A stretch of 64,000 nt of DNA, from positions 62,001 through 126,000 of the forward strand of contig NZ_CAHJWJ010000006.1 of the NCBI RefSeq assembly GCF_903642285.1. The letters are read 5' to 3'. Source of the DNA: Sphingomonas bacterium (GTDB lineage: Bacteria > Pseudomonadota > Alphaproteobacteria > Sphingomonadales > Sphingomonadaceae). The first letter of the stretch is position 1; each line of letters starts with the position of its first letter. The position numbers and the translations under genes were made by a program. Shown one piece after another: positions 1 to 64,000 of this stretch. Below the pieces are notes generated by a model that saw nothing but the letters and a program-made list of their open reading frames with translations, did not search any database and was not told the origin of the DNA.

Positions 1-112
1 GATAACTGGCCTGCGCGCCGGTCATCGCTTCGGCGCCGGTCGTCCAGTCGTCGGGGTTCTTTTCGGCATTGCCGGTCGGGTGATCCTTGGGATTGGCGTG
101 GCTGTCGGTCAT
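1..112 (-). CDS. DUF3072-like protein, N-terminal part only
   Basis: Only the first 37 residues are in the window and the gene runs off the left edge. The peptide begins MTDSHANPKDHPTGNAEKNP and continues with a DDW...MTGAQASY stretch. From memory this resembles the short DUF3072 family, whose members carry a MTGAQASYL motif. The family has no known biochemical function. It lies 51 bp downstream of alanine dehydrogenase on the same strand, so it could be cotranscribed with it. The start is the ATG at 112-110. Confidence 0.6.
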   Translation of the reverse strand, partial: MTDSHANPKDHPTGNAEKNPDDWTTGAEAMTGAQASY

Positions 113-163
113 CGGTGATTCCTTTCGCCCGTACCAACCCCGGTGTTCCGCGTTCGTTCCGTG

Positions 164-1270
164 TCAGGCGGCCCAAGCCTCGAACGGTAAACCCAGATCA
201 TCCGCGACCGCCTTGTACGCGATCTTGCCCTTGTAGACGTTCAACCCGTCGGCGAGGTGCGGGTCGGCCTGCATTGCGGCTTCCGCGCCCAGATTGGCGA
301 GTTTCAGCGCGAATGGCAGCGTCGCGTTGTTGAGCGCGAACGCCGAGGTGCGGGCGACCGCGCCGGGCATGTTGGCGACGCAATAATGGATCACGCCGTC
401 GACCTCGAACACCGGATTCTCATGCGTCGTCGCGTGGCTGGTCTCGAAACAGCCGCCCTGGTCGATCGCGATGTCGACCAGCACGGAGCCGCGCTTCATC
501 GTCTTCAGCATCTCGCGTGTCACCAATTTCGGCGCCGCGGCCCCCGGCACCAGCACCGCACCGATGACGAGATGCGCTTGGCGGACCGCCGCCGCGATCG
601 CCGCCTTCGAAGCGTAGGCGGTCTTGATCTGGCTGGAGAAGAACATGTCGAGTTCGGCCAGCCGGTCGTTCGAAATATCGTAGATCGTGACATCCGCGCG
701 CATCCCGACCGCCATCTGCGCGGCGTTGACGCCCGAGACGCCGCCGCCGAGGATCGCGACCTTGGCGGGCGCGACGCCGGGCACGCCGCCCAGCAGGACG
801 CCGCGACCGCCCTGTTCCTTCTCCAGATAATGCGCGCCGACCTGCACCGACATTCGCCCCGCGACCTCGGACATCGGCTTCAGCAGCGGCAGTCCGCGGC
901 GGCCGTCGGTGACGGTTTCATAGGCGATGCACGTCGCGCCCGACGCCATCAGCCCCTCCGCCTGCGGCTTGTCGGCGGCGAGATGGAGATAGGTGAACAA
1001 CAAATGCCGCGGCTCGAGCAGCGCGATCTCGCCGGCTTGCGGTTCCTTGACCTTCACGATCATGTCGGCGGCGGCGAACACCGCTTGCGGATCGGACAGG
1101 ATCGTCGCGCCCGACGCGACATAGTCCGCGTCCTCGAAATCGATCCCCGTGCCGGCCATCGTCTCGACGACGACCTCATGTCCCGCGGCGACCAGTTCGG
1201 CCACCGACGGCGGCGTCAGCCCGACGCGATATTCGTGGTTCTTGATTTCCTTGGGTACGCCGACTCGCAT
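164..1270 (-). CDS. ald: alanine dehydrogenase
   Basis: 368 aa, the usual length for the family. It catalyses reversible NAD-dependent oxidative deamination of L-alanine to pyruvate and ammonia in the cytoplasm. The N terminus MRVGVPKEIKN...YRVGLTP is the alanine dehydrogenase/PNT signature. R15, K75 and H96 sit where the family places its pyruvate-binding and catalytic residues. The Rossmann glycine motif GGGVSG is at about 175-180. The frame stays open for 16 Arg-rich codons upstream, but these do not resemble the family, so the ATG at 1270 is taken as the start. It is divergent from kup, with a 167-bp shared promoter region. Confidence 0.96.
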   Translation of the reverse strand: MRVGVPKEIKNHEYRVGLTPPSVAELVAAGHEVVVETMAGTGIDFEDADYVASGATILSDPQAVFAAADMIVKVKEPQAGEIALLEPRHLLFTYLHLAADKPQAEGLMASGATCIAYETVTDGRRGLPLLKPMSEVAGRMSVQVGAHYLEKEQGGRGVLLGGVPGVAPAKVAILGGGVSGVNAAQMAVGMRADVTIYDISNDRLAELDMFFSSQIKTAYASKAAIAAAVRQAHLVIGAVLVPGAAAPKLVTREMLKTMKRGSVLVDIAIDQGGCFETSHATTHENPVFEVDGVIHYCVANMPGAVARTSAFALNNATLPFALKLANLGAEAAMQADPHLADGLNVYKGKIAYKAVADDLGLPFEAWAA

Positions 1271-1437
1271 CGCTTCGCTCCGAATGATCTGTCGCCGCCG
1301 CCTATAACGACGCCGCACCGGCGTGTCCCCGTTGCAGTGCCTCGAGGGCCTGTTATGGAGGGTGAAACCGGGCTAGGGGGCTAGTCAGCCAACGCCATGA
1401 TATCGCACGCCAAACTTCGCGGCCAGCCGCACCGCCG

Positions 1438-3351
1438 GTGACCGACTCGCCATCCCCGGCCGTGCCGGACCTGCCCGCGGGCCCGTCGGAGGGTCGCAGC
1501 GGGCTGACGAAGCTGGCGGTCGGCGCGGTCGGCGTCGTGTTCGGTGATATCGGCACCAGCCCGTTATACGCATTCCGCGAAACCTTTTCCGGGCACCATG
1601 CGCTCGCGGTCGATCCGCTGCACATCATGGGCGTCATCAGCCTGATCTTCTGGTCGATGATGATCGTGGTGACCTTCAAATATGTCGCCATCATCATGCG
1701 TGCGGACAATCGTGGTGAGGGCGGCAGCCTGGCGCTGCTGGCGCTGGTGTCGGGACGCACGAAGACTCGCCGCTGGAGCCAGGGTATCGCGATGCTCGCC
1801 GTCTTCGCGACGGCGTTGTTCTTCGGCGACAGCATGATCACGCCGGCGGTGTCGGTGGTATCGGCGGTCGAGGGGCTGAGCGTCGTCTCGCCGACGTTCG
1901 GCGCGCTCGTGCTGCCGGCCGCGGTCGTCGTCCTGCTGTGCCTGTTCTCGATCCAGCGGAACGGGACCGCGCGGGTCGGTTATTATTTCGGGCCGGTCAT
2001 GCTCCTCTATTTCGCGACGATCGCGGTGCTCGGCGTGTTCAGCATCGTGAAGACGCCGTTCGTTCTCCTGGCGCTGTCGCCGCATTATGCCGTCGCGTTC
2101 TTCGTTCGCGATCCGGTGCGCGCGTTCCTGGCATTGGGATCGGTGGTGCTGGCGGTCGCGGGGGCGGAGGCGCTGTATTCGGACATGGGGCATTTCGGAC
2201 GGCGGCCGATCGGAATTTCCTGGCTGTTCTTCGTCCTGCCGGCGCTGATGCTGAATTATATGGGGCAGGGCGCGCTGCTGCTGCGCGAAGGCATGTCGGT
2301 GCTGCATAACCCCTTCTACGAACTGGCACCGGACAGGCTGCAGCTGCCGCTCGTTCTGCTCGCCACCGCCGCAGCGGTGATCGCCAGCCAAGCGGTGATC
2401 TCGGGCGTGTTCTCCGTCACGCAGCAGGCGATCCAGCTCGGCTTCATGCCGCGACTTCGGATCGAACATACCAGTGCGGTGACGGTCGGGCAGATCTACA
2501 TCCCGGTCGTCAACTGGCTGCTCGTGACCATGGTGATCCTGCTCGTCATCTTCTTCCGGACGTCGTCGAACCTGACCAATGCCTATGGGATCGCGGTGAC
2601 AGGCGCGATGTTGATCGACACCTGCATGCTCGGCATCGTGCTGACGCGGCTGTGGCATTGGCCGAAGATCGCCGCGCTGCCGCTGCTCGCGCTGTTCTTC
2701 GTGGTCGACGGCGCGTATTTCACTGCGAACCTGACCAAGGTGCCGTCTGGCGGCTGGTTCCCGTTGCTCGTCGGCTTGGTCATGTTCACGATCCTGACGA
2801 CCTGGTCGAAGGGGCGCGAGCTGATGGTCGACCGGATGCGCGAAGCGGCAATGCCGATGAGGGTCTTCATCGGTTCCGCCGCCGGCTCCGCATCGCGCGT
2901 GCCCGGCACCGCTGTATTCATGACGTCGAGCGCGGACGGCGTACCGCACGCGCTGCTGCATAACCTGAAGCACAACAAGATCCTGCACGAACGAGTCATC
3001 CTGCTGACGGTAAAGATCGTCGACCGGCCCTATTGGCCCGAGGACGACCGGTCGACGCTGGAAAGCCTGGGCGAGGGCTTCCACCGTATGGTCCTTCGCT
3101 ACGGGTTCATGGAGGAGCCCGACGTGCCCGCCGCGCTGCGCCTGGTCAGCGGATGCGGCGCGGCGTTCAAGATGATGGACACGAGCTTCTTCCTGTCGCG
3201 CCAGACGCTGCTCGCGGCCGACCGGCCGGGCATGATGATCTGGCGCGAGAAGCTGTTCGCGTGGATGCTGCGCAACGCGGAAAGCGCGATGGAGTTCTTC
3301 CGCCTGCCGACCAACCGGGTCGTCGAACTTGGTAGCCAGGTCGAGATTTGA
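1438..3351 (+). CDS. kup: KUP-family potassium uptake transporter
   Basis: 637 aa, inner-membrane K+ uptake protein, probably a K+/H+ symporter by family knowledge. The family hallmark [11 protein letters not shown] lies near residues 36-46. About twelve hydrophobic segments follow, then a hydrophilic C-terminal domain from about residue 480. The start is a GTG at 1438, giving [15 protein letters not shown] before the conserved core; no strong Shine-Dalgarno is seen. Its TGA overlaps the TTG start of the next gene (TTGA), suggesting translational coupling. Confidence 0.95.
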
Positions 3352-3863
3352 GCGACCTGGTTCCGGCCCCGATCATCGTCACCGCGCTGTTCGGTCGCGC
3401 GGACACCGCCTTTTTCGACACGATGCGGCGGACGCATTTTCCGCCCGAGCGCAACCGGCTCGACGCGCATCTGACGCTGTTTCATCATCTGCCGCCGTCG
3501 ATGGTGCAGGAACTGAAGCACCGGCTGACCGGCGAGACGCGGGGCGTGCACGCGCCGGTGGCGCGGGTGAGCGGGCTGATGTCGCTTGGTCGCGGGGTCG
3601 CCTACCGGATCGACTCGCCGGACCTCCTGGCCCTCCGCGCGCGGTTGGCGGACGCTTTCACGGGTATGCTGACGCCGCAGGATGCGGGCGGCTGGCGGCC
3701 GCACGTCACCATCCAGAACAAGGTCGCGCCGCCGGTCGCCAAGGTCCTGCTCGCCACGCTGTCGCAGGGGTTCGTGGTGCGCGACGTCGAGATCGCGGGG
3801 CTGGGCGCGTGGTGGTATCGCGGCGGGCCGTGGGAGCCGCTGTCGCACCACATGTTCGCTTGA
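3348..3863 (+). CDS. 2'-5' RNA ligase-like (2H phosphoesterase) protein
   Basis: 171 aa. The two histidine motifs of the 2H phosphoesterase/RNA ligase superfamily are present: [10 protein letters not shown] at about residue 41 and HVTIQNK at about residue 120. The family includes ThpR, which ligates or opens 2',5' RNA linkages and cyclic phosphates; the true substrate here is unknown. The start is the TTG at 3348, overlapping the kup stop. A start elsewhere would lose the N-terminal beta strand [13 protein letters not shown]. Confidence 0.8.
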
Positions 3864-3918
3864 CCGGTTACGGCACCGTTCCTATAGCCCGCGCCTCGCG
3901 AGTGCGGGCCCGTGTCGG

Positions 3919-3995
3919 GGCGAAGTAGCTCAGCTGGTTAGAGCACGGGAATCATAATCCTGGGGTCGGGGGTTCAAGTCCCTCCTTCGCTACCA
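3919..3995 (+). tRNA. tRNA-Met (CAT), elongator
   Basis: 77-nt cloverleaf. The acceptor GGCGAAG pairs with CTTCGCT (G1 pairs with T72 as a wobble). The D arm is GCTC/GAGC. The anticodon stem CGGGA/TCCTG encloses the loop ATCATAA (anticodon CAT). The T loop is TTCAAGT and CCA is encoded. It lacks the initiator C1-A72 mismatch and the three G-C pairs of the initiator anticodon stem, and it resembles alphaproteobacterial elongator tRNA-Met. Its last 22 bases overlap the 3' end of fdhD on the other strand. Confidence 0.95.
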
Positions 3996-4783
3996 CGCGC
4001 GAATATCGCGTACGGATCGACCACTGCAAGTGCCGCATCCGGTCGCGCCAGCGCGATCAGGGTAAGCCCGTGCGCGCGTGCATGATCGATCGCCATCGTG
4101 GTCGGCGCGGAGATGCCGACCAGCATCGGCGCGCGCGCGACCAGCGCCTTGTCCACCATCTCGAAGCTCAGCCGCGAGGTTACGAGGACGAACCCGTCGA
4201 CCGCGCGGCGATCGATCGCCAGCCAGCCGATCAGCTTGTCGAGCGCGTTGTGTCGGCCGACATCCTCGAAGGTCGCGACGATGGTGCCGGTCGGATCGCA
4301 TGCGGCGGCACCATGGACCGCGCCGGTGGCGGCGTTCAGCGGTTGACGCGCGCGAAGGTGGTCGAGCGCGGCGAAGATCGCGCCTTTGCCGGCGACCGGC
4401 GGCGGCGCGGGGGCGGCAACCGGACGCTGGACCTGCTCGAGGCCGGCGATCCCGCATAGCCCGCAGGCGGTATCGCTGGTCCGGTGGCGGACTCGGTCGT
4501 GGATCCGCCCCTTGCACCGATCGTGCAGCGTCACGCGGACGATCCACCCCGCCTCGGCTTCGAACGGATCGACATCGACGACGTCGTCGATCGTGTCGGC
4601 CAGCCGCTCGGTCAGCGCGAAGCCGGTCGCGAAAGCTTCGAGGTCTGAAGGCGTCGCCATCATGACGGCATAGCCGACGCCGTCGACTTCGATTGCGACT
4701 GGCGCTTCGACCGCGACCGCGCGGATTGCCTTATCGGCTCGATCATGGTGGATGATCCGTACCGGTTCGTCGCGCCGGGTCAC
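3974..4783 (-). CDS. fdhD: formate dehydrogenase accessory sulfurtransferase FdhD
   Basis: 269 aa. FdhD transfers sulfur from the cysteine desulfurase IscS to the molybdenum cofactor bound for formate dehydrogenase. The CGLC motif that matches the family sulfur-relay cysteines is at 107-110. Later conserved blocks are EDVGRHNALDKLIG, VTSRLSFEMV and VGISAPTTMAI. The start is the GTG at 4783, overlapping the mobA stop (GTGA), which indicates a coupled two-gene operon. The last codons and the TGA lie antisense to the 3' end of tRNA-Met. No formate dehydrogenase gene is in the window. Confidence 0.93.
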   Translation of the reverse strand: MTRRDEPVRIIHHDRADKAIRAVAVEAPVAIEVDGVGYAVMMATPSDLEAFATGFALTERLADTIDDVVDVDPFEAEAGWIVRVTLHDRCKGRIHDRVRHRTSDTACGLCGIAGLEQVQRPVAAPAPPPVAGKGAIFAALDHLRARQPLNAATGAVHGAAACDPTGTIVATFEDVGRHNALDKLIGWLAIDRRAVDGFVLVTSRLSFEMVDKALVARAPMLVGISAPTTMAIDHARAHGLTLIALARPDAALAVVDPYAIFARGSEGGT

Positions 4784-5406
4784 AGCGCGAGCAAGTCCGC
4801 GGGGGTGTTGACGTTGGCGATCGGCTGAGGCGACTCGATCGGGATCGCCCCGATCGTGCGGGCCCATGACCGAATGGAAGGGCCGACCTTGAAGTTGACG
4901 GGCGCGCCTTTCCCGCCGTTCGTATCGAGCGATGTCGAGATACGCCCGATTTCCGCCGAGCAAGGTTTCTCGACGTCGCTGGGAACGAACGGTGTCAGGA
5001 TCATCGTTTCGGTGAGCAGCGCGAACAGTCGGTCCAGTGCCGATACCGGCCAATGCCCCAGCACCGGTGCCCCCGCGCAGTACGCCGGTGCCCGTACCAG
5101 CAGCGCTTCGATCAAGCCGCCCGGCAAGCGCGGCATGTCGCAAGCAATTGTCAGCACGCTATCGAACCCCGACCGCGCGGCATGATCCAGCGCCGCCGCG
5201 ATCCCACCGAGCGGCCCCAGCCCCGACGCAGGCACATCCGCAATCCCGCCAGCGCCACCGACCCGGATCACCGCTTCAACGAACGGCGCGATCGCAGCGG
5301 TCGCGTGGTTTGCCAGCGTCATCCCGTCGAACAGCGCCGCACCCTTGTCGGACCCGAAGCGCGACGATCGCCCGCCAGCCAACACCGCGCCCATCGTTCT
5401 CGTCAT
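4780..5406 (-). CDS. mobA: molybdenum cofactor guanylyltransferase MobA, with in-frame repeat insertion
   Basis: 208 aa. MobA attaches GMP from GTP to molybdopterin to form Mo-molybdopterin guanine dinucleotide. The nucleotide-binding signature AVLAGGRSSRFGSDK is at 7-21, LGPLGGI at about 63-69, CDMP at 89-92 and the C-terminal NVNTPADL near the end. Between ALLTE (about 129-133) and GPSIRSWA (about 175), where MobA proteins normally run straight on, are roughly 40 extra residues. Residues 138-164 of these are encoded by a palindromic repeat (4916-4992). The frame is intact, so the protein may still work. It is translationally coupled to fdhD. Confidence 0.9.
   Translation of the reverse strand: MTRTMGAVLAGGRSSRFGSDKGAALFDGMTLANHATAAIAPFVEAVIRVGGAGGIADVPASGLGPLGGIAAALDHAARSGFDSVLTIACDMPRLPGGLIEALLVRAPAYCAGAPVLGHWPVSALDRLFALLTETMILTPFVPSDVEKPCSAEIGRISTSLDTNGGKGAPVNFKVGPSIRSWARTIGAIPIESPQPIANVNTPADLLAL
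4916..4992. repeat. palindromic repeat inside mobA (CCGTTCG/GTCGA type)
   Basis: 77-bp imperfect palindrome. The 28-bp left arm (4916-4943) begins CCGTTCGTATCGAGCGATG. The right arm (4965-4992) ends GCTGGGAACGAACGG. The arms match at 23 of 28 positions with a 21-nt centre. It resembles repeats dispersed between genes in sphingomonad genomes, but here it is translated in frame as part of MobA. Confidence 0.88.
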
Positions 5407-5486
5407 TTACCCTCTCCGTCGGCACGCCATTCAAATCCGCCTGCCAAGCGCCTAGATCAAGTACCAAGACGAACAGGAAACGATCG

Positions 5487-6455
5487 ATGACCACCCACAC
5501 CACCCGCATGCTCGTCCTCGGCTCAGGACCGGCGGGGCTGTCCGCCGCGATCTACGGCGCGCGGGCCGGCATGGCACCGATCGTCGTGCAGGGGATCCAG
5601 CCCGGCGGGCAGTTGACGACCACCACCGATGTCGAGAACTACCCCGGCTTCGCCGACGTCATCCAGGGGCCGTGGCTGATGGCGCAAATGCAGAAACAGG
5701 CGGAGCATGTCGGCACGCGGATGATGTGGGACACGATCGTCTCGGTCGATTTGACCCGCCGCCCGTTCCGCCTGACCGGCGACGGCGGCGATATATACGA
5801 AGGCGACGTCCTGGTCATCGCGACGGGCGCGCAGGCGAAATGGCTCGGCCTCGACAGCGAGGAGCCGATGAAGGGCAAGGGCGTCAGCGCCTGCGCGACC
5901 TGCGACGGCTTCTTCTACCGCGGCAAGAAGGTCGCGGTGATCGGCGGCGGCAATACCGCGGTCGAGGAGGCGTTGTACCTCACCAACCATTCCCCCGACG
6001 TGACGCTGATCCACCGTCGCGACACGCTGCGCGCGGAGCGGATCCTTCAGGACCGGCTGTTCGCGCACAAAGGCGTGCGAGTGCTGTGGAACAAGGAAGT
6101 CCGCGGCTTCGTCGATGGCGGCGGCACCGCCGGGCTGGTTGCGCTGGACTTGGAGGACACGGTTACGGGCGAACATAGCCGGCTGGCCGTCGACGGCGGC
6201 TTCGTCGCGATCGGGCACCATCCGGCGACCGAGCTGTTTCGCGGGCATCTCGATCTCGACGCCGACGGCTATGTCGCGGTCGAGACGGGGTCGACCAAGA
6301 CCAGCGTACCTGGCGTGTTCGCGTGCGGCGACGTGGCGGACAAGATCTATCGCCAGGCGGTGACTGCGGCGGGGACGGGGTGCATGGCGGCGCTGGATGC
6401 CGAGCGTTTCCTCGCGGCGGCGGAGTTCGCGGAGATGCGGGAAGCGGCGGAGTAG
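5487..6455 (+). CDS. trxB: thioredoxin-disulfide reductase
   Basis: 322 aa, the normal length for the low-molecular-weight enzyme. It is a cytoplasmic flavoprotein that passes electrons from NADPH through FAD and a redox disulfide to thioredoxin. Visible are the FAD motif GSGPAG (12-17), redox motif CATC (136-139), NADPH motif GGGNTAVE (153-160) and the C-terminal FAD motif FACGDV. The start is the ATG at 5487 with AGGAAA just upstream. The frame extends far upstream, but that part is antisense to mobA and is not expected to be translated. It is divergent from mobA with an 80-bp intergenic region. Confidence 0.97.
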   Translation: MTTHTTRMLVLGSGPAGLSAAIYGARAGMAPIVVQGIQPGGQLTTTTDVENYPGFADVIQGPWLMAQMQKQAEHVGTRMMWDTIVSVDLTRRPFRLTGDGGDIYEGDVLVIATGAQAKWLGLDSEEPMKGKGVSACATCDGFFYRGKKVAVIGGGNTAVEEALYLTNHSPDVTLIHRRDTLRAERILQDRLFAHKGVRVLWNKEVRGFVDGGGTAGLVALDLEDTVTGEHSRLAVDGGFVAIGHHPATELFRGHLDLDADGYVAVETGSTKTSVPGVFACGDVADKIYRQAVTAAGTGCMAALDAERFLAAAEFAEMREAAE

Positions 6456-6462
6456 GGCGATT

Positions 6463-6541
6463 GTTCCCCCGCGAAGGCGGGGGCCCGGGGGCCACGGGCG
6501 GTGCATTCCGTGACCCTGGGCTCCTGCGTTCGCAGAAGAAC
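6463..6541. repeat. degenerate palindromic repeat between convergent genes
   Basis: Imperfect inverted repeat filling the gap between trxB and the convergent exosortase-associated hydrolase gene. The left half GTTCCCCCGCGAAGGCGGGG is answered about 50 bases later by CTGCGTTCGCAGAAGAAC. It looks like a decayed copy of the CCCCGGCGAAGGCCGGGG element seen elsewhere in the window. Each half can form a hairpin, so it may serve as a bidirectional terminator. Confidence 0.6.
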
Positions 6542-6549
6542 GGTGTGAC

Positions 6550-7323
6550 CTATAGCGCCGCCACGATCGCCGCCTCCAGCGCCGCCCCGTCCCCTGCGCG
6601 TGCGAAACTGTGCGAGTCGGTCGGGACGATCGTGGTGCGCGTTCCAAGCCGCCGGTGGCGTGCGGCATCGGCGAAGGTGATGGCGGTCGCATCACCTTTC
6701 GCGAGCACGATATGCGCTTCGGTATCCCAGTCGCGGATCGCGGCGATCACGTCGTCCGCCAGCGTCTGGGGTTGCGACGGCGTCGCAGCGATCTTGCGCA
6801 TTCCGCGAAGCGCCTTCCCGATATCGATCCCGCCCTTGAGCGCGCGCCACCACGTCGCGGGGTCGCGCAGTTGCTGCGTATAGCGCGCCCTGATCGCCGC
6901 GGCGGGGGGGAGGGTATCGTCATGCTGCACGACCCATGGATTGGCGAGGACGATCGCATCGATCCCCGCCGTCCGGCCGAACAGCGCGAGCGTGGTCGCC
7001 GCATCGCAATTGCCGAAGCCGACGATGCGCGCGACCTGCGGCGCGTGCGCGCGGAACGCGGCGACGGCGGCGATCAGATCGTCCTTCGTGCCGGTATAGC
7101 CGGTGTTCGTCCCGCTCGAGTCGCCGATCCCGCGGCGGTCGTAGCGGAATACGGGTATGCCGCGTGCGGCGAGCGACGCGGCGAGCAACGCCATGCCGCG
7201 GTGCGCCCCACTGCGGACTTCGTTGCCGCCGGACACGATCAGCAACCCGGTCGCGCCATCCGCCGCGTCGATCGACCCGAGCAGCCTGTCGCCGTTGCAG
7301 GGAAAGGCGATCAGCCTTCGCAT
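6550..7323 (-). CDS. exosortase A system-associated hydrolase 1 (alpha/beta-hydrolase fold)
   Basis: 257 aa. It matches the hydrolase 1 family found beside xrtA genes. Features are a GGNEVRSGAHRG oxyanion-type segment, FRYDRRGIGDSSG, and GFGNCDAATTLAL, where a cysteine replaces the usual nucleophilic serine (C at about residue 103). A C-terminal DSHSFAR supplies the likely catalytic histidine. The substrate is unknown; a thioester or polysaccharide-linked acyl group is possible. The start is the ATG at 7323, overlapping hydrolase 2 by 13 nt. The open frame upstream is Arg-rich shadow sequence. Confidence 0.8.
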   Translation of the reverse strand: MRRLIAFPCNGDRLLGSIDAADGATGLLIVSGGNEVRSGAHRGMALLAASLAARGIPVFRYDRRGIGDSSGTNTGYTGTKDDLIAAVAAFRAHAPQVARIVGFGNCDAATTLALFGRTAGIDAIVLANPWVVQHDDTLPPAAAIRARYTQQLRDPATWWRALKGGIDIGKALRGMRKIAATPSQPQTLADDVIAAIRDWDTEAHIVLAKGDATAITFADAARHRRLGTRTTIVPTDSHSFARAGDGAALEAAIVAAL

Positions 7324-8009
7324 GCTGCGATCCAGTCTGCGATATCGTCTGCAAGTATCTGCGATAGCGCGGCGTCGGTGCCCGGCTCGCTGCGGCGCCA
7401 TAGTGGGGCACCGTCGACCTTTCGATCGGCGGGTGCGGGGTCGGTCGACAGGCGGACGATGCGGCTCGGGCCGCTGGGCACGGCGATCGTCAGTTCGGCG
7501 AGCAGCCGGGGGCCGAGGAGATTGCCGGCGACCGCGACGGGCGTCGCGTCGTCGCCAAGCTGGCTTGATCTGCTGTCCGACTGCCTCATTCGCGACAGTT
7601 CGCGCAACATTGCGGGGCCGTCCTGGGGGGCGAGTTGCCAGCAGCCCGCGAGCCCAGCATCCCCATCCAATATCGCGCCGCTTCGGATCGTGACGGCGTA
7701 GCCGCGCCGACCGCCGCCGCCGCACGCGTGCCGAGCGGCGGCGGTGAACGCTGCCCGCATGTCCGCGAGCGTTGTCGTCTCCAGCGCGACCATGCTCTCC
7801 CCCTGTCCGGGCAGATCGGGTAGGGCACCGCCGATGCCCCGCACCGCCAGCGCCCGCAAAATCGCGACGACGAACGCCCGTGTCCGGTTCGCCTCCTCGA
7901 ACAGCGGTAGCGCTGCGATGACGACCGGCCCCTCATCCGGCCCGAACCGAAGCATCGCCTCGCGCCCGCACGCCGAGTCATAGCCGTCGATGCGTGGATC
8001 GCCGGTCAT
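7311..8009 (-). CDS. exosortase A system-associated hydrolase 2-like protein
   Basis: 232 aa. By position and by the segments LPLFEEANRTRAFVV and LPDLPGQGES, it corresponds to the second small hydrolase of XrtA loci. I cannot see a clear G-x-S-x-G nucleophile motif, and its middle is divergent and Gly/Arg-rich, so catalysis is uncertain. It lies 11 bp downstream of the acyl carrier protein gene and overlaps hydrolase 1, consistent with an ACP-hydrolase 2-hydrolase 1 operon. Confidence 0.6.
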   Translation of the reverse strand: MTGDPRIDGYDSACGREAMLRFGPDEGPVVIAALPLFEEANRTRAFVVAILRALAVRGIGGALPDLPGQGESMVALETTTLADMRAAFTAAARHACGGGGRRGYAVTIRSGAILDGDAGLAGCWQLAPQDGPAMLRELSRMRQSDSRSSQLGDDATPVAVAGNLLGPRLLAELTIAVPSGPSRIVRLSTDPAPADRKVDGAPLWRRSEPGTDAALSQILADDIADWIAACEG

Positions 8010-8020
8010 GCCGGCGGTCG

Positions 8021-8293
8021 TCAGGCCAGCGCCTTGGACGCGGCGAAGGCGGTCAGCGCACCGAACGTCTCCAGCATCTCGCCGTCCACCTCGTCGTCGT
8101 CAATGACGATGCCGAGCCGGTCCTCCAGCTCGGTCAGCACGCCGGCCACCGCCATCGAGTCGAGTTCGGGCAGCGCGCCGAACAACGGCGTTTCCGGATC
8201 AAAGGCGGCGACTCGCTCGGACGACAAGCCGAGAATATCCGCGAGCACCGCGCGCACCGTTTCGTCGACCAGTGTCTTGCCTTCGGGGATCAC
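8021..8293 (-). CDS. acyl carrier protein, exosortase A locus
   Basis: 90 aa phosphopantetheine carrier. The attachment motif is LDSM in GALPELDSMAVAGVLTELED, where the serine would carry 4'-phosphopantetheine. The rest is acidic and helical, as expected. The GTG at 8293 is the chosen start (VIPEGKTLVDETV...). It is divergent from the acyl ligase gene with 70 bp between them. The context suggests that the ligase loads this carrier and the two hydrolases act on the product; this is inference from gene order. Confidence 0.85.
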   Translation of the reverse strand: MIPEGKTLVDETVRAVLADILGLSSERVAAFDPETPLFGALPELDSMAVAGVLTELEDRLGIVIDDDEVDGEMLETFGALTAFAASKALA

Positions 8294-8363
8294 GCCGCCT
8301 CGCCTTCGTAGCCAAACGCCGCCCGTTAGAGCGCGGGGGTGAATTCGGCAACGGCTTGGCGCT

Positions 8364-9980
8364 ATGAGGGGCGCGATGATCGCGCTCGATCCCTTGCCCC
8401 GGCCGCTCGACCACCTGCCGACGTGCGGGTGCGCGGACGACGTCGCGCTGGTCGACCGGGCGGGGACGATGACCTTCGCGGCGCTGGAAGAGGCGGTCGG
8501 CGCGGTGGCATACTGGCTGTCGCGGCAGGGGCTGGCGGCGGGCGACCGGGTGGCGACGTGGCTGCCCAAGACGCGGATGGCGTGCATCATGCCGCTGGCG
8601 GCGGCGCGCGCGGGGCTGGTGCATGTCCCGATCAACCCGCTGCTCCGCCGCGCGCAAGTCACGCATATCCTCGGCGACAGCGGCGCGCGGTTGCTGGTGA
8701 CGCAGGGTGCGCGCGCGGGCACGCTGGAGGCCGGCGATCTTCCGATCGAGTGTCAGCTGGTCGACGAGTCCGAGTTATCTCCTCCCCGGCGAAGGCCGGG
8801 GCCCAATTGGGGGCGCGTTGATGACGATGCGCTGCTGCCAATACCCTTCGACCCAATTGGGCCCCGGCCTGCGCCGGGGAGGAGAACTGACGAATACCTC
8901 TCCCCTTCCGACGCCCACCCCGACACCCTCGCCGCGATCCTCTACACCTCCGGTTCCACCGGCCGGCCCAAGGGCGTGATGCTCAGCCACGCGAACCTCT
9001 GGCTTGGTGCCATATCGGTCGCGCACTATCTTCGGCTGGCACCGGCCGACCGGGTCCTCGGCGTCCTCCCGCTCAGCTTCGACTATGGCCAGAACCAGTT
9101 GTTCTCGGCCTGGGCGGCGGGGGCGTCGGTCGCGCCGATCGACTATCTGGTGCCGCGCGACGTGGTGAAGGCGGTCGAGCGGTTCGAGGCGACGACGCTC
9201 GCCGGGGTGCCGCCGCTGTGGATGCAGCTGCTGGAGGTCGATTGGCCGGCGCAAACCGCGGCGCGGCTACGGCGGCTGACCAATTCTGGCGGTGCGCTGA
9301 CTCCGCGACTGGTGCGCGGGTTGGGGGCGCAATTCCCGGGTGCGGACATCGTCGCGATGTACGGGCTGACCGAGGCGTTCCGGTCGACATGGCTGGACCC
9401 CGCGCTGATCGACGCGCATCCCGATGCGATGGGCAGAGCGATCCCCTTCGCCGAGGTGATGGTCGTCGCCCCGGACGGTACGCGCGCCGCGCCCGGCGTG
9501 GCGGGGGAGCTCGTCCACGCCGGGCCGCTCGTCGCGCAGGGCTATTGGCGCGATGCCGAACGGACCGCGCTGCGTTTCCGCGCCGCGCCCGATTTCGCCG
9601 TCTCGACCGGTTTGGCGGTATGGTCGGGCGATACCGTGATCGAGGGCACGGACGGGCTGCTGCGATTTGTAGGGCGCGATGACGAGATGATCAAATCCGC
9701 GGGCAATCGGATCAGCCCGGGCGAGATCGAAGAGGCGGTGATGGCGGGCGGCGAGGCCCGCGAGGCGGTGGCGGTCGGTGTTCCCGACGATCGGCTGGGA
9801 CAGGCGATCGTCGTCGTCGCGGCCGGCGATGCGGCGAACGAACCGGCGCTGCGTACCCGGCTGAAGGCGCTGCTGCCCAGTTTCATGCAACCCGCGCGCT
9901 ATGAATGGCGTGCCGGACTGCCGCGCAACGCGAACGGGAAGCTCGATCGCGCGGGCGTTCGGGCGGCAGTGACGTCATGA
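8364..9980 (+). CDS. AMP-forming acyl ligase, exosortase A system-associated, with in-frame repeat insertion
   Basis: 538 aa member of the ANL superfamily, activating a carboxylic acid as acyl-AMP and passing it to a thiol. The P-loop YTSGSTGRPKG is at about 194-204, YGLTEAFRSTW lies mid-protein, and the C-terminal domain has GRDDEMIKSAGNRISPGEIE and the catalytic lysine in NANGKLDR. Residues about 139-174, just before the P-loop, are encoded by a palindromic repeat (8779-8884) and read as Pro/Arg-rich sequence. The frame is unbroken. An internal ATG at 8376 is an alternative start. Its TGA overlaps the next ATG. Confidence 0.88.
   Translation: MRGAMIALDPLPRPLDHLPTCGCADDVALVDRAGTMTFAALEEAVGAVAYWLSRQGLAAGDRVATWLPKTRMACIMPLAAARAGLVHVPINPLLRRAQVTHILGDSGARLLVTQGARAGTLEAGDLPIECQLVDESELSPPRRRPGPNWGRVDDDALLPIPFDPIGPRPAPGRRTDEYLSPSDAHPDTLAAILYTSGSTGRPKGVMLSHANLWLGAISVAHYLRLAPADRVLGVLPLSFDYGQNQLFSAWAAGASVAPIDYLVPRDVVKAVERFEATTLAGVPPLWMQLLEVDWPAQTAARLRRLTNSGGALTPRLVRGLGAQFPGADIVAMYGLTEAFRSTWLDPALIDAHPDAMGRAIPFAEVMVVAPDGTRAAPGVAGELVHAGPLVAQGYWRDAERTALRFRAAPDFAVSTGLAVWSGDTVIEGTDGLLRFVGRDDEMIKSAGNRISPGEIEEAVMAGGEAREAVAVGVPDDRLGQAIVVVAAGDAANEPALRTRLKALLPSFMQPARYEWRAGLPRNANGKLDRAGVRAAVTS
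8779..8884. repeat. palindromic repeat inside the acyl ligase gene (CCCCGGCGAAGGCCGGGG type)
   Basis: 106-bp element with 32-bp arms at 8779-8810 and 8853-8884 that match at 31 of 32 positions. Each arm is itself a hairpin (CCCCGGC-GAAG-GCCGGGG), followed or preceded by CCCAATTGG. It is the same family as the intergenic copies near 42.8, 44.0, 45.8 and 46.0 kb, yet lies wholly within a coding frame. Confidence 0.93.
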
Positions 9981-11200
9981 AGCCGATGGGCCCCTTGCCA
10001 CCCGAATTCGCGGGACTGGACGGCGCGCTGACGATCGGCGGACGCCGTGCCGAGGATTGGGTGGCGGAGGCGGGCGACACGCCGCTGTTCGTCTACGACG
10101 CCGCGATCGTTGCCGCGCGGGTCGCGCGGTTTCGCGCCGCGATGCCCGCGGTCGACCTGCATTACGCGATCAAGGCCAATCCCCACCCCCCGCTGATCGC
10201 GGTGATCGCGCCGCTGGTTGACGGACTGGACGTCGCATCGGCGGGGGAATTGCGTCTCGCGCTGGCGGCCAAGCCCGCCGCCGCGATCAGCTTTGCGGGG
10301 CCGGGCAAGCGTGACGATGAACTGGCGATCGCGATCGGCGCGGGCGCGACGCTGAACGTCGAGTCCGAAAGCGAAGGCGCGCGGGCGCTGGCGATCGGCG
10401 ATCGGCTCGGCATCGCGCCGCGGCTGGCGGTTCGGGTCAATCCGGACGTCGAACTGCGCGGCTCGGGAATGAAGATGGGCGGTCGCGCATCGCCGTTCGG
10501 GGTCGATGCCGATCAGGCAGCGGCGTTGGTCCGGAAACTGATCGGCGGCGGTGCGGACTGGCGGGGTTTGCATTTCTACGCCGGGTCGCAGGCGCTCGAT
10601 GCCGCGGCGATCGCGGACACGCAGGACGCGACGCTGGCGCTGGCCGCCCGGCTGGCGGAGGCGGTCGGGGCCGCGCCACCGCTCGTCAATCTGGGCGGCG
10701 GGTTCGGCGTGCCTTATTTCGCGAACGACCGCGCGCTCGACGTCGAGACGGTCGGCGCTCGACTGACCGACGCGCTGGGCGCGCGCGCGGCGATCCTGGC
10801 GGACAGCCGCTTCGCGATCGAACTCGGTCGCTGGCTGGTGGCGGAGGCGGGCGTGTATCTGACTCGTATCGTCGACCGGAAGCTCAGCCACGGCGAGATT
10901 TTCCTGGTCGTCGACGGCGGCCTGAACCACCAATTGGCGGCGAGCGGCAATTTCGGCACCGTCGTCCGACGCAACTATCCTCTCGCGGTGGCGTCGGCGA
11001 TGGGTGCGGAGCCGGAGGAGACCGTGTCCGTCGTCGGTCCGCTCTGCACCCCGCTCGACCGGCTTGGTGATCGCATCGCATTGCCGCAGGCCAGGGCCGG
11101 CGACCTGATCGCCATCTTCCTCGCCGGGGCTTACGGTGCCAGCGCCAGCCCCACCGGATTCCTCGGCCATCCCCCTGCCGCGGAACGGGTTTCCGGCTAG
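9977..11200 (+). CDS. PLP-dependent decarboxylase, exosortase A system-associated
   Basis: 407 aa, fold-type III (alanine racemase-like barrel) decarboxylase related to diaminopimelate/ornithine decarboxylases. The PLP lysine is K66 in HYAIKANPH. The glycine-rich phosphate-binding segment is VNLGGGFGVPYF. The active-site cysteine lies in VGPLCTPLD and the C terminus has FLAGAYGASAS. The ATG at 9977 overlaps the ligase stop (ATGA), so the two are translationally coupled. The amino-acid substrate is unknown; it may make the amine or acyl precursor used with the ligase and carrier protein. Confidence 0.88.
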   Translation: MKPMGPLPPEFAGLDGALTIGGRRAEDWVAEAGDTPLFVYDAAIVAARVARFRAAMPAVDLHYAIKANPHPPLIAVIAPLVDGLDVASAGELRLALAAKPAAAISFAGPGKRDDELAIAIGAGATLNVESESEGARALAIGDRLGIAPRLAVRVNPDVELRGSGMKMGGRASPFGVDADQAAALVRKLIGGGADWRGLHFYAGSQALDAAAIADTQDATLALAARLAEAVGAAPPLVNLGGGFGVPYFANDRALDVETVGARLTDALGARAAILADSRFAIELGRWLVAEAGVYLTRIVDRKLSHGEIFLVVDGGLNHQLAASGNFGTVVRRNYPLAVASAMGAEPEETVSVVGPLCTPLDRLGDRIALPQARAGDLIAIFLAGAYGASASPTGFLGHPPAAERVSG

Positions 11201-11324
11201 CCCGCCGGACGGCTTTGCGTACGTCACTAACGCTATCTTCACCTCTCCCGAGCATAGCCGGTCCTGAAGACCCGTGCCGTCCCGCGCCTATCGCGCTGGC
11301 GGCGTCGACAGGAGACCGACGGCC

Positions 11325-11966
11325 ATGCGTTTCGCCCGCCTTTCCCGCACCTCGATCGCGCTGGGGCTCGCCGCCACCACGCTGACCGCCTGTGTCGGCA
11401 CCGGTCGCCCGCAACTGCCCCCCGCCGCCTATGTTCAGTCGCGCGAACAGCCGGGCGAGGAATATGTCATCGGGCCGCTCGATCAGCTGAGCATCTTCGT
11501 TTGGCGCAACGCCGACCTGTCCGCCAAGGTACAGGTGCGGCCCGACGGCCGGATCACCACGCCGCTGGTGAACGACATGACCGCGGTCGGCAAGACGCCC
11601 GCGCAGCTCGCGGACGACCTCAAGGGTGCGCTCAGCGAATATGTCAGCCATCCGATCGTATCGGTGATCGTCGATAATTTCTCCGGCACCTACAGTCAGC
11701 AGATCCGGATCGTCGGCGCGACCGAGAAACCCGCCGCGCTGCCCTACCGCGCGAACATGACGTTGCTGGACGCGATGATCGCGGTCGGCGGGCTCGGCCA
11801 ATATGCCGCGGGCAACAAGGCGCGGCTCGTCCGCTACGACCGCGCGAACGGCAAGAGCCACGAATATCAGCTGCAGATCGCCAATCTGCTGAAGCATGGC
11901 GATTCGTCCGCGAACGTCCGGCTCGAACCGGGCGACGTCATCATCATCCCCGAATCGATGTTCTGA
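11325..11966 (+). CDS. XrtA/PEP-CTERM polysaccharide export lipoprotein (Wza-like)
   Basis: 213 aa outer-membrane polysaccharide export protein. The signal peptide MRFARLSRTSIALGLAATTL leads to lipobox LTAC with the lipidated cysteine at 23. The poly_export domain follows (YVIGPLDQLSIFVWRNADLS, VRPDGRITTPLV), then an SLBB-type region (RIVGATEKPAALPYR). The ATG at 11325 is preceded by AGGAGA at 11310-11315; the upstream in-frame ATG at 11274 would bury the signal peptide. It begins a forward series of tightly spaced genes reaching 23.9 kb. Confidence 0.9.
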   Translation: MRFARLSRTSIALGLAATTLTACVGTGRPQLPPAAYVQSREQPGEEYVIGPLDQLSIFVWRNADLSAKVQVRPDGRITTPLVNDMTAVGKTPAQLADDLKGALSEYVSHPIVSVIVDNFSGTYSQQIRIVGATEKPAALPYRANMTLLDAMIAVGGLGQYAAGNKARLVRYDRANGKSHEYQLQIANLLKHGDSSANVRLEPGDVIIIPESMF

Positions 11967-11977
11967 GGCACAGCCGA

Positions 11978-13501
11978 ATGAACGGCATCTATGACGAGGC
12001 GCGGCTGGCGCTGCACGCCATCTGGACGCGGCGATGGATCGCGCTCGGCGTTGCGTGGGGCGTTTGCGTGCTCGGCTGGCTGGTCGTCGCGCAGATGCCG
12101 AGCAAGTACGAGTCGCGCGCGCGCATCCTGTTCCAGATGCAATCGGTGCTGCCCACGTCGGTCGACGGATCACCGCAGGACGCGCAGAAGGACCTCGACA
12201 CGATCCGCCAGACGATGACCTCCGCGACGAACCTGTCGAAGGTGGTGCGCGGGACCGATCTGGCCAACACCGTTTCGAACGACCGCGACGTGGCCGATCG
12301 CGTGTCGAGCCTGTCGCAAAACATCAAGGTGACCGCGCAGCAGGACAATCTGTTCGAGATCGTCACGACCGCATCCAGCCCAAAACTGGCGCGGCAGATC
12401 ACGCAGAAGCTGATCGATATCTTCGTCGAGGCGAACCTGGCGGGCGATCGCAGCGCGAACACGCAGAGTCTGGGCTTCCTCGATCACCAGCTCGCCGATC
12501 TCCAGGCACAATTGCAGGACGCCGAGGCGAAGCGCGCGGATTTCCAGAACCGGTACCTCGGCGCGTTGCCGGGGACCGGCTCGATCGCCGATCGCATTTC
12601 CGCGGCGCGCAGCCAGATGGCGCAGGTCGATGGCGATCTGGCGGCTGCGCAGTCGGGCTATGCGACGGTGCAGAGCCAGATGGCCGGCATTCCGCAATCG
12701 CTGCCCGGGATGGCGGGAAGTGCCGGATCGGCCGGGCCGGCGCGCGCGCGGCTGTCCGCCATCCAGGGGCAGCTCGCCGACGCTCGTGCCCGCGGCGATA
12801 CGGAAAACCATCCGGACGTGATCGCGCTGAAAAGCCAGCTCGCCGCCGCTACCGCCGCCGCGCGCAGCGAGCCGCTGGTTGGTGGCGCAGCCGGCGGCGC
12901 GCAGCCCAACCCGGTCTATGCCTCGCTACAGTCGATGGCGGCGGAGAAGCAGGCGGGCGTCGCTTCGCTTCGCATGCGCAAGAGCCAGTTGCAGGGCGAT
13001 CTCGACCTGCTGAATTCCAAGCTTTCGGCCGATCCCGCGGTTGCCGCGCAGCAAAGCGACATCGACCGCCGTCACGATGTGCTGAAGACGCAGTATGACC
13101 AGCTGTTCACGCAGCGACAGCAGATCGCGGTCCGCGGCCAGGCGCAGACGCAGTCGGCGGCGATGAAGTTCAACGTCATCGATCCGCCGACGCTGCCCCA
13201 CACGCCGACCGCGCCCAACCGGATGCTGCTGCTGTCGGGCGTGCTGTTCGTGGGCATCGCAGCGGGCATCGGCGGCGCGTTCGCGCTGGGCCAGCTGCGC
13301 GCGACCTTCGCGACCGTGCCGCGGCTGGAGAAAGCGACGGGGATGCCGGTGATCGGATCGATCGGTGAAGTGCTGACGCGCAGCCAGTCCGAACACCGTG
13401 CCAAAGGATTGAAACTGTTCGCCGGGGGCGCCGCGGGTCTGGCCGTCGCCTATGTCCTGCTGCTGGGCGTCGAAGTCCTTCAGCGCGGCCTGGCAGCGTG
13501 A
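11978..13501 (+). CDS. XrtA system polysaccharide chain-length determinant (Wzz/PCP family)
   Basis: 507 aa inner-membrane polysaccharide co-polymerase. It has an N-terminal membrane helix at about 20-38 and a long periplasmic coiled-coil region rich in Ala, Gln and Asp. The GNVR-type segment around VLKTQYDQLFTQRQQIAV is followed by the proline-rich DPPTLPHTPTAPNR before a second helix near 410-436. A further hydrophobic stretch lies near the C terminus. It would set glycan chain length together with the kinase-like protein encoded next. It sits 11 bp after the export lipoprotein gene. Confidence 0.88.
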   Translation: MNGIYDEARLALHAIWTRRWIALGVAWGVCVLGWLVVAQMPSKYESRARILFQMQSVLPTSVDGSPQDAQKDLDTIRQTMTSATNLSKVVRGTDLANTVSNDRDVADRVSSLSQNIKVTAQQDNLFEIVTTASSPKLARQITQKLIDIFVEANLAGDRSANTQSLGFLDHQLADLQAQLQDAEAKRADFQNRYLGALPGTGSIADRISAARSQMAQVDGDLAAAQSGYATVQSQMAGIPQSLPGMAGSAGSAGPARARLSAIQGQLADARARGDTENHPDVIALKSQLAAATAAARSEPLVGGAAGGAQPNPVYASLQSMAAEKQAGVASLRMRKSQLQGDLDLLNSKLSADPAVAAQQSDIDRRHDVLKTQYDQLFTQRQQIAVRGQAQTQSAAMKFNVIDPPTLPHTPTAPNRMLLLSGVLFVGIAAGIGGAFALGQLRATFATVPRLEKATGMPVIGSIGEVLTRSQSEHRAKGLKLFAGGAAGLAVAYVLLLGVEVLQRGLAA

Positions 13502-13511
13502 GGGAAACGGC

Positions 13512-14441
13512 ATGACGAACACCAACCCGACGCCGAAGCGCGAACCGTCGCTCCTGGAACGCGCGGCGAAGGTCTACGACTTCGGCCAGCATGCGCGCGC
13601 ACGCGGCGTCGCACCGTCGGTGCCCGCCGCGCCGTTCGTCCTCGACGATGCGCCGATATTCGACGAACCCGTCTTCGGACACGACTCGACCCCGATGTCG
13701 CACGATCGCCAGCCGATCGACCGGATGATGCTGGCCGAGGCGGGGATGATCGTCCCCGGCGCGCCGATCGGTCCGCTCGCGGAGGAATTCCGACTGGTGA
13801 AGCGGCAGCTGCTGATCGCCAGCCAGCGCATCGCGGAGAGCGATACGCCCGACAAGGCGCGCACCATCCTGGTATGTTCGGCGCGCCCGCGCGACGGCAA
13901 GACCTTCACCGCAGTCAACCTCGCACTGTCGATCGCCGCCGAGCGTGATGTCGAGGTCCTGCTGGTCGATGCCGATTTCGCCAAGCCCGATGTCATGGCG
14001 CGGCTCGGGCTGGACGACGGACTCGGGCTGCTCGACGCGCTCGGCGATTCGAGCATCGACGTCGAGACGCTCGTCGTGCGCACCGATGTGCCCAATCTCT
14101 CGCTGCTGTCTGCCGGTACCAAGACGTCGAGCGATACCGAATTGCTGGCGAGCGCGCGCACCCGGGTCGTCCTCGCCCGGCTGTTATCGGCCGACCCGCG
14201 CCGCATCGTGATCTTCGATTCGCCGCCGGCGCTCGCCGCATCGCCCGCATCGGTGCTGGCGCTGATGGTCGGGCAGGTGATGCTGGTGGTCCGCGCCGAT
14301 CGCACGCCGGAGAACGAGCTTCGCGCCGCGGTGTCGCTGCTCGACGGGTGCGATCACATTCAACTCGTCCTCAACGCCGTGTCCTTCGTGCCCGGAGGCG
14401 CGCGGTTCGGCAGTTACTATGGCCAGGAGACCAGCAAGTGA
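13512..14441 (+). CDS. XrtA-associated tyrosine autokinase-like ATPase (CpsD/Wzc-C type)
   Basis: 309 aa cytoplasmic P-loop protein, partner of the separate chain-length protein upstream. The Walker A region SARPRDGKTFTAVNLA is at about 123-138 with K130. Walker A' LLVDADF is at 150-156 and a Walker B-like RIVIFDSPPA follows. The C terminus ends GSYYGQETSK, with a Tyr pair at 302-303 as a possible autophosphorylation site. The usual P-G-E/D-G-K is R-P-R-D-G-K, a non-consensus P-loop. The start at 13512 follows a GGAAA sequence. Confidence 0.85.
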   Translation: MTNTNPTPKREPSLLERAAKVYDFGQHARARGVAPSVPAAPFVLDDAPIFDEPVFGHDSTPMSHDRQPIDRMMLAEAGMIVPGAPIGPLAEEFRLVKRQLLIASQRIAESDTPDKARTILVCSARPRDGKTFTAVNLALSIAAERDVEVLLVDADFAKPDVMARLGLDDGLGLLDALGDSSIDVETLVVRTDVPNLSLLSAGTKTSSDTELLASARTRVVLARLLSADPRRIVIFDSPPALAASPASVLALMVGQVMLVVRADRTPENELRAAVSLLDGCDHIQLVLNAVSFVPGGARFGSYYGQETSK

Positions 14442-16042
14442 ATCGGACCACGCTAGCGCTCGGCACCGCCGCGGCGCTGCTCGCCGGCGGCACCGCCGAC
14501 GCGCAGAGCGACCGGCGGACCACGATCTCGCCCTATATCGAGCTGAGCCAAGTGCTCGACGCCGACCTGAAGGGCGGCGACGTCGTCACCTATTCGGAGG
14601 TCGCGGTCGGCATCGACGCCGCCACGAACACGCCGCGCGTGCAGGCGCAGATCAGCTATCGCTACGAACGAAGGATCGGCGAGGGACACGATATCGGCGA
14701 TGCGGACGTGAACACCGGCCTCGCCCGTATCGATGCGAAGGTCGCACCGGGGCTCTCGCTGGACGCGGGGGGGCTCGCTACGCGCAGTCGCAACGACATT
14801 CGGGGTGCGGCACCCGGGATACTGACCGGCAACGTCGACAATATCAGCCAGGTCTACACCGTCTATGGCGGACCGAGCTACCGCGGTCACGCCGGTGCGG
14901 TGGCGCTCAGTGCGGATTACGGCATCGGCTACACGAAGGTCACGACGCCGACGACCGGCACCGGTACGCCCGGGCAGCGGCTCGATTATTACGACCATTC
15001 GCTCGGTCAGACCGCATCGGTCGGCGCCAGTGTAGCGCCGGGCGCGATGCTGCCGGTCGGCGTGTCGGTCGGCGCGGGGTATCAGCGCGAGGACGGGGCG
15101 CAGCTCGACCAGCGGTTCGAAGGATATCATGCGCGCGGCGATGTCCTCGCCCCCGTCGCCGCTACCGTCGCGCTGACCGCGGGCGTCGGCTACGAGAAGA
15201 TCGACGTCAGCCAGAAGGACGCGCTGCTGACCGCGGCGGGCGTCCCGGTGCAGGACGGCGACGGTCGTTTCGTCACCGATCCCACGTCGCCGCGCCGCGT
15301 CGCGTATCGCACCGACGGCGTCTATTATGACGCGGGCGTCGTCTGGCATCCCAATCACCGCACGTCGGTCGAGGCACATGTCGGCCGGCGATATGGTTCG
15401 ACGAGCTATACCGGCACCGCGACCTATCAGGCGTCGAAGTCGGTCGGGCTCGCGGTCAACGTCTATGATACCGTCGAGACGTTCGGCCAGCAGCTGCGCC
15501 AGGGCGTCGCCAATCTGCCGACCAGCTTCGTCGACAGCCGCGACCAGTTCGGGCAGCAGTTCAACGGCTGCGTCTTCGGCACGTCGGGCGCGGCACCCGG
15601 CGGCTGTCTGAACAGCGCGTTCCAGTCGATCAGCACCGCCAGCTTCCGCGCGCGCGGGGTCGACGCGGTCCTGTCCGCCAAGCGCGGACTGTCGACGTAC
15701 GGCTTCGCAGCGGGCTATACCAATCGCGAGCTTTACGCGCCGAACGTGCCGTCGGGCATCGTCGTCTATGGCGAGGAGGATCAGAGCTATTACGGGCAAT
15801 TGTTCTACGGCCGCGCGCTATCGCGCGTGTCGGGGATCAACGCCAACGCGTTCCTGAACTATTACACCAGCGATCTGCCGGGCTCCGCCGGCACGATCTC
15901 CTATGGCGCAACCGCCGCCTATTACCATTATTTCGGCCGGCTTGGCACGACCGCCTCGCTGGGTGTGTACAATGCGAAGACCGAGGGTCAGCCGAGCGAT
16001 CCGTCGCTGCAGGCGCTTCTCGGCGCGCGATACCAGTTCTAG
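14438..16042 (+). CDS. PEP-CTERM/XrtA system-associated outer-membrane beta-barrel protein
   Basis: 534 aa. A signal peptide is expected to cut after TADA (residue 22). The body has alternating polar and aromatic strands of a large barrel and ends in phenylalanine (ALLGARYQF), an outer-membrane insertion signal. Position and form fit the uncharacterised outer-membrane protein family of exosortase loci, possibly the export channel or a docking porin. The GTG at 14438 overlaps the kinase stop (GTGA). Confidence 0.8.
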   Translation: MNRTTLALGTAAALLAGGTADAQSDRRTTISPYIELSQVLDADLKGGDVVTYSEVAVGIDAATNTPRVQAQISYRYERRIGEGHDIGDADVNTGLARIDAKVAPGLSLDAGGLATRSRNDIRGAAPGILTGNVDNISQVYTVYGGPSYRGHAGAVALSADYGIGYTKVTTPTTGTGTPGQRLDYYDHSLGQTASVGASVAPGAMLPVGVSVGAGYQREDGAQLDQRFEGYHARGDVLAPVAATVALTAGVGYEKIDVSQKDALLTAAGVPVQDGDGRFVTDPTSPRRVAYRTDGVYYDAGVVWHPNHRTSVEAHVGRRYGSTSYTGTATYQASKSVGLAVNVYDTVETFGQQLRQGVANLPTSFVDSRDQFGQQFNGCVFGTSGAAPGGCLNSAFQSISTASFRARGVDAVLSAKRGLSTYGFAAGYTNRELYAPNVPSGIVVYGEEDQSYYGQLFYGRALSRVSGINANAFLNYYTSDLPGSAGTISYGATAAYYHYFGRLGTTASLGVYNAKTEGQPSDPSLQALLGARYQF

Positions 16043-16053
16043 GACGAACGACG

Positions 16054-17418
16054 ATGTACGACGATCATTTCGGATTGAGCGGCCGGCCGTTCCAGCTGAC
16101 CCCGGACCCGCGTTTCTGGTTCGAGACCGCGACCCATCGCAAGGCGATGGCGTATCTCGGCTATGGTCTGGCGCAGGGAGAGGGCTTCATCGTCATCACC
16201 GGCGATATCGGCGCGGGGAAGACCACGCTGGTCGGGCATCTGATGGACACGGTCGACCATCAGTCGTTGAACGCCATCCGGATCGTGTCGACAGCGATCG
16301 AACCGGCGGACCTGCTTCGGATCGTCGCGCATTCGCTCGGCGTGAACCCGTCGGGTCTGGAAAAGGCCGAGCTGCTGATGGCGATCGAACGCGGGCTGCA
16401 CGCGGTCGCGCGCACCGGCAAACGGACGCTGCTGATCGTCGACGAAGCGCAGGCGTTGCCGGTCGCATCGCTGGAGGAGCTGCGCATGCTCTCCAATTTC
16501 CAGGCGGGCGGGCATGCGATGCTGCAGATCGTTCTGCTGGGTCAGCCCGAATTCCGCGACCGGCTGCACGGCGAGGATCGGCTTGAGCAATTGCGCCAGC
16601 GCGTGATCGCGATCCATCATCTCGATCCGATGGAGGAGAACGAGGTCGCGGACTACATCGCCCACCGGCTCGCGGTCGTCGGCTGGTCGGGGCGTCCCAA
16701 TTTCACCACGGAGGCATTCGCGGCCTTTTATCGGGGGTCGGCGGGTGTGCCGCGCCGGCTGAACCTGCTGGCAGGCCGCGTGATGCTGTTCGCCGCGATC
16801 GAGGGGCTGGATCTGATCGACGGGCCCACCGTGGATACGGTGATCGGCGATCTGCATGCCGATCTGCCGATGATGCATGCGCCGGTCGTTGCGCCCGGCG
16901 TGCCGGAGCCCGTTGCTGCGCCGGTCACGGCCGTGGGGGTTGCGCCGGTCGACACCGATTGGCTGAAGCCGCGCGTCGACAACGGGGTCGAACACCCCGT
17001 CCCGATCGCGCCCTCCACCCCGGAGCCCGCCGCCGCCTTGCCGATCGCGGCGCCGGGGCACGACCCGATTGCGGCGCCGGCGGAGGCGGCGCTTGCCGCC
17101 GTTGAGCCGGACTCCATCGGACACGAAGAGGAGACGGCAGCCGATACCTCCGCCGTTCGCCCGGAGCCTGTCGAAGGGCATGAGACTGAAGTGCTTCGAC
17201 AGGCCCAGCACGAACGGAGCGAGGCCGGCGCATTCGTCGTTGCGCCCGCCATCGACCCGACACCCGACTCCCGGATTCTCCAGCGTATCGCCGCGCTGGA
17301 GGGACAGGTGGAAAACCAGGAGGCGGCGCTTCGCCGCGTTCTGACGCTGCTGGTCGACTGGGTCGAAAGCGATACCGCACGGCCGGGGTTCACCCCGATC
17401 CGCAACGCCGCGGCGTGA
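16054..17418 (+). CDS. XrtA/PEP-CTERM system-associated AAA ATPase (ExeA/GspA type), with in-frame repeat insertion
   Basis: 454 aa. The N terminus MYDDHFGLSGRPFQLTPDP is typical of the ExeA-like family. Walker A GDIGAGKTT is at 50-58 and Walker B LLIVDEAQAL at about 127-136, followed by a sensor region LLGQPEFRDRL. After about residue 270 comes a Pro/Ala/Val-rich linker. Residues 367-388 (reading VRPEPVEG...LRQAQHERSE) come from a palindromic repeat. A short C-terminal coiled-coil-like segment follows (LQRIAALEGQVENQEAALRR). The insertion lies outside the ATPase core, so activity is probably kept. Confidence 0.9.
   Translation: MYDDHFGLSGRPFQLTPDPRFWFETATHRKAMAYLGYGLAQGEGFIVITGDIGAGKTTLVGHLMDTVDHQSLNAIRIVSTAIEPADLLRIVAHSLGVNPSGLEKAELLMAIERGLHAVARTGKRTLLIVDEAQALPVASLEELRMLSNFQAGGHAMLQIVLLGQPEFRDRLHGEDRLEQLRQRVIAIHHLDPMEENEVADYIAHRLAVVGWSGRPNFTTEAFAAFYRGSAGVPRRLNLLAGRVMLFAAIEGLDLIDGPTVDTVIGDLHADLPMMHAPVVAPGVPEPVAAPVTAVGVAPVDTDWLKPRVDNGVEHPVPIAPSTPEPAAALPIAAPGHDPIAAPAEAALAAVEPDSIGHEEETAADTSAVRPEPVEGHETEVLRQAQHERSEAGAFVVAPAIDPTPDSRILQRIAALEGQVENQEAALRRVLTLLVDWVESDTARPGFTPIRNAAA
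17153..17217. repeat. palindromic repeat inside the XrtA ATPase gene
   Basis: 65-bp inverted repeat. The 24-bp arms at 17153-17176 (CCGTTCGCCCGGAGCCTGTC...) and 17194-17217 (...CCCAGCACGAACGG) match at 20 of 24 positions with a 17-nt loop. It is translated in frame. The peptide PEPVEG...LRQAQHER is a tell-tale of a repeat widespread in sphingomonad genomes. Confidence 0.9.
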
Positions 17419-17422
17419 TGCC

Positions 17423-18277
17423 ATGACGCGCGTGCCGGGCGCTCCCGTGCTCAACGGCATGTCGGTCGATGTCGAGGACTGGTTCCAGGTCGGCGCGTTC
17501 GAGCGCGTGATCGACAAGGCCGATTGGCCGACACTCGATCCGCGGGTCGAGCGCAACACCGATGCCGTCCTGACGCTCTTCGCGGAAAGCGGTGTGAAGG
17601 CGACCTTCTTCACCCTCGGCTGGGTCGCCGATCGCCACCCCGCGCTGATCCGGCGGATCGTCGAGGCGGGCCACGAGATCGCGAGCCATGGCTGGGACCA
17701 TGTCCGGGTCTTCACGATGACGCCCGCTACCTTCCGCGCCGATATCGCCCACGCGCGCGCCACGATCGAGGACGCCGCCGGGGTCGCCGTCACCGGTTAC
17801 CGCGCGCCGAGCTTCTCGATCGATGCGCGTACGCCCTGGGCGCATGCGGTGCTGGCGGAGGATGGCTATGCCTATTCCTCCAGCGTCGCACCGGTGCGCC
17901 ACGATCATTATGGCTGGCGCGACGCACCGCGCTACGCATTCCGGCCTGTCGCCGACAGCCCGCTGGTCGAGGTGCCGGTGACCGTCGCGGAAATCGCCGG
18001 CCGGCGGCTGGCGACCGGAGGCGGGTTCTTCCGCCTGCTGCCCGCGGCGATCACCGATCATGCGGTGCGGCAGGTCAACCGCGCGGGACAACCCGCGATG
18101 TTCTATTTCCACCCGTGGGAGATCGATCCCGCACAGCCCCGCGTCGCTGCCGCCCCGATGCGGTCCAGGCTGCGGCACTATTCCCGGCTCGGCGCGATGG
18201 TGGGAAAGCTGCGCGGCTTGATCGATCGGCACGACTGGGGCCGGGTCGACGCCGCTATCGCTGCCCGTGCCCTATGA
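17423..18277 (+). CDS. XrtA system polysaccharide deacetylase
   Basis: 284 aa, carbohydrate esterase 4 (NodB) fold, removing acetyl groups from the polymer. SVDVEDWFQVG near the N terminus supplies the catalytic and metal aspartates. H89 and H93 in SHGWDH are the other zinc ligands. YRAPSFSID matches motif 3 and FYFHPWEID the C-terminal motif. No signal peptide is seen. The start is the ATG at 17423, 4 bp after the ATPase stop. Its stop overlaps the FemAB-like start. Confidence 0.93.
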   Translation: MTRVPGAPVLNGMSVDVEDWFQVGAFERVIDKADWPTLDPRVERNTDAVLTLFAESGVKATFFTLGWVADRHPALIRRIVEAGHEIASHGWDHVRVFTMTPATFRADIAHARATIEDAAGVAVTGYRAPSFSIDARTPWAHAVLAEDGYAYSSSVAPVRHDHYGWRDAPRYAFRPVADSPLVEVPVTVAEIAGRRLATGGGFFRLLPAAITDHAVRQVNRAGQPAMFYFHPWEIDPAQPRVAAAPMRSRLRHYSRLGAMVGKLRGLIDRHDWGRVDAAIAARAL

Positions 18278-19320
18278 TGCCGTTGATCGCCGCACCGGTC
18301 GGTATCCGGGAGGCCGATATCGCGGATGTGCGTGAGGCGGCGCGCATTGACACATTCGTTCGCGCGGCCGATGGCGCGACGCCTTTCCATCTGACCGGCT
18401 GGAGCCGTGCGGTTCAACGGAGCTGCGGCCAGCGATCGCGCTATCTGGTGGCGGAGCATGCGGACGGCTCGATCGCCGGCGTGTTGCCGCTGACCGCGAT
18501 GCGATCGCCGATCGCCGGGCGGGCGCTCGTGTCGGTCGGGTTCGGCGTCGATGGCGGCGTGCTGGGGGAAGCGGTGGAGCCGCTGGCCGCCGAGGCGTTG
18601 GATCTGGCGCAGCGGATCGGGTGCCCGGGCGTCGAACTGCGCGGCGGCGTCGCGCCGGACGGCTGGCATGTCGACGACGCTACCTACCTCGGCTTCGTCC
18701 GCCCAATTGCCGCGAACGACGAGGCCGAACTGCTCGCCATTCCGCGCAAGCAGCGCGCCGAAGTGCGCCGGGCTCTCGGGTTCGCGCTAGACATCGTCAC
18801 CGGCCGCGATCGGGCGATGCTGCGCGAGCATTACCGGGTCTACGCCGAATCCGTGCGGAACCTCGGCACGCCGGTCTTCCCGGCCGGGCTGTTCGTATCA
18901 GTGATGGCGGAACTCGACGCCGATATCCTGACCGTCCGCCATGGGGGCAGGGCGGTCGCGAGCGTCCTGAGCCTATATATGAACGGCACCGTCTATCCCT
19001 ATTGGGGGGGCGGCACCGCGACGGCACGGGGCCTGCGCGCCAACGACCGGATGTATTTCGCGCTGATGGCGCATGCGCGCGCGCGCGGTTGCACGCGGTT
19101 CGATTTCGGGCGGTCTAAGGCGGGGACCGGTGCGGCGGCGTTCAAGAAGAACTGGGGGTTCGAGCCCGAAGTCCGGCGTTATGCGACGAAAAGCGACGGT
19201 CCGCCGCGGACGATCAATCCGCTCGACCCCAGATATGCGGCGATGGTGGCGACCTGGAAGCGGCTGCCCTTATGGGCGGCGACGCTGGTCGGTCCGAGGA
19301 TCGCGCGGGGGCTTGGGTGA
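18274..19320 (+). CDS. FemAB-like XrtA/PEP-CTERM system-associated transferase
   Basis: 348 aa GNAT-fold FemAB-like protein. The C-terminal half holds the recognisable part: a YPYWGGGT segment, then ARARGCTRFDFGRSKAGTGAAAFKKNWGFEP, matching the family's FDFGRSK...G...FKKxWGF pattern. FemAB proteins transfer aminoacyl groups, and here an aminoacyl or acyl decoration of the glycan is likely. The ATG at 18274 overlaps the deacetylase stop. The TGA overlaps the GTG of the next gene. Confidence 0.9.
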   Translation: MMPLIAAPVGIREADIADVREAARIDTFVRAADGATPFHLTGWSRAVQRSCGQRSRYLVAEHADGSIAGVLPLTAMRSPIAGRALVSVGFGVDGGVLGEAVEPLAAEALDLAQRIGCPGVELRGGVAPDGWHVDDATYLGFVRPIAANDEAELLAIPRKQRAEVRRALGFALDIVTGRDRAMLREHYRVYAESVRNLGTPVFPAGLFVSVMAELDADILTVRHGGRAVASVLSLYMNGTVYPYWGGGTATARGLRANDRMYFALMAHARARGCTRFDFGRSKAGTGAAAFKKNWGFEPEVRRYATKSDGPPRTINPLDPRYAAMVATWKRLPLWAATLVGPRIARGLG

Positions 19321-20492
19321 AGCACATCATGTTCCTGGCGCACCGCGCGCCCTATCCGCCCGACCGCGGCGACAAGATCCGCAGCAACGCGGTGGTGAAC
19401 TGGCTCGCCGACCGCGCGCATGTCCATCTGGTCGCGTTCGCGGACGACCCCGGCGACCGGATCGTACCGGAAATGCTGCGCAGCAAATTGGCCAGCGCGA
19501 CGATCGTGCCGCGAAAGCGGAGCCGTGGCGCGGCCGTTATGAGCGCACTCGCAAGCGGTCAGTCGGTATCGCTCGCGGCGTTCAGGGACGGAGCGATGAC
19601 CGCGGCGGTACGTCAAATACTGGCCAGCCGGCCGATCGATGCGATCTACGCCTTTTCCGGGCAGATGGCGCAGTATCTGCCGGCCACGCCGCGCGCGATC
19701 ATGGATTTCGTCGATGTCGATTCGGCCAAGTTCGCCGCGCTGGCCGGCAAGGCGCGCGGCCCGATGCGCTGGCTGATGACGCGCGAGGCGAGGCTGCTCG
19801 GTGCGTATGAGCGTGCCGTCGCGGCGCGGGTCGAGGCCGGCCTGTTCGTCAGCGCCGCCGAGGCGACGCTGTTCCGCGCGGGCGGCGGCGCGGGCAATGT
19901 CCTGGTCGTGGAGAACGGGATCGATACCGCGCGATTCGATCCAGCGACGGTCGCGCCGGTCGAGACGGACGGTCCGCTAATCGTATTCACCGGACAAATG
20001 GATTACCCGCCGAATGTCGAGGCGGTGACGTGGTTCGCGACCGACATCTTGCCCATGATCCGCGCCCGCAACCCGGCGGCCCGCTTTGCGGTCGTCGGAC
20101 GATCGCCCACCGCAGCGGTTCGTCAGCTGGCGTCGGACGATGTCTTCGTGACGGGAGCGGTAGACGATGTGCGCGGCTGGCTGGCGGCGGCGAGCGTGTG
20201 CGTCGCGCCGCTCAAGCTGGCGCGCGGGGTGCAGAACAAGATCCTGGAAGCGATGGCGATGGCCCGCGCGGTGGTCGCGACACCGTGCGCTGCGGAGGGG
20301 ATCGACCATGACGGCACGATCCACGTCGCCGATGGTGCCGCAGCGTTCGCCGACGCGGTGTCTGCGCTGATCGACGACGTCCGACGCACCGACGCGATTG
20401 GCCAGGCCGCGCGCGCGCGCGTCATCGACCGTTATTCGTGGGACGAACGGCTGGCACCGCTCGACTCGTTGCTCGCGCCGAGCGCCGCGTGA
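19317..20492 (+). CDS. XrtA/PEP-CTERM system glycosyltransferase (GT4 type)
   Basis: 391 aa, GT-B fold. The N-terminal MFLAHRAPYPPDRGDKIRSN is characteristic of the glycosyltransferase family found with exosortases. The C-terminal half has VFTGQMDYPPNVEAVTWFA and then APLKLARGVQNKILEAMAMARAVVATPCAAEGI, the nucleotide-sugar-binding E-x7-E-like region. The start is the GTG at 19317 (VKHIMFLAH), overlapping the previous stop. It would add a sugar to the growing glycan at the cytoplasmic face. Confidence 0.92.
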   Translation: MKHIMFLAHRAPYPPDRGDKIRSNAVVNWLADRAHVHLVAFADDPGDRIVPEMLRSKLASATIVPRKRSRGAAVMSALASGQSVSLAAFRDGAMTAAVRQILASRPIDAIYAFSGQMAQYLPATPRAIMDFVDVDSAKFAALAGKARGPMRWLMTREARLLGAYERAVAARVEAGLFVSAAEATLFRAGGGAGNVLVVENGIDTARFDPATVAPVETDGPLIVFTGQMDYPPNVEAVTWFATDILPMIRARNPAARFAVVGRSPTAAVRQLASDDVFVTGAVDDVRGWLAAASVCVAPLKLARGVQNKILEAMAMARAVVATPCAAEGIDHDGTIHVADGAAAFADAVSALIDDVRRTDAIGQAARARVIDRYSWDERLAPLDSLLAPSAA

Positions 20493-22027
20493 CGATCGCG
20501 CTCCCGGCGGCCGCGGCAAAGCGCATGTCCGACGCGTGGCAACGGCATCTGGTCGCGCTTGCCCTCGTCACCGGTTTGCTGTTGCTGCTGTTCCGAGCCG
20601 ACCTCGGCGATCTCGCGCATATCTGGTGGACCAGCACGACCTTCGGGCATTGCCTGTTCATCGGCCCGGTGGTCGCCTGGCTCGTATGGCAGCGGCGCGG
20701 CGAACTCGCGCAGCTGGCACCGGTGGCGTGGTGGCCAGCGCTGGCGATCGTCGCGGCCGGTGGTACGGCATGGCTGACGGGCGAGGCGGGATCGGTGTCG
20801 TTCGCGCGGCATCTCGGGCTTGCCGTCATGTTGCAGGGGGCGGTGGTGACGATTCTCGGACCGTCGGTCGCGCGGGGGATCGCATTTCCGCTCGGCTATG
20901 CGCTGTTCCTGGTGCCAGCCGGCGAAGGGCTGCAATCGCCGCTCCAGACCGTCACCGCGCATATGGTCGTGCCGATGCTGCATGCGTCGGGCATTCCGGC
21001 AAGTCTCGACGGCGTGATGATTCACGGCGGCCGTTATTATTTCGAGGTCGCGGAAGCGTGTTCGGGGGCGAAGTTCGTGATCGCGATGGTCGCGTTCGGC
21101 GCATTGGTCGCGAATGTGTGCTTTACCACCTGGACGCGACGCGCCGTGTTTCTCGCGGTGTGCGTGGTCGTGCCGGTCGTGGCGAACGGCGTGCGGGCAT
21201 TCGCGACGATCTGGGCGGCGAACCGGATCTCGCTCGAACGCGCGACGGGGTTCGACCACATCGTCTATGGCTGGGTATTCTTCGGGCTGGTGATGGCGGC
21301 GGTGCTGGCGATCGGCTGGCGCTGGTTCGACCGTGCGCCCGACGCGCCCGCATTCGATCCGGCGACATTGCCCCCGCCGGTGAAGCATCGCACCGCATTG
21401 CCCGTCGCCGTCGTGCTGGTCCTGGCGACCGCAGGCCTCTTTCCCGCATGGTCGCAGGCGATCGCCGGGCGCGCGCAGCCCTTGCCCGCGCATATCGGCT
21501 TGCCCGTGGTGCCGGGCTGGCACCGCGTCGACGTCAGCGTCGATGCACCATGGGAGCCGAACTACCCCGGTGCGGACCACCACTTGTTCGGCCGCTACGC
21601 CGATGGTCGGGGTCGCCGGGTCGACATGGCGGTCGCGGTCTATGGCAGCCAGATGCGCGACCATGAGATGATCGCGTTCGGCCAGGGCGTGCTGCGCGAG
21701 GAGGATCGCTGGGTCCGCGTCGCCGACCTGCCCGATATCGATGGCGGCTCGGTGATGCGGATCACCGCCGCGGGTCGCGATCAGCATCCGGTGGAGCGCA
21801 TCGTCGCGACATGGTACCGGATTGGCGATGTCACCACGAACGCCCCCCCGCTGGTCAAGATCGAGGGTATGAAGGCGCGGCTGTTCGGCGGCCCGCAGCG
21901 CGCGGTCGCGATCCATCTGTCGGCGCAGGCCGGCACCGGGCAGGACCCCGTCGCCGCGATCCGCGCCTTCCGTGCCGCGCTCGGCGATATCGGTGCGGTC
22001 GCGGACCATGATGCGGGCATGCGCTGA
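20489..22027 (+). CDS. xrtA: exosortase A fused to an EpsI domain
   Basis: 512 aa. The N-terminal two thirds is a multi-pass membrane exosortase with the catalytic triad C191 (EACSGAKF), R236 (NGVRAF) and H257 (FDHIVYG). By family analogy with sortases it cleaves C-terminal PEP-CTERM sorting signals. The C-terminal part from about residue 310 (one membrane helix, then LPVVPGWHRVD...RITAAGRDQHPVERIVATWYRIG) matches the EpsI family, which is often a separate protein. The start is the GTG at 20489; an ATG at 20525 is possible. The TGA overlaps the amidotransferase ATG. Confidence 0.95.
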   Translation: MTIALPAAAAKRMSDAWQRHLVALALVTGLLLLLFRADLGDLAHIWWTSTTFGHCLFIGPVVAWLVWQRRGELAQLAPVAWWPALAIVAAGGTAWLTGEAGSVSFARHLGLAVMLQGAVVTILGPSVARGIAFPLGYALFLVPAGEGLQSPLQTVTAHMVVPMLHASGIPASLDGVMIHGGRYYFEVAEACSGAKFVIAMVAFGALVANVCFTTWTRRAVFLAVCVVVPVVANGVRAFATIWAANRISLERATGFDHIVYGWVFFGLVMAAVLAIGWRWFDRAPDAPAFDPATLPPPVKHRTALPVAVVLVLATAGLFPAWSQAIAGRAQPLPAHIGLPVVPGWHRVDVSVDAPWEPNYPGADHHLFGRYADGRGRRVDMAVAVYGSQMRDHEMIAFGQGVLREEDRWVRVADLPDIDGGSVMRITAAGRDQHPVERIVATWYRIGDVTTNAPPLVKIEGMKARLFGGPQRAVAIHLSAQAGTGQDPVAAIRAFRAALGDIGAVADHDAGMR

Positions 22028-23913
22028 TGTGCGGTATCGCCGGGATCTTCCATCCCGGGACGCCCAAGCCCGTCGAGCCGAGCCGGCTCGCGCAGATGAT
22101 CGCGGCGATAGCGCATCGCGGGCCCGACGGAGAGGGGATCTGGACTGCGCCCGGCGTCGGCTTCGGGCATCGGCGGCTGTCGGTCATCGATCTGGAGGGA
22201 TCGCCGCAGCCGATGTCGGATGGTGCCCTCACCGTCACCTATAATGGCGAGATCTATAATTTCGCGGAAATCCGTACCAATCTGATCGCCAAGGGGGCGG
22301 TGTTCCGTACCGCCGGCGATACCGAGGTCCTGCTCCACGGCTGGCGGCAATGGGGGCCGGGGGTGCTCGACCGGTTGAACGGGATGTTCGCCTTCGCGCT
22401 TCACGACGCGGACCGCGGGACGCTGTTCCTCGCGCGCGACCGGCTGGGGGTGAAGCCGCTATTTTACGTCGAGCTGTCCGACGGGTCGCTCGCGTTCGCG
22501 TCGGAATTGAAGGGATTGCTGGCGCATCCGCTCGTCCGCCGCACGCCCGATCTGCGCGCGGTCGAGGACTATATGGCCTGGGGCTATGTGCCCGACGACG
22601 CCTGCATCGTCGCAGGGGTACGCAAGCTGGCGGCCGGGCATTTCCTGCTCGTCGAGCGCGGCAAGGGCGTTCCCCAGCCGCGGCAATGGTGGGACGCGGA
22701 TTTCACTAACCGTGCGCGCGGTTCGGCGGATTCGCTCGGTATCGAATTGCTGGCGAAGATGCGCGACGGGGTGCAAAGCCGGATGGTTGCCGACGTTCCG
22801 CTCGGCGCATTCCTGTCGGGCGGGGTAGACAGCTCCGCGGTGGTCGCACTGATGGCCGAGACCAGTCGGTCGGCGGTGAAGACCTGCACCATCGGGTTCG
22901 CGGAAGCCGACTACGACGAGCGCGGCTATGCCGAGCAGGTCGCGCAGCGGTTCGCGACCGATCATGCCACCCGCATCGTCTCGTCCGACGACCATGCGCT
23001 GATCGAAACGCTGGTCACCAGCTTCGACGAGCCCTTCGCCGACGCCTCCGCGCTGGCGACCTATCAGGTCTGCGCTTTGGCGCGGGAAAGCGTCACCGTC
23101 GCATTGTCGGGGGACGGTGCGGACGAGGCGCTGGCGGGGTATCGCCGCTACCGCTTCCAGGCGGCGGAGGAGCGGGTGCGAGGCCTTCTGCCGACGGCGA
23201 TGCGAACGTCGGTATTCGGCGCGCTCGGGCGGCATTATCCAAAGGCCGACTGGGCACCGCGGCCGCTGCGGGCGAAATCGACGCTGCTGGCGCTCGCGGG
23301 TGACGGCGACGAAGCCTATGCGCAAGCGGTCGGGGTGACGACGCCGATGCTGCGCGCGCGGCTTTTCACGGCCGAGGCGCGGCGGCATCTGGGCGGCTAC
23401 CGCGCGGAGGATGCCTATGTCGCCGCGATGCGTGCTGCGCCGGCGCGCGACGCGTTGGACCGCGCGCAATATGCCGATCTGAAGCGCTGGCTGCCGGGCG
23501 ATATCCTGACCAAGGTCGACCGGACCAGCATGGCGGTCGGGCTGGAAGCGCGCGAGCCGCTGCTCGACCACCGGCTGATCGAGTTCGCCGCGACGCTGCC
23601 CGTGTCGATGCGGCTGCGGCGCGGGCAGGGGAAGTGGCTGATGAAGCGGGCGCTGACGCCGTATCTGCCCGACGATATCCTCTACCGGCGCAAGATGGGG
23701 TTCGTGACGCCGGTCTCCGCGTGGTTCCGCGGCGCACTGGCGGGCGAGGCAGCGGCGCTGGCGACGTCGCGGACGCTGATCGAGAGCGGCTGGTTCGACG
23801 GCGCGGCGATCGCCGATATGGCCGCGGCGCACCGGTCGGGGCGGGGGGAGCATGGGCGGACATTGTGGCAGCTGGTGATGCTGGAACGGTCGATGAAGCG
23901 GGTGTTCGGGTAA
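22027..23913 (+). CDS. XrtA/PEP-CTERM system amidotransferase (asparagine-synthase type)
   Basis: 628 aa. The N-terminal class II glutamine amidotransferase domain has nucleophile C2 (MCGIAGIF). The C-terminal asparagine-synthase domain has the PP-loop SGGVDSSA at 264-271 and LSGDGADEALAGYRRY. The enzyme would use glutamine-derived ammonia to amidate a carboxylate in the polysaccharide or its precursor. It is the last gene of the forward XrtA series, and its ATG overlaps the xrtA stop. Confidence 0.92.
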   Translation: MCGIAGIFHPGTPKPVEPSRLAQMIAAIAHRGPDGEGIWTAPGVGFGHRRLSVIDLEGSPQPMSDGALTVTYNGEIYNFAEIRTNLIAKGAVFRTAGDTEVLLHGWRQWGPGVLDRLNGMFAFALHDADRGTLFLARDRLGVKPLFYVELSDGSLAFASELKGLLAHPLVRRTPDLRAVEDYMAWGYVPDDACIVAGVRKLAAGHFLLVERGKGVPQPRQWWDADFTNRARGSADSLGIELLAKMRDGVQSRMVADVPLGAFLSGGVDSSAVVALMAETSRSAVKTCTIGFAEADYDERGYAEQVAQRFATDHATRIVSSDDHALIETLVTSFDEPFADASALATYQVCALARESVTVALSGDGADEALAGYRRYRFQAAEERVRGLLPTAMRTSVFGALGRHYPKADWAPRPLRAKSTLLALAGDGDEAYAQAVGVTTPMLRARLFTAEARRHLGGYRAEDAYVAAMRAAPARDALDRAQYADLKRWLPGDILTKVDRTSMAVGLEAREPLLDHRLIEFAATLPVSMRLRRGQGKWLMKRALTPYLPDDILYRRKMGFVTPVSAWFRGALAGEAAALATSRTLIESGWFDGAAIADMAAAHRSGRGEHGRTLWQLVMLERSMKRVFG

Positions 23914-23917
23914 TCGT

Positions 23918-24004
23918 CCGTCATGCCGGGCTCATCCCAACATCCAGTGCCGCGATCGTCGCGCTGCGTGGCTCTGGACCCCCGGCACGAGGCGGCGGTG
24001 ACGG
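23918..24004. repeat. palindromic repeat between convergent genes
   Basis: The left half CCGTCATGCCGGGCTCATCC (arm 23918-23947) is answered by CTGGACCCCCGGCAC...GGTGACGG (23974-24004). It belongs to the CCGGGGTCCAG/ATGCCGGG family also seen at 56.0 and 57.6 kb. It fills the gap between the amidotransferase and yihA, which converge here, so it may act as a terminator. Confidence 0.75.
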
Positions 24005-24009
24005 GAGGG

Positions 24010-24660
24010 CTAAACCCGCACCGCCTCCAGCACCGCCGCACGCAGTTCGGCGATCCCCATGCCGCCCTCGCTCGATGTCGCGAGCACCCCCGGATGTGCC
24101 GCGGGCCGCTTGCGCGCCTCCGCCTCGACCGACGCGGCGACCGCGGCCAGGTCGGTCACCTTGACCTTGTCCGCCTTGGTCAGCACCATGCGGTAGCTGA
24201 CCGCCGCCTTGTCGAGCATGTCGAGGATTTCGCGGTCGACCTCCTTCACGCCGTGGCGCGCGTCGATCAGCACCAGCGCGCGCTTGAGCACCTGCCGCCC
24301 GCGCAGGAAATCGTTCACGAGGAAGCGCCATTTCCTGACGACGTCCTTGGGAGCCTTCGCGAAACCATAGCCCGGCATGTCGACCAGCCGGAATTCGAGC
24401 GGATCGCCGACGTCGAAGAAGTTCAGCTCCTGCGTCCGCCCCGGCGTGTTCGACGTCCGCGCGAGCGCGTTGCGCCCGGTCAGCGCGTTCAGCAGCGACG
24501 ACTTGCCGACATTGGACCGCCCCGCGAACGCGATCTCGGGCACGTCGGGAGCGGGCAGATGCTCGAGGCCGGGCGCGGATTTGAGGAACCCGATCGGCCC
24601 GGCGAATATCTTGCGCGCGGTCTCTATCAGCTCTTCGTCCTCCCCGCCTTCATCGCTCAT
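24010..24660 (-). CDS. yihA: ribosome biogenesis GTP-binding protein YihA/YsxC
   Basis: 216 aa TRAFAC-class GTPase needed for 50S subunit assembly. G1 GRSNVGKSS is at 47-55, the G2 region NTPGRTQELNFF follows, then G3 DMPGYG and G4 TKAD. The start ATG at 24660 overlaps the yidC stop (ATGA), so it is the last gene of the rpmH-rnpA-yidD-yidC-yihA operon. Confidence 0.96.
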   Translation of the reverse strand: MSDEGGEDEELIETARKIFAGPIGFLKSAPGLEHLPAPDVPEIAFAGRSNVGKSSLLNALTGRNALARTSNTPGRTQELNFFDVGDPLEFRLVDMPGYGFAKAPKDVVRKWRFLVNDFLRGRQVLKRALVLIDARHGVKEVDREILDMLDKAAVSYRMVLTKADKVKVTDLAAVAASVEAEARKRPAAHPGVLATSSEGGMGIAELRAAVLEAVRV

Positions 24661-26357
24661 TTCGCCGCAGCCTGTTTGAGCGCGGGATGCCGCGAATAGA
24701 GCAGTTGCTGCTGGAGGATCGTGAGGCAGTTCGAGGTGATCCAGTAGATCAGCAGCCCGACGGCGAACGACGACATGACGAACATCAGGATCCACGGCAT
24801 CAGCGCGAAGACCTGTTTCTGCGCATCGTCCATCGCCTGCGGGTTCAGCTTGAACTGGAAATACATCGATATGCCGTAGAGGATCGGGATGACGCCGATC
24901 GCGATCATGTGCGGCGGCACGAAGGGCAGCAGTCCGAAGAGATTGACTGGGGTCAGTGGGTCGGGTGCGGACAAATCCCTGATCCAGCCGAAAAAGGGCT
25001 GGTGCCGCATCTCGATCGTCAGCATCAATGTCTTGTATAGCGCATAGAAGATCGGGATCTGCAGCAATGTCGGCAGGCAGCCGGCAAGCGGATTGGCTTT
25101 TTCCGCCTTGTACAGCGCCATGACCTCCTGCTGCTGACGCACCTTGTCGTCCTTGTAGCGTTCCTGGAGCGCCTTCATCTTCGGCTGGATCGCGCGCATC
25201 TTCGCCATCGACGCGAACTGGCGCTGTGCGATCGGAAACATCAACCCGCGGATCGTGAGGGTAAGCAGGATGATCGCGACGCCGAAATTGCCCGCGATGC
25301 GGAACAGCCAGTCGAGATAGGTGAAGATCGGCCTGACGACGATCTCGAACCAACCCCAGTCGATCGACTTGTCGAGCTTCTCGATGCCTTCGTCCTGATA
25401 CCGCTGGAGGAGCCGCACTTCCTTCGCGCCGGCGAAGAAACGGCTCGACTGGGTCACGCTCTGGCCGGGGGACAGGACTTTCGGCTGTACCGAATAATCG
25501 GCCTGATAAGCCTGGTTGGCGCCTGCGCGGAATTCCCCGTCGAACGCCGCAGCCTGATCGGGGACGAGCGCGGTCAGCCAATATTTGTCGGTGAAGCCGA
25601 GCCAGCCGCCGGTCGACGCGAACTTCTCGGGCGCGGCATCGATGTCCTTGAACTTCTGCGAATAGTCCGCGCCGCCGCCGTGCACGGAAACCGGACCGGT
25701 GTGCATCGTCCAGGTCGCCGGGTCCTTCGACACGCCGATCCGGTTGACGAGGCCATAGGCCGCGACGGGCACGGGTGCCTTGCCGGCGTTCAGGACGGTC
25801 TGCTGGACCGTGAACACATAGCCGTCATCGACCGCCATCGTGATCCGGAACCGCTGACCGGTCGCATTGGCGGCGTCGAGGTTGACCGGATGCCCCGGGG
25901 CGAGCAGTGTCGACGATGCGGTCCACACCGTATCGGGCGCAGGAGGCTTGAGCCCGTCGTCGCGCCACCCGAACCCGGCGAAATAGGCCTCGGGCGCGCC
26001 GGCGGGGGACAGCAGCCGGATCGGCGGCGAATCCCGGGCGATCGTTTCCTTGTAGGTCTTCAGCACCAGATCGTCGATCCGCGCACCCTTCAGGTTGATC
26101 GACCCGTGCAGTCTGGGCGTATCGATCGTGACTCGCGGGCTCGACGCCAGCACGACCGTCCGGTCGCGGATCGCGGTCGGCCCGTCCGCGGTGGGGTCGG
26201 CAGCGGGGTTGGCGACGACCTTGGTCTTGCCGCCCTCGATCTTCGTGACGGGCGGATTGGCCGTCGGGAAGAACCTGCCCTGGATCAGCGGCCAGCCGAA
26301 CAGGATCAACGCCGCGATCACCGCGAACAGGACGAAATTCTGGCGATCGTCCTTCAT
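24657..26357 (-). CDS. yidC: membrane protein insertase YidC
   Basis: 566 aa, long (Gram-negative) form. There is an N-terminal anchor (FVLFAVIAALILFGWPLI), a large periplasmic domain at about 50-350, then the conserved 60KD_IMP core with about five helices. The core includes GNFGVAIILLTLTIRGLMFP with its hydrophilic-groove arginine and MPWILMFVMSSFAVGLLIYW. It inserts and folds inner-membrane proteins with or without SecYEG. The order rnpA-yidD-yidC is conserved across bacteria. Confidence 0.97.
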   Translation of the reverse strand: MKDDRQNFVLFAVIAALILFGWPLIQGRFFPTANPPVTKIEGGKTKVVANPAADPTADGPTAIRDRTVVLASSPRVTIDTPRLHGSINLKGARIDDLVLKTYKETIARDSPPIRLLSPAGAPEAYFAGFGWRDDGLKPPAPDTVWTASSTLLAPGHPVNLDAANATGQRFRITMAVDDGYVFTVQQTVLNAGKAPVPVAAYGLVNRIGVSKDPATWTMHTGPVSVHGGGADYSQKFKDIDAAPEKFASTGGWLGFTDKYWLTALVPDQAAAFDGEFRAGANQAYQADYSVQPKVLSPGQSVTQSSRFFAGAKEVRLLQRYQDEGIEKLDKSIDWGWFEIVVRPIFTYLDWLFRIAGNFGVAIILLTLTIRGLMFPIAQRQFASMAKMRAIQPKMKALQERYKDDKVRQQQEVMALYKAEKANPLAGCLPTLLQIPIFYALYKTLMLTIEMRHQPFFGWIRDLSAPDPLTPVNLFGLLPFVPPHMIAIGVIPILYGISMYFQFKLNPQAMDDAQKQVFALMPWILMFVMSSFAVGLLIYWITSNCLTILQQQLLYSRHPALKQAAAK

Positions 26358-26402
26358 TTGGCGTCTTTCACTGAAAATCTTCCCGGTTCACGGTATGGGC
26401 CG

Positions 26403-26615
26403 TCAAGGTACGGGGTCCGGTCCGTACCCGCCCCAGGGATGGCAGCGGGCGATGCGCTTCGCCGCCAACCACCCCCCCTTGGCCGCGCCATAGCGGCGAA
26501 GCGCGGTGATTGCATAGGCGGAACAGCTGGGCTGGTAGCGGCAGCTCGGCGGCAGGACGAGCGAGGGGCCTAATTGCCATCCGCGAACGATCAGCACGAG
26601 CAGCGGCGCGATCAC
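26403..26615 (-). CDS. yidD: membrane protein insertion efficiency factor YidD
   Basis: 70 aa. The family signature CRYQPSCSAYA and the following C in RIARCHPWG(G)YGPDPVP are present, after an amphipathic N terminus. The start is the GTG at 26615, overlapping the rnpA stop (GTGA). It is thought to help YidC-dependent insertion. It lies 45 bp before yidC. Confidence 0.95.
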   Translation of the reverse strand: MIAPLLVLIVRGWQLGPSLVLPPSCRYQPSCSAYAITALRRYGAAKGGWLAAKRIARCHPWGGYGPDPVP

Positions 26616-26965
26616 CGGGCGATCTTCGCAAACGCCTTGCCGAGTTCGATCTCGAGCAGCGCATAATCCCGCTCGATCCCGCCCTGCCGCCCGATCAGGA
26701 CATGGTCCGCACCTGGCACGCCCTTGACCGGCAGCAGCGACCGCGCGAGCGCCCGCAATCGGCGCTTCATCCGGTTGCGCACCACTGCGTTGCCGATCTT
26801 CTTGGTGACGGTGAAGCCGATGCGCATCGCATCGTCGCCATCGCCGCGCGGGCGCATCAATAATACGAACCCGGGCATCGGCGCGCGCCTGCCGGCGTTC
26901 ACGGCCAGGAAATCGCTGCGTCTGGTGAGGGTGGCGACCGCAGGAACGGTACCACCCGCGGGCAT
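26612..26965 (-). CDS. rnpA: ribonuclease P protein component
   Basis: 117 aa basic protein that binds the RNase P RNA and matures tRNA 5' ends. The signature IGFTVTKKIGNAVVRNRMKRRLR is clear. The start is the ATG at 26965, giving MPAGGTVPAVATLTRRSDFL; the frame is open further upstream, but that part is antiparallel to rpmH in another frame. It begins 2 bp after the rpmH stop. Confidence 0.95.
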   Translation of the reverse strand: MPAGGTVPAVATLTRRSDFLAVNAGRRAPMPGFVLLMRPRGDGDDAMRIGFTVTKKIGNAVVRNRMKRRLRALARSLLPVKGVPGADHVLIGRQGGIERDYALLEIELGKAFAKIAR

Positions 26966-26967
26966 GG

Positions 26968-27102
26968 TTACGCCGACAGCTTCTTGCGGCCGCGCGCGCG
27001 GCGGGCGCGGATCACCGCCCGGCCACCGACCGTCGCCATCCGCGCGCGGAAGCCGTGACGGCGGGTCCGCACCAGATTGCTCGGCTGAAAGGTCCGCTTC
27101 AT
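26968..27102 (-). CDS. rpmH: 50S ribosomal protein L34
   Basis: 44 aa, the normal length. It starts [20 protein letters not shown] and ends [10 protein letters not shown], the family pattern. The ATG is at 27102 and the TAA at 26970-26968. GAGGAATGAG lies just upstream as ribosome-binding region. It is the first gene of the rpmH-rnpA-yidD-yidC-yihA operon. The 241 bp between it and comM should hold the operon promoter and the comM leader. Confidence 0.97.
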
Positions 27103-27343
27103 CGCTCATTCCTCAAATTCGGTTCGACCTGCATCGAATGCAAGAAGGCCGCCCAGGGGACGGCCTCGTTCGGCGCTGCGCATAGCCACAGGGACCCGAC
27201 AAGTCAACGTGGACGCGTCGCCCTTGCGCCCGCTGCATATGCGTTCGCCGCAATGTCCATGGCGATAGATTGGCATGCGATCCATCTCGCGGTGCCGCGC
27301 GATGCAAAGCCCGATATGACCGTCGGCTTGCGGGGAGAATGCG

Positions 27344-28852
27344 GTGGCGACGATCGTATCGACGGTGGCCTATCTGGGGCTGGAAGCGCGCGCCGTCGAG
27401 GTGCAGGTGCAATTGATCCCGGGCTTGCCTGCGTTCAACGTCGTCGGGCTCGGCGACAAGGCGGTCGGCGAAAGCCGTGAACGGGTGAGGGGCGCGATCG
27501 CCGCCATGGGGCTGGCATTGCCGCCGAAGCGGATCGCGGTGAATCTCAGCCCCGCCGACCTGCCGAAGGAAGGGTCGCATTTCGACCTGCCGATCGCACT
27601 TGCGGTGCTGGGCGCGATGGGCGTGGTCGATGTCGAAACGCTGGCGGAGTTCGTCGTGGTCGGCGAGCTCGGGCTCGACGCACGGATCGCGCCTTCGCCC
27701 GGCGTACTGCTCGCCGCGCTGTTCGCGTCGGGCGAGGGCAAGGGGCTGGTCTGCCCCGCCGCGCAAGGGTCGGAGGCGGCCTGGGCGGGGTCGATCGAAA
27801 TCGTCGCGGCACCCGATCTGCTCGGGCTCATCAACCATTTCAAGGGTCATGGCCTGCTCTCGGCACCGCGTCCGGGCGAGGCCGAGGCGACGTTCAGGGG
27901 GCCGGACCTCGCGCAGGTCCGCGGACAGGAAACCGCCAAGCGCGCGCTCGAGATCGCAGCCGCGGGCGGTCACAACCTGTTGATGTGCGGACCGCCCGGC
28001 GCGGGAAAGTCGCTGATGGCGGCGTGCTTGCCCGGTATCCTGCCCCCGCTCGATCCCGCCGAAGCGCTCGAGGTGTCGATGGTGCAATCGGTCGCGGGAA
28101 CGCTGACCGAGGGGCGGCTGACCCGTACGCGACCGTTTCGCGCGCCGCATCATTCGGCCTCGATGGCGGCGTTGACGGGGGGCGGGCTGAAGGTGAAGCC
28201 GGGCGAGGTCAGCCTCGCGCATCTGGGTGTATTGTTCCTCGACGAACTGCCCGAGTTCCAGCGCGCGGTGCTCGATTCGCTGCGCCAGCCGCTGGAGACG
28301 GGCTCGGTCAGCGTGGCGCGCGCCAATGCGCACGTTACTTTTCCGGCGCGGGTGCAGCTGGTCGCGGCGATGAACCCGTGCCGGTGCGGGCACCTCGGCG
28401 ACGCCGGGCTGGCGTGCGCGCGGGCGCCGAAATGCGCGGCGGATTATCAGGCGAAGGTGTCGGGGCCGCTGCTCGACCGGATCGACCTGCATGTCGATGT
28501 CGCCGCGGTCAGCGCCGCCGATCTCGTCCTGCCGCCGCCGACCGAGGATTCCGCCGCGGTCGCCGCACGGGTCGCCGCCGCGCGCGCCGTTCAGACATGT
28601 CGCTATGCCGGGGAGGGCGTACGGACCAATGCGGAGGCGGACGGCCCGCTGCTCGACCGCGTCGCGACGCCCGACGCGCCGGGCCGTGCCTTGCTGACCC
28701 AGGCGGCAGGCGCGATGCGGCTGACCGCGCGCGGCTACACGCGCATCCTGCGCGTCGCGCGGACGATCGCCGACTTGGCGGACGCCCCGTCGATCGGCCG
28801 CGTCCACATCGCGGAGGCGCTGAGCTATCGCCGGCGAGCGCCGGTCAATTGA
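27344..28852 (+). CDS. comM: YifB/ComM-family Mg-chelatase-like AAA+ ATPase
   Basis: 502 aa. The N-terminal Lon-protease-like fold (VVGLGDKAVGESRERVRGAI, LPKEGSHFDLPIAL) is followed by an AAA+ module. Walker A GPPGAGKS is at about 216-223, and GVLFLDELPEF is Walker B. A zinc-type cysteine cluster NPCRCGHLGD...C...C sits before the sensor. ComM is a branch-migration helicase that extends D-loops during natural transformation in other bacteria. The start is the GTG at 27344 after GGGGAGA. Confidence 0.92.
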   Translation: MATIVSTVAYLGLEARAVEVQVQLIPGLPAFNVVGLGDKAVGESRERVRGAIAAMGLALPPKRIAVNLSPADLPKEGSHFDLPIALAVLGAMGVVDVETLAEFVVVGELGLDARIAPSPGVLLAALFASGEGKGLVCPAAQGSEAAWAGSIEIVAAPDLLGLINHFKGHGLLSAPRPGEAEATFRGPDLAQVRGQETAKRALEIAAAGGHNLLMCGPPGAGKSLMAACLPGILPPLDPAEALEVSMVQSVAGTLTEGRLTRTRPFRAPHHSASMAALTGGGLKVKPGEVSLAHLGVLFLDELPEFQRAVLDSLRQPLETGSVSVARANAHVTFPARVQLVAAMNPCRCGHLGDAGLACARAPKCAADYQAKVSGPLLDRIDLHVDVAAVSAADLVLPPPTEDSAAVAARVAAARAVQTCRYAGEGVRTNAEADGPLLDRVATPDAPGRALLTQAAGAMRLTARGYTRILRVARTIADLADAPSIGRVHIAEALSYRRRAPVN

Positions 28853-28959
28853 TCGCGGGTTATGGATACCGCGATCCGTCCGCAACAACGGATTTCCGAA
28901 GCCTGACGGCTTGCGAGGGGCTTGGGGCTGGGCTACGCGGCGCACCAGCCAATGCAAAT

Positions 28960-29044
28960 GCGGGTATGGTGGAATTGGTAGACGCGCCGGACTCAAAATC
29001 CGGTTCCGCAAGGAGTGTCGGTTCGACTCCGACTACCCGCACCA
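28960..29044 (+). tRNA. tRNA-Leu (CAA)
   Basis: 85-nt class II tRNA. The acceptor GCGGGTA pairs with TACCCGC and CCA is encoded. The anticodon stem CCGGA/TCCGG encloses loop CTCAAAA, giving anticodon CAA. The variable arm TTCCGCAAGGAGT is long, and the T arm CGGTTCGACTCCG is normal. Confidence 0.95.
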
Positions 29045-29106
29045 TTGGATCGATGGGATCGACCGAAATCCCAAGCGATGGCGACCGAAGCGGGCGTCGA
29101 TCCGGC

Positions 29107-29181
29107 TGGTGACCCCTACGGGAATCGAACCCGTGCTTACGCCGTGAGAGGGCGTCGTCCTAACCGCTAGACGAAGGGGCC
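29107..29181 (-). tRNA. tRNA-Glu (CTC)
   Basis: 75 nt on the minus strand. It begins GGCCCCTTCGTCTAGCGGTT, the bacterial tRNA-Glu start. The anticodon stem ACGCC/GGCGT encloses loop CTCTCAC, giving anticodon CTC. The T arm ACGGGTTCGATTCCCGT is followed by encoded CCA. It faces the tRNA-Leu gene 62 bp away. Confidence 0.94.
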
Positions 29182-29225
29182 GTTAGCGGTGCGAGCGAAG
29201 CGCTTACGGGGCGGCGGGAAAGCCG

Positions 29226-30989
29226 TCAAGCCGGGCGGTCGGCCCAGGCGGCGTCTTCGAGGTGGAGTTCGGCGGTGGGGCGGCTGGACCAGTCGTCGAT
29301 CTTCGCGCGGCCGGCGATCCACAGCCGGCGATGCGGGCCCGCACCGAGCAAGGCCTGACCGAGCGGGGTGTCGCCGCTGCGGAACGCCATCGCTTTCAGG
29401 CTGCGGCCGTCGTCGCCCGCGACGATCGCGCGGACATGGCCGTTGCCGACGATCTCCGCCTTGACCACGCGGACCGGACCGGCGACGATGCGCGGCGCGG
29501 GCCAACCCATGCCGTAAGGGCCCCCGGCCTCCATCGCGCCGACGAAATCGGGGTTGACCCCGCCGGGTGCCATCACGGCATCGAGCAGCAAGGCGCGGTC
29601 GCCGATCGCCCGGTCGACCCCGGCGGCGAGGCGGTCCTCCAGAAAATCGGCGAACGCTGCCACTTGCGCGGCGTCGATCGTCAGCCCCGCCGCCATCGCA
29701 TGCCCCCCCCCGGCGACGAGCAGGCCATGCTCCTTCGCCGCCAGCACCGCCGCGCCCAGATCGACGCCCGCGATCGATCGGCCCGACCCCTTGCCGATGC
29801 CCGCTTCATCGACCGCGATCACGATCGCGGGCCGACCGAGCTTTTCCTTCAGCCGACCGGCGACGATGCCGATGACGCCAGGGTGCCAGCCTTGCCCGGA
29901 TACCACGACGACGCGGCGGTCGCCGCCTATCATCAGGTCCGCCGCGGTCTGCACCGCGCCCTCGATCCCGCGGCGCTCCTCGTTCAGGCGGGCGAGTTCG
30001 GCGGCGATCGCGCGGGCTTCGTCGGGGTCGCTGCACGTCAACAGGCGGACGCCCAGGTCCGATTTGCCGACCCGGCCCCCTGCGTTGATCCGCGGCCCGA
30101 GCGCGAAGCCGAGGTCGGTCGCGGTCGGATTGCGGGGCAGGCGCGAAGCCTCGATCAGCGCGGCGATGCCGATGTTGCGGCGCTGCGCCATCACCTTCAG
30201 CCCCTGCGCGACGAACGCACGGTTGAGCCCGCGCAACTGCGCCACGTCCGCGACGGTGCCGAGCGCGACGATGTCGAGCAGATCGATCAGCCGCGGCTCC
30301 GCCCGTCCGGCGAAGAAACCGCGCGCACGCAGCGTCCGTACCAGGGCCGCGCCGAGCAGAAACGCGACACCGACCGCGGCGAGGTGTCCGTGCGCCGCAC
30401 CGTCGCCCTCGTCCAGCCGGTTGGGGTTCACCAATGCGTGCGCGAGGGGCAGGGCGCTGGCGCATTTATGATGGTCGACGACGATGACGTCGACGGGGGC
30501 CGCGTGCGCCGCCGCCAGCGCATCGAACGCCTGCGCCCCGCAATCGACGGTCACGATCAGCGTCGCGCCCTCCGCCGCGAGCCGCAGCAACGCGGGACCG
30601 GACGGCCCATAGCCTTCGATCAGCCGGTCGGGGATATAGGGCCGCGCCTCGATCCCGAGATCGCGGAGCAGCAGTACCATCAGCGCCGCCGACGTCGCGC
30701 CATCGACATCGTAATCGCCGAAGATCGCGACGTTCTCGCCGGCGATCACCGCATCGGCCAGGCGGTCGGCGGCGCGGTCCATGTCGCGGAAGATCGAGGG
30801 GTCGGGCATGAAGCCGCGGATCGACGGCGTCTTGTGCAGGTCCAGCGCCTCGCGCGGGCACCCCCGCGCCATCAGGATCTGCGTGACCAGATCGTCCGGC
30901 GTGAACCCCGGGTCGCGCGCGTCCGCGCTCGTCGCCCGCCAGCGCCACGGCTGACCCATGATCGATCGGGAAATGCCGAGGACGTCCAT
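29226..30989 (-). CDS. recJ: single-stranded-DNA-specific exonuclease RecJ
   Basis: 587 aa DHH-superfamily 5'-3' exonuclease used in recombination and mismatch repair. The metal motifs are GDYDVDG (91-97), VDCG (148-151) and DHH (172-174). The DHHA1 motif region is SGRSIAGVDLGAAV...GGGHAMAAGL, and the C-terminal OB-like domain follows. The start is the ATG at 30989, 23 bp after the prolyl-hydroxylase-like gene on the same strand. Confidence 0.96.
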   Translation of the reverse strand: MDVLGISRSIMGQPWRWRATSADARDPGFTPDDLVTQILMARGCPREALDLHKTPSIRGFMPDPSIFRDMDRAADRLADAVIAGENVAIFGDYDVDGATSAALMVLLLRDLGIEARPYIPDRLIEGYGPSGPALLRLAAEGATLIVTVDCGAQAFDALAAAHAAPVDVIVVDHHKCASALPLAHALVNPNRLDEGDGAAHGHLAAVGVAFLLGAALVRTLRARGFFAGRAEPRLIDLLDIVALGTVADVAQLRGLNRAFVAQGLKVMAQRRNIGIAALIEASRLPRNPTATDLGFALGPRINAGGRVGKSDLGVRLLTCSDPDEARAIAAELARLNEERRGIEGAVQTAADLMIGGDRRVVVVSGQGWHPGVIGIVAGRLKEKLGRPAIVIAVDEAGIGKGSGRSIAGVDLGAAVLAAKEHGLLVAGGGHAMAAGLTIDAAQVAAFADFLEDRLAAGVDRAIGDRALLLDAVMAPGGVNPDFVGAMEAGGPYGMGWPAPRIVAGPVRVVKAEIVGNGHVRAIVAGDDGRSLKAMAFRSGDTPLGQALLGAGPHRRLWIAGRAKIDDWSSRPTAELHLEDAAWADRPA

Positions 30990-31012
30990 CGCCAGCCTCT
31001 ACGCGAGCATGG

Positions 31013-31684
31013 CTATTGTATCCAGTCGTCCTCGCGAAACCATTTGGTCACGATGTACTTAACGCCCTCCACGACGGGCATGCCCTCGTGGAGCGTCAGT
31101 TCGTTGGGGCTGCCGTCGGGGTTCATGTTGTTCCAGGCGAGCAACAGACCGCGCCTGGGCGCGACGCGGATGCCTGCCTGCGGGAACCAGGTCGCGCCGC
31201 CCTCCTCGACATCGTTCAGATACACCATCGCGGTCCACGTGCGCTGGCCGCCCGACGCCTTCATCGCGGGCCAGTAGCTTTCGCTCTCGTGGAAATAATC
31301 GTGATGCGCGCGGAATTGCTGGCCGGGGGCGTAACGCTGCCCCTGCATCGTCTCGCCCTTGGCGGGATCGAGCCCGAGCAGCAGCGCGATGCCCTCGTCG
31401 ATCGGGCGGACGTCCGGCGAATGACGGTTCATGTCGCAGCTTTCGCTGGTCCGGAACCCGGTCCCCGCCTTGTCGGACAGCAATGTCGATGGCCGGCGAT
31501 GCGCGTCGATCATCGCGACCAGCGCCTCGCATTGCGCCGCGGAGAGGAAATCCGGATGGTAATAGACCTGTGCGGCGGGAACCTGCGCGCAGGTGACCGC
31601 GGGGTTGGCGTCGAGCCGCTGCGCGACCGTCTGTCCGGCGGATCGGCGGATTTTCGACGGGGAACCGGGTTTCCTGATGGCCAT
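31013..31684 (-). CDS. 2OG-Fe(II) oxygenase, prolyl 4-hydroxylase alpha-subunit-like
   Basis: 223 aa. The double-stranded beta-helix iron site is complete: H127-x-D129 (RAHHDYF), H199 (LTLHEG), and K214 (IVTKW) for 2-oxoglutarate. Other family blocks are RTSESCDM and GGQRTWTAMVYLNDVEEGGAT. It would hydroxylate proline or another residue in a protein or peptide; the target is unknown. The chosen start is the ATG at 31684 (MAIRKPG). A longer start at 31756 would run through the terminator hairpin of the gene before it. Confidence 0.88.
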   Translation of the reverse strand: MAIRKPGSPSKIRRSAGQTVAQRLDANPAVTCAQVPAAQVYYHPDFLSAAQCEALVAMIDAHRRPSTLLSDKAGTGFRTSESCDMNRHSPDVRPIDEGIALLLGLDPAKGETMQGQRYAPGQQFRAHHDYFHESESYWPAMKASGGQRTWTAMVYLNDVEEGGATWFPQAGIRVAPRRGLLLAWNNMNPDGSPNELTLHEGMPVVEGVKYIVTKWFREDDWIQ

Positions 31685-31722
31685 GACCAGACCGATTGCC
31701 GTCGCCCCCGACGAAACGCAAG

Positions 31723-31749
31723 AGGCCCCGGCGTCGTTCGCCGGGGCCT
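31723..31749 (-). terminator. hairpin after the RcnB-like gene
   Basis: Perfect 11-bp stem AGGCCCCGGCG/CGCCGGGGCCT with a 5-nt loop, 11 bp downstream of the stop of the RcnB-like gene. Only a short T-rich tail (CTCTTGCGTTT on the minus strand) follows, so it is a likely but not classical terminator. It also separates this gene from the 2OG oxygenase/recJ operon. Confidence 0.65.
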
Positions 31750-31759
31750 CCTTCACGCC

Positions 31760-32590
31760 TTACCAGAAGATGCCGTACGCTGCATCGACGACATAACCGC
31801 TGCGGACATCGACCAGCAGCGCGTCGTTATAATAGCGGACCCAGCGATAGGGGCCGTAGGCCGGTGGCAGGCGGTAGGTATACGGGTTCCCGATCCAGTA
31901 ATTCTGGCCGTAGAAGCCGTAGCCGAGCGTGATGCCGACCGAATAGCGGCGATAGCCGTAACCGCCGCCGGGCGCGTAATAGCGCGGCAGGTGGAACGCA
32001 CCGCGGTTCTGCGCACGGTAGCCGTTCCAGTCGTAGCGGCGGTCGCCATGCCAGCCATTGTTCCAGCCGCCGCGGCTCTGAGCACCGCGCCCATCCTGGT
32101 ATCCGCGGCCATCATTGCCGCGGCCGGCATAGCCGCCCTGTCCGCCCGGCGCGTTCGGGCCGAAATTCGGTCGTCCCTGATCGCCGCGCCCGGTATAGCC
32201 GCGCTGGCCGTCCGGTCCGCCGTTCGGGCGCTGGCCCTGCTGGTACTGGCCCTGCTGGTACTGGCCCTGCCGGTACTGGCCCTGCTGATATTGGCCTTGC
32301 CGATATTGGGCCTGTCCGTTCTGGCCCTGGCGGTATTGGTTTTGCTGTGGCTGGCCCTGTTGCGGCTGACCCTGCGGTTGCCGGCCCTGCTGCGGCTGCT
32401 GGCCCTGGGCTTGCGGACGCGGCTGCTGCTGTTGGTGCTGCGCGCGATAGGCGTCGCGCCGGGCCTGATCGCCGCGCTGTCCATCGACCTGTACGTCGCC
32501 GCGGGCCTCGACGTTCGCCTGCTGCGCGCCGGCGATCGCCGGCGCGAATGCGGCGGCGGCGAGCAGAAGCCCGATGACTGGTTTGACCAT
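31760..32590 (-). CDS. RcnB-like secreted protein with Gln-rich repeat
   Basis: 276 aa. The signal peptide is MVKPVIGLLLAAAAFAPAIAGA. A low-complexity segment follows with repeated QYRQG / QYQQGQ units (about residues 55-120), then a Gly/Arg/Asn-rich stretch. The C terminus LPPAYGPYRWVRYYNDALLVDVRSG...YGIFW matches the RcnB domain, known from a periplasmic protein of Ni/Co homeostasis. No metal transporter is adjacent, so a metal role is only suggested. Confidence 0.78.
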   Translation of the reverse strand: MVKPVIGLLLAAAAFAPAIAGAQQANVEARGDVQVDGQRGDQARRDAYRAQHQQQQPRPQAQGQQPQQGRQPQGQPQQGQPQQNQYRQGQNGQAQYRQGQYQQGQYRQGQYQQGQYQQGQRPNGGPDGQRGYTGRGDQGRPNFGPNAPGGQGGYAGRGNDGRGYQDGRGAQSRGGWNNGWHGDRRYDWNGYRAQNRGAFHLPRYYAPGGGYGYRRYSVGITLGYGFYGQNYWIGNPYTYRLPPAYGPYRWVRYYNDALLVDVRSGYVVDAAYGIFW

Positions 32591-32722
32591 GATGCTATCC
32601 TTGCTGTTGTGAACGGTGAACGCACCGGTTCGGACGATGGCACGGTGTAGGCGCTATGGGCTGCCGTGAAGCTGAACTCGTCTGTCAGCGATCCGACAGG
32701 TTCCTGTCATGTGCGCGCAGGA

Positions 32723-33268
32723 TCAAGGTGCCTTGGGCGGGACCAGTGCCGGCACGAGGCGGGCCGAGTCGGCGGGATCGATCCCGGGCCTGAAGCCGGC
32801 GGGAATCGTCTCTTCGCCGCGCATCGCCCGGCCCGCGCGCTGGATCGCGTCGATCAGGCGGGGATAGGTGCCGCACCGGCAGATATTGGTAATACTCGCT
32901 CGCACCTGGTCCTCGCTCGGGTCGGGTACGGTCTTCAGCAGCACCGCCGCCGCCATCACGATGCCGGGGATGCAGAACCCGCATTGCGGTACGTTGGCGG
33001 CGATGAAGGCGAGCTGCACCGGGTGGGTCCGCTCGCGCGACAGCCCCTCGATCGTGGTGACGTAGCTGCCCTCGATGCTGGCGATCGACACCCGGCACGA
33101 TCGGACCGCATGGCCATCGACATCGACCGTACACGCGCCGCAGATCCCCGTGCCGCAGCCATATTTGGCCCCCGTCAGGTTCGATGCGTCGCGCAGCGCC
33201 CACAACAACGGCGTTTGCGGATCGAGCCGGTATTCGACCGGCTGATTGTTGACCGTGAAGCGAGTCAT
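32723..33268 (-). CDS. (2Fe-2S)-binding small subunit of a molybdenum hydroxylase, solitary
   Basis: 181 aa of the xanthine oxidase/isoquinoline 1-oxidoreductase small-subunit type. The plant-ferredoxin cluster cysteines are C38, C43, C46 and C58. The second cluster has C96, C99, C130 and C132 (QCGFC, CRC). Such subunits normally work with a molybdopterin large subunit encoded alongside, but none is present in the neighbourhood. The protein has a C-terminal extension of about 30 residues. It is divergent from the dioxygenase gene, sharing a 71-bp promoter region. Confidence 0.9.
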   Translation of the reverse strand: MTRFTVNNQPVEYRLDPQTPLLWALRDASNLTGAKYGCGTGICGACTVDVDGHAVRSCRVSIASIEGSYVTTIEGLSRERTHPVQLAFIAANVPQCGFCIPGIVMAAAVLLKTVPDPSEDQVRASITNICRCGTYPRLIDAIQRAGRAMRGEETIPAGFRPGIDPADSARLVPALVPPKAP

Positions 33269-33339
33269 GGCGACATCCTTAGGCGAAACGCGGCGTTTCG
33301 ATCCATGCGATTGTGCGACGCGCGGGGCGGGCGCACATC

Positions 33340-34146
33340 ATGATCATGACCCATCCAACCCTCTTCATTCCGCACGGCGGCGGCCCCTGTTTCTTCATGG
33401 ACCCCGCAGGCGGGCCGCCCGATCGAATGTGGCGACCGATGCAGGCCCATCTGGCGGGGTCGATCGACAGCCTGCCCGAACGACCGCGCACGATCCTGCT
33501 GGTTTCCGGCCATTGGGAGGAGCCCGTCGCGACGGTGCATGTCGGCGAGCGTCCGGGACTGCTCTATGATTACGGCGGTTTCCCGCCGCATACCTATCGG
33601 CTGCGATGGGATGCGTCGGGCGCGCCGGACGTCGCCCGCCGCGCCGCGGACCTGCTGCGTGCGGCCGGTCATCCGGTCGCCGAGAATGCGACGCGCGGGT
33701 GGGATCACGGCGTCTTCATCCCGATGAAAGTCGCGGTACCGTCGGCCGACATCCCGCTCGTGCAATTGTCGCTGCGCGCCGATCTCGACCCGGCGGCGCA
33801 CATCGCGATCGGGCGGGCGCTCGCCCCTTTGCGGAACGAGGGCGTCCTGATCGTCGGATCGGGGATGAGCTTCCACAATATGCGCGCGTTCGGCGGCGTT
33901 GCGACCGGGTCCTCGGCCGCCTGGGACGATGCGCTGTCCGCGGCGGTGACCGATTCCGATCCCGTTGCGCGTGCGGCGCGCCTCACCGACTGGGCGACGC
34001 TGCCCGACGCGCGCTTCGCACATCCCCGGGAAGAACATCTGCTGCCCTTGATGGTCGCGCTCGGGGCGGGGGGCGACGGCGCGGCGGTGCAGGCGTTCCG
34101 CGACACGGTAATGGGCTGGACGGTTTCGGGTTATCGTTTCGGCTGA
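33340..34146 (+). CDS. DODA-type extradiol ring-cleavage dioxygenase
   Basis: 268 aa, class III extradiol dioxygenase (LigB superfamily), YgiD/4,5-DOPA dioxygenase type. The iron ligand region FIPHGGGPCF is at the N terminus, followed by VSGHWEE, a WDHGVFIP block, and a C-terminal REEHLLPLMVALGA. Family members open catecholic rings; the true substrate is unknown. The start is the ATG at 33340 (MIMTHPTLFIP), with 33346 equally possible. Confidence 0.88.
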   Translation: MIMTHPTLFIPHGGGPCFFMDPAGGPPDRMWRPMQAHLAGSIDSLPERPRTILLVSGHWEEPVATVHVGERPGLLYDYGGFPPHTYRLRWDASGAPDVARRAADLLRAAGHPVAENATRGWDHGVFIPMKVAVPSADIPLVQLSLRADLDPAAHIAIGRALAPLRNEGVLIVGSGMSFHNMRAFGGVATGSSAAWDDALSAAVTDSDPVARAARLTDWATLPDARFAHPREEHLLPLMVALGAGGDGAAVQAFRDTVMGWTVSGYRFG

Positions 34147-34214
34147 ACCGCGGCGCTTGCCAGTCCGGCGAACGGCATCCTATCCGGGACCTGAGAATGA
34201 ACGAGGGAACCGGG

Positions 34215-35507
34215 ATGCACGGCGATACCGATCAAGCGGTTGCGGCACGCGGCGACGCCGACCACGGCTATGACGCGCCCGACCTGCGCATCTTCGTCTT
34301 CGCGCTGTTCTTCATCTTCGGCGGCATCACCAGCCTCAACGACATCGTCATCCCGAAATTGCGGGAGCTTTTCACGCTCGACCACGCATCGGCGATGCTG
34401 GTCCAGTCGGCGTTCTTCCTCGCATACGGGCTGTTCTCGATCCCCGCCGCGGCGATCGTCCGGCGGGCGGGCTATATGCGTACCGCCGCGATCGGGCTGG
34501 TGACGATGATGATCGGGTGCCTGTTGTTCATCCCCGCATCGGCATCCGCGACGTTCGGGGTTTTCCTGATCGCGCTGTTCGTGCTCGGGGCGGGCATCAC
34601 GATCATCCAGGTCGTCGCCAATCCGCTGATCTCGCTGCTCGGCGCGCCGAAAACCGCATCGAGCCGGCTGACCTTCGCGCAGGCGTTCAATTCGCTCGGC
34701 ACCACGGCCTTCCCGCGCGTCGGATCGACCTTGATATTGGGCGGCTTGGTGAGCGTCAGCGCAGCGACGCTGACGGGGGCCGCGCGCGATGCGTACCGGG
34801 TCGAGGCGTCACGCGCGATCGTCCATACCTATCTTGGGCTGGCGGCCGCGCTGCTGGTCATCGCCGGCGTGGTCTGGACCCGGCGCAACCGGTTGCACGA
34901 GGAACAGGTCGAAAGCAGTTCGATGTTCCATGCGTTCACGCTGCTCAAGCGACCGCGCTTCACGATCGGCGTGCTTTGCACTTTCTTGTACGTCGGTGCG
35001 GAAGTCTCGATCGGATCGCTGGTCGTATCGTACCTGACCCAGGCGGATGTCTGGGGGGTGACCGATCAGGTCGCCGGCGACCATGTCCCCTATTACTGGG
35101 GCGGGGCGCTCGCCGGGCGGTTCGTCGGATCGGGACTGCTGCGATTGGTATCGCCGGGCAAGGCGCTCGCCGGGGTCGCCACCGCCGCGATCGTGCTGAT
35201 CCTGGTATCGGCGAACATGACCGGCGCGGTATCGGGCTGGGCGCTGCTGGCGGTGGGGCTGGCGAATTCGATCATGTTCCCGACGATCTTCGCGCTGGCA
35301 TCCGAAGGGCTCGGCAAGCGCGCCGCGGAGGGATCGGGCGTCATCGCGAGCGCGATCGTCGGCGGGGCGATCGTGCCGTACCTGACCGGCACGATCGCCG
35401 ACCACAGCGGCTCGCTGCATTTCGCGCTGCTGTTGCCGGGCCTCTGTTACGCGGTGATCGCAGCATACGGCATCTACGCGCGCAGGCCGGCACCCTCCGA
35501 TACCTGA
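34215..35507 (+). CDS. sugar MFS transporter (FucP/GluP type)
   Basis: 430 aa with about twelve membrane helices. The segments FFIFGGITSLNDIVIPKLRE, QVVANPLISLLG, FAQAFNSLGTT and YWGGALAGRFVGSGLLR are characteristic of the fucose/glucose-galactose permease branch (sugar:H+ symport). The ATG at 34215 has GAGGGA five bases upstream; an in-frame ATG at 34197 is possible. It follows the dioxygenase gene by about 70 bp and is not obviously part of its pathway. Confidence 0.9.
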   Translation: MHGDTDQAVAARGDADHGYDAPDLRIFVFALFFIFGGITSLNDIVIPKLRELFTLDHASAMLVQSAFFLAYGLFSIPAAAIVRRAGYMRTAAIGLVTMMIGCLLFIPASASATFGVFLIALFVLGAGITIIQVVANPLISLLGAPKTASSRLTFAQAFNSLGTTAFPRVGSTLILGGLVSVSAATLTGAARDAYRVEASRAIVHTYLGLAAALLVIAGVVWTRRNRLHEEQVESSSMFHAFTLLKRPRFTIGVLCTFLYVGAEVSIGSLVVSYLTQADVWGVTDQVAGDHVPYYWGGALAGRFVGSGLLRLVSPGKALAGVATAAIVLILVSANMTGAVSGWALLAVGLANSIMFPTIFALASEGLGKRAAEGSGVIASAIVGGAIVPYLTGTIADHSGSLHFALLLPGLCYAVIAAYGIYARRPAPSDT

Positions 35508-35517
35508 CCGATAGCGC

Positions 35518-36705
35518 TCAGAAAGCCGCAATCCCGGTGATCGCACGACCGAGGATCAGCGCGTGGACGTCGTGCGCGCCCTCGTACGTGTTGACCGTCT
35601 CCAGATTCATCAGGTGGCGCATCACCTGATATTCGCCCGAAATGCCGTTGCCGCCATGCATGTCGCGCGCATCCCGCGCGATGGCCAGCGCCTTGCCGAC
35701 ATTGTTGCGCTTGACGAGGCTTACCATCTCGGGCGCGAACCGACCCTCGTCCATCAGCCGGCCGACCCGCAAGCTCGCCTGGAGCCCGAGCGCGATCTCG
35801 GTCTCCATATCCGCGAGCTTCTTCTGGAACAGCTGCCGTCCGGCGAGCGGGGTGCCGAACTGCTTGCGGTCCAGCCCATATTGCCGCGATGCCGCCATGC
35901 AGAATTCCGCCGCACCCATCGCGCCCCAGCTGATGCCGTAGCGCGCGCGGTTGAGGCAGCCGAACGGCCCCTTCAGCCCCGACACGTCGGGCAGCAGCGC
36001 GTCCTCGCCGATCGCGACATCGTCCATCAGGATCATGCCGGTGACCGAGGCGCGGAGCGACAGCTTGCCCTCGATCTTGGGCGTCTCGATTCCGTCCATG
36101 CCGCGTTCGAGGATGAAGCCGCGGATCGCGCCGCCATGCTCGTCGCTCTTCGCCCACACCACGAACACGTCCGCGATCGGCGAATTGCTGATCCAGGTCT
36201 TCGCGCCCGAGATCCGGTAGCCCGTATCCGTCTTCACCGCGCGCGTCGTCATGCTGCCGGGGTCGGAGCCGGCATCGGGTTCGGTCAGGCCGAAGCAGCC
36301 GATCCATTCGCCGCTCGCCAGCCTGGGCAGGAATTTGTGCTTCTGCTCTTCGGAGCCATAGGCGTTGATCGGATACATCACGAGGCTCGATTGCACCGAC
36401 ATCATCGATCGGTAGCCCGAATCGATCGCTTCGACCTCGCGCGCGACGAGGCCATAGGCGACATAGGACGCGCCGACGCCGCCATATTCCTCCGGGATCG
36501 TCGGGCCGAGCAGCCCCAGTTCGCCCATCTCGCGGAAGATCGCCGGGTCGGTATGTTCATGCTGAAACGCATGGACGATCCGCGGGGCGAGCTTGTCGCG
36601 CGCATAGGCCTTGGCGGTGTCGCGGATCATCCGCTCGTCGTCCGATAGCTGCTGGTCGAGGAGGAACGGATCCTCCCAGTCGAACCGTGCCATGCCGCTC
36701 ATCAT
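35518..36705 (-). CDS. gcdH: glutaryl-CoA dehydrogenase
   Basis: 395 aa acyl-CoA dehydrogenase. It oxidises and decarboxylates glutaryl-CoA to crotonyl-CoA in lysine/tryptophan catabolism, passing electrons to [20 protein letters not shown] and [18 protein letters not shown] are FAD-binding blocks. The catalytic glutamate lies in [20 protein letters not shown], which fits the GCDH subfamily. The start is the ATG at 36705, right after AAGGAGAG; a longer frame to 36753 is not preferred. Confidence 0.95.
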
Positions 36706-36759
36706 ACTCTCCTTCGCGATCAAGCGCTTCGGAGCGGACGGCGTCCGCGTCAAGACGGT

Positions 36760-37086
36760 TCAGTTATCCTCGATCGTCAGGATCGAAATCGACACCGATG
36801 CAATGCCCGCGTCGCGTATGATTCGATCGACGATCAGATCGGCGACGAGATGCCCGCGAACGATCCATTCGCTTTCGGGCATCGTGGCGATCCACCGGTC
36901 GAACGTATCGCCCGGTTCTGCTTCGATCGCGATCCGGTGGCACGTGCCGACGAAGGTCGCGCTGGCCCAGGGTCTGGTCGCGATCGACCGGACCGCGATC
37001 ACGACGCCGGCCGCCATGGCCTGTGCGCGCAGCGCGCGGACGAGCAACGTCCCGGCATCGGCTCCCCGCAACGAATCCAGTCTCAT
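36760..37086 (-). CDS. hypothetical protein, 108 aa, coupled to a small HTH-like gene
   Basis: 108 aa with no domain I can name. The N-terminal half is helical and Ala-rich (ALRAQAMAAGVVIAVRS). The C-terminal half alternates beta and helix and ends DAGIASVSISILTIEDN. Its ATG at 37086 overlaps the stop of the 59-aa gene upstream (ATGA), so both come from one message. The pair faces the S24-type regulator across an inverted repeat and is probably under its control. Confidence 0.8.
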   Translation of the reverse strand: MRLDSLRGADAGTLLVRALRAQAMAAGVVIAVRSIATRPWASATFVGTCHRIAIEAEPGDTFDRWIATMPESEWIVRGHLVADLIVDRIIRDAGIASVSISILTIEDN

Positions 37087-37262
37087 GCGCGTCGCTCCGA
37101 TCCGATGAACGCCTCGACCTTCGCGGCGACTGCGCGCCCGGGCTGACGACCGCGGCGCAGATCGCCGACCAGCCGCGGATCGTTGACCGCCAGCCGCCCG
37201 AATTTCGTCGGCGGCATGCCGGTACCGCGCAGATAGCGGTCGATCTCGAAGAGCAGGGACAT
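37083..37262 (-). CDS. small DNA-binding-like protein, 59 aa
   Basis: 59 aa, starting MSLLFEIDRYLRGTGMPPTK and continuing FGRLAVNDPRLVGDLRRGRQ. The FGR...NDPRLVGDLRRGR segment looks like a minimal helix-turn-helix with a basic recognition helix, though I cannot assign it to a named family. Reality is supported by GGAGGAAA placed seven bases before the ATG at 37262 and by a 4-nt overlap with the 108-aa gene. Confidence 0.78.
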   Translation of the reverse strand: MSLLFEIDRYLRGTGMPPTKFGRLAVNDPRLVGDLRRGRQPGRAVAAKVEAFIGSERRA

Positions 37263-37307
37263 GGTGCGTTTCCTCCATCCGGGTGTAACGCGTTCCCTTA
37301 ATGTTCC

Positions 37308-37333
37308 AATTTTCCAACTTGTCTAGGAAAATT
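37308..37333. promoter_or_regulatory. inverted repeat in the divergent promoter, candidate S24-regulator operator
   Basis: AATTTTCC (37308-37315) and GGAAAATT (37326-37333) form a perfect 8-bp inverted repeat with a 10-nt spacer. It lies in a notably AT-rich patch between the S24 regulator start (37354) and the 59-aa gene start (37262). Spacing and symmetry suit a dimeric repressor. Confidence 0.6.
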
Positions 37334-37353
37334 CCTGCGTTATCGGTCGAGAT

Positions 37354-37980
37354 GTGTCCGAAACCGATCCAAGAGTGGCGCTGCGGGCGTATGCGACGGC
37401 AAGCGGGGCCAGCCTGTCGGCGCTTTCGCGGATGCTCGGGCGCAACGTCGCGTATCTGCAGCAATATGTGTCGCGCGGAACGCCGCAGCGTTTGCCCGAA
37501 CGGGAACGGCGGTTGCTCGCGGATTATCTGGGGGTCGCCGAGTCGGTGCTCGGTGCGCCGGCGGCGGCGGCGGTGCCTTCGTCGACCGTGTCCGTGCCGC
37601 GGCTGTCGATCGCCGCATCCGCCGGCCCGGGGGCGCTGGTCGATCGCGAAATCATGCTCGGTGCCGATGCGGTGGATCGGCGGCTGCTCCGCCAGCTCGG
37701 CGTCGCGCCCGACTCGGCTGCGATGCTTCGCGTTCGCGGTACATCGATGGAGCCGGGCCTGTTCGACGGCGACTGGGTGTTGATCGATACGGCGGTGCCG
37801 GCCGCGGCGCGGGCAGGGGTGCATGTCGTCCGGATCGACGACGCGGTGATGGTCAAGCGCCTGACGCCCGGACCCGGCGGCTTCGTGCTGACCAGCGACA
37901 ATCCGGCAGCACCGCCCGTTCCGATGGGGAAAGTCGCAATCCTTGGGCGGGTGGTGTGGCAGATGCGCGCGACGCGGTAA
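37354..37980 (+). CDS. S24/LexA-like self-cleaving transcriptional regulator
   Basis: 208 aa. An N-terminal helical DNA-binding-like region (about 10-60, ASLSALSRMLGRNVAYLQQY) is joined by an Ala-rich linker to a C-terminal peptidase S24 domain. The serine lies in VRGTSMEPGLFDGDWV and the lysine in DDAVMVKRL, the Ser/Lys dyad of LexA and phage CI-type repressors. The start is the GTG at 37354. It is not LexA itself, since the N terminus lacks the LexA wing helix. It may respond to stress by autocleavage. Confidence 0.87.
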   Translation: MSETDPRVALRAYATASGASLSALSRMLGRNVAYLQQYVSRGTPQRLPERERRLLADYLGVAESVLGAPAAAAVPSSTVSVPRLSIAASAGPGALVDREIMLGADAVDRRLLRQLGVAPDSAAMLRVRGTSMEPGLFDGDWVLIDTAVPAAARAGVHVVRIDDAVMVKRLTPGPGGFVLTSDNPAAPPVPMGKVAILGRVVWQMRATR

Positions 37981-38058
37981 CGACTTCCCCCCTGCGGAGG
38001 CCGGGGGGGGTAAATGAAGAAACGGGCAACCAATCATTACATTGGGCCGACGAACCGC

Positions 38059-38220
38059 CTACCGCCCGCGCCACCAGATCAGCAGCGCGACCGCGATCCC
38101 GAGCGCGATGCCGATCAGGAACCCCGGCGTCGCCTCGCCGAACACGAAGCCGATCGCCGCACCGACGATCGCACCGATCGCGATCGGCATGCCGCCGGCG
38201 GAGGGGGAGGACGTGGCCAT
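38059..38220 (-). CDS. small membrane protein, 53 aa
   Basis: 53 aa from the ATG at 38220. A short polar start (MATSSPSAGG) leads into two closely spaced hydrophobic segments, PIAIGAIVGAAIGFVFG and GFLIGIALGIAVALLIWW, rich in glycine like glycine-zipper membrane proteins, ending WRGR. No family is recognised. The longer frame upstream is Arg/Pro-rich and probably untranslated. Support is moderate because the ribosome-binding site is weak. Confidence 0.6.
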   Translation of the reverse strand: MATSSPSAGGMPIAIGAIVGAAIGFVFGEATPGFLIGIALGIAVALLIWWRGR

Positions 38221-38392
38221 CGGCGGGCCCTGCCACGTCCCCGGACGGGACACCAGCGTCCCGTTGCGGGATCGGCGGGACGGCGACGGTGCGCGGGCAT
38301 GGGGCGCGTTTACCTTCGCCCGTCGCGGTTGCCGCCGGTGCGCGGACATTGGCACGCGGCGTGTAGCGATTCGGGCGACCGCAGGAGCGCCG

Positions 38393-38605
38393 ATGTCCGA
38401 CATGCCCTATATCGCCGACATACGGATCGTGAGCGACGCCACCGATCTGATCGCATCGTTCGGGGCGCAGGCCGGCGTCGAGGCCGCGGAGCGCGCGGAT
38501 CGCAGCCGCGACATCGGCAACCATATCCGTTTCTGTCATTGGCGTCAGACCGAACGGCTGATCGTCGTGATGACCGCATCCCGTGCCATCGGTACCGTAC
38601 ACTGA
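38393..38605 (+). CDS. hypothetical small protein, 70 aa
   Basis: 70 aa from the ATG at 38393 (MSDMPYIADIRIVSDATDLI), with AGGAG about seven bases upstream. It is soluble and mixed alpha/beta, with RFCHWRQTERLIVVM near the C terminus. The well-placed ribosome-binding site and typical codon use favour a real gene. Function is unknown. Confidence 0.62.
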   Translation: MSDMPYIADIRIVSDATDLIASFGAQAGVEAAERADRSRDIGNHIRFCHWRQTERLIVVMTASRAIGTVH

Positions 38606-38728
38606 TACCGGGCGCGCAGGACCTCCTCCGGCCACCCCCGGGGGACGACCGCTCGACTATGCTGGACAAGCACGACAACACCGGCAAGGTGTGCGCGCGA
38701 CGCGATAAATGCGCGGAGAGGGGCATAA

Positions 38729-39457
38729 ATGCTGACCGAACGGTTTCTGATGGGACGCGGACGAAGCGACCTGACAGAGGAAGAGCGTGCGATGCTGGAG
38801 GATGCGGTCGACGGCGTTCAGACATTGCCCGCCCGCTATCTGATGGTCCGCGCCGGCAAGCCGGTATCGCACAGCACGCTGCTGCTCGACGGCTATATCT
38901 GCCGGTACATGGATGACCGCGAAGGCCACCGGCAACTGGTCGCGGTCCATGTGCCGGGGGATTTCGTCGATCTTCACGCCTTCCCGATGCGCTGGCTCGA
39001 TCACGACGTGGCGACGCTCAGCCCGGTGACGATCGCGACGTTCGAACATACGACACTGGAAAAGATCATCGAACAGGCACCGCATCTGACCCGGATGCTG
39101 TGGTTTTCGACGTTGCTCGACGCGGCGATGCACCGCGAATGGATCTTCCGGCTCGGGCGGCTCGATTCGACGGGTCGCCTGGCGCATTTCTTCTGCGAGC
39201 TACACGAACGGCTCGCGATGGTCGGGCTGGCGAAGGACGGCAGCTTCGCGCTGCCGATGATCCAGGCCGATCTCGCCGAGGCGTGCGGGATGACGCCGGT
39301 GCACGTCAACCGGACGCTCAGGGTATTGCGCGAGTCCGGGCTGCTGCACTTCCGCGACGGCGTCGCCAAGATCCTGGACGCCAAGGGGCTCGCCTTGGTG
39401 GCGGAGTTCGATCCGGGCTATCTCTACGGATCGGCAGGACAGTTGACCGGCAGGTGA
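38729..39457 (+). CDS. Crp/Fnr-family transcriptional regulator
   Basis: 242 aa. It has an N-terminal cyclic-nucleotide-binding-like beta barrel (HSTLLLDGYICRYMDDREGH, AVHVPGDFVDLHAF) and a C-terminal winged helix (MIQADLAEACGMTPVHVNRTLRVLRESGLL). There is no FNR-type N-terminal cysteine cluster, so it is not an oxygen sensor of that kind; its ligand is unknown. Its stop overlaps the GTG of the transporter gene downstream, suggesting they are co-expressed. Confidence 0.92.
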   Translation: MLTERFLMGRGRSDLTEEERAMLEDAVDGVQTLPARYLMVRAGKPVSHSTLLLDGYICRYMDDREGHRQLVAVHVPGDFVDLHAFPMRWLDHDVATLSPVTIATFEHTTLEKIIEQAPHLTRMLWFSTLLDAAMHREWIFRLGRLDSTGRLAHFFCELHERLAMVGLAKDGSFALPMIQADLAEACGMTPVHVNRTLRVLRESGLLHFRDGVAKILDAKGLALVAEFDPGYLYGSAGQLTGR

Positions 39458-40743
39458 GCGCGCCATCGCCGACCCGCACCGAGCGTCTGCGATCGATCGT
39501 CGGCGGATCGGCGGGCAATCTGGTCGAATGGTTCGACTGGTACACCTCTTCCGCGTTCGGACTGTATTTCGCCGGCGTGTTCTTCCCCGCGGGCGGCCGG
39601 ACCCAGCAATTGCTCGATACCGCGGCGGTGTTCGCGGTCGGTTTCGTCATGCGCCCGATCGGTGCCTGGGCGATGGGGGTCTATGCCGATCGCCATGGGC
39701 GCAAAGCGGCTTTGACGATCTCGGTCACGCTGATGTGCGCGGGGGCGTTCCTGATCGCGGTCGCGCCCGGCTATGCGGCGATCGGCTGGACGTCGCCGGC
39801 GCTGCTGGTATTCGCGCGGCTGCTGCAGGGGCTTAGCGTCGGCGGCGAATATGGCGCGAGCGCGGTGTATCTGAGCGAGATGGCGGGGCGGGAGCGGCGC
39901 GGTTTCTTTTCGAGTTTCCAATATGTCACGCTGATCGCGGGGCAGCTCGTCGCCTTGTGCGTGCTGCTGGTGCTGCAATCGATCCTAAGTGCCCAGCAAC
40001 TGGACGCATGGGGTTGGCGCATCCCGTTCGCGATCGGCGGCCTGCTCGCGATCGCGGTCTACCGCATCCGGCGCGGATTGCTCGAGACCGAAAGCTTCCG
40101 GAACGCGGCCGCGAAGGACACGCCGCGATCGAGCGGTCTGGCGCTGTTCCGCGATCACCCGCGCGAGGCTGCCACCGTGCTGTTCCTGACCGCGGGGGGT
40201 ACGCTCGCCTTCTACGCCTACACCATCTACATGCAGAAATTCCTCGTGAACTCCGCCGGTTTCCCGCGCGCCGGCGCGGCCTGGATCATGACCACGGCGC
40301 TGACGCTGTACATGCTGCTCCAGCCGGCGTTCGGCGCGCTGTCCGACCGGATCGGGCGCAAGCCGCTGATGGTCGGGTTCGGTGTCGCGGGGACGCTGGC
40401 GACGGTACCGATCTTCCTGGCGCTGGAACAGGTCCGCTCGCCCTATGCGGCGTTCGCGCTGGTCCTGGCGGCGCTCGTCATCGTCAGCGGCTATACCGCG
40501 ATCAACGCGGTGGTGAAGGCGGAACTGTTTCCGGCGCATATCCGGACACTTGGCGTGGCGCTGCCCTATGCGCTGGCCAACGCGCTGTTCGGCGGCACGG
40601 CCGAATATGTTGCGTTGGGGCTGAAGAAGGCCGGGCTGGAGCGCGGCTTCTACTGGTATGTCGCAGCGATGATCGCGGTGTCGCTGGTGACGTATCTGCG
40701 GATGCCCGACACGCGCGATACCAGCCGGATCCTGGAGGATTAG
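39454..40743 (+). CDS. MFS transporter, metabolite:H+ symporter (MHS) type
   Basis: 429 aa, about twelve membrane helices. The N-terminal SIVGGSAGNLVEWFDWYTSSAF and RPIGAWAMGVYADRHGRKAAL are the signatures of the MHS branch (KgtP, ProP, citrate permeases). The likely substrate is a dicarboxylate or related organic acid. The start is the GTG at 39454, overlapping the Crp/Fnr gene stop (GTGA). Its TAG overlaps the convergent alpha-glucosidase stop. Confidence 0.9.
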   Translation: MSAPSPTRTERLRSIVGGSAGNLVEWFDWYTSSAFGLYFAGVFFPAGGRTQQLLDTAAVFAVGFVMRPIGAWAMGVYADRHGRKAALTISVTLMCAGAFLIAVAPGYAAIGWTSPALLVFARLLQGLSVGGEYGASAVYLSEMAGRERRGFFSSFQYVTLIAGQLVALCVLLVLQSILSAQQLDAWGWRIPFAIGGLLAIAVYRIRRGLLETESFRNAAAKDTPRSSGLALFRDHPREAATVLFLTAGGTLAFYAYTIYMQKFLVNSAGFPRAGAAWIMTTALTLYMLLQPAFGALSDRIGRKPLMVGFGVAGTLATVPIFLALEQVRSPYAAFALVLAALVIVSGYTAINAVVKAELFPAHIRTLGVALPYALANALFGGTAEYVALGLKKAGLERGFYWYVAAMIAVSLVTYLRMPDTRDTSRILED

Positions 40744-42338
40744 GACGCGCGTTCGGCAACCAGCGCGCCGTATCCCGTCAGCCGCCAGCCGTCGCCGTCA
40801 TCCACCCGCTCGGCGATCCGCCATCGATCCGCTTCGTCCGGTGCCCAATCGACGGGCTCTGCTCCCAGGTTGAAGACGCACAGCAGGTTCTGCCCCGCCG
40901 CCTGCCGTTCGAACGCCAGCAGCTGCACGCCCGCCTCGACGACCGACAGCGTTCCCACCGACAATGCCGGCGAGGCATGGCGAAACGCCACCAGGCGCCG
41001 GGTCAGCCATAGCAGCGATCCGGCATCGGCTTCCTGCACGTCCACCGCCAGTGCCGGGTGATCGGCCCCGACCGGCAACCACGGCTTCGTGGTGGAGAAG
41101 CCGGCAAAGGGCGCATCGCCGCGCCACGGCATCGGCGTTCGCGCACCGTCGCGCGACAATGTCCGCGGCCAGTTGGCGATCGCCTCCGGATCCTGCAGAT
41201 CGGCGAACGGGACATCGACCTGCGTCAGGCCCAGTTCCTCGCCATAATATAGGAACACATTGCCCCGCAGGCACAGCAGCAGCAGCATCGTCATCCGTGC
41301 GAAGGCGGCGCGGTGTTCGGGATCGATCCAGCGCGAAACCGCGCGCGGCGCATCGTGGTTCTCGAACGCCCAGCTCGGCCAGCCCTCGCCAGGCGTTGCC
41401 GGCCATCGACCCAGCGCTTCCGCGACCAGGGCAGGTACCAGCGCGGGTGCGTAGAGAAAATCGAAGCCATAGGCGCTGTTCAGCCGATCATGCCCCCGGG
41501 TGAACAATTTCATCTCGCGGTCGCTCTGCGCACCGCCGACCTCCGCCACCGTGAAGCGATCGCCCGGATAGCCATCGAGCAACCGCCGTATCCGTTCCAG
41601 AAAGGCGGGAATATCGGCGTGGCTCTGATTGTATTGATGGAGCTGGTAATCGAACGGCCGCGTCCGCGGCGTGCCGTCGTCCGGGGCGGGCGGATTGTCG
41701 GTCAGCGCCGGGTCGTGCATCGCGAAGTTGATCGCGTCCAGCCGGAACCCGTCGACGCCGCGATCGAGCCAGAAGCGCGCGGTCGCGATCAGTTCGTCCT
41801 GCACCGCCGGGTTGTGCCCGTTCAGCTGCGGCTGTTCGCGCAGGAAATTGTGGAGATAATATTGCCCGCGCCGCGCGTCCCAGGTCCAGGCCGGGCCGCC
41901 GAACACCGATTGCCAGTTGTTCGGCGGGCTGCCCTCGGGCTTCGCATCCGCCCAGACATACCAGTCGGCGAAGGGGTTGGTGCGATCGACGCGGCTTCGT
42001 TCGAACCACGGATGCGCGTCCGAGGTGTGGCCATAGACCTGGTCGATCACGACCTTCAGGCCCAGCGCATGCGCACGGCCGATCAGCGCGTCGAAATCGG
42101 CAAGCGTGCCGAAGATCGGATCGACGTCGCGGTAATCGGACACGTCATAGCCGAAATCCTTCATCGGCGAGGTGAAGAAGGGCGACAGCCAGATCGCATC
42201 GACGCCGAGGCTCGCGACATGATCCAGATGCGCGGTGATGCCCGGCAGGTCGCCGATCCCGTCGCCGTTCGTGTCGGCGAAGCTGCGCGGATAGATCTGG
42301 TAGATCACCGCGCCAAGCCACCAGGGACGTGCCGTCAT
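40740..42338 (-). CDS. GH13 alpha-glucosidase
   Basis: 532 aa cytoplasmic-type oligo-glucosidase (GH13), hydrolysing alpha-glucosides. It starts MTARPWWLGAVIYQIYPRSF. Catalytic residues are the nucleophile D201 (FRLDAINF), acid/base E266 (TVAEVGG) and D329 (ENHDAPR). The start ATG at 42338 overlaps the nfeD-like stop; the frame continues to 42872 but that part is antiparallel coding shadow of the next gene. No sugar transporter is adjacent. Confidence 0.94.
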   Translation of the reverse strand: MTARPWWLGAVIYQIYPRSFADTNGDGIGDLPGITAHLDHVASLGVDAIWLSPFFTSPMKDFGYDVSDYRDVDPIFGTLADFDALIGRAHALGLKVVIDQVYGHTSDAHPWFERSRVDRTNPFADWYVWADAKPEGSPPNNWQSVFGGPAWTWDARRGQYYLHNFLREQPQLNGHNPAVQDELIATARFWLDRGVDGFRLDAINFAMHDPALTDNPPAPDDGTPRTRPFDYQLHQYNQSHADIPAFLERIRRLLDGYPGDRFTVAEVGGAQSDREMKLFTRGHDRLNSAYGFDFLYAPALVPALVAEALGRWPATPGEGWPSWAFENHDAPRAVSRWIDPEHRAAFARMTMLLLLCLRGNVFLYYGEELGLTQVDVPFADLQDPEAIANWPRTLSRDGARTPMPWRGDAPFAGFSTTKPWLPVGADHPALAVDVQEADAGSLLWLTRRLVAFRHASPALSVGTLSVVEAGVQLLAFERQAAGQNLLCVFNLGAEPVDWAPDEADRWRIAERVDDGDGWRLTGYGALVAERAS

Positions 42339-42790
42339 TCGCCGTCCGGCCGATCGACCAGCACCACGCCGTCCTCGACCGCGACGACGCGCAATCGTTC
42401 GCCCGCCGCCGCATCGGGGCCGCGTGCCGGCCAGCCGCCGTCGCCGACCTTCACCCGGCCCGCGCCGTCGACGATCGGCGTATCGACGACCACGATCGTG
42501 CCGACCAGCCGCGCCGAGCGGTCGTTGAGCAGCATGTCGCTGCTCTCGACCGGATAGTCCCGGTACCAGCGCCGCCCGACCAGCACCGCGACCCCGCTCC
42601 ACGCCGCGAACGACACGAGCTGGGCCGCGACCGGCAGCGCGGGGAGTGCCAGCAGCGCGACGCCGGTCATCGCGGCGGCGATCGCGAGGAAGACGAGGAA
42701 CAGCCCGGGCGCGGCGAGTTCGGCGACGCCGAGCGCGACCGCCGCGATCAGCCACGCACCGCTCGGGCCGCCGATGGAGTCGAGGGTCAT
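42335..42790 (-). CDS. NfeD-like membrane protein
   Basis: 151 aa from the ATG at 42790 (a GTG at 42799 adds three residues). Three or four hydrophobic segments are followed by a C-terminal OB-fold domain (LVGTIVVVDTPIVDGAGRVKVGDGGWPARG...VVAVEDGVVLVDRP). NfeD proteins pair with SPFH/stomatin proteins, and the SPFH gene lies directly upstream on this strand. A palindromic repeat sits between the two genes. Confidence 0.9.
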   Translation of the reverse strand: MTLDSIGGPSGAWLIAAVALGVAELAAPGLFLVFLAIAAAMTGVALLALPALPVAAQLVSFAAWSGVAVLVGRRWYRDYPVESSDMLLNDRSARLVGTIVVVDTPIVDGAGRVKVGDGGWPARGPDAAAGERLRVVAVEDGVVLVDRPDGE

Positions 42791-42805
42791 GACGCGCACA
42801 TTCTA

Positions 42806-42914
42806 GCCCACCCCGGCGAAGGCCGGGGCCCAGCTGCGATGGTCTTCGTAACTGAGCGCATCGCGCCGTCACGATCGTTCCGCAACCGGGCCCCGGCCTT
42901 CGCCGGGGTGGGGC
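42806..42914. repeat. palindromic repeat between SPFH and NfeD genes
   Basis: Paired hairpin arms: CACCCCGGCGAAGGCCGGGG near 42809 and its complement (CCCCGGCCTTCGCCGGGG) ending near 42909, with about 55 nt between. It lies in the spacer of a co-directional gene pair, so the transcript would contain it. It leaves the NfeD gene without a visible Shine-Dalgarno. Confidence 0.92.
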
Positions 42915-42940
42915 GCAAAACTTGCACCATGACGCGGACC

Positions 42941-43927
42941 CTAAGCTCCCGGCAGCTCGAACGGCCCCGGCTTGGCAGGTGCAGGCGCGGGCTTGGCCGG
43001 CACGCCCGCCTTTGGCGGCACCACCGACAGCGCGTCGCGTGCCAGTTCGCCGATGCCACCCAGCGTCCCCATAAGCTGGGTCGCCTCGACCGGGAACAGG
43101 ATCGTCTTCGCGTTGGGCGATGTCGCGAACTTGCCGATCGCCTCGACATATTTCTGCGCGATGAAATAGTTGATCGCCTGCGTGCTGCCGCCCTCGATCG
43201 CCTCCGACACCGCCTTCGTCGCCGTCGCTTCGGCCTGCGCCGCGCGCTCGCGCGCCTCGGCGTCGCGGAACGCGGATTCCTTGCGACCCTCGGCCTCGAG
43301 GATGCGCGCCTGCTTCTGCCCCTCGGCGCGCAGGATCTCCGATGCGCGCGTGCCTTCGGCATCGAGGATGTTCGCGCGCTTCTCTCGCTCCGCCTTCATC
43401 TGCCGGCCCATCGCGTTGACGATATCGGCGGGCGGGCGGATGTCCTTGATCTCGACGCGGGTGATCTTGACGCCCCAGGGCACCGTCGCGTGATCGACGA
43501 CGGTCAGCAGCCGCGCGTTGATCTCGTCGCGCTTGGACAGCGTTTCGTCCAGGTCCATCGACCCCATGACGGTGCGCAGGTTCGTCGTCGTCAGCTGTAG
43601 GAGCGCGAGATACAGGTCCGACACCTCATATGCCGCCTTGGCTGAGTCCAGCACCTGGAAGAACACGACCCCGTCGGTCGAGATCATCGCATTGTCCTTG
43701 GTGATGATCTCCTGACCCGGGATGTCGATCACCTGCTCCATCATGTTAACCTTGCGGCCGACACGGTAGAAGAACGCCGGGTAGAAATTGAACCCCGGCC
43801 GCGCGACGGTGGTGAAACGGCCGAAATGCTCGATCGTATATTGATAGCCCTGACGGACGATCTTGATCGAATTCATCAGGTAGAACAGCACGAGCACCAG
43901 CAGCAGTGCGACAGCGATCAGGCCCAT
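42941..43927 (-). CDS. SPFH/stomatin-domain membrane protein (QmcA-like)
   Basis: 328 aa. One N-terminal membrane helix (LIAVALLLVLVLFYLM) precedes the SPFH domain (VRQGYQYTIEHFGRF, VIDIPGQEIITKDNAMIS). A long charged Ala/Glu-rich coiled coil (about 180-260) and a Pro/Ala-rich tail follow. These proteins form large membrane microdomain oligomers together with NfeD and influence proteases such as FtsH. It is divergent from guaB. Confidence 0.94.
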   Translation of the reverse strand: MGLIAVALLLVLVLFYLMNSIKIVRQGYQYTIEHFGRFTTVARPGFNFYPAFFYRVGRKVNMMEQVIDIPGQEIITKDNAMISTDGVVFFQVLDSAKAAYEVSDLYLALLQLTTTNLRTVMGSMDLDETLSKRDEINARLLTVVDHATVPWGVKITRVEIKDIRPPADIVNAMGRQMKAEREKRANILDAEGTRASEILRAEGQKQARILEAEGRKESAFRDAEARERAAQAEATATKAVSEAIEGGSTQAINYFIAQKYVEAIGKFATSPNAKTILFPVEATQLMGTLGGIGELARDALSVVPPKAGVPAKPAPAPAKPGPFELPGA

Positions 43928-43961
43928 TGGCGAATCCCTTTGGTTGGTCGGCTCATCCTAG

Positions 43962-45677
<1,716 letters not shown>

Positions 45678-45789
45678 GGGGATGTCCTACACGGGTAGGA
45701 CGTGTCAGGGCGGGGGAATGACCCAATTTTCTGCAGCTTGTACGTTTTCGCTACGGCCATGTGTGGAACCATTGCCATCTGACTACCTG

Positions 45790-45893
45790 GCCACCCCGGC
45801 GAACGCCGGGGCCCAGTTGCAGGGCACTTGCGGTGGCGCGATGCCCTTTCTTCGACGACGATGGCAACTGGGCCCCGGCCTTCGCCGGGGTGG
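45790..45893. repeat. palindromic repeat, first of two after guaB
   Basis: GCCACCCCGGCGAACGCCGG at 45790 pairs with CAACTGGGCCCCGGCCTTCG...GGTGG ending at 45893. It belongs to the same family as the copies at 42.8 and 44.0 kb, with a single loop-proximal change (GAAC for GAAG). Confidence 0.9.
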
Positions 45894-45959
45894 AGGACCT
45901 GTGTCCGAACGAACGGCCACGCGAGCAACGATGTTTGCGCCGATCCCAAGCATCTATCC

Positions 45960-46064
45960 CCACCCCGGCGAAGGCCGGGGCCCAGTTTCAAGGCAGTTGC
46001 GAAGGCGGGATGGTCGCTCATCGACCACCGTGGCAACTGGTCCGCGGCCTGCGCCGGGGAGGTG
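45960..46064. repeat. palindromic repeat, second of two after guaB
   Basis: CCACCCCGGCGAAGGCCGGG at 45960 is mirrored by CAACTGGTCCGCGGCCTGCG...GGAGGTG ending at 46064. The right arm is more diverged than in the other copies. It ends 55 bp before the RsmB-like gene. Confidence 0.88.
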
Positions 46065-46118
46065 TGAAGGGGTCGGCGGAATTTCGCGCACCACCATAAC
46101 CTTTGTAAACTTAGCCGC

Positions 46119-47306
46119 ATGACCCCGGCCGCACGAACGGAAGCCGCGGTCGAGATCCTCGACCAAGTGATCGCCGCCGCCAGCGAAGGCGGGGCCGCCG
46201 CGGACACGCTCGTGTCGCGCTATTTCGGTACCCGGCGCTATGCCGGCGCGAAGGACCGCCGGGCGGTGCGCGATCTGGTCTATGCCGCGATCCGGCGCGC
46301 GGGCGAGCGGCCGACGGGCGGGCGGGCGGCAATGGTGGCGCTGGCGGACGACGACCCCGCGCTGGCGGCGACGTTCGACGGCAGCGTGCACGGCCCCGCA
46401 CCGATCGAGGCCGACGAACCGCGCGCGGTGGCGGGCTCGGCACCGGACTGGCTGGTGGAGACCCTAGTCGCCTCGGGCGTCTCGTCGGAGACGATGGCGG
46501 CGCTGGTCGGCCGCGCGCCGCTCGATCTGCGCGTCAATCGGCTGAAAGCGAGCCGCGAGGACGTGCTGGCGATGTTGCCCGAAGTCGAGGCGACCCCCTT
46601 CGCACCGGACGGCCTGCGGCTATGGCGCGGCGGCAATGTCGAGGCCATGCCCGTCTATCGCGACGGGCTGGTCGAGGTGCAGGACGAGGGTAGCCAGATC
46701 GTCGGCATGGCGCTGGGCGCGAAGCCGGGCGACCGCATCGTCGATCTGTGCGCGGGCGCGGGCGGCAAGACGCTGGCGCTGGCTGCGGCGATGGCGAACG
46801 AGGGCGTGTTGCTCGCCGCGGATGTCGACCGGGCGCGGCTTTCGCGGCTCAAACCACGATCGGTGCGCGCGGGGGTGACGATCGTCGAAACGCTGCTGCT
46901 CGATCCGAACCGCGAAGCCGAGGCGCTGGGCGACTGGGTCGGGACCGCGGACGGCGTGCTGGTCGATGCGCCGTGTTCGGGTACCGGCACCTGGCGGCGC
47001 AATCCGGAGGCGCGGTGGCGGCTGACGCCCGATCGGATCGACCGGCTGGCGATGACGCAGACCCGGCTGCTGGCGCTCGCCGCCACGCTGGTGCGGCCGG
47101 GCGGTACGCTCGCCTATATCGTCTGTTCGCTGCTGGATGCGGAAGGGGCGGAACAGGTCGACGCATTCCTCGCCGCGCATCCGCGCTGGATCGCCGAGCC
47201 GCCGGCGCTGCCCGCGGGTCGATCGCATGGCGCGGGCCGGCGGCTCGATCCGGCGCGCGACGGCACCGACGGCTTTTTTGTCGCGCGCCTGCGGGCACCG
47301 TGCTAG
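46119..47306 (+). CDS. RsmB/NOP-family RNA (cytosine-5) methyltransferase
   Basis: 395 aa. The N-terminal NusB-like domain ([12 protein letters not shown]...[21 protein letters not shown]) and the SAM-dependent methyltransferase core [19 protein letters not shown] are clear. Catalytic motifs are [19 protein letters not shown] and [11 protein letters not shown] with the two cysteines typical of m5C enzymes. It probably methylates 16S rRNA like RsmB; the exact target cannot be read from sequence. Confidence 0.93.
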
Positions 47307-47337
47307 CCGGTCCCTCGTGTTTCGTCCGGAGCCGATC

Positions 47338-47838
47338 ATGCGTTATTCCTCCGTTGCCCTCGCCGTCGCGCTGACGATCGTCTGCGTATCGACCTCGCTT
47401 CACGGGCAGCGTCCCGACGACCAGATCGACCAGCGTTCGCTGGCGCTGCTGGCACAGGGCAGGGCGGAACGGGCGGCCGGGAATGTCGATGCCGCGACCG
47501 ATACGCTGGAGACCGCGCTGGCCGTCGATCCGCGGAACCGCGCGGCCTTTGTCGAACTCGCGCAGATATCGCAGGGGCTCGGGCTGTCCGGCAAGGCGAT
47601 CCGGCTCTACCGCGAGGCGCTGCTGCTCGAACCCAATGACGTCGCCGCGCTCGAGGGGCAGGGCGAGGCGCTGGTCGCCAAGGGCGCGGTGACGCTGGCG
47701 CAGGCGAATCTCGCGAAGATCAGGACCTTGTGCAAGACGAACTGCACCCCCGCCACGACGCTGGCGGCGACGATCGCCAAGGGGCCGCCGGTCTCGACCG
47801 CGATGGCCGACAAGAAGCCGGCCGCTACGCCCGAATAG
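47338..47838 (+). CDS. secreted TPR-repeat protein
   Basis: 166 aa from the ATG at 47338. The signal peptide is [20 protein letters not shown] and cleavage is likely before GQRPDD. Two to three TPR-like units follow ([31 protein letters not shown] and [31 protein letters not shown]). A CKTNC pair lies near the end and may form a disulfide. The role is unknown; it may scaffold an envelope complex. Its 3' end overlaps the convergent rsmA by 14 nt. Confidence 0.82.
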
Positions 47839-48652
47839 CGCGCGCGAGCGCGGTGAAGTCGGCGACCGACAGCGTCTCCGCCCGCCGCGTCGCGTCGATG
47901 CCGATCGCCTCCAGGGCGGCGAGCGCGCCGGGCACGGGTTTCAGGCTTTGCCGCAGCATCTTGCGCCGCTGCCCGAACGCCGCGCCGGTCAACCGTTCGA
48001 GATCGGCCAGCGCCACGCCGTCCGGCGCATCGGCGGGAACGATATGGACGACCGCGGACATGACCTTGGGCGGCGGGGTGAAGGCGGATCGGTGGACCGG
48101 CATCGCGATCCGCGCGGTCGATCGCCACTGCGCCAGCACCGCCAGCCGGCCATAGGCATCGCCATCGGTCGTCGCGACGATCCGGTCCGCGACCTCCTTC
48201 TGGAACATCAGCGTCAGCGACCGCCACCATGGCAGCCACGCCGCCGACAGCCAGCTCACCAGCAGCGCGGTGCCGATGTTATACGGCAGGTTCGAGACGA
48301 TATGCGGTGCCCGCGTGAACAGTCCGGGCGCATCGATCGACAGCGCATCGCCCTCGATGACGGTCAGCCGGCCGGGATACGCCGCCGCCAGCTCGGCGAG
48401 CGCGGGGATGCAACGCCGGTCGCGCTCGATCGCCGTCACCCGCGCTCCCGCCGCCAGCAGCGCGCGAGTCAATCCACCCGGACCCGGACCGACCTCCAGT
48501 ACCGGGACATCGCGCAGATCGCCCGGCACTGCCGCGATCCGCGCCAGCAATTGCCCGTCGAACAGGAAATTCTGGCCAAGCGCCTTGCTTGCGGCCAACC
48601 CGTGCCGCGCGATGACGTCACGCAGCGGCGGCAATAGCGGCGTGTCGCTCAC
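47825..48652 (-). CDS. rsmA: 16S rRNA (adenine1518/1519-N6) dimethyltransferase
   Basis: 275 aa. [10 protein letters not shown] and [14 protein letters not shown] (motif I) form the SAM site, and SNLPYNIG is the NLPY catalytic motif. It dimethylates two adenines in helix 45 of 16S rRNA. The ATG at 48652 overlaps the pdxA stop. The order lptD-surA-pdxA-rsmA matches that in E. coli. Confidence 0.97.
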
Positions 48653-49653
48653 GCCGCCGCGGCGTCGCGACTCCGGCGGTCCGCCGCTTCGCCCGCCATC
48701 GCGATCGCGGCGATCATCGCGCCCGGATTGGCCACGTCGCGACCCGCGATCCCGAACGCCGTGCCGTGGTCCGGCGAGGTGCGGACGATCGGCAGGCCGA
48801 GCGTGATGTTGACCCCGTCGTCGAAATACAGCGTCTTGATCGGAATCAGCGCCTGGTCATGGTAGCAACACAGAGCTACGTCATATTTGGCGCGTGCTCT
48901 CGGGTGGAACATGGTGTCCGCGGCGAACGGGCCGATCGCGTCGATACCCTCGTCGCGCAGGATCGCGATGGCCGGTTCGAGCAGGTCGATCTCCTCACGC
49001 CCGATCGCGCCCTGTTCGCCGGCGTGCGGATTGAACCCGGCAAAGGCGAGCCGTGGGCGTTCGACCCCGAAATTGCGATGAAGCCCGCGGGCGGTGGCGC
49101 GCGCTTTGGCGAGGATCAGATCGACATCGAGCAGCCCCGCCACCTCGGCAAGTGCGACGTGAGTCGTGATCGGTACCACGCGCAAGCCGGGCCCCGCGAG
49201 CATCATGACCGCATTCTCGCCAGCGATCCCGCAGCGTTCGGCGATGAATTCGGTCTGGCCGGGATGCGTGAATCCGATCGCATAGAGCTGCGCCTTCGCC
49301 ACCGGCCCGGTCACAAGCGCCCGCGCCGCGCCGGACCGGACAAGCCCCGTCGCCATTTCCAGCGCATGCAGCGCGCAGCGTGCGCCCTCGACATCGGGCG
49401 ACCCCGGGATGCCGTCGCTCCCTTCGTCGATCGACAGGATCGGCAACGCGTCGCAAAAAACGCGGGTCGCCTCCGCCATATCCGTCACCGACCGGGTCGG
49501 GCCGTCCCAGACCGCGGCGACCGCGCGGATATCACCGACTGCCACGAAGGGCGGCAGGGATCGTTCGCGCCGCGCCACCCAAGCCTTGGCGATGATCTCC
49601 GGCCCGATCCCGGCCGGGTCGCCCATCGATACGGCAAGCGGTGCGACATCCAT
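48649..49653 (-). CDS. pdxA: 4-hydroxythreonine-4-phosphate dehydrogenase
   Basis: 334 aa. It oxidises 4-phosphohydroxy-L-threonine in de novo pyridoxal phosphate synthesis. Blocks include [47 protein letters not shown] and [26 protein letters not shown]. Metal-ligand histidines lie in THPG, NPHAGE and YHDQ. The start is the ATG at 49653. Confidence 0.96.
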
Positions 49654-49663
49654 GATGCGGTCC

Positions 49664-51070
49664 TCAGCGATAATCGATGATCGCGTCGCGGCGAAGATCG
49701 CGCAGTTTCTGTTGCGCACGCAGGTTGACGCGCTGCTGCTCCAATTGGTCCTGGACCTGATCGGCACGGGGCAGCGTCCCGGACTTCGGATCGTCGCGAC
49801 CGCACAGGACCAGCGCCCGGACGCCGTCCTGCGGCGATCCGAAGGGCGGGCTCGACTGGCCGACCTGCAGCTTCAACATGATTTCCTGCAACTGCGCCGG
49901 CAGATCGCGGATACGGACGGTGTCGTTGTCCACGACCTCCGCGCCGATCGCCGCCGCGACCTTCTCGACCGATCCGCAACCCTGCAGCGCTTGCGTGGCC
50001 CTGCCGAATGCGGCGGCGCGCGTGGTCGCCTCCGCTTGCGTCGTACCGGCGGGGAAACGCATCGTCAGCTGTTTCAGGCTAAGGCGCGCATCGCGCGGAT
50101 CCGCGGTCAGCACCTGGCGCTTGTCGGTCAGGTACAGCAACGAGAACCCGCCGGGCAGCTCGATCGGTCCGGCCACCTGGCCTACCTGCATGGTGCGAAG
50201 CGCGTCGGCGAGCGGATCGGGCAATTGCGCTGTCCGCACCCAGCCCAGGTCGCCGTTGACCGCCTTGGTCGTGGCCTCGGAATAGGTGCGCGCGAAATAC
50301 TCGAACGGTTGCTGGCCCTTCTGGACTTCCTGCACCAACTGACGGGCATTGGCGTAGACCTGCTGTCCGTTCGCGGGGGTCGCGCTGAGGAATATCTCCT
50401 TCACGTTATATTCTTCGGTGCCCTTCGCCTCTTGCAGGCGCGCCAGGATACCCTTCACTTCCTCGTCGCTCACGTTGGTGGTCGGCTCGATCTTGCGACG
50501 CAGATAGCGCTGCCATGCCAGCTCGGCCTCGATCTGGCGCGTGAGCGAGCGTTCGGACGATCCGGCTTCGCGCAGAAAGGTACGCATCGCCGCCGGCGTA
50601 CGCCCGAAATTCTTCGCGACCCGGTCGAAACTCTGCGCGATCTCTTCGGGCGTGATGGTGATGTCGCTGACCTTGGCTTCCTGGATCTGAAGCGTCTCGT
50701 CGATCAGCTGGCGCAGGATCTGGAGCTTCAGCTTGTCGCGATCCTCGGGCGACAGCGCCGTGCCGTTCGCCACCGCCAACAGCGCGACGCGCTGATCGAC
50801 ATCGGTCCCGGTAATGACGGTTTCGTTCACCACCGCGGTCGGCTTGCGGATATTGGGGTCGAGCTTGCCGAAGATCTGGAGGTTCGCGGGGATGTCGAGC
50901 CCGGTCGACGGTACGCTGTTGTCGGGCACGGTCTGCGCCATCGTACCGCCGGCCATCAGTGCCAGCATCACGGCGCCCATCGCCTTGCGGCCGACGGCGT
51001 CCGAACGGTAGAAATGCTTCACGATCGCTCCATACCCCATCGACGCGCCGGCACCGGCGACCCGTTTCAT
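49664..51070 (-). CDS. surA: periplasmic peptidyl-prolyl isomerase/chaperone SurA
   Basis: 468 aa from the ATG at 51070 (51040 is also possible). After a signal sequence (AVMLALMAGGTMAQT) comes the SurA N-terminal chaperone domain (VVNETVITGTDVDQRVALLA, LRQLIDETLQIQEA). A parvulin-like domain (YNVKEIFLSATPANG...FARTYSEATTKAVNGDLGWV) and a C-terminal region follow. It assists outer-membrane protein folding, including LptD encoded just upstream in the operon. Confidence 0.93.
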   Translation of the reverse strand: MKRVAGAGASMGYGAIVKHFYRSDAVGRKAMGAVMLALMAGGTMAQTVPDNSVPSTGLDIPANLQIFGKLDPNIRKPTAVVNETVITGTDVDQRVALLAVANGTALSPEDRDKLKLQILRQLIDETLQIQEAKVSDITITPEEIAQSFDRVAKNFGRTPAAMRTFLREAGSSERSLTRQIEAELAWQRYLRRKIEPTTNVSDEEVKGILARLQEAKGTEEYNVKEIFLSATPANGQQVYANARQLVQEVQKGQQPFEYFARTYSEATTKAVNGDLGWVRTAQLPDPLADALRTMQVGQVAGPIELPGGFSLLYLTDKRQVLTADPRDARLSLKQLTMRFPAGTTQAEATTRAAAFGRATQALQGCGSVEKVAAAIGAEVVDNDTVRIRDLPAQLQEIMLKLQVGQSSPPFGSPQDGVRALVLCGRDDPKSGTLPRADQVQDQLEQQRVNLRAQQKLRDLRRDAIIDYR

Positions 51071-51095
51071 TGCCGCGCGGCGGCTGAACCGGGGC

Positions 51096-53369
51096 TTAGC
51101 GACCGAGATTGGTGAAGGCCAGCGTCAACAGATATCCGTTGCCGGCGCGCGCATCGCCCGTTGTCTGGTAATCGCGCCGCCACGTAAAGCCCAGCCGCAG
51201 GCAATCATCCTCATATTGCACCCCCAGCCGGTGGCGGATCGGCTGGAATCCGTCGGCGGTGGACAGCGGATCCTCAACGCGGTTGGTCAGATCGACCACC
51301 GCGGACCCGAATGCGGACCAGAAGCGGGAAAATTGGACACGACCGCCGACGCGGACCTCCTCGTGATCCGCCAGATCCTCGTAGACGGGATCGATATTGC
51401 GGTTGAGCCGGAGATAGCCGAGCAGGATATAGGTCGACCGCGAACCGATGGTCGCGTCTACTTCGTTGCGCCGCAAAGCGAAATCTCCCTTGTCGATGCG
51501 GTACCGCGCGACGATCGAGACGAGATCGCGGTAGCGCAGTTCGCTTCGGCCGACGATGTCGGACAGGCGATCCGACAGGCCGGTGCCGGGGTAGAAGATC
51601 GATGGCCTGTCGTTCAAGCGGTAGCTCTGACCGATCACGGTGTCGAACGTCAGTCCTGGCAGATCGACGGCCCATTCCGCGCCATATGTCGCGCGGCTCG
51701 AATCCTCGAACCGGTCATACCCGGGGAAACGATTGAGCGAGAACAGGTTGCTGTCGTCCAGATCGATCGCGCGCGAATCCTCGTCTGGAACGGAACTGTT
51801 ATCGATGCTCGGCGCGGCGACGATCTGGAAACGGGGGGTGAAACGCTGCGTACCGCCAAGGAAATTGCCGACGAACGGCCATTTGATATCGACTGCCAGC
51901 GCACCGATCGCCCGGGTGTGGAACCCCGGCAATCCGCGATAGGCGAGCACGTCGGTCGCTGCGACATCGCCCGTATTGTACAGATCGCCGCGTGCAAACG
52001 CAGTGAACGTCACCTCCTGGCCCCAGCGCGTCAGCTTGCGCAGGTCCCATTCCACGCTGGCGAAGGCGCGCTGCGTATCCTGGCCTTCGCTGCGGGTCAG
52101 CGCGAGCGTGTTCAATTGCACCATGAAATGGCCGCCGATCAGGTCCTCGTCGATCCGGCGGCGATAGTCGATTTCGGGCAGTGCGACGGGTTGCTGGCCC
52201 TGGACGTCGTTCACGCGCAGCGTCTGCACCGCCCAGCCGGTGATCGAGAAATAGCTGTCGGCATCGATATGCTCGACGCTCACCGTGTTGCGAAGCACGT
52301 CGTCGCTCGAAATCTCGTAGCGGCGCAGGAAGGTCTGGTCCGAGGTGTAGCGGATCGACACGCCGACGCTCCAGTCGGGCGACAGTTGGAAGCGACCGAC
52401 CCCGTCGATATAGCCGCGAAGTGCCTGTTCGGTATCGGTGCTGGCGCCCGTCGTGGTAATATCGTCGCTGCGCCGGCTGGCGGTGACGTATCCGGTCATG
52501 CGATATGCGCCCATCTCGCCCAGTGACCGGTAATCGAGTTGCAGCATGGGCAGAACCGCGGTGAAGATATGCGGCGTGACCGTCAGCCCGTGATCGGGCC
52601 CGAACGAAAAATGATAAGGCGTGGCGATCTGCAGGCCGTTGACCGCCTCCAGCCGGATGTCGGGGCTCAGAAACCCGCGTTCGTTCCCGCCCCCGACCGG
52701 AGTGGAGAATACCGGTAGCGGCACCGTCGGCAAACCGAAGAGGTTCATCCGAGCGCCCGCGAAATAGATGCGCTGCCGGTCGGGGCGATACGTCACGCGC
52801 ACCGCCGTGATCTTCCAGGACGGCTCCTTCGGGCATCCCGCCGCGTTGGTCACCGCGCACGGCGTGTAGGCGGCGTCGCGCAAATTCACCGTGCCGTCCT
52901 CGGCGCGAGTCCCGGTTCGCGCCGCGATCCGTCCGCCGCGTTCCAGTACCAGGAGCATGTTGTCGACCATGCCGTCCTTCAAGGAATCGGTCAGGTTGAT
53001 CGAATCGCCATAGGCGACATCGCCTTGCGGGTTGGTGACCGCGACATTGCCGGTCGCCACGACCTTGCCGGTCTTGCGATTCCAGACGACCTTGTCGGCC
53101 CGCAGCCTGTTGCCGGTGCGGTACATCCGTACGTCGCCCGTCGCGGTGACGGCTTCGGTGTTGGTATCATATTCCAACGCATTGGCGCTGAACTGCACCT
53201 GATCGTCGGGCACGGGCGGGGCGGTATCCGACGGCGGCGTTCCCGCTGCGGGTTGCGTCTGTGGCGGCGGTGGGGCGACCGCGCGCGACTGCAGGTCCTG
53301 CGCACCGGCGGGCATGGCGGCGAGAGCGAGTGCCGACGCACAGCCTGCCAACAGATCGAAACGCAACAC
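51096..53369 (-). CDS. lptD: LPS-assembly protein LptD
   Basis: 757 aa from the GTG at 53369 (VLRFDLLAGC...MPAGAQD signal peptide); a start at 53462 is also open. An N-terminal OstA-like beta-jellyroll (FSANALEYDTNTEAVTATGD, YRTGNRLRADKVVWNRKTGKV) receives lipopolysaccharide or glycolipid. It is followed by a large barrel domain ending in TLAFTNLGR. Sphingomonads often replace LPS with glycosphingolipids, so the cargo may differ. It is the first gene of lptD-surA-pdxA-rsmA and divergent from pepA. Confidence 0.93.
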   Translation of the reverse strand: MLRFDLLAGCASALALAAMPAGAQDLQSRAVAPPPPQTQPAAGTPPSDTAPPVPDDQVQFSANALEYDTNTEAVTATGDVRMYRTGNRLRADKVVWNRKTGKVVATGNVAVTNPQGDVAYGDSINLTDSLKDGMVDNMLLVLERGGRIAARTGTRAEDGTVNLRDAAYTPCAVTNAAGCPKEPSWKITAVRVTYRPDRQRIYFAGARMNLFGLPTVPLPVFSTPVGGGNERGFLSPDIRLEAVNGLQIATPYHFSFGPDHGLTVTPHIFTAVLPMLQLDYRSLGEMGAYRMTGYVTASRRSDDITTTGASTDTEQALRGYIDGVGRFQLSPDWSVGVSIRYTSDQTFLRRYEISSDDVLRNTVSVEHIDADSYFSITGWAVQTLRVNDVQGQQPVALPEIDYRRRIDEDLIGGHFMVQLNTLALTRSEGQDTQRAFASVEWDLRKLTRWGQEVTFTAFARGDLYNTGDVAATDVLAYRGLPGFHTRAIGALAVDIKWPFVGNFLGGTQRFTPRFQIVAAPSIDNSSVPDEDSRAIDLDDSNLFSLNRFPGYDRFEDSSRATYGAEWAVDLPGLTFDTVIGQSYRLNDRPSIFYPGTGLSDRLSDIVGRSELRYRDLVSIVARYRIDKGDFALRRNEVDATIGSRSTYILLGYLRLNRNIDPVYEDLADHEEVRVGGRVQFSRFWSAFGSAVVDLTNRVEDPLSTADGFQPIRHRLGVQYEDDCLRLGFTWRRDYQTTGDARAGNGYLLTLAFTNLGR

Positions 53370-53546
53370 GATCCTGAACCAACCCCCTGCGGTAACACGC
53401 AAGCCGTCCCGAACGGCCACGCACCACGATCCGCCTATCGCACCCGATCGACCGCGCTGCAATCGTCCGCGCTTTACCCTGCGCGGCGAACCGGCCTACA
53501 GCCTCGATATGCCCTCCCCCCGAGGAACTTACCGAAAGCATTTGCA

Positions 53547-55028
53547 ATGAAGATCGAATTCGTTTCCGGCGTCGCCGCCGATCCTGCCATCCTGGTCCTG
53601 CCGGTCGCCAAGGACGGACTGACGCATGTTCGCTGGCCCGAAACCCTGCCTGCCGCGCAATCGATCGCGCGAAGTGCGGCCGCGGCGACGCGGTTCGCTG
53701 GCGAGGCAGGGGCCGTGGTGGACCTGTTCGTCGATGCCGGCGGCGGCGGCGTGCGCCACCTCGTTCTGCTCGGCCTGGGTGCCGGGGCCGAGACCGATTG
53801 GGAAAAGGCGGGCGGCGCGCTGACCGCCAAGCTGCTGACGTCGGGCGCGACGACCGCCACGGTCGACCTTGCCGCTATTCCCGACGCACCCTCCGCAAAG
53901 GCAGCGGCGCGCTTTGCGGGGGCGGTCGCGCAGCGCGCCTGGCGCTACGACATCTATCGCACCAAGCTGCCCGAAAAGGCGAAGCCGACGCTCGCCGAGG
54001 TGCTGATCGCGGGGACTCCGGCGGATACCGATGCCGCCTGGGGTCGGACGGACGCGGTCACGAAGGGCATGGACCTGACCCGCTGGCTGGTCGCGACGCC
54101 GGCCAATATCCTGTATCCGGAAAGCTTCGTGGAAAAGGTCACGAAGGATATCGAAGGCCTCGGCCTTGAGATCATCGTGATCGACGAGCCGCAGATGGTC
54201 GAATTCGGCATGGGCGCGATGCTCGGCGTCAGCCAGGGATCGCGGCGCGAGGCGCGCATCCTCGCCCTGAAGTGGAACGGCGCAGGCGAGGGCGATCCCG
54301 CCGTAGCGCTGGTCGGCAAGGGCGTGACCTTCGACACCGGCGGCATCTCGATCAAGCCGGCCGCGGGCATGGAGGACATGAAATGGGACATGGGCGGCGC
54401 GGGCGCGGTCGCCGGTGCCATGAAGGCGATCGCGCTTCGCCAGGCCAAGGCGAACGTCATCGGCGTCATGGGCCTGGTAGAGAACATGCCCGACGGCAAT
54501 GCGCAGCGTCCGGGCGATGTCGTCACCTCGATGTCGGGGCAGACGATCGAGGTTATCAACACCGACGCCGAAGGGCGGCTGGTGCTGTGCGACTGCATCA
54601 CCTGGGTGCAGCGGACCTATCGGCCCGGGACGATCGTCGATCTGGCGACGCTGACGGGCGCGATGATCGTCGCGCTCGGCAGCGAACATGGCGGCGTCTT
54701 CGCGAACGACGATACGCTGGCCGACCAGTTGCTTGCGGCGGGCCGGGCGACCGGCGACCTGCTGTGGCGCTTCCCGCTGGCGGACGCGTACAACAAGCTG
54801 ATCGACAGCCCGATCGCCGACATGAAGAACGTCGGCCCGCGCGGTGCCGGATCGATCACCGCGGCGCAGTTCATCCAGCGCTTCGTCGATGACGGCGTGA
54901 AATGGGCGCATCTCGATATCGCCGGCATGGTCTGGTCCGACAAGGCGGGCGCGACCTACGACAAGGGCGCGACGGGGTATGGTGTCCGGTTGCTCGACCG
55001 GTTCGTGGCGGATAATTTCGAGGGGTGA
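53547..55028 (+). CDS. pepA: leucyl aminopeptidase (M17)
   Basis: 493 aa. A divergent N-terminal domain precedes the M17 catalytic domain. VGKGVTFDTGGISIKPAAGMEDMKWDMGGA holds the metal lysine and aspartates, and NTDAEGRLVL carries the remaining ligands. It is a cytoplasmic two-metal hexameric aminopeptidase. The ATG is at 53547; the long upstream open frame is antisense to lptD. The stop is 10 bp from holC. Confidence 0.95.
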   Translation: MKIEFVSGVAADPAILVLPVAKDGLTHVRWPETLPAAQSIARSAAAATRFAGEAGAVVDLFVDAGGGGVRHLVLLGLGAGAETDWEKAGGALTAKLLTSGATTATVDLAAIPDAPSAKAAARFAGAVAQRAWRYDIYRTKLPEKAKPTLAEVLIAGTPADTDAAWGRTDAVTKGMDLTRWLVATPANILYPESFVEKVTKDIEGLGLEIIVIDEPQMVEFGMGAMLGVSQGSRREARILALKWNGAGEGDPAVALVGKGVTFDTGGISIKPAAGMEDMKWDMGGAGAVAGAMKAIALRQAKANVIGVMGLVENMPDGNAQRPGDVVTSMSGQTIEVINTDAEGRLVLCDCITWVQRTYRPGTIVDLATLTGAMIVALGSEHGGVFANDDTLADQLLAAGRATGDLLWRFPLADAYNKLIDSPIADMKNVGPRGAGSITAAQFIQRFVDDGVKWAHLDIAGMVWSDKAGATYDKGATGYGVRLLDRFVADNFEG

Positions 55029-55038
55029 GGATGGCTGG

Positions 55039-55479
55039 ATGCAGGTCGATTTCTATCACCTGACCGCCGCCCCGCTCGACCGCGTCCTGCCGCAGATCGC
55101 GGAAAAGGTGCTGGCGAGCGGCGCGCGGCTGTTGGTCGTCGCGGACGATGCCGCGCAGCGCGCCGCGCTCGATCGACTGTTCTGGACCTACGCCCCCGAA
55201 AGCTTCCTGCCGCACGGTCAGGCCGGGGGCGACGGCGATGCCGACCAGCCGGTGCTGATCGCCGCCGCGCCCGAACCGGCCAACGGTGCGCGCACCGTCG
55301 CGATCGTCGATGGCCGCTGGCGCAACGAAGCGCTGGCGTTCGACCGCGCCTTCCACCTGTTCGACGATGAGGCGATCCGCGAGGCGCGGCTGGCCTGGAA
55401 GACGCTATCCGACCGCGAAGGCGTCGAGCGCCGCTATTGGAAACAGACCGATACCGGGCGTTGGGAACAGGCGGCTTAG
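55039..55479 (+). CDS. holC: DNA polymerase III chi subunit
   Basis: 146 aa, HolC family. [20 protein letters not shown] and [30 protein letters not shown] are the typical N-terminal blocks, ending with [12 protein letters not shown]. Chi links the clamp loader to SSB. The pepA-holC order is common in proteobacteria. The start is the ATG at 55039. Confidence 0.92.
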
Positions 55480-55555
55480 TTGCATTCGGCCCGTGTCGGC
55501 CCTAGGGCGACGCGACTTCCCCAAGCCCGATCAACCACAGGAGACCGTGACCGTC

Positions 55556-55978
55556 ATGGCCGCGAACCGTACTTTCTCGATCATCAAGCCCGATGCCACG
55601 CGCCGCAACCTGACCGGTGCCGTCACCAAGATGCTGGAGGATGCCGGACTGCGCATCGTCGCGTCGAAGCGCATCCACATGACGCGCGATCAGGCCGAGG
55701 GCTTCTACGCCGTCCACAAGGAGCGGCCATTCTTCGACGACCTGGTCGCGTTCATGATCTCAGGCCCCGTGGTCGTGCAAGTGCTGGAGGGCGAAAACGC
55801 CATGCAGCGCAACCGCGACATCATGGGCGCAACCAATCCTGCGAACGCCGAACCCGGCACGATCCGCAAGGAGATCGCCGAGTCGATCGAGGCGAATTCG
55901 GTGCATGGTTCTGATTCCGACGAAAACGCCGAAATCGAGATCGCATATTTCTTCAAGCCGGAAGAGATCGTCGGCTGA
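55556..55978 (+). CDS. ndk: nucleoside diphosphate kinase
   Basis: 140 aa. The phosphohistidine is H117 in [12 protein letters not shown], and the N-terminal block [14 protein letters not shown] is standard. It equilibrates NTP pools. A GTG at 55547 lies nearer the AGGAGA at 55538-55543, but the family start matches the ATG at 55556. Confidence 0.97.
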
Positions 55979-56011
55979 TCCCAGCCGCTCCGTCACGCCG
56001 TCCGACCGTCT

Positions 56012-56097
56012 CCGTCACCCCGGCCTCGTGCCGGGGTCCAGCGCCAAGCGCGGTGTCGTTCGTGGCCCTGGATGCCGGGACGAGCCCGGCATGACGG
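56012..56097. repeat. palindromic repeat forming the 3' end of a CDS
   Basis: CCGTCACCCCGGCCTCGTGC at 56012 (arm continuing CGGGGTCCAG) is mirrored by CTGGATGCCGGGACGAGCCC...ATGACGG ending at 56097. It lies 34 bp beyond ndk and overlaps the last 28 codons of the membrane-protein gene on the minus strand, supplying its stop. Confidence 0.85.
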
Positions 56098-56707
56098 ACA
56101 CGAGGGTGTCGCTATTTCGGGCGAGCTTCCACAGCGCATCGAGCGCCGCCTGCGAGCCCCCCGCCGCGCGCGACCGGAACCCGGTGATCGTCAGCGCCCG
56201 ACCGCGCAGGAACCGGCCGCGGGTCCGCCAGACGATGTCGTAGATACCGGTCTTCGCGCGCTGCGCATCGCCGTCGCCGTAGGTATAGCTGATCAGGATC
56301 GGCAACCGCCCGACCTGGTCGCCACCCTTGCCGGCAATGGCGTCGAGCAACGGCCGCTCGAACCAGTCACGATCGATCGTCTGATCCACCGTATCCTTCG
56401 CGCCGATCGCAAGCGGGGTCGGGAAGGCGACGCGCACATCGCGCAGTTCGTGACGCTCGTCGCGCAGCAGCGCGATCGAATCGCCGCCGTGCGATACCAG
56501 CCCGCGAAGCTCGAAACGGCCCTTTTCCTGTGCCGTCGCCGCTTCAGCCTGCGTCCGCGCGTGATCGTCCGTGCGGTGATCGGACCACGTCGTATAGAGC
56601 GACAGCGCGCCGATCAGGACGCCGACGACGGCGACCACTTCGGCCAAGGATACCCAGCGGCGGCGCGTCCGTGCGGCCTCGGCGCGTTCGGCGGACGTGT
56701 CGGTCAT
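56015..56707 (-). CDS. single-pass membrane protein of unknown function
   Basis: 230 aa from the ATG at 56707. A charged cytoplasmic start (MTDTSAERAEAARTRRRW) leads to one membrane helix at about 18-40 (SLAEVVAVVGVLIGALSLYT) and an extracytoplasmic beta-rich domain (RFELRGLVSHGGDSIALL). The last 28 residues (SVMPGSSRHPGPRTTPRLAL...) come from a palindromic repeat, so the native end was probably near LWKLARNS. The ATG overlaps the YjbR-like stop. Confidence 0.75.
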   Translation of the reverse strand: MTDTSAERAEAARTRRRWVSLAEVVAVVGVLIGALSLYTTWSDHRTDDHARTQAEAATAQEKGRFELRGLVSHGGDSIALLRDERHELRDVRVAFPTPLAIGAKDTVDQTIDRDWFERPLLDAIAGKGGDQVGRLPILISYTYGDGDAQRAKTGIYDIVWRTRGRFLRGRALTITGFRSRAAGGSQAALDALWKLARNSDTLVSVMPGSSRHPGPRTTPRLALDPGTRPG

Positions 56708-57081
56708 CGCCCGCCCGCCTCCAGCAGGCGTCGCGGGGCGACGAGCTCCCAACTGATCCCGATCCGGTCGCCGACCTGGTCCCAGTCGGTATCCGCCCGG
56801 TCGAGCCGCATCGCGACCCAGCCCGACGGGCCGAGATACGCCGGCTTGAAATAGCAATCGGGATCCATCTCGATCAGCATCGCCTGTTCCTCGGCGCCGC
56901 TCGTCTTTACGATGACGACGGTCTCGTCATCGCCGTGATGGTCGTGCCAGAAATACGCGAAGAAGCGGCCGCCCTCGATGTGGAAACCGGGTGCCCCGTG
57001 CGACGATCGCTCGGCGGCTTCCGGCAGTGCAAGACACAATGCGCGGACTTGGGCGAGTGCTGCGGCGGGATCGGGGCTCAT
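56704..57081 (-). CDS. MmcQ/YjbR-family protein
   Basis: 125 aa. LCLALPEAAERSSHGAPGFHIEGGRFFAYF and the C-terminal GWVAMRLDRADTDWDQVGDRI match the YjbR/CyaY-like fold, a small DNA-binding-like family with no firm function. The ATG at 57081 overlaps the purN stop. It is part of the purM-purN-yjbR-membrane protein chain. Confidence 0.85.
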   Translation of the reverse strand: MSPDPAAALAQVRALCLALPEAAERSSHGAPGFHIEGGRFFAYFWHDHHGDDETVVIVKTSGAEEQAMLIEMDPDCYFKPAYLGPSGWVAMRLDRADTDWDQVGDRIGISWELVAPRRLLEAGGR

Positions 57082-57635
57082 CGTGCGACGAATGCTGACA
57101 GAATGCGCGGATAAAGGCCATGCTCCGCAGCAAGCACGCGCGCGGCGAGCGTATCGGGGGTGTCGTCGGGCTCGATCGGGACCTCGCCTTGCCCGAGCAC
57201 GTCGCCGCCATCCAGTTCCTCGGTGACGATATGGACCGAACAACCGGCGATGGCATCGCCTGCCGCGATGGCGCGCGCATGCGTGTCGAGGCCCTTGTAT
57301 TTCGGCAGCAGGGAGGGATGGATGTTGACGATCCTGCCGCGCCAGCGTCCGACGAACGCATCGGACAACAGCCGCATATAGCCCGCGAGCGCGATGATCT
57401 CGACACCCGCTTCGCGCAGTGCGTCTTCCAGCGCGCGTTCGTACGCGGCCTTGCCGATCCCTTTGGGCGACAGCGCGAAGGTCGCGATGCCGCGCCCGCG
57501 TGCCCAGGCGAGGCCGGCGGCGGCGGGCTTGTCCGATGCGACCATGGCGACGGTATAGCCGTGCGCCTGCTCGACGAGCGCCATCATGTTCGATCCGCGA
57601 CCCGAAAGGAGGATGCCGACCTTACACTCCGTCAT
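57078..57635 (-). CDS. purN: phosphoribosylglycinamide formyltransferase
   Basis: 185 aa. It transfers formyl from 10-formyl-THF to GAR in purine synthesis. GILLSGRGSNM binds the phosphoribosyl group. NIHPSLLPKYKGLDTHARAI and VTEELDGGDVLGQ carry the catalytic Asn, His and Asp. The start ATG (57635) lies inside a palindromic repeat (GGCATGACGG), and no Shine-Dalgarno is visible upstream, so initiation may rely on coupling to purM or be weak. Confidence 0.94.
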   Translation of the reverse strand: MTECKVGILLSGRGSNMMALVEQAHGYTVAMVASDKPAAAGLAWARGRGIATFALSPKGIGKAAYERALEDALREAGVEIIALAGYMRLLSDAFVGRWRGRIVNIHPSLLPKYKGLDTHARAIAAGDAIAGCSVHIVTEELDGGDVLGQGEVPIEPDDTPDTLAARVLAAEHGLYPRILSAFVAR

Positions 57636-57722
57636 GCCGGGCTTGTCCCGGCATCCAGAGCCAAGCAAACCAACGGGCATCGCCGCTTGCGACCCTGGAC
57701 CCCGGCACAAGGCCGGGGTGAC
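57629..57722. repeat. palindromic repeat filling the purM-purN spacer
   Basis: CCGTCATGCCGGGCTTGTCC at 57629 is mirrored by CTGGACCCCGGCACAAGGCC...GGTGAC ending at 57722. The left arm contains the purN ATG, and the right arm ends 12 bp from the purM stop. Confidence 0.93.
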
Positions 57723-57734
57723 AAAGGCACATTT

Positions 57735-58844
57735 TCACCCATGCTCGTGTGTCGCGCTCCAATCCGCCCGCGCGCTCCACGTCTCCACCGATCCGCGCAC
57801 CGTGCAGCCCCGCTTGCCGGCCTCGACGACACCGATCCGGCGCACCGTCTCGGCCGCTGCTTCCAGTTCGCCCGCAACCGCGTCGGCATCGCCCGCACCG
57901 ACCACGACCGCCATCCCGATCCCGCAGTTGAACGTCCGCGCCATCTCGCCCGGCTCGATCCCGCCCTGCGCCTGCAGGAATGCCATCAACCTGCTCTGGG
58001 GCCACGCATCCGCATCGACGACGGCGCGCGTTCCCTCGGGCAGCACGCGCGGGATGTTCTCCAGCAGGCCACCGCCGGTGATGTGCGCCAGCCCCTTGAT
58101 CCGTCCGTTCGCCAGCACGGGCAGCAATGCCTTCACGTAAATCCGCGTCGGCACCATCAGCAGGTCGATCAGCAACCGGTCCTGATCGAACATCGCCGGC
58201 CGGTCCAGCTTCCACCCCTTGTCCGCCGCGAGCCGCCGGACGAGCGAGAAGCCGTTGGAATGCACCCCCGACGATTCGAGCCCGAGGATCACGTCGCCCG
58301 GCGCGATGGTCGCGCCCGTCAGCACCCGGTCGCGCTCGACCGCTCCGACGCAGAAACCCGCTAGGTCGTAATCGCCCTCGGCGTACATGCCCGGCATCTC
58401 CGCGGTCTCGCCGCCGATCAGCGCGCAGCCCGCCTGGCGACACCCCTCCGCGATCGAGGCGATGACTCGCTCGGCGATCCCCGCGTCAAGCTTCGCGGTC
58501 GCATAATAGTCGAGGAAGAACAGCGGCTCCGCACCCTGGACGATCAGGTCGTTCGCGCACATCGCGACGAGGTCGATGCCGACACCGGCATGCCGGTCCC
58601 AATCGATCGCGAGCTTCAGCTTGGTGCCCACGCCGTCGTTCGCCGCCACCAGCAACGGATCGCTGAACCCCGCGGCCTTCAGGTCGAAGAACCCGCCGAA
58701 CCCGCCGATCTCCGCGTCCGCCCCTTTACGCTTCGTCGCGCGGACCAGCGGGCCGATCGCACGGACCAGCGCGTTGCCCGCCGTGATCGAGACGCCGGCA
58801 TCGGCATAGATATAGGGCGTTTTCGGGCTGTCGCTATCGGGCAT
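57735..58844 (-). CDS. purM: phosphoribosylformylglycinamidine cyclo-ligase
   Basis: 369 aa. It closes the imidazole ring of AIR using ATP. Key blocks are [32 protein letters not shown] and [13 protein letters not shown]. The start is the ATG at 58844. It is divergent from the DUF2066-like gene, a neighbourhood also known in gammaproteobacteria. Confidence 0.97.
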
Positions 58845-58905
58845 GACGGGGTGCTAGTCACATCGCGCTTGGATTTCCATGGCCGCTTCGCCAAAAGGCG
58901 TGGCG

Positions 58906-60156
58906 ATGCGTATCCGGCCGACCCTCAAATCCTTCGGCCTGGCCGTGTTCCTGCTGGGAACGGCGACCGCGGTTGCGCAGATCGACGGTACGCGCGGTGT
59001 CGCCCCGATCGACAGCGCGAGCAGCTATGAAGTCGCCGGCATCGCCGTGGACGTCGCGGCGAAGACCCCGGATGCCGCACGGCTCGGCGGCTGGCGGCTC
59101 GCGCAGCGCAAGGCGTGGGTGCAGTTGTCGCGGCGTCTCGGTGGCGGTGGCGCGATGCTGTCCGACGGCGCGCTGGACGGCATCGTGTCGGGCATCGTCG
59201 TCGAGCATGAGGAGATCGGCCCCAACCGCTATATCGCGAAGCTCGGCGTGCTGTTCGACCGCGCGCGCGCGGGGTCGATCCTGGGCATTCCGGCTTACGC
59301 CGATCGATCGTCGCCGATGCTGGTCATCCCCGTCCTGTGGTCGGGCGGGGTGGGGCAGGTGTTCGAGCAGCAGACCGAGTGGCAACAGGCCTGGGCGCGG
59401 TTCCGCACCGGTGGCAGCGCGATCGATTATGTCAGGCCATCGGGCACCGGGCCCGATTCGCTGCTGCTGACCGTCGGCCAGACCGGGCGTCCCGACCGGG
59501 CGTGGTGGCGTACGATCATCGACCAATATGGTGCGACCGACATCCTGATCCCGACCGTCCGGCTCTACCGCCAATGGCCCGGCGGCCCGGTGATCGGCGT
59601 GTTCCAGGCGCGGTTCGGCCCCGACAACCGGGTTCTCGGCCAGTTCACGCTGCGTGTCGGCAATTCGGCGGGCGTTCCGCAATTGCTCGATACCGGGGTC
59701 AAGCGGCTCGACGATCTCTATCAGGGCGGTCTGCGCAGCGGCGCGCTGCGCCCCGATGCCAGCCTGCTGCCGCTGCCGTCGCCGACCGCAACGCCGACCG
59801 AGGACAGCGTGGCGAGCGACGATCAGACGCTTGCGCAGATCGTCGGCGACACGGGAACGACCGGGCAGGGGATCCCCGTCACCATACAGTTCGACACGCC
59901 CGGGGCGGCGGCCGTGTCGACGACGGAAGGCGTGCTTCGCGCGATACCCGGCGTCCGATCCGCGGCGACGGTCAGCCTCGCGCTGGGCGGCGTGTCGGTA
60001 CTGCGGGTGGTCTATGACGGCGACCCGGGATCGCTGAAATCCGCTCTCGAGGTGCGCGGGTATCAGGTGCTCGGCGAGGGGCAGTCGCTGCGCATCCGGC
60101 GAGCGCCATCGCTGCTGCCCCCCGGACTTCCCGCGGACGGCGCGCCGGCGGGATGA
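58906..60156 (+). CDS. secreted protein, DUF2066-like
   Basis: 416 aa from the ATG at 58906; an ATG at 58879 is possible. The signal peptide is MRIRPTLKSFGLAVFLLGTA with cleavage after VAQ. The middle (QRKAWVQLSRRLGGGGAML...YIAKLGVLFDRARAGSIL) resembles the DUF2066 family, which sits next to purM in other proteobacteria. That synteny is my main support. The C-terminal region has ferredoxin-like alternation. Its stop overlaps the hdaA-like ATG. Confidence 0.65.
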   Translation: MRIRPTLKSFGLAVFLLGTATAVAQIDGTRGVAPIDSASSYEVAGIAVDVAAKTPDAARLGGWRLAQRKAWVQLSRRLGGGGAMLSDGALDGIVSGIVVEHEEIGPNRYIAKLGVLFDRARAGSILGIPAYADRSSPMLVIPVLWSGGVGQVFEQQTEWQQAWARFRTGGSAIDYVRPSGTGPDSLLLTVGQTGRPDRAWWRTIIDQYGATDILIPTVRLYRQWPGGPVIGVFQARFGPDNRVLGQFTLRVGNSAGVPQLLDTGVKRLDDLYQGGLRSGALRPDASLLPLPSPTATPTEDSVASDDQTLAQIVGDTGTTGQGIPVTIQFDTPGAAAVSTTEGVLRAIPGVRSAATVSLALGGVSVLRVVYDGDPGSLKSALEVRGYQVLGEGQSLRIRRAPSLLPPGLPADGAPAG

Positions 60157-60779
60157 GCCAGATGGCGCTTCCGCTCGGCTGGCCGGCGGACCCGCGCGCC
60201 GATTCGTTCATCGTCACGCCGTCCAACGCCCGCGCCGCGCATCTCCTCGACCATTGGGGCACCTGGCCGGTCAAGGCCGCGCTGCTGACGGGGCCGCGCA
60301 AATCGGGGCGCAGCCTACTCGCGCGGATCTTCGCGGCGAAAAGCGGCGGCGCGATCCTGGACGATGCGGATAATGCCGCCGAAGCCGATGTCTTCCACGC
60401 CTGGAACCGCGCGCAGGCGGATCGCCGGCCGCTCGTGATCGTCGCGGAGGTCGCACCGCCCGCCTGGAGCGTGGCGTTGCCGGACCTTCGATCGCGACTG
60501 GCCGCCAGTGCCGCAGCGGCGATCGATCCGCCCGACGACGCGCTGGTCCGCGCATTGCTCGCGCATCTGTTCGACCGACGCGGGCTGGACGCGCGGCCCG
60601 ATCTCATCGACTGGATCTCCAGCCGGATCGAACGCAGTCATCTCGCCGTCATACGCACGGTCGATACGATGGAACAGGAAGCGACCGAGCGCCGCAAGCG
60701 CTTGTCGATCCCGTTCGCCCGCGCCACCTTGAGGGACGCCGGGCTATTGGCCGACGCCCGACCGTTGGAGGACCGATGA
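60153..60779 (+). CDS. hdaA: DnaA regulatory inactivator Hda-like protein
   Basis: 208 aa. The N-terminal QMALPL (residues 3-8) matches the sliding-clamp-binding motif of Hda/HdaA. A reduced DnaA-type AAA+ fold follows with [14 protein letters not shown] as P-loop-like segment, and a lid domain lies at the C terminus. With the beta clamp, Hda promotes DnaA-ATP hydrolysis to prevent over-initiation. It overlaps both neighbours (ATGA at each junction). Confidence 0.85.
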
Positions 60780-62941
60780 ACCGCCCCGCCCATCTCGCGC
60801 ATCTGGCCGAGCACGACGACGATCCATTCGTGCACCAGCCGAACGACCGCTATTTCAATCGCGAATTATCCTGGCTGGCGTTCAACCGCCGCGTGCTGGA
60901 CGAGGCATGCAACACCGCGCACCCGCTGCTGGAACGGCTGCGGTTCCTGTCGATATCGGGGTCGAACCTCGACGAATTCTTCATGGTACGCGTCGCCGGG
61001 CTGAAGGGGCAGCAGTTGCAGGACGTCGACAATCGATCGGCCGACGGGCTGACCGTCGCGCAACAGCTGGTCGCGATCACCGCGGCGGCGGACGAACTGA
61101 TGCGCGACCAGCAGACCGTCTGGGCGCAGATCCGCGTGTTGCTGGACGAGGCGAACGTCCATGTCCTTCGCCGCGACGAGGTCGACGACGAGGCCTCGCG
61201 CTGGCTGGAGATCTATTTCCGCGAACAGCTCTTCCCGGTCCTGACGCCGCAGGCGCTCGACCCGGCGCACCCGTTTCCGTTCATCCCCAACAAGGGACTG
61301 TCGCTGATCTTCGACCTGGTGCGCCTGTCCGACAAGGAACCGGTGCGCGAACTGGTGATGTTGCCTGCGACGATGGCGCGCTACGTCCGCCTGCCGGGCG
61401 ATGTCGCGCGCTACATCGCGATCGAGGCGATCGTGAAGCGTTTCGCACCGGTGCTCTTTCCGGGTTACCGGATGGTCGGCGCGGGCGCGTTCCGGGTGCT
61501 GCGCGACAGCGATATCGAGATCGAGGAGGAGGCCGAGGATCTCGTCCGCTATTTCGCCAACGCCATCAAGCGGCGGCGGCGGGGCCGCGTCATCCGGCTG
61601 GAGCTGGAGACGAACCTGCCCGATGCGCTGGCCGCGGCGCTGAAGGAGGAATTGGGGGGGGCGGATGCGATCATCACCGAAAGCGGCGATCTGCTCGGTA
61701 TTTCCGACCTCGACGGCGTGGTCGACGAAGATCGCCCCGACCTGAAATTCACGCCCTATTCGCCGCGCTTTCCCGAACGGATCCGCGAATTCGGCGGCGA
61801 CTGTTTCGCCGCGATCCGCGCGAAGGACATCGTCGTCCACCATCCGTACGAGACGTTCGACGTCGTGCTCGCCTTCCTGAAACAGGCGGCGAACGACCCG
61901 GACGTGGTTGCGATCAAGCAGACGCTGTACCGCGCCGGCAAGCAGTCCGCGGTCATCAACGCGCTGATCGCGGCGGCGGAGGCGGGCAAATCGGTAACCG
62001 CGGTCGTCGAGCTGAAGGCGCGCTTCGACGAGGAGCAGAACATGCTCTGGGCCTCCGCGCTGGAACGTGCAGGCGTACAGGTCGTCTACGGCTTCATCGA
62101 CTGGAAGACGCACGCCAAGGTTTCGATGGTCGTCCGCCGGGAAAGCGGTGCGTTCCGGACCTATTGCCACTTCGGCACGGGCAATTACCACCCGATCACT
62201 GCGCGCATCTATACCGACCTCAGCTTCTTCACCGCCGACCCGCAGACCGGGCGCGATGCGGCACAGATGTTCAACTACATCACCGGCTATGTCGAACCCG
62301 TCGACATGAACGTGATGAGCCTCAGCCCGCGCGATCTGCGGCCAAAACTGGTCGAGAGGATCGACGCCGAGATCGCGAACGCACGGGCGGGAAAGCCGGC
62401 GGCGATCTGGGCCAAGGTCAACAGCCTGGTCGACCCCGCGATCATCGAAAAACTGTACGAGGCGAGCGGGGCGGGGGTCGAGATCGACCTGGTCATCCGC
62501 GGCATCTGCTGCCTGCGCCCGGGCGTCGAGGGCATGTCGGAGAATATCCGCGTGAAGTCGATCATCGGACGTTTTCTGGAACACAGCCGGATCTGCGCGT
62601 TCGGCAACGGCAAGACGCTGCCCAACGACGGCGCGAAGATCTTCATCTCGTCGGCGGACTGGATGCCGCGCAATTTCGACCGCCGCGTGGAATATCTGCT
62701 GCCGATCACCAACCCGACCGTTCACGACCAGATCCTGGACCAGGTGATGGTCGCGAACCTGATCGACAATGAACAGAGCTGGGAACTGGAAAGCGACGGC
62801 AGCTATGTCCGCGTCGAGCCGGGCGACAAACCCTTCAACCTGCATCGCTATTTCATGACCAACCCGTCGCTGTCAGGGCGCGGCGCGTCGCACGGCGAAT
62901 CGGAAGCGGTGCCGACGCTGTCGCTCAGGCGACGCCGTTGA
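60776..62941 (+). CDS. ppk1: polyphosphate kinase 1
   Basis: 721 aa. It makes inorganic polyphosphate from [22 protein letters not shown] and [20 protein letters not shown] are the N-terminal signatures. The phospholipase-D-like domains carry the phospho-histidine region [12 protein letters not shown]...[10 protein letters not shown]. The ATG overlaps the hdaA stop, and the TGA overlaps the ppx TTG. Confidence 0.97.
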
Positions 62942-64000
62942 GCGTCGCGGCACTCCTGTTCCGAAAGCCGCCCACGACCGCCGCCGTGGCGGTGGATCCC
63001 CGCACCGCGATCATCGACATCGGGTCCAATTCGATCCGCCTCGTCGTCTATCGGGGTCCGGCGCGGATCCCGGCGATCCTGTTCAACGAAAAGGTCATGG
63101 CCGGACTTGGGCGCGGGCTGGCCGCGACGGGATCGATCGACCGATCCGCACTCGCGGCGGCGCGAACCGCGCTCGCGCGCTTCGCCGCGGTCGCGCGGGA
63201 GATGGAGGTGGCGACGCTGCGGACCATCGCAACCGCCGCGGTGCGCGACGCGGCGAACGGCGGCGAGCTGATCGCTGCCGCAACCGCGCTTGGACTCGAA
63301 GTCGAGATCCTGTCGGGGGAACAGGAGGCGCGGGGCGCGGGCGAGGGGGTGCTGTCCGCGATCCCCGATGCGGACGGCATCGTCGGCGACCTCGGTGGCG
63401 GCAGCCTGGAACTGGTCCGCGTTCGTGCCGGCCGGATCGAGGACCGCGTGTCCTTCCCGCTGGGCGTGCTTCGCATCGCCGCCGTCCGGGCGCGACGCGG
63501 CAAAGTGTTCGAACGGATGGTGACGCGGATGATTCGCGACGCCGGCTGGACCCGCCGGGGTGCCGGGCTGCCACTCTATCTCGTCGGCGGATCATGGCGG
63601 GCGCTGGCACAGCTCGACATGAACCTGACCGGCTATCCACTGCCGGTGATCCACCAATATTCGATGCCGGTCGCGACGATCGTGCGGCTTGGCCGGACGA
63701 TCGCGCATCTGCGCAAGCCGCGGCTCCGGATCATCGGCGGTTTATCGTCAGGACGGGCCGGCACCTTGTCGGATGCGACCGCGCTGCTGGCGGTCCTGCT
63801 GCGCGAACTCGGCGCGACCTCGACGATCGTCTCCGCGTTCGGCCTGCGCGAAGGCTTGCTGTTCGCAATGCTCGACGCGCCGACCCGCGCGCTCGATCCG
63901 CTGATCGTGGCAGCCCGCGAGGAGGGGCGGCTGCTCGGCCGCTTTCCAGAACATGGCGACCTGCTCGACCGCTGGATCGCGCCGCTATTCGCGCACGAGC
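62938..64000 (+). CDS. ppx: exopolyphosphatase Ppx/GppA family, 3' part outside the window
   Basis: At least 354 aa visible; it continues past the right edge. [15 protein letters not shown] and [13 protein letters not shown] are the two ASKHA nucleotide/phosphate-binding motifs of the family. It hydrolyses polyphosphate or pppGpp, opposing ppk1. Start choice: the TTG at 62938 overlaps the ppk1 stop (TTGA). GTGs at 62986 and 62992 are alternatives closer to the family N terminus. Confidence 0.92.

Follow-up and report, generated by a model that had tools for sequence, protein, structure and literature searches.

REP-like palindromes of three families in one coding linker of an exosortase-associated acyl-CoA ligase in Sphingomonas

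How can a palindromic repeat that is abundant between genes lie within the reading frame of a conserved enzyme, and why at one particular place? The question is raised by a 64,000-nucleotide stretch of Sphingomonas DNA (the window), taken from a 3.05-Mb draft assembly of 54 contigs, in which an acyl-CoA ligase gene carries a 108-bp inverted repeat shortly before the codons of its P-loop (Table 1). Protein-coding palindromes are a known kind of element, found here in a new gene and a new genus. The new part is the reoccupation of one coding site by three palindrome families, which is unusual: a literature search, for which subscription papers lay mostly outside reach, found no description of a coding site that three palindrome families occupy one after another within a genus. 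Within the same scope, no paper on inserts in the XrtA acyl-CoA ligase was found, and the combination of exosortase, acyl-CoA ligase and Sphingomonas returned nothing.

Table 1. Coordinates of the ligase gene, its insert and the other family A dimers of the window
Feature	Position	Strand	Basis and remarks
XrtA/PEP-CTERM-associated acyl-CoA ligase (AMP-forming) gene, predicted	8376..9980	+	ORF uninterrupted by the insert; start at 8376 or 8364
REP-like head-to-head dimer, family A, in frame	8778..8885	+	36 codons, residues 134-169 of 8379-9977
Left arm	8778..8811	+	Repeat search, 34 nt
Spacer between arms	8812..8851	+	40 nt
Right arm, inverted	8852..8885	-	Repeat search, 34 nt
YTSGSTG P-loop (A3 motif)	8943..8963	+	Read from translation; invariant in ligase alignments
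Family A dimer outside coding frames	42807..42912		Repeat search, frame composition
Family A dimer, coding-like frame downstream only	44018..44126		18-20 open codons upstream
Family A dimer outside coding frames	45790..45894		Repeat search, frame composition
Family A dimer, second of tandem pair, outside coding frames	45959..46065		Repeat search, frame composition

The insert and its host enzyme

The ligase matches profile TIGR03098 (acyl-CoA ligase, exosortase A system-associated) with an E value of 1.8e-178 and, insert included, a score of 594.2 bits, which exceeds the curated cut-off of 592.35 bits. Profile searches also recover its AMP-binding domains (PF00501 and PF13193) and, as conserved neighbours downstream, the associated decarboxylase (TIGR03099) and an export protein (TIGR03027). 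On the strength of these matches the ligase is assigned to the XrtA/PEP-CTERM exopolysaccharide system. Divergent to it lies a small minus-strand ORF (8021-8295), which we take to be acyl-carrier-like from its DSMA motif.

The two arms of the repeat are 97% complementary. Its first base coincides with a codon boundary in the frame counted from 8379, it occupies a whole number of codons without a stop, and 19 residues separate it from the YTSGSTG motif, whose tyrosine is residue 189. A preliminary description of this locus had reported an element at 8779-8884 with arms matching at 31 of 32 positions, about 20 residues ahead of the motif and in frame with the ligase; this is the same repeat trimmed by one base on each side, and the frame does remain open through the gene. 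The Pro/Arg-rich character ascribed to its translation is also borne out by residues 134-169. RNA spanning the repeat (8772-8891) is predicted to fold at -90.5 kcal/mol (z -11.66), a value that none of 200 shuffled sequences equalled.

An AlphaFold2 model built with 50 aligned ligases has a mean pLDDT of 90.2 and a pTM of 0.87, and the sole segment below a pLDDT of 50 comprises residues 139-169, nearly the whole insert. The insert is thus modelled as a floppy, disordered loop on an otherwise confident enzyme fold; whether the segment loops out had been the structural check proposed in the preliminary description. The rest of the enzyme, previously judged to look intact, retains all family motifs in the alignment.

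Family A repeats and known palindromic elements

The half-site of this repeat family, CCCCGGCGAAGGCCGGGGCCCA, is matched 163 times in the 3.05-Mb genome at up to two mismatches, while the reversed control pattern is matched nowhere. Together with the strong RNA fold, these counts confirm that the repeat is a real element and not a chance palindrome. The pattern of a complete head-to-head dimer occurs at 37 places, with a core mostly of 95-100 bp and in one case of 84 bp. These dimers account for 74 of the 163 half-sites, and two of the window copies (45790-45894 and 45959-46065) are among the dimers that the pattern misses.

In the 37 aligned copies, 88.2% of cells pair across the arms. Changes on both sides of a pair are found in 47 cells, a number that none of 500 shuffles reaches (26.6 expected), and in 13 pairs, compared with 9.5 (5 of 500 as high), whereas the number of further pair types does not rise above shuffles (114 of 500). 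Because both-side changes exceed the shuffled expectation, family A copies behave as paired palindromes, chiefly flanking the fixed core; 18 of the 34 arm pairs are invariant, mostly because the search pattern fixed them.

Among the 37 dimers, the ligase copy is the only one crossed by a single open frame with 100 coding-like codons to either side (GC3 0.90 and 0.88). Under a laxer mark of 20 codons per side one further dimer qualifies (L225, 2713-2811, corresponding to about 44018-44126 of the window, with 20 codons upstream), and this copy probably sits just before a gene, since its coding-like frame lies downstream only. The ORFs that span other copies in the genome show out-of-frame composition, and a reading of many in-frame copies was accordingly discarded. 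The preliminary description had placed the same element between genes at four or more places in the window, and four further family A dimers are indeed present between 42807 and 46065, none of which is flanked on both sides by a single open frame of coding-like composition. Two of them form a tandem pair (45790-46065) whose members are 169 bp apart and 82% alike. Of 105 dimers in the one-contig genome G187, 15 were examined and none has a coding-like frame on both sides.

Several known systems share features with these repeats. The accessible text on the Rickettsia palindromic elements, RPE-1 to RPE-7 (Ogata and co-workers), gives them lengths of about 100-150 bp and places them both between genes and in genes. 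Those portions describe in-frame copies in many genes, at exposed places of the products, and report a gmk product with such an insert as active (PMC3767692, PMC2229807, PMC10969869). As far as that text goes, the ligase repeat is like these elements in being palindromic, in occurring both between genes and in frame, and in forming a predicted exposed segment in a host protein that is intact by sequence. It differs in that many genes are hit in Rickettsia, whereas here the ligase stands alone among the 37 dimers examined.

The CGTC REPs of alphaproteobacteria are described, in the part of the source available to us, as having a short stem, a loop of 4-5 nt and a CCA tail, as forming head-to-head dimers and as lacking a dedicated transposase, with intragenic copies in several species including the sphingomonads S. 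alaskensis and E. litoralis (PMC3733652). Family A is like the REPs so described in its dimers, its intragenic case and its unpaired CCA tail, since 68 of 74 arms finish on the inner side in NCCA. Its stem reads by eye as 7 bp (CCCCGGC/GCCGGGG) around GAAG, to be set beside the 8-9 bp stem and 4-5 nt loop of the super-family. Unlike those REPs, it has no CGTC tag at the outer end in any of the 74 arms. A second repeat type of the window, family C, has by eye the CGTC tag, an 8-bp stem, a 5-nt loop and the CCA tail, resembling CGTC-2 REPs as the available text presents them.

REPINs, which are mobilised by RAYT transposases, likewise consist of two inverted REPs that form one repeated unit of about 100 bp, an arrangement seen in all 37 dimers (core 84-100 bp). 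Unlike in REPIN systems, no Y1_Tnp (RAYT-type) gene was matched in this draft genome, which is 99.43% complete, in a search whose controls matched 5 of 14. Nor was one found in 25 of the 27 repeat-rich genomes tested, the only matches being in G134 (with stops) and G196. Altogether 4 of 40 genomes gave a match, and two of these are among the 13 genomes with no family A half-site, which indicates that the search works in this genus and that the gene occurs independently of the repeats. Mobilisation by a RAYT in this genome was therefore rejected. In the accessible portion of the work on CGTC REPs, these too are without an identified mobiliser (PMC3733652).

MITEs such as ERIC, RUP and Correia are small inverted repeats, some of which are described as lying in frame in genes (PMC2229807, PMC10969869, as far as available). 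Family A, a small inverted repeat with one copy in frame, is like the MITEs of these accounts, but lacks their target-site duplication: none of the 37 copies has a 2-9 nt flanking match outside the paired ends, where chance would give 1.3 at 2 nt. The GANTC motif of the CIR repeats of Caulobacter is present in only 2 of the 37 copies, and Rfam returned no match over the gathering score for 8600-9100.

Inserts at the same linker across the genus

The ligase gene was surveyed across the genus. It was found in 197 of 201 sampled genomes, and the linker was read in 130 of these, of which 18 have a long in-frame insert and 112 have none, one of the 112 being a deletion remnant. A search of 295 genomes with a carrier mark of E up to 1e-200, which proved to separate carriers, yielded 23 carriers, the 18 and five more, with 160 of the 295 ligases classed by score only and not by linker reading. 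All 23 inserts were read, and each is in frame and free of stops. The preliminary description had named an identical insert in every member of the family as a finding that would count against it, and this is not what is observed.

The inserts belong to three families, with four carriers of family A (the window's own ligase, L009 of genome G000, and L010, L011 and L013), 18 of family B and one of family C (L025); the palindromes of other families at this linker in other species had been missed in the preliminary description. Family B is about 77 bp long and has another stem (CCCCCGC-GAAG-GCGGGGG in the best copies), and the genomes that carry it at the linker contain it in many copies, G024 for instance with 124 half-sites. 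The family C insert has the layout given above for the second repeat type of the window. Its genome holds 158 family C half-sites (up to three mismatches) as against 31 of family A. At the same threshold the genome of the window has 45 family C half-sites, and family C-type palindromes are seen in the window at 23917-23982, 56011-56099 and 57628-57683.

Between anchors, the linker measures 53-63 residues in insert-free ligases (anchor found in 104 of 112) and 83-95 in anchored carriers. A wider comparison gives 54-64 residues for insert-free sphingomonads and 60-78 for distant ligases, so the linker varies in length anyway. Scores against TIGR03098 are 592.8 bits for an insert-free ligase (L030), 613.8 for a B carrier (L014) and 600.0 for the C carrier. 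The profile spans the B carrier end to end and splits on L030, as if the insert were native, but distant ligases fill the stretch with unrelated sequence, and this reading was rejected.

Inserts are also lost. In L033 (G153) both ends of a B insert are kept around a deletion, with the gene in frame, a clear in-frame deletion remnant; by eye, the linkers of L037 and L027 may be deletion remnants as well.

For the 18 family B carriers (153 pairs), dN/dS comes to 0.50 within the insert, compared with 0.10 for the remainder of the gene; expressed as ratios of proportions, the 25 closest pairs give 0.62 and 0.14. The arms of these inserts pair at 16-24 of 26 positions. The insert peptide is therefore loosely constrained and the palindrome is decaying while the frame is kept; a ratio of 0.50, being below 1, means that the insert may be under some constraint, at the protein or the DNA level. 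Against the visible decay of the family B arms, the high arm identity of the insert in the window suggests youth, which makes the earlier proposal of a recent arrival conceivable. Its spacer, on the other hand, is nearer to the copies of another species (mean score 37.0 to those of G187) than to the copies found in its own genome (25.5).

Built without the linker, a DNA tree of 35 ligases requires at least seven changes among A, B, C and none, and at least four between insert and none. Closely related ligases can carry different families, as where L010 (A) pairs with L274 (B; support 99/93) and the two are joined by L011 (A; 96/83) and then L015 (B; 99/97). Just downstream of the insert, L274 has an identity of 0.91 to L015 and 0.71 to L010, and it is closer to L010 than to L015 in most other stretches, so this switch looks like local recombination between alleles. 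In a shuffle test on the tree, family B is clustered (17 of 500 as low) and family A is not (500 of 500). L009 groups with the C carrier in the DNA tree (84/93), unlike in the protein tree, which places it with L013 and on the side of the main clade. The two trees thus disagree on the attachment of L009 and L013 but both keep them outside the main clade.

Accounts of the occupied linker

The simplest account is tolerance in a flexible linker. In this account a non-autonomous palindromic REP-like dimer, abundant between genes, would have landed in the ligase linker before the P-loop, and the enzyme would have survived with a disordered 36-residue Pro/Arg-rich loop, because the frame was uninterrupted and the linker tolerant of length and exposed at the surface; the protein would be expressed and active with the loop in place. 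In other Sphingomonas species the same linker holds other palindrome families. After arrival the pairing of the arms erodes and the peptide diverges, being less constrained than the enzyme itself; an insert can disappear through in-frame deletion, and it would pass from one species to another when ligase alleles recombine. By analogy with Rickettsia palindromic elements and intragenic REPs, it is probable that the repeats are tolerated in this way in a length-variable surface linker. If tolerance is all, the locus would still be a clear case, away from Rickettsia, of a conserved enzyme that harbours palindromes.

However, different families at the same few codons, while repeats otherwise seem to avoid genes, are more than bare tolerance predicts. 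It is possible, if doubtful, that REP-type palindromes in Sphingomonas use the linker before the P-loop as a docking slot, with one family coming in, being exchanged for another on ligase alleles and vanishing again, perhaps with selection on an effect of the hairpin or loop on the enzyme. Were this so, arrival, conversion, decay and domestication as protein could be traced at a single coding position. This touches the questions of how REP-type repeats spread without an evident transposase and whether selfish palindromes are a source of new protein sequence. Both could be tested in this readily cultured genus, since a single coding position offers three families, copies that are decayed and others that are fresh, alleles with no insert and one deletion remnant.

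Beside tolerance of repeated arrivals, a single old insertion near the base of the group might have been overwritten in situ by whichever family was active, through conversion or recombination, with repeated losses, and what appear to be repeated arrivals would then be one arrival and turnover. The alternation of A and B among L010, L274, L011 and L015, the mosaic in L274, the outer bases TTCCC..GGGAA shared by A and B inserts in L011 and its relatives, the similar layout of these two families and the loss seen in L033 would all be in keeping with such a history. We nevertheless consider it unlikely. The family C insert differs in palindrome and loop, and no conversion by point changes leads to it from A or B. 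Insert-free ligases branch at the base of the main clade (L035 and L027; 100/99 and 100/97) and stand beside L009 and L025 (L028 and L036), which means that an old single insertion needs many losses. The spacers of L009 and L013 are also no nearer to that of L010 than random copies are, although this is weak evidence after such divergence.

Rather than merely tolerating repeats, the linker could be a preferred target of the machinery that moves them. Three families lie within a few codons at this linker, and most copies examined elsewhere are outside genes. In Xanthomonas, the recB genes of two species are described as carrying different REPs at roughly one position (PMC3733652, accessible part), as here at one coding site in related species; that case, as described, concerns two species and one gene, whereas here there are 23 genomes, three families and a remnant. 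For Rickettsia and Wolbachia, the available text likewise treats insertion hot spots as still possible (PMC3767692). We think a true hot spot quite unlikely here, as neither a target sequence nor a duplication can be defined in the 37 copies, and survivorship alone could yield the pattern. Moreover, 30 of the sampled genomes have 100 or more family A half-sites; 17 of these have an insert and 13 are insert-free by the score criterion, and the remaining 171 (fewer than 100) include one carrier, that of family C; these are hand counts, and most carriers form one clade, so that the 30 genomes are not independent cases.

The palindrome might also have been recruited and kept by selection, its mRNA hairpin slowing translation before the P-loop or its loop tuning the enzyme. 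The predicted hairpin is strong (about -90 kcal/mol), the linkers of carriers fold at -74 to -136 kcal/mol compared with -45 to -66 in insert-free ligases, the dN/dS of the B insert is 0.50 and not 1, and the slot stays filled across the clade while families change. Yet these fold energies are confounded with length, the arms decay in many B carriers, L033 has lost its insert and keeps an open gene, and most species are insert-free, which together make recruitment improbable. Although draft assemblies can err at such repeats, and this one is in 54 contigs, a misassembly, frameshift or pseudogene is hardly credible, given in-frame inserts at the same place in 22 other assemblies, including the one-contig G187, the low dN/dS outside the insert among B carriers, and the conserved neighbours.

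Further variation was observed among the repeats of this genome. Three copies (L219, L242 and L248) form a sub-family of A whose outer ends read GTT..AAC and whose spacer differs. The window also contains, at 32219-32398, an array of 15-bp units (GCCCTGCTGGTACTG and variants), which is probably a repeat-rich coding stretch.
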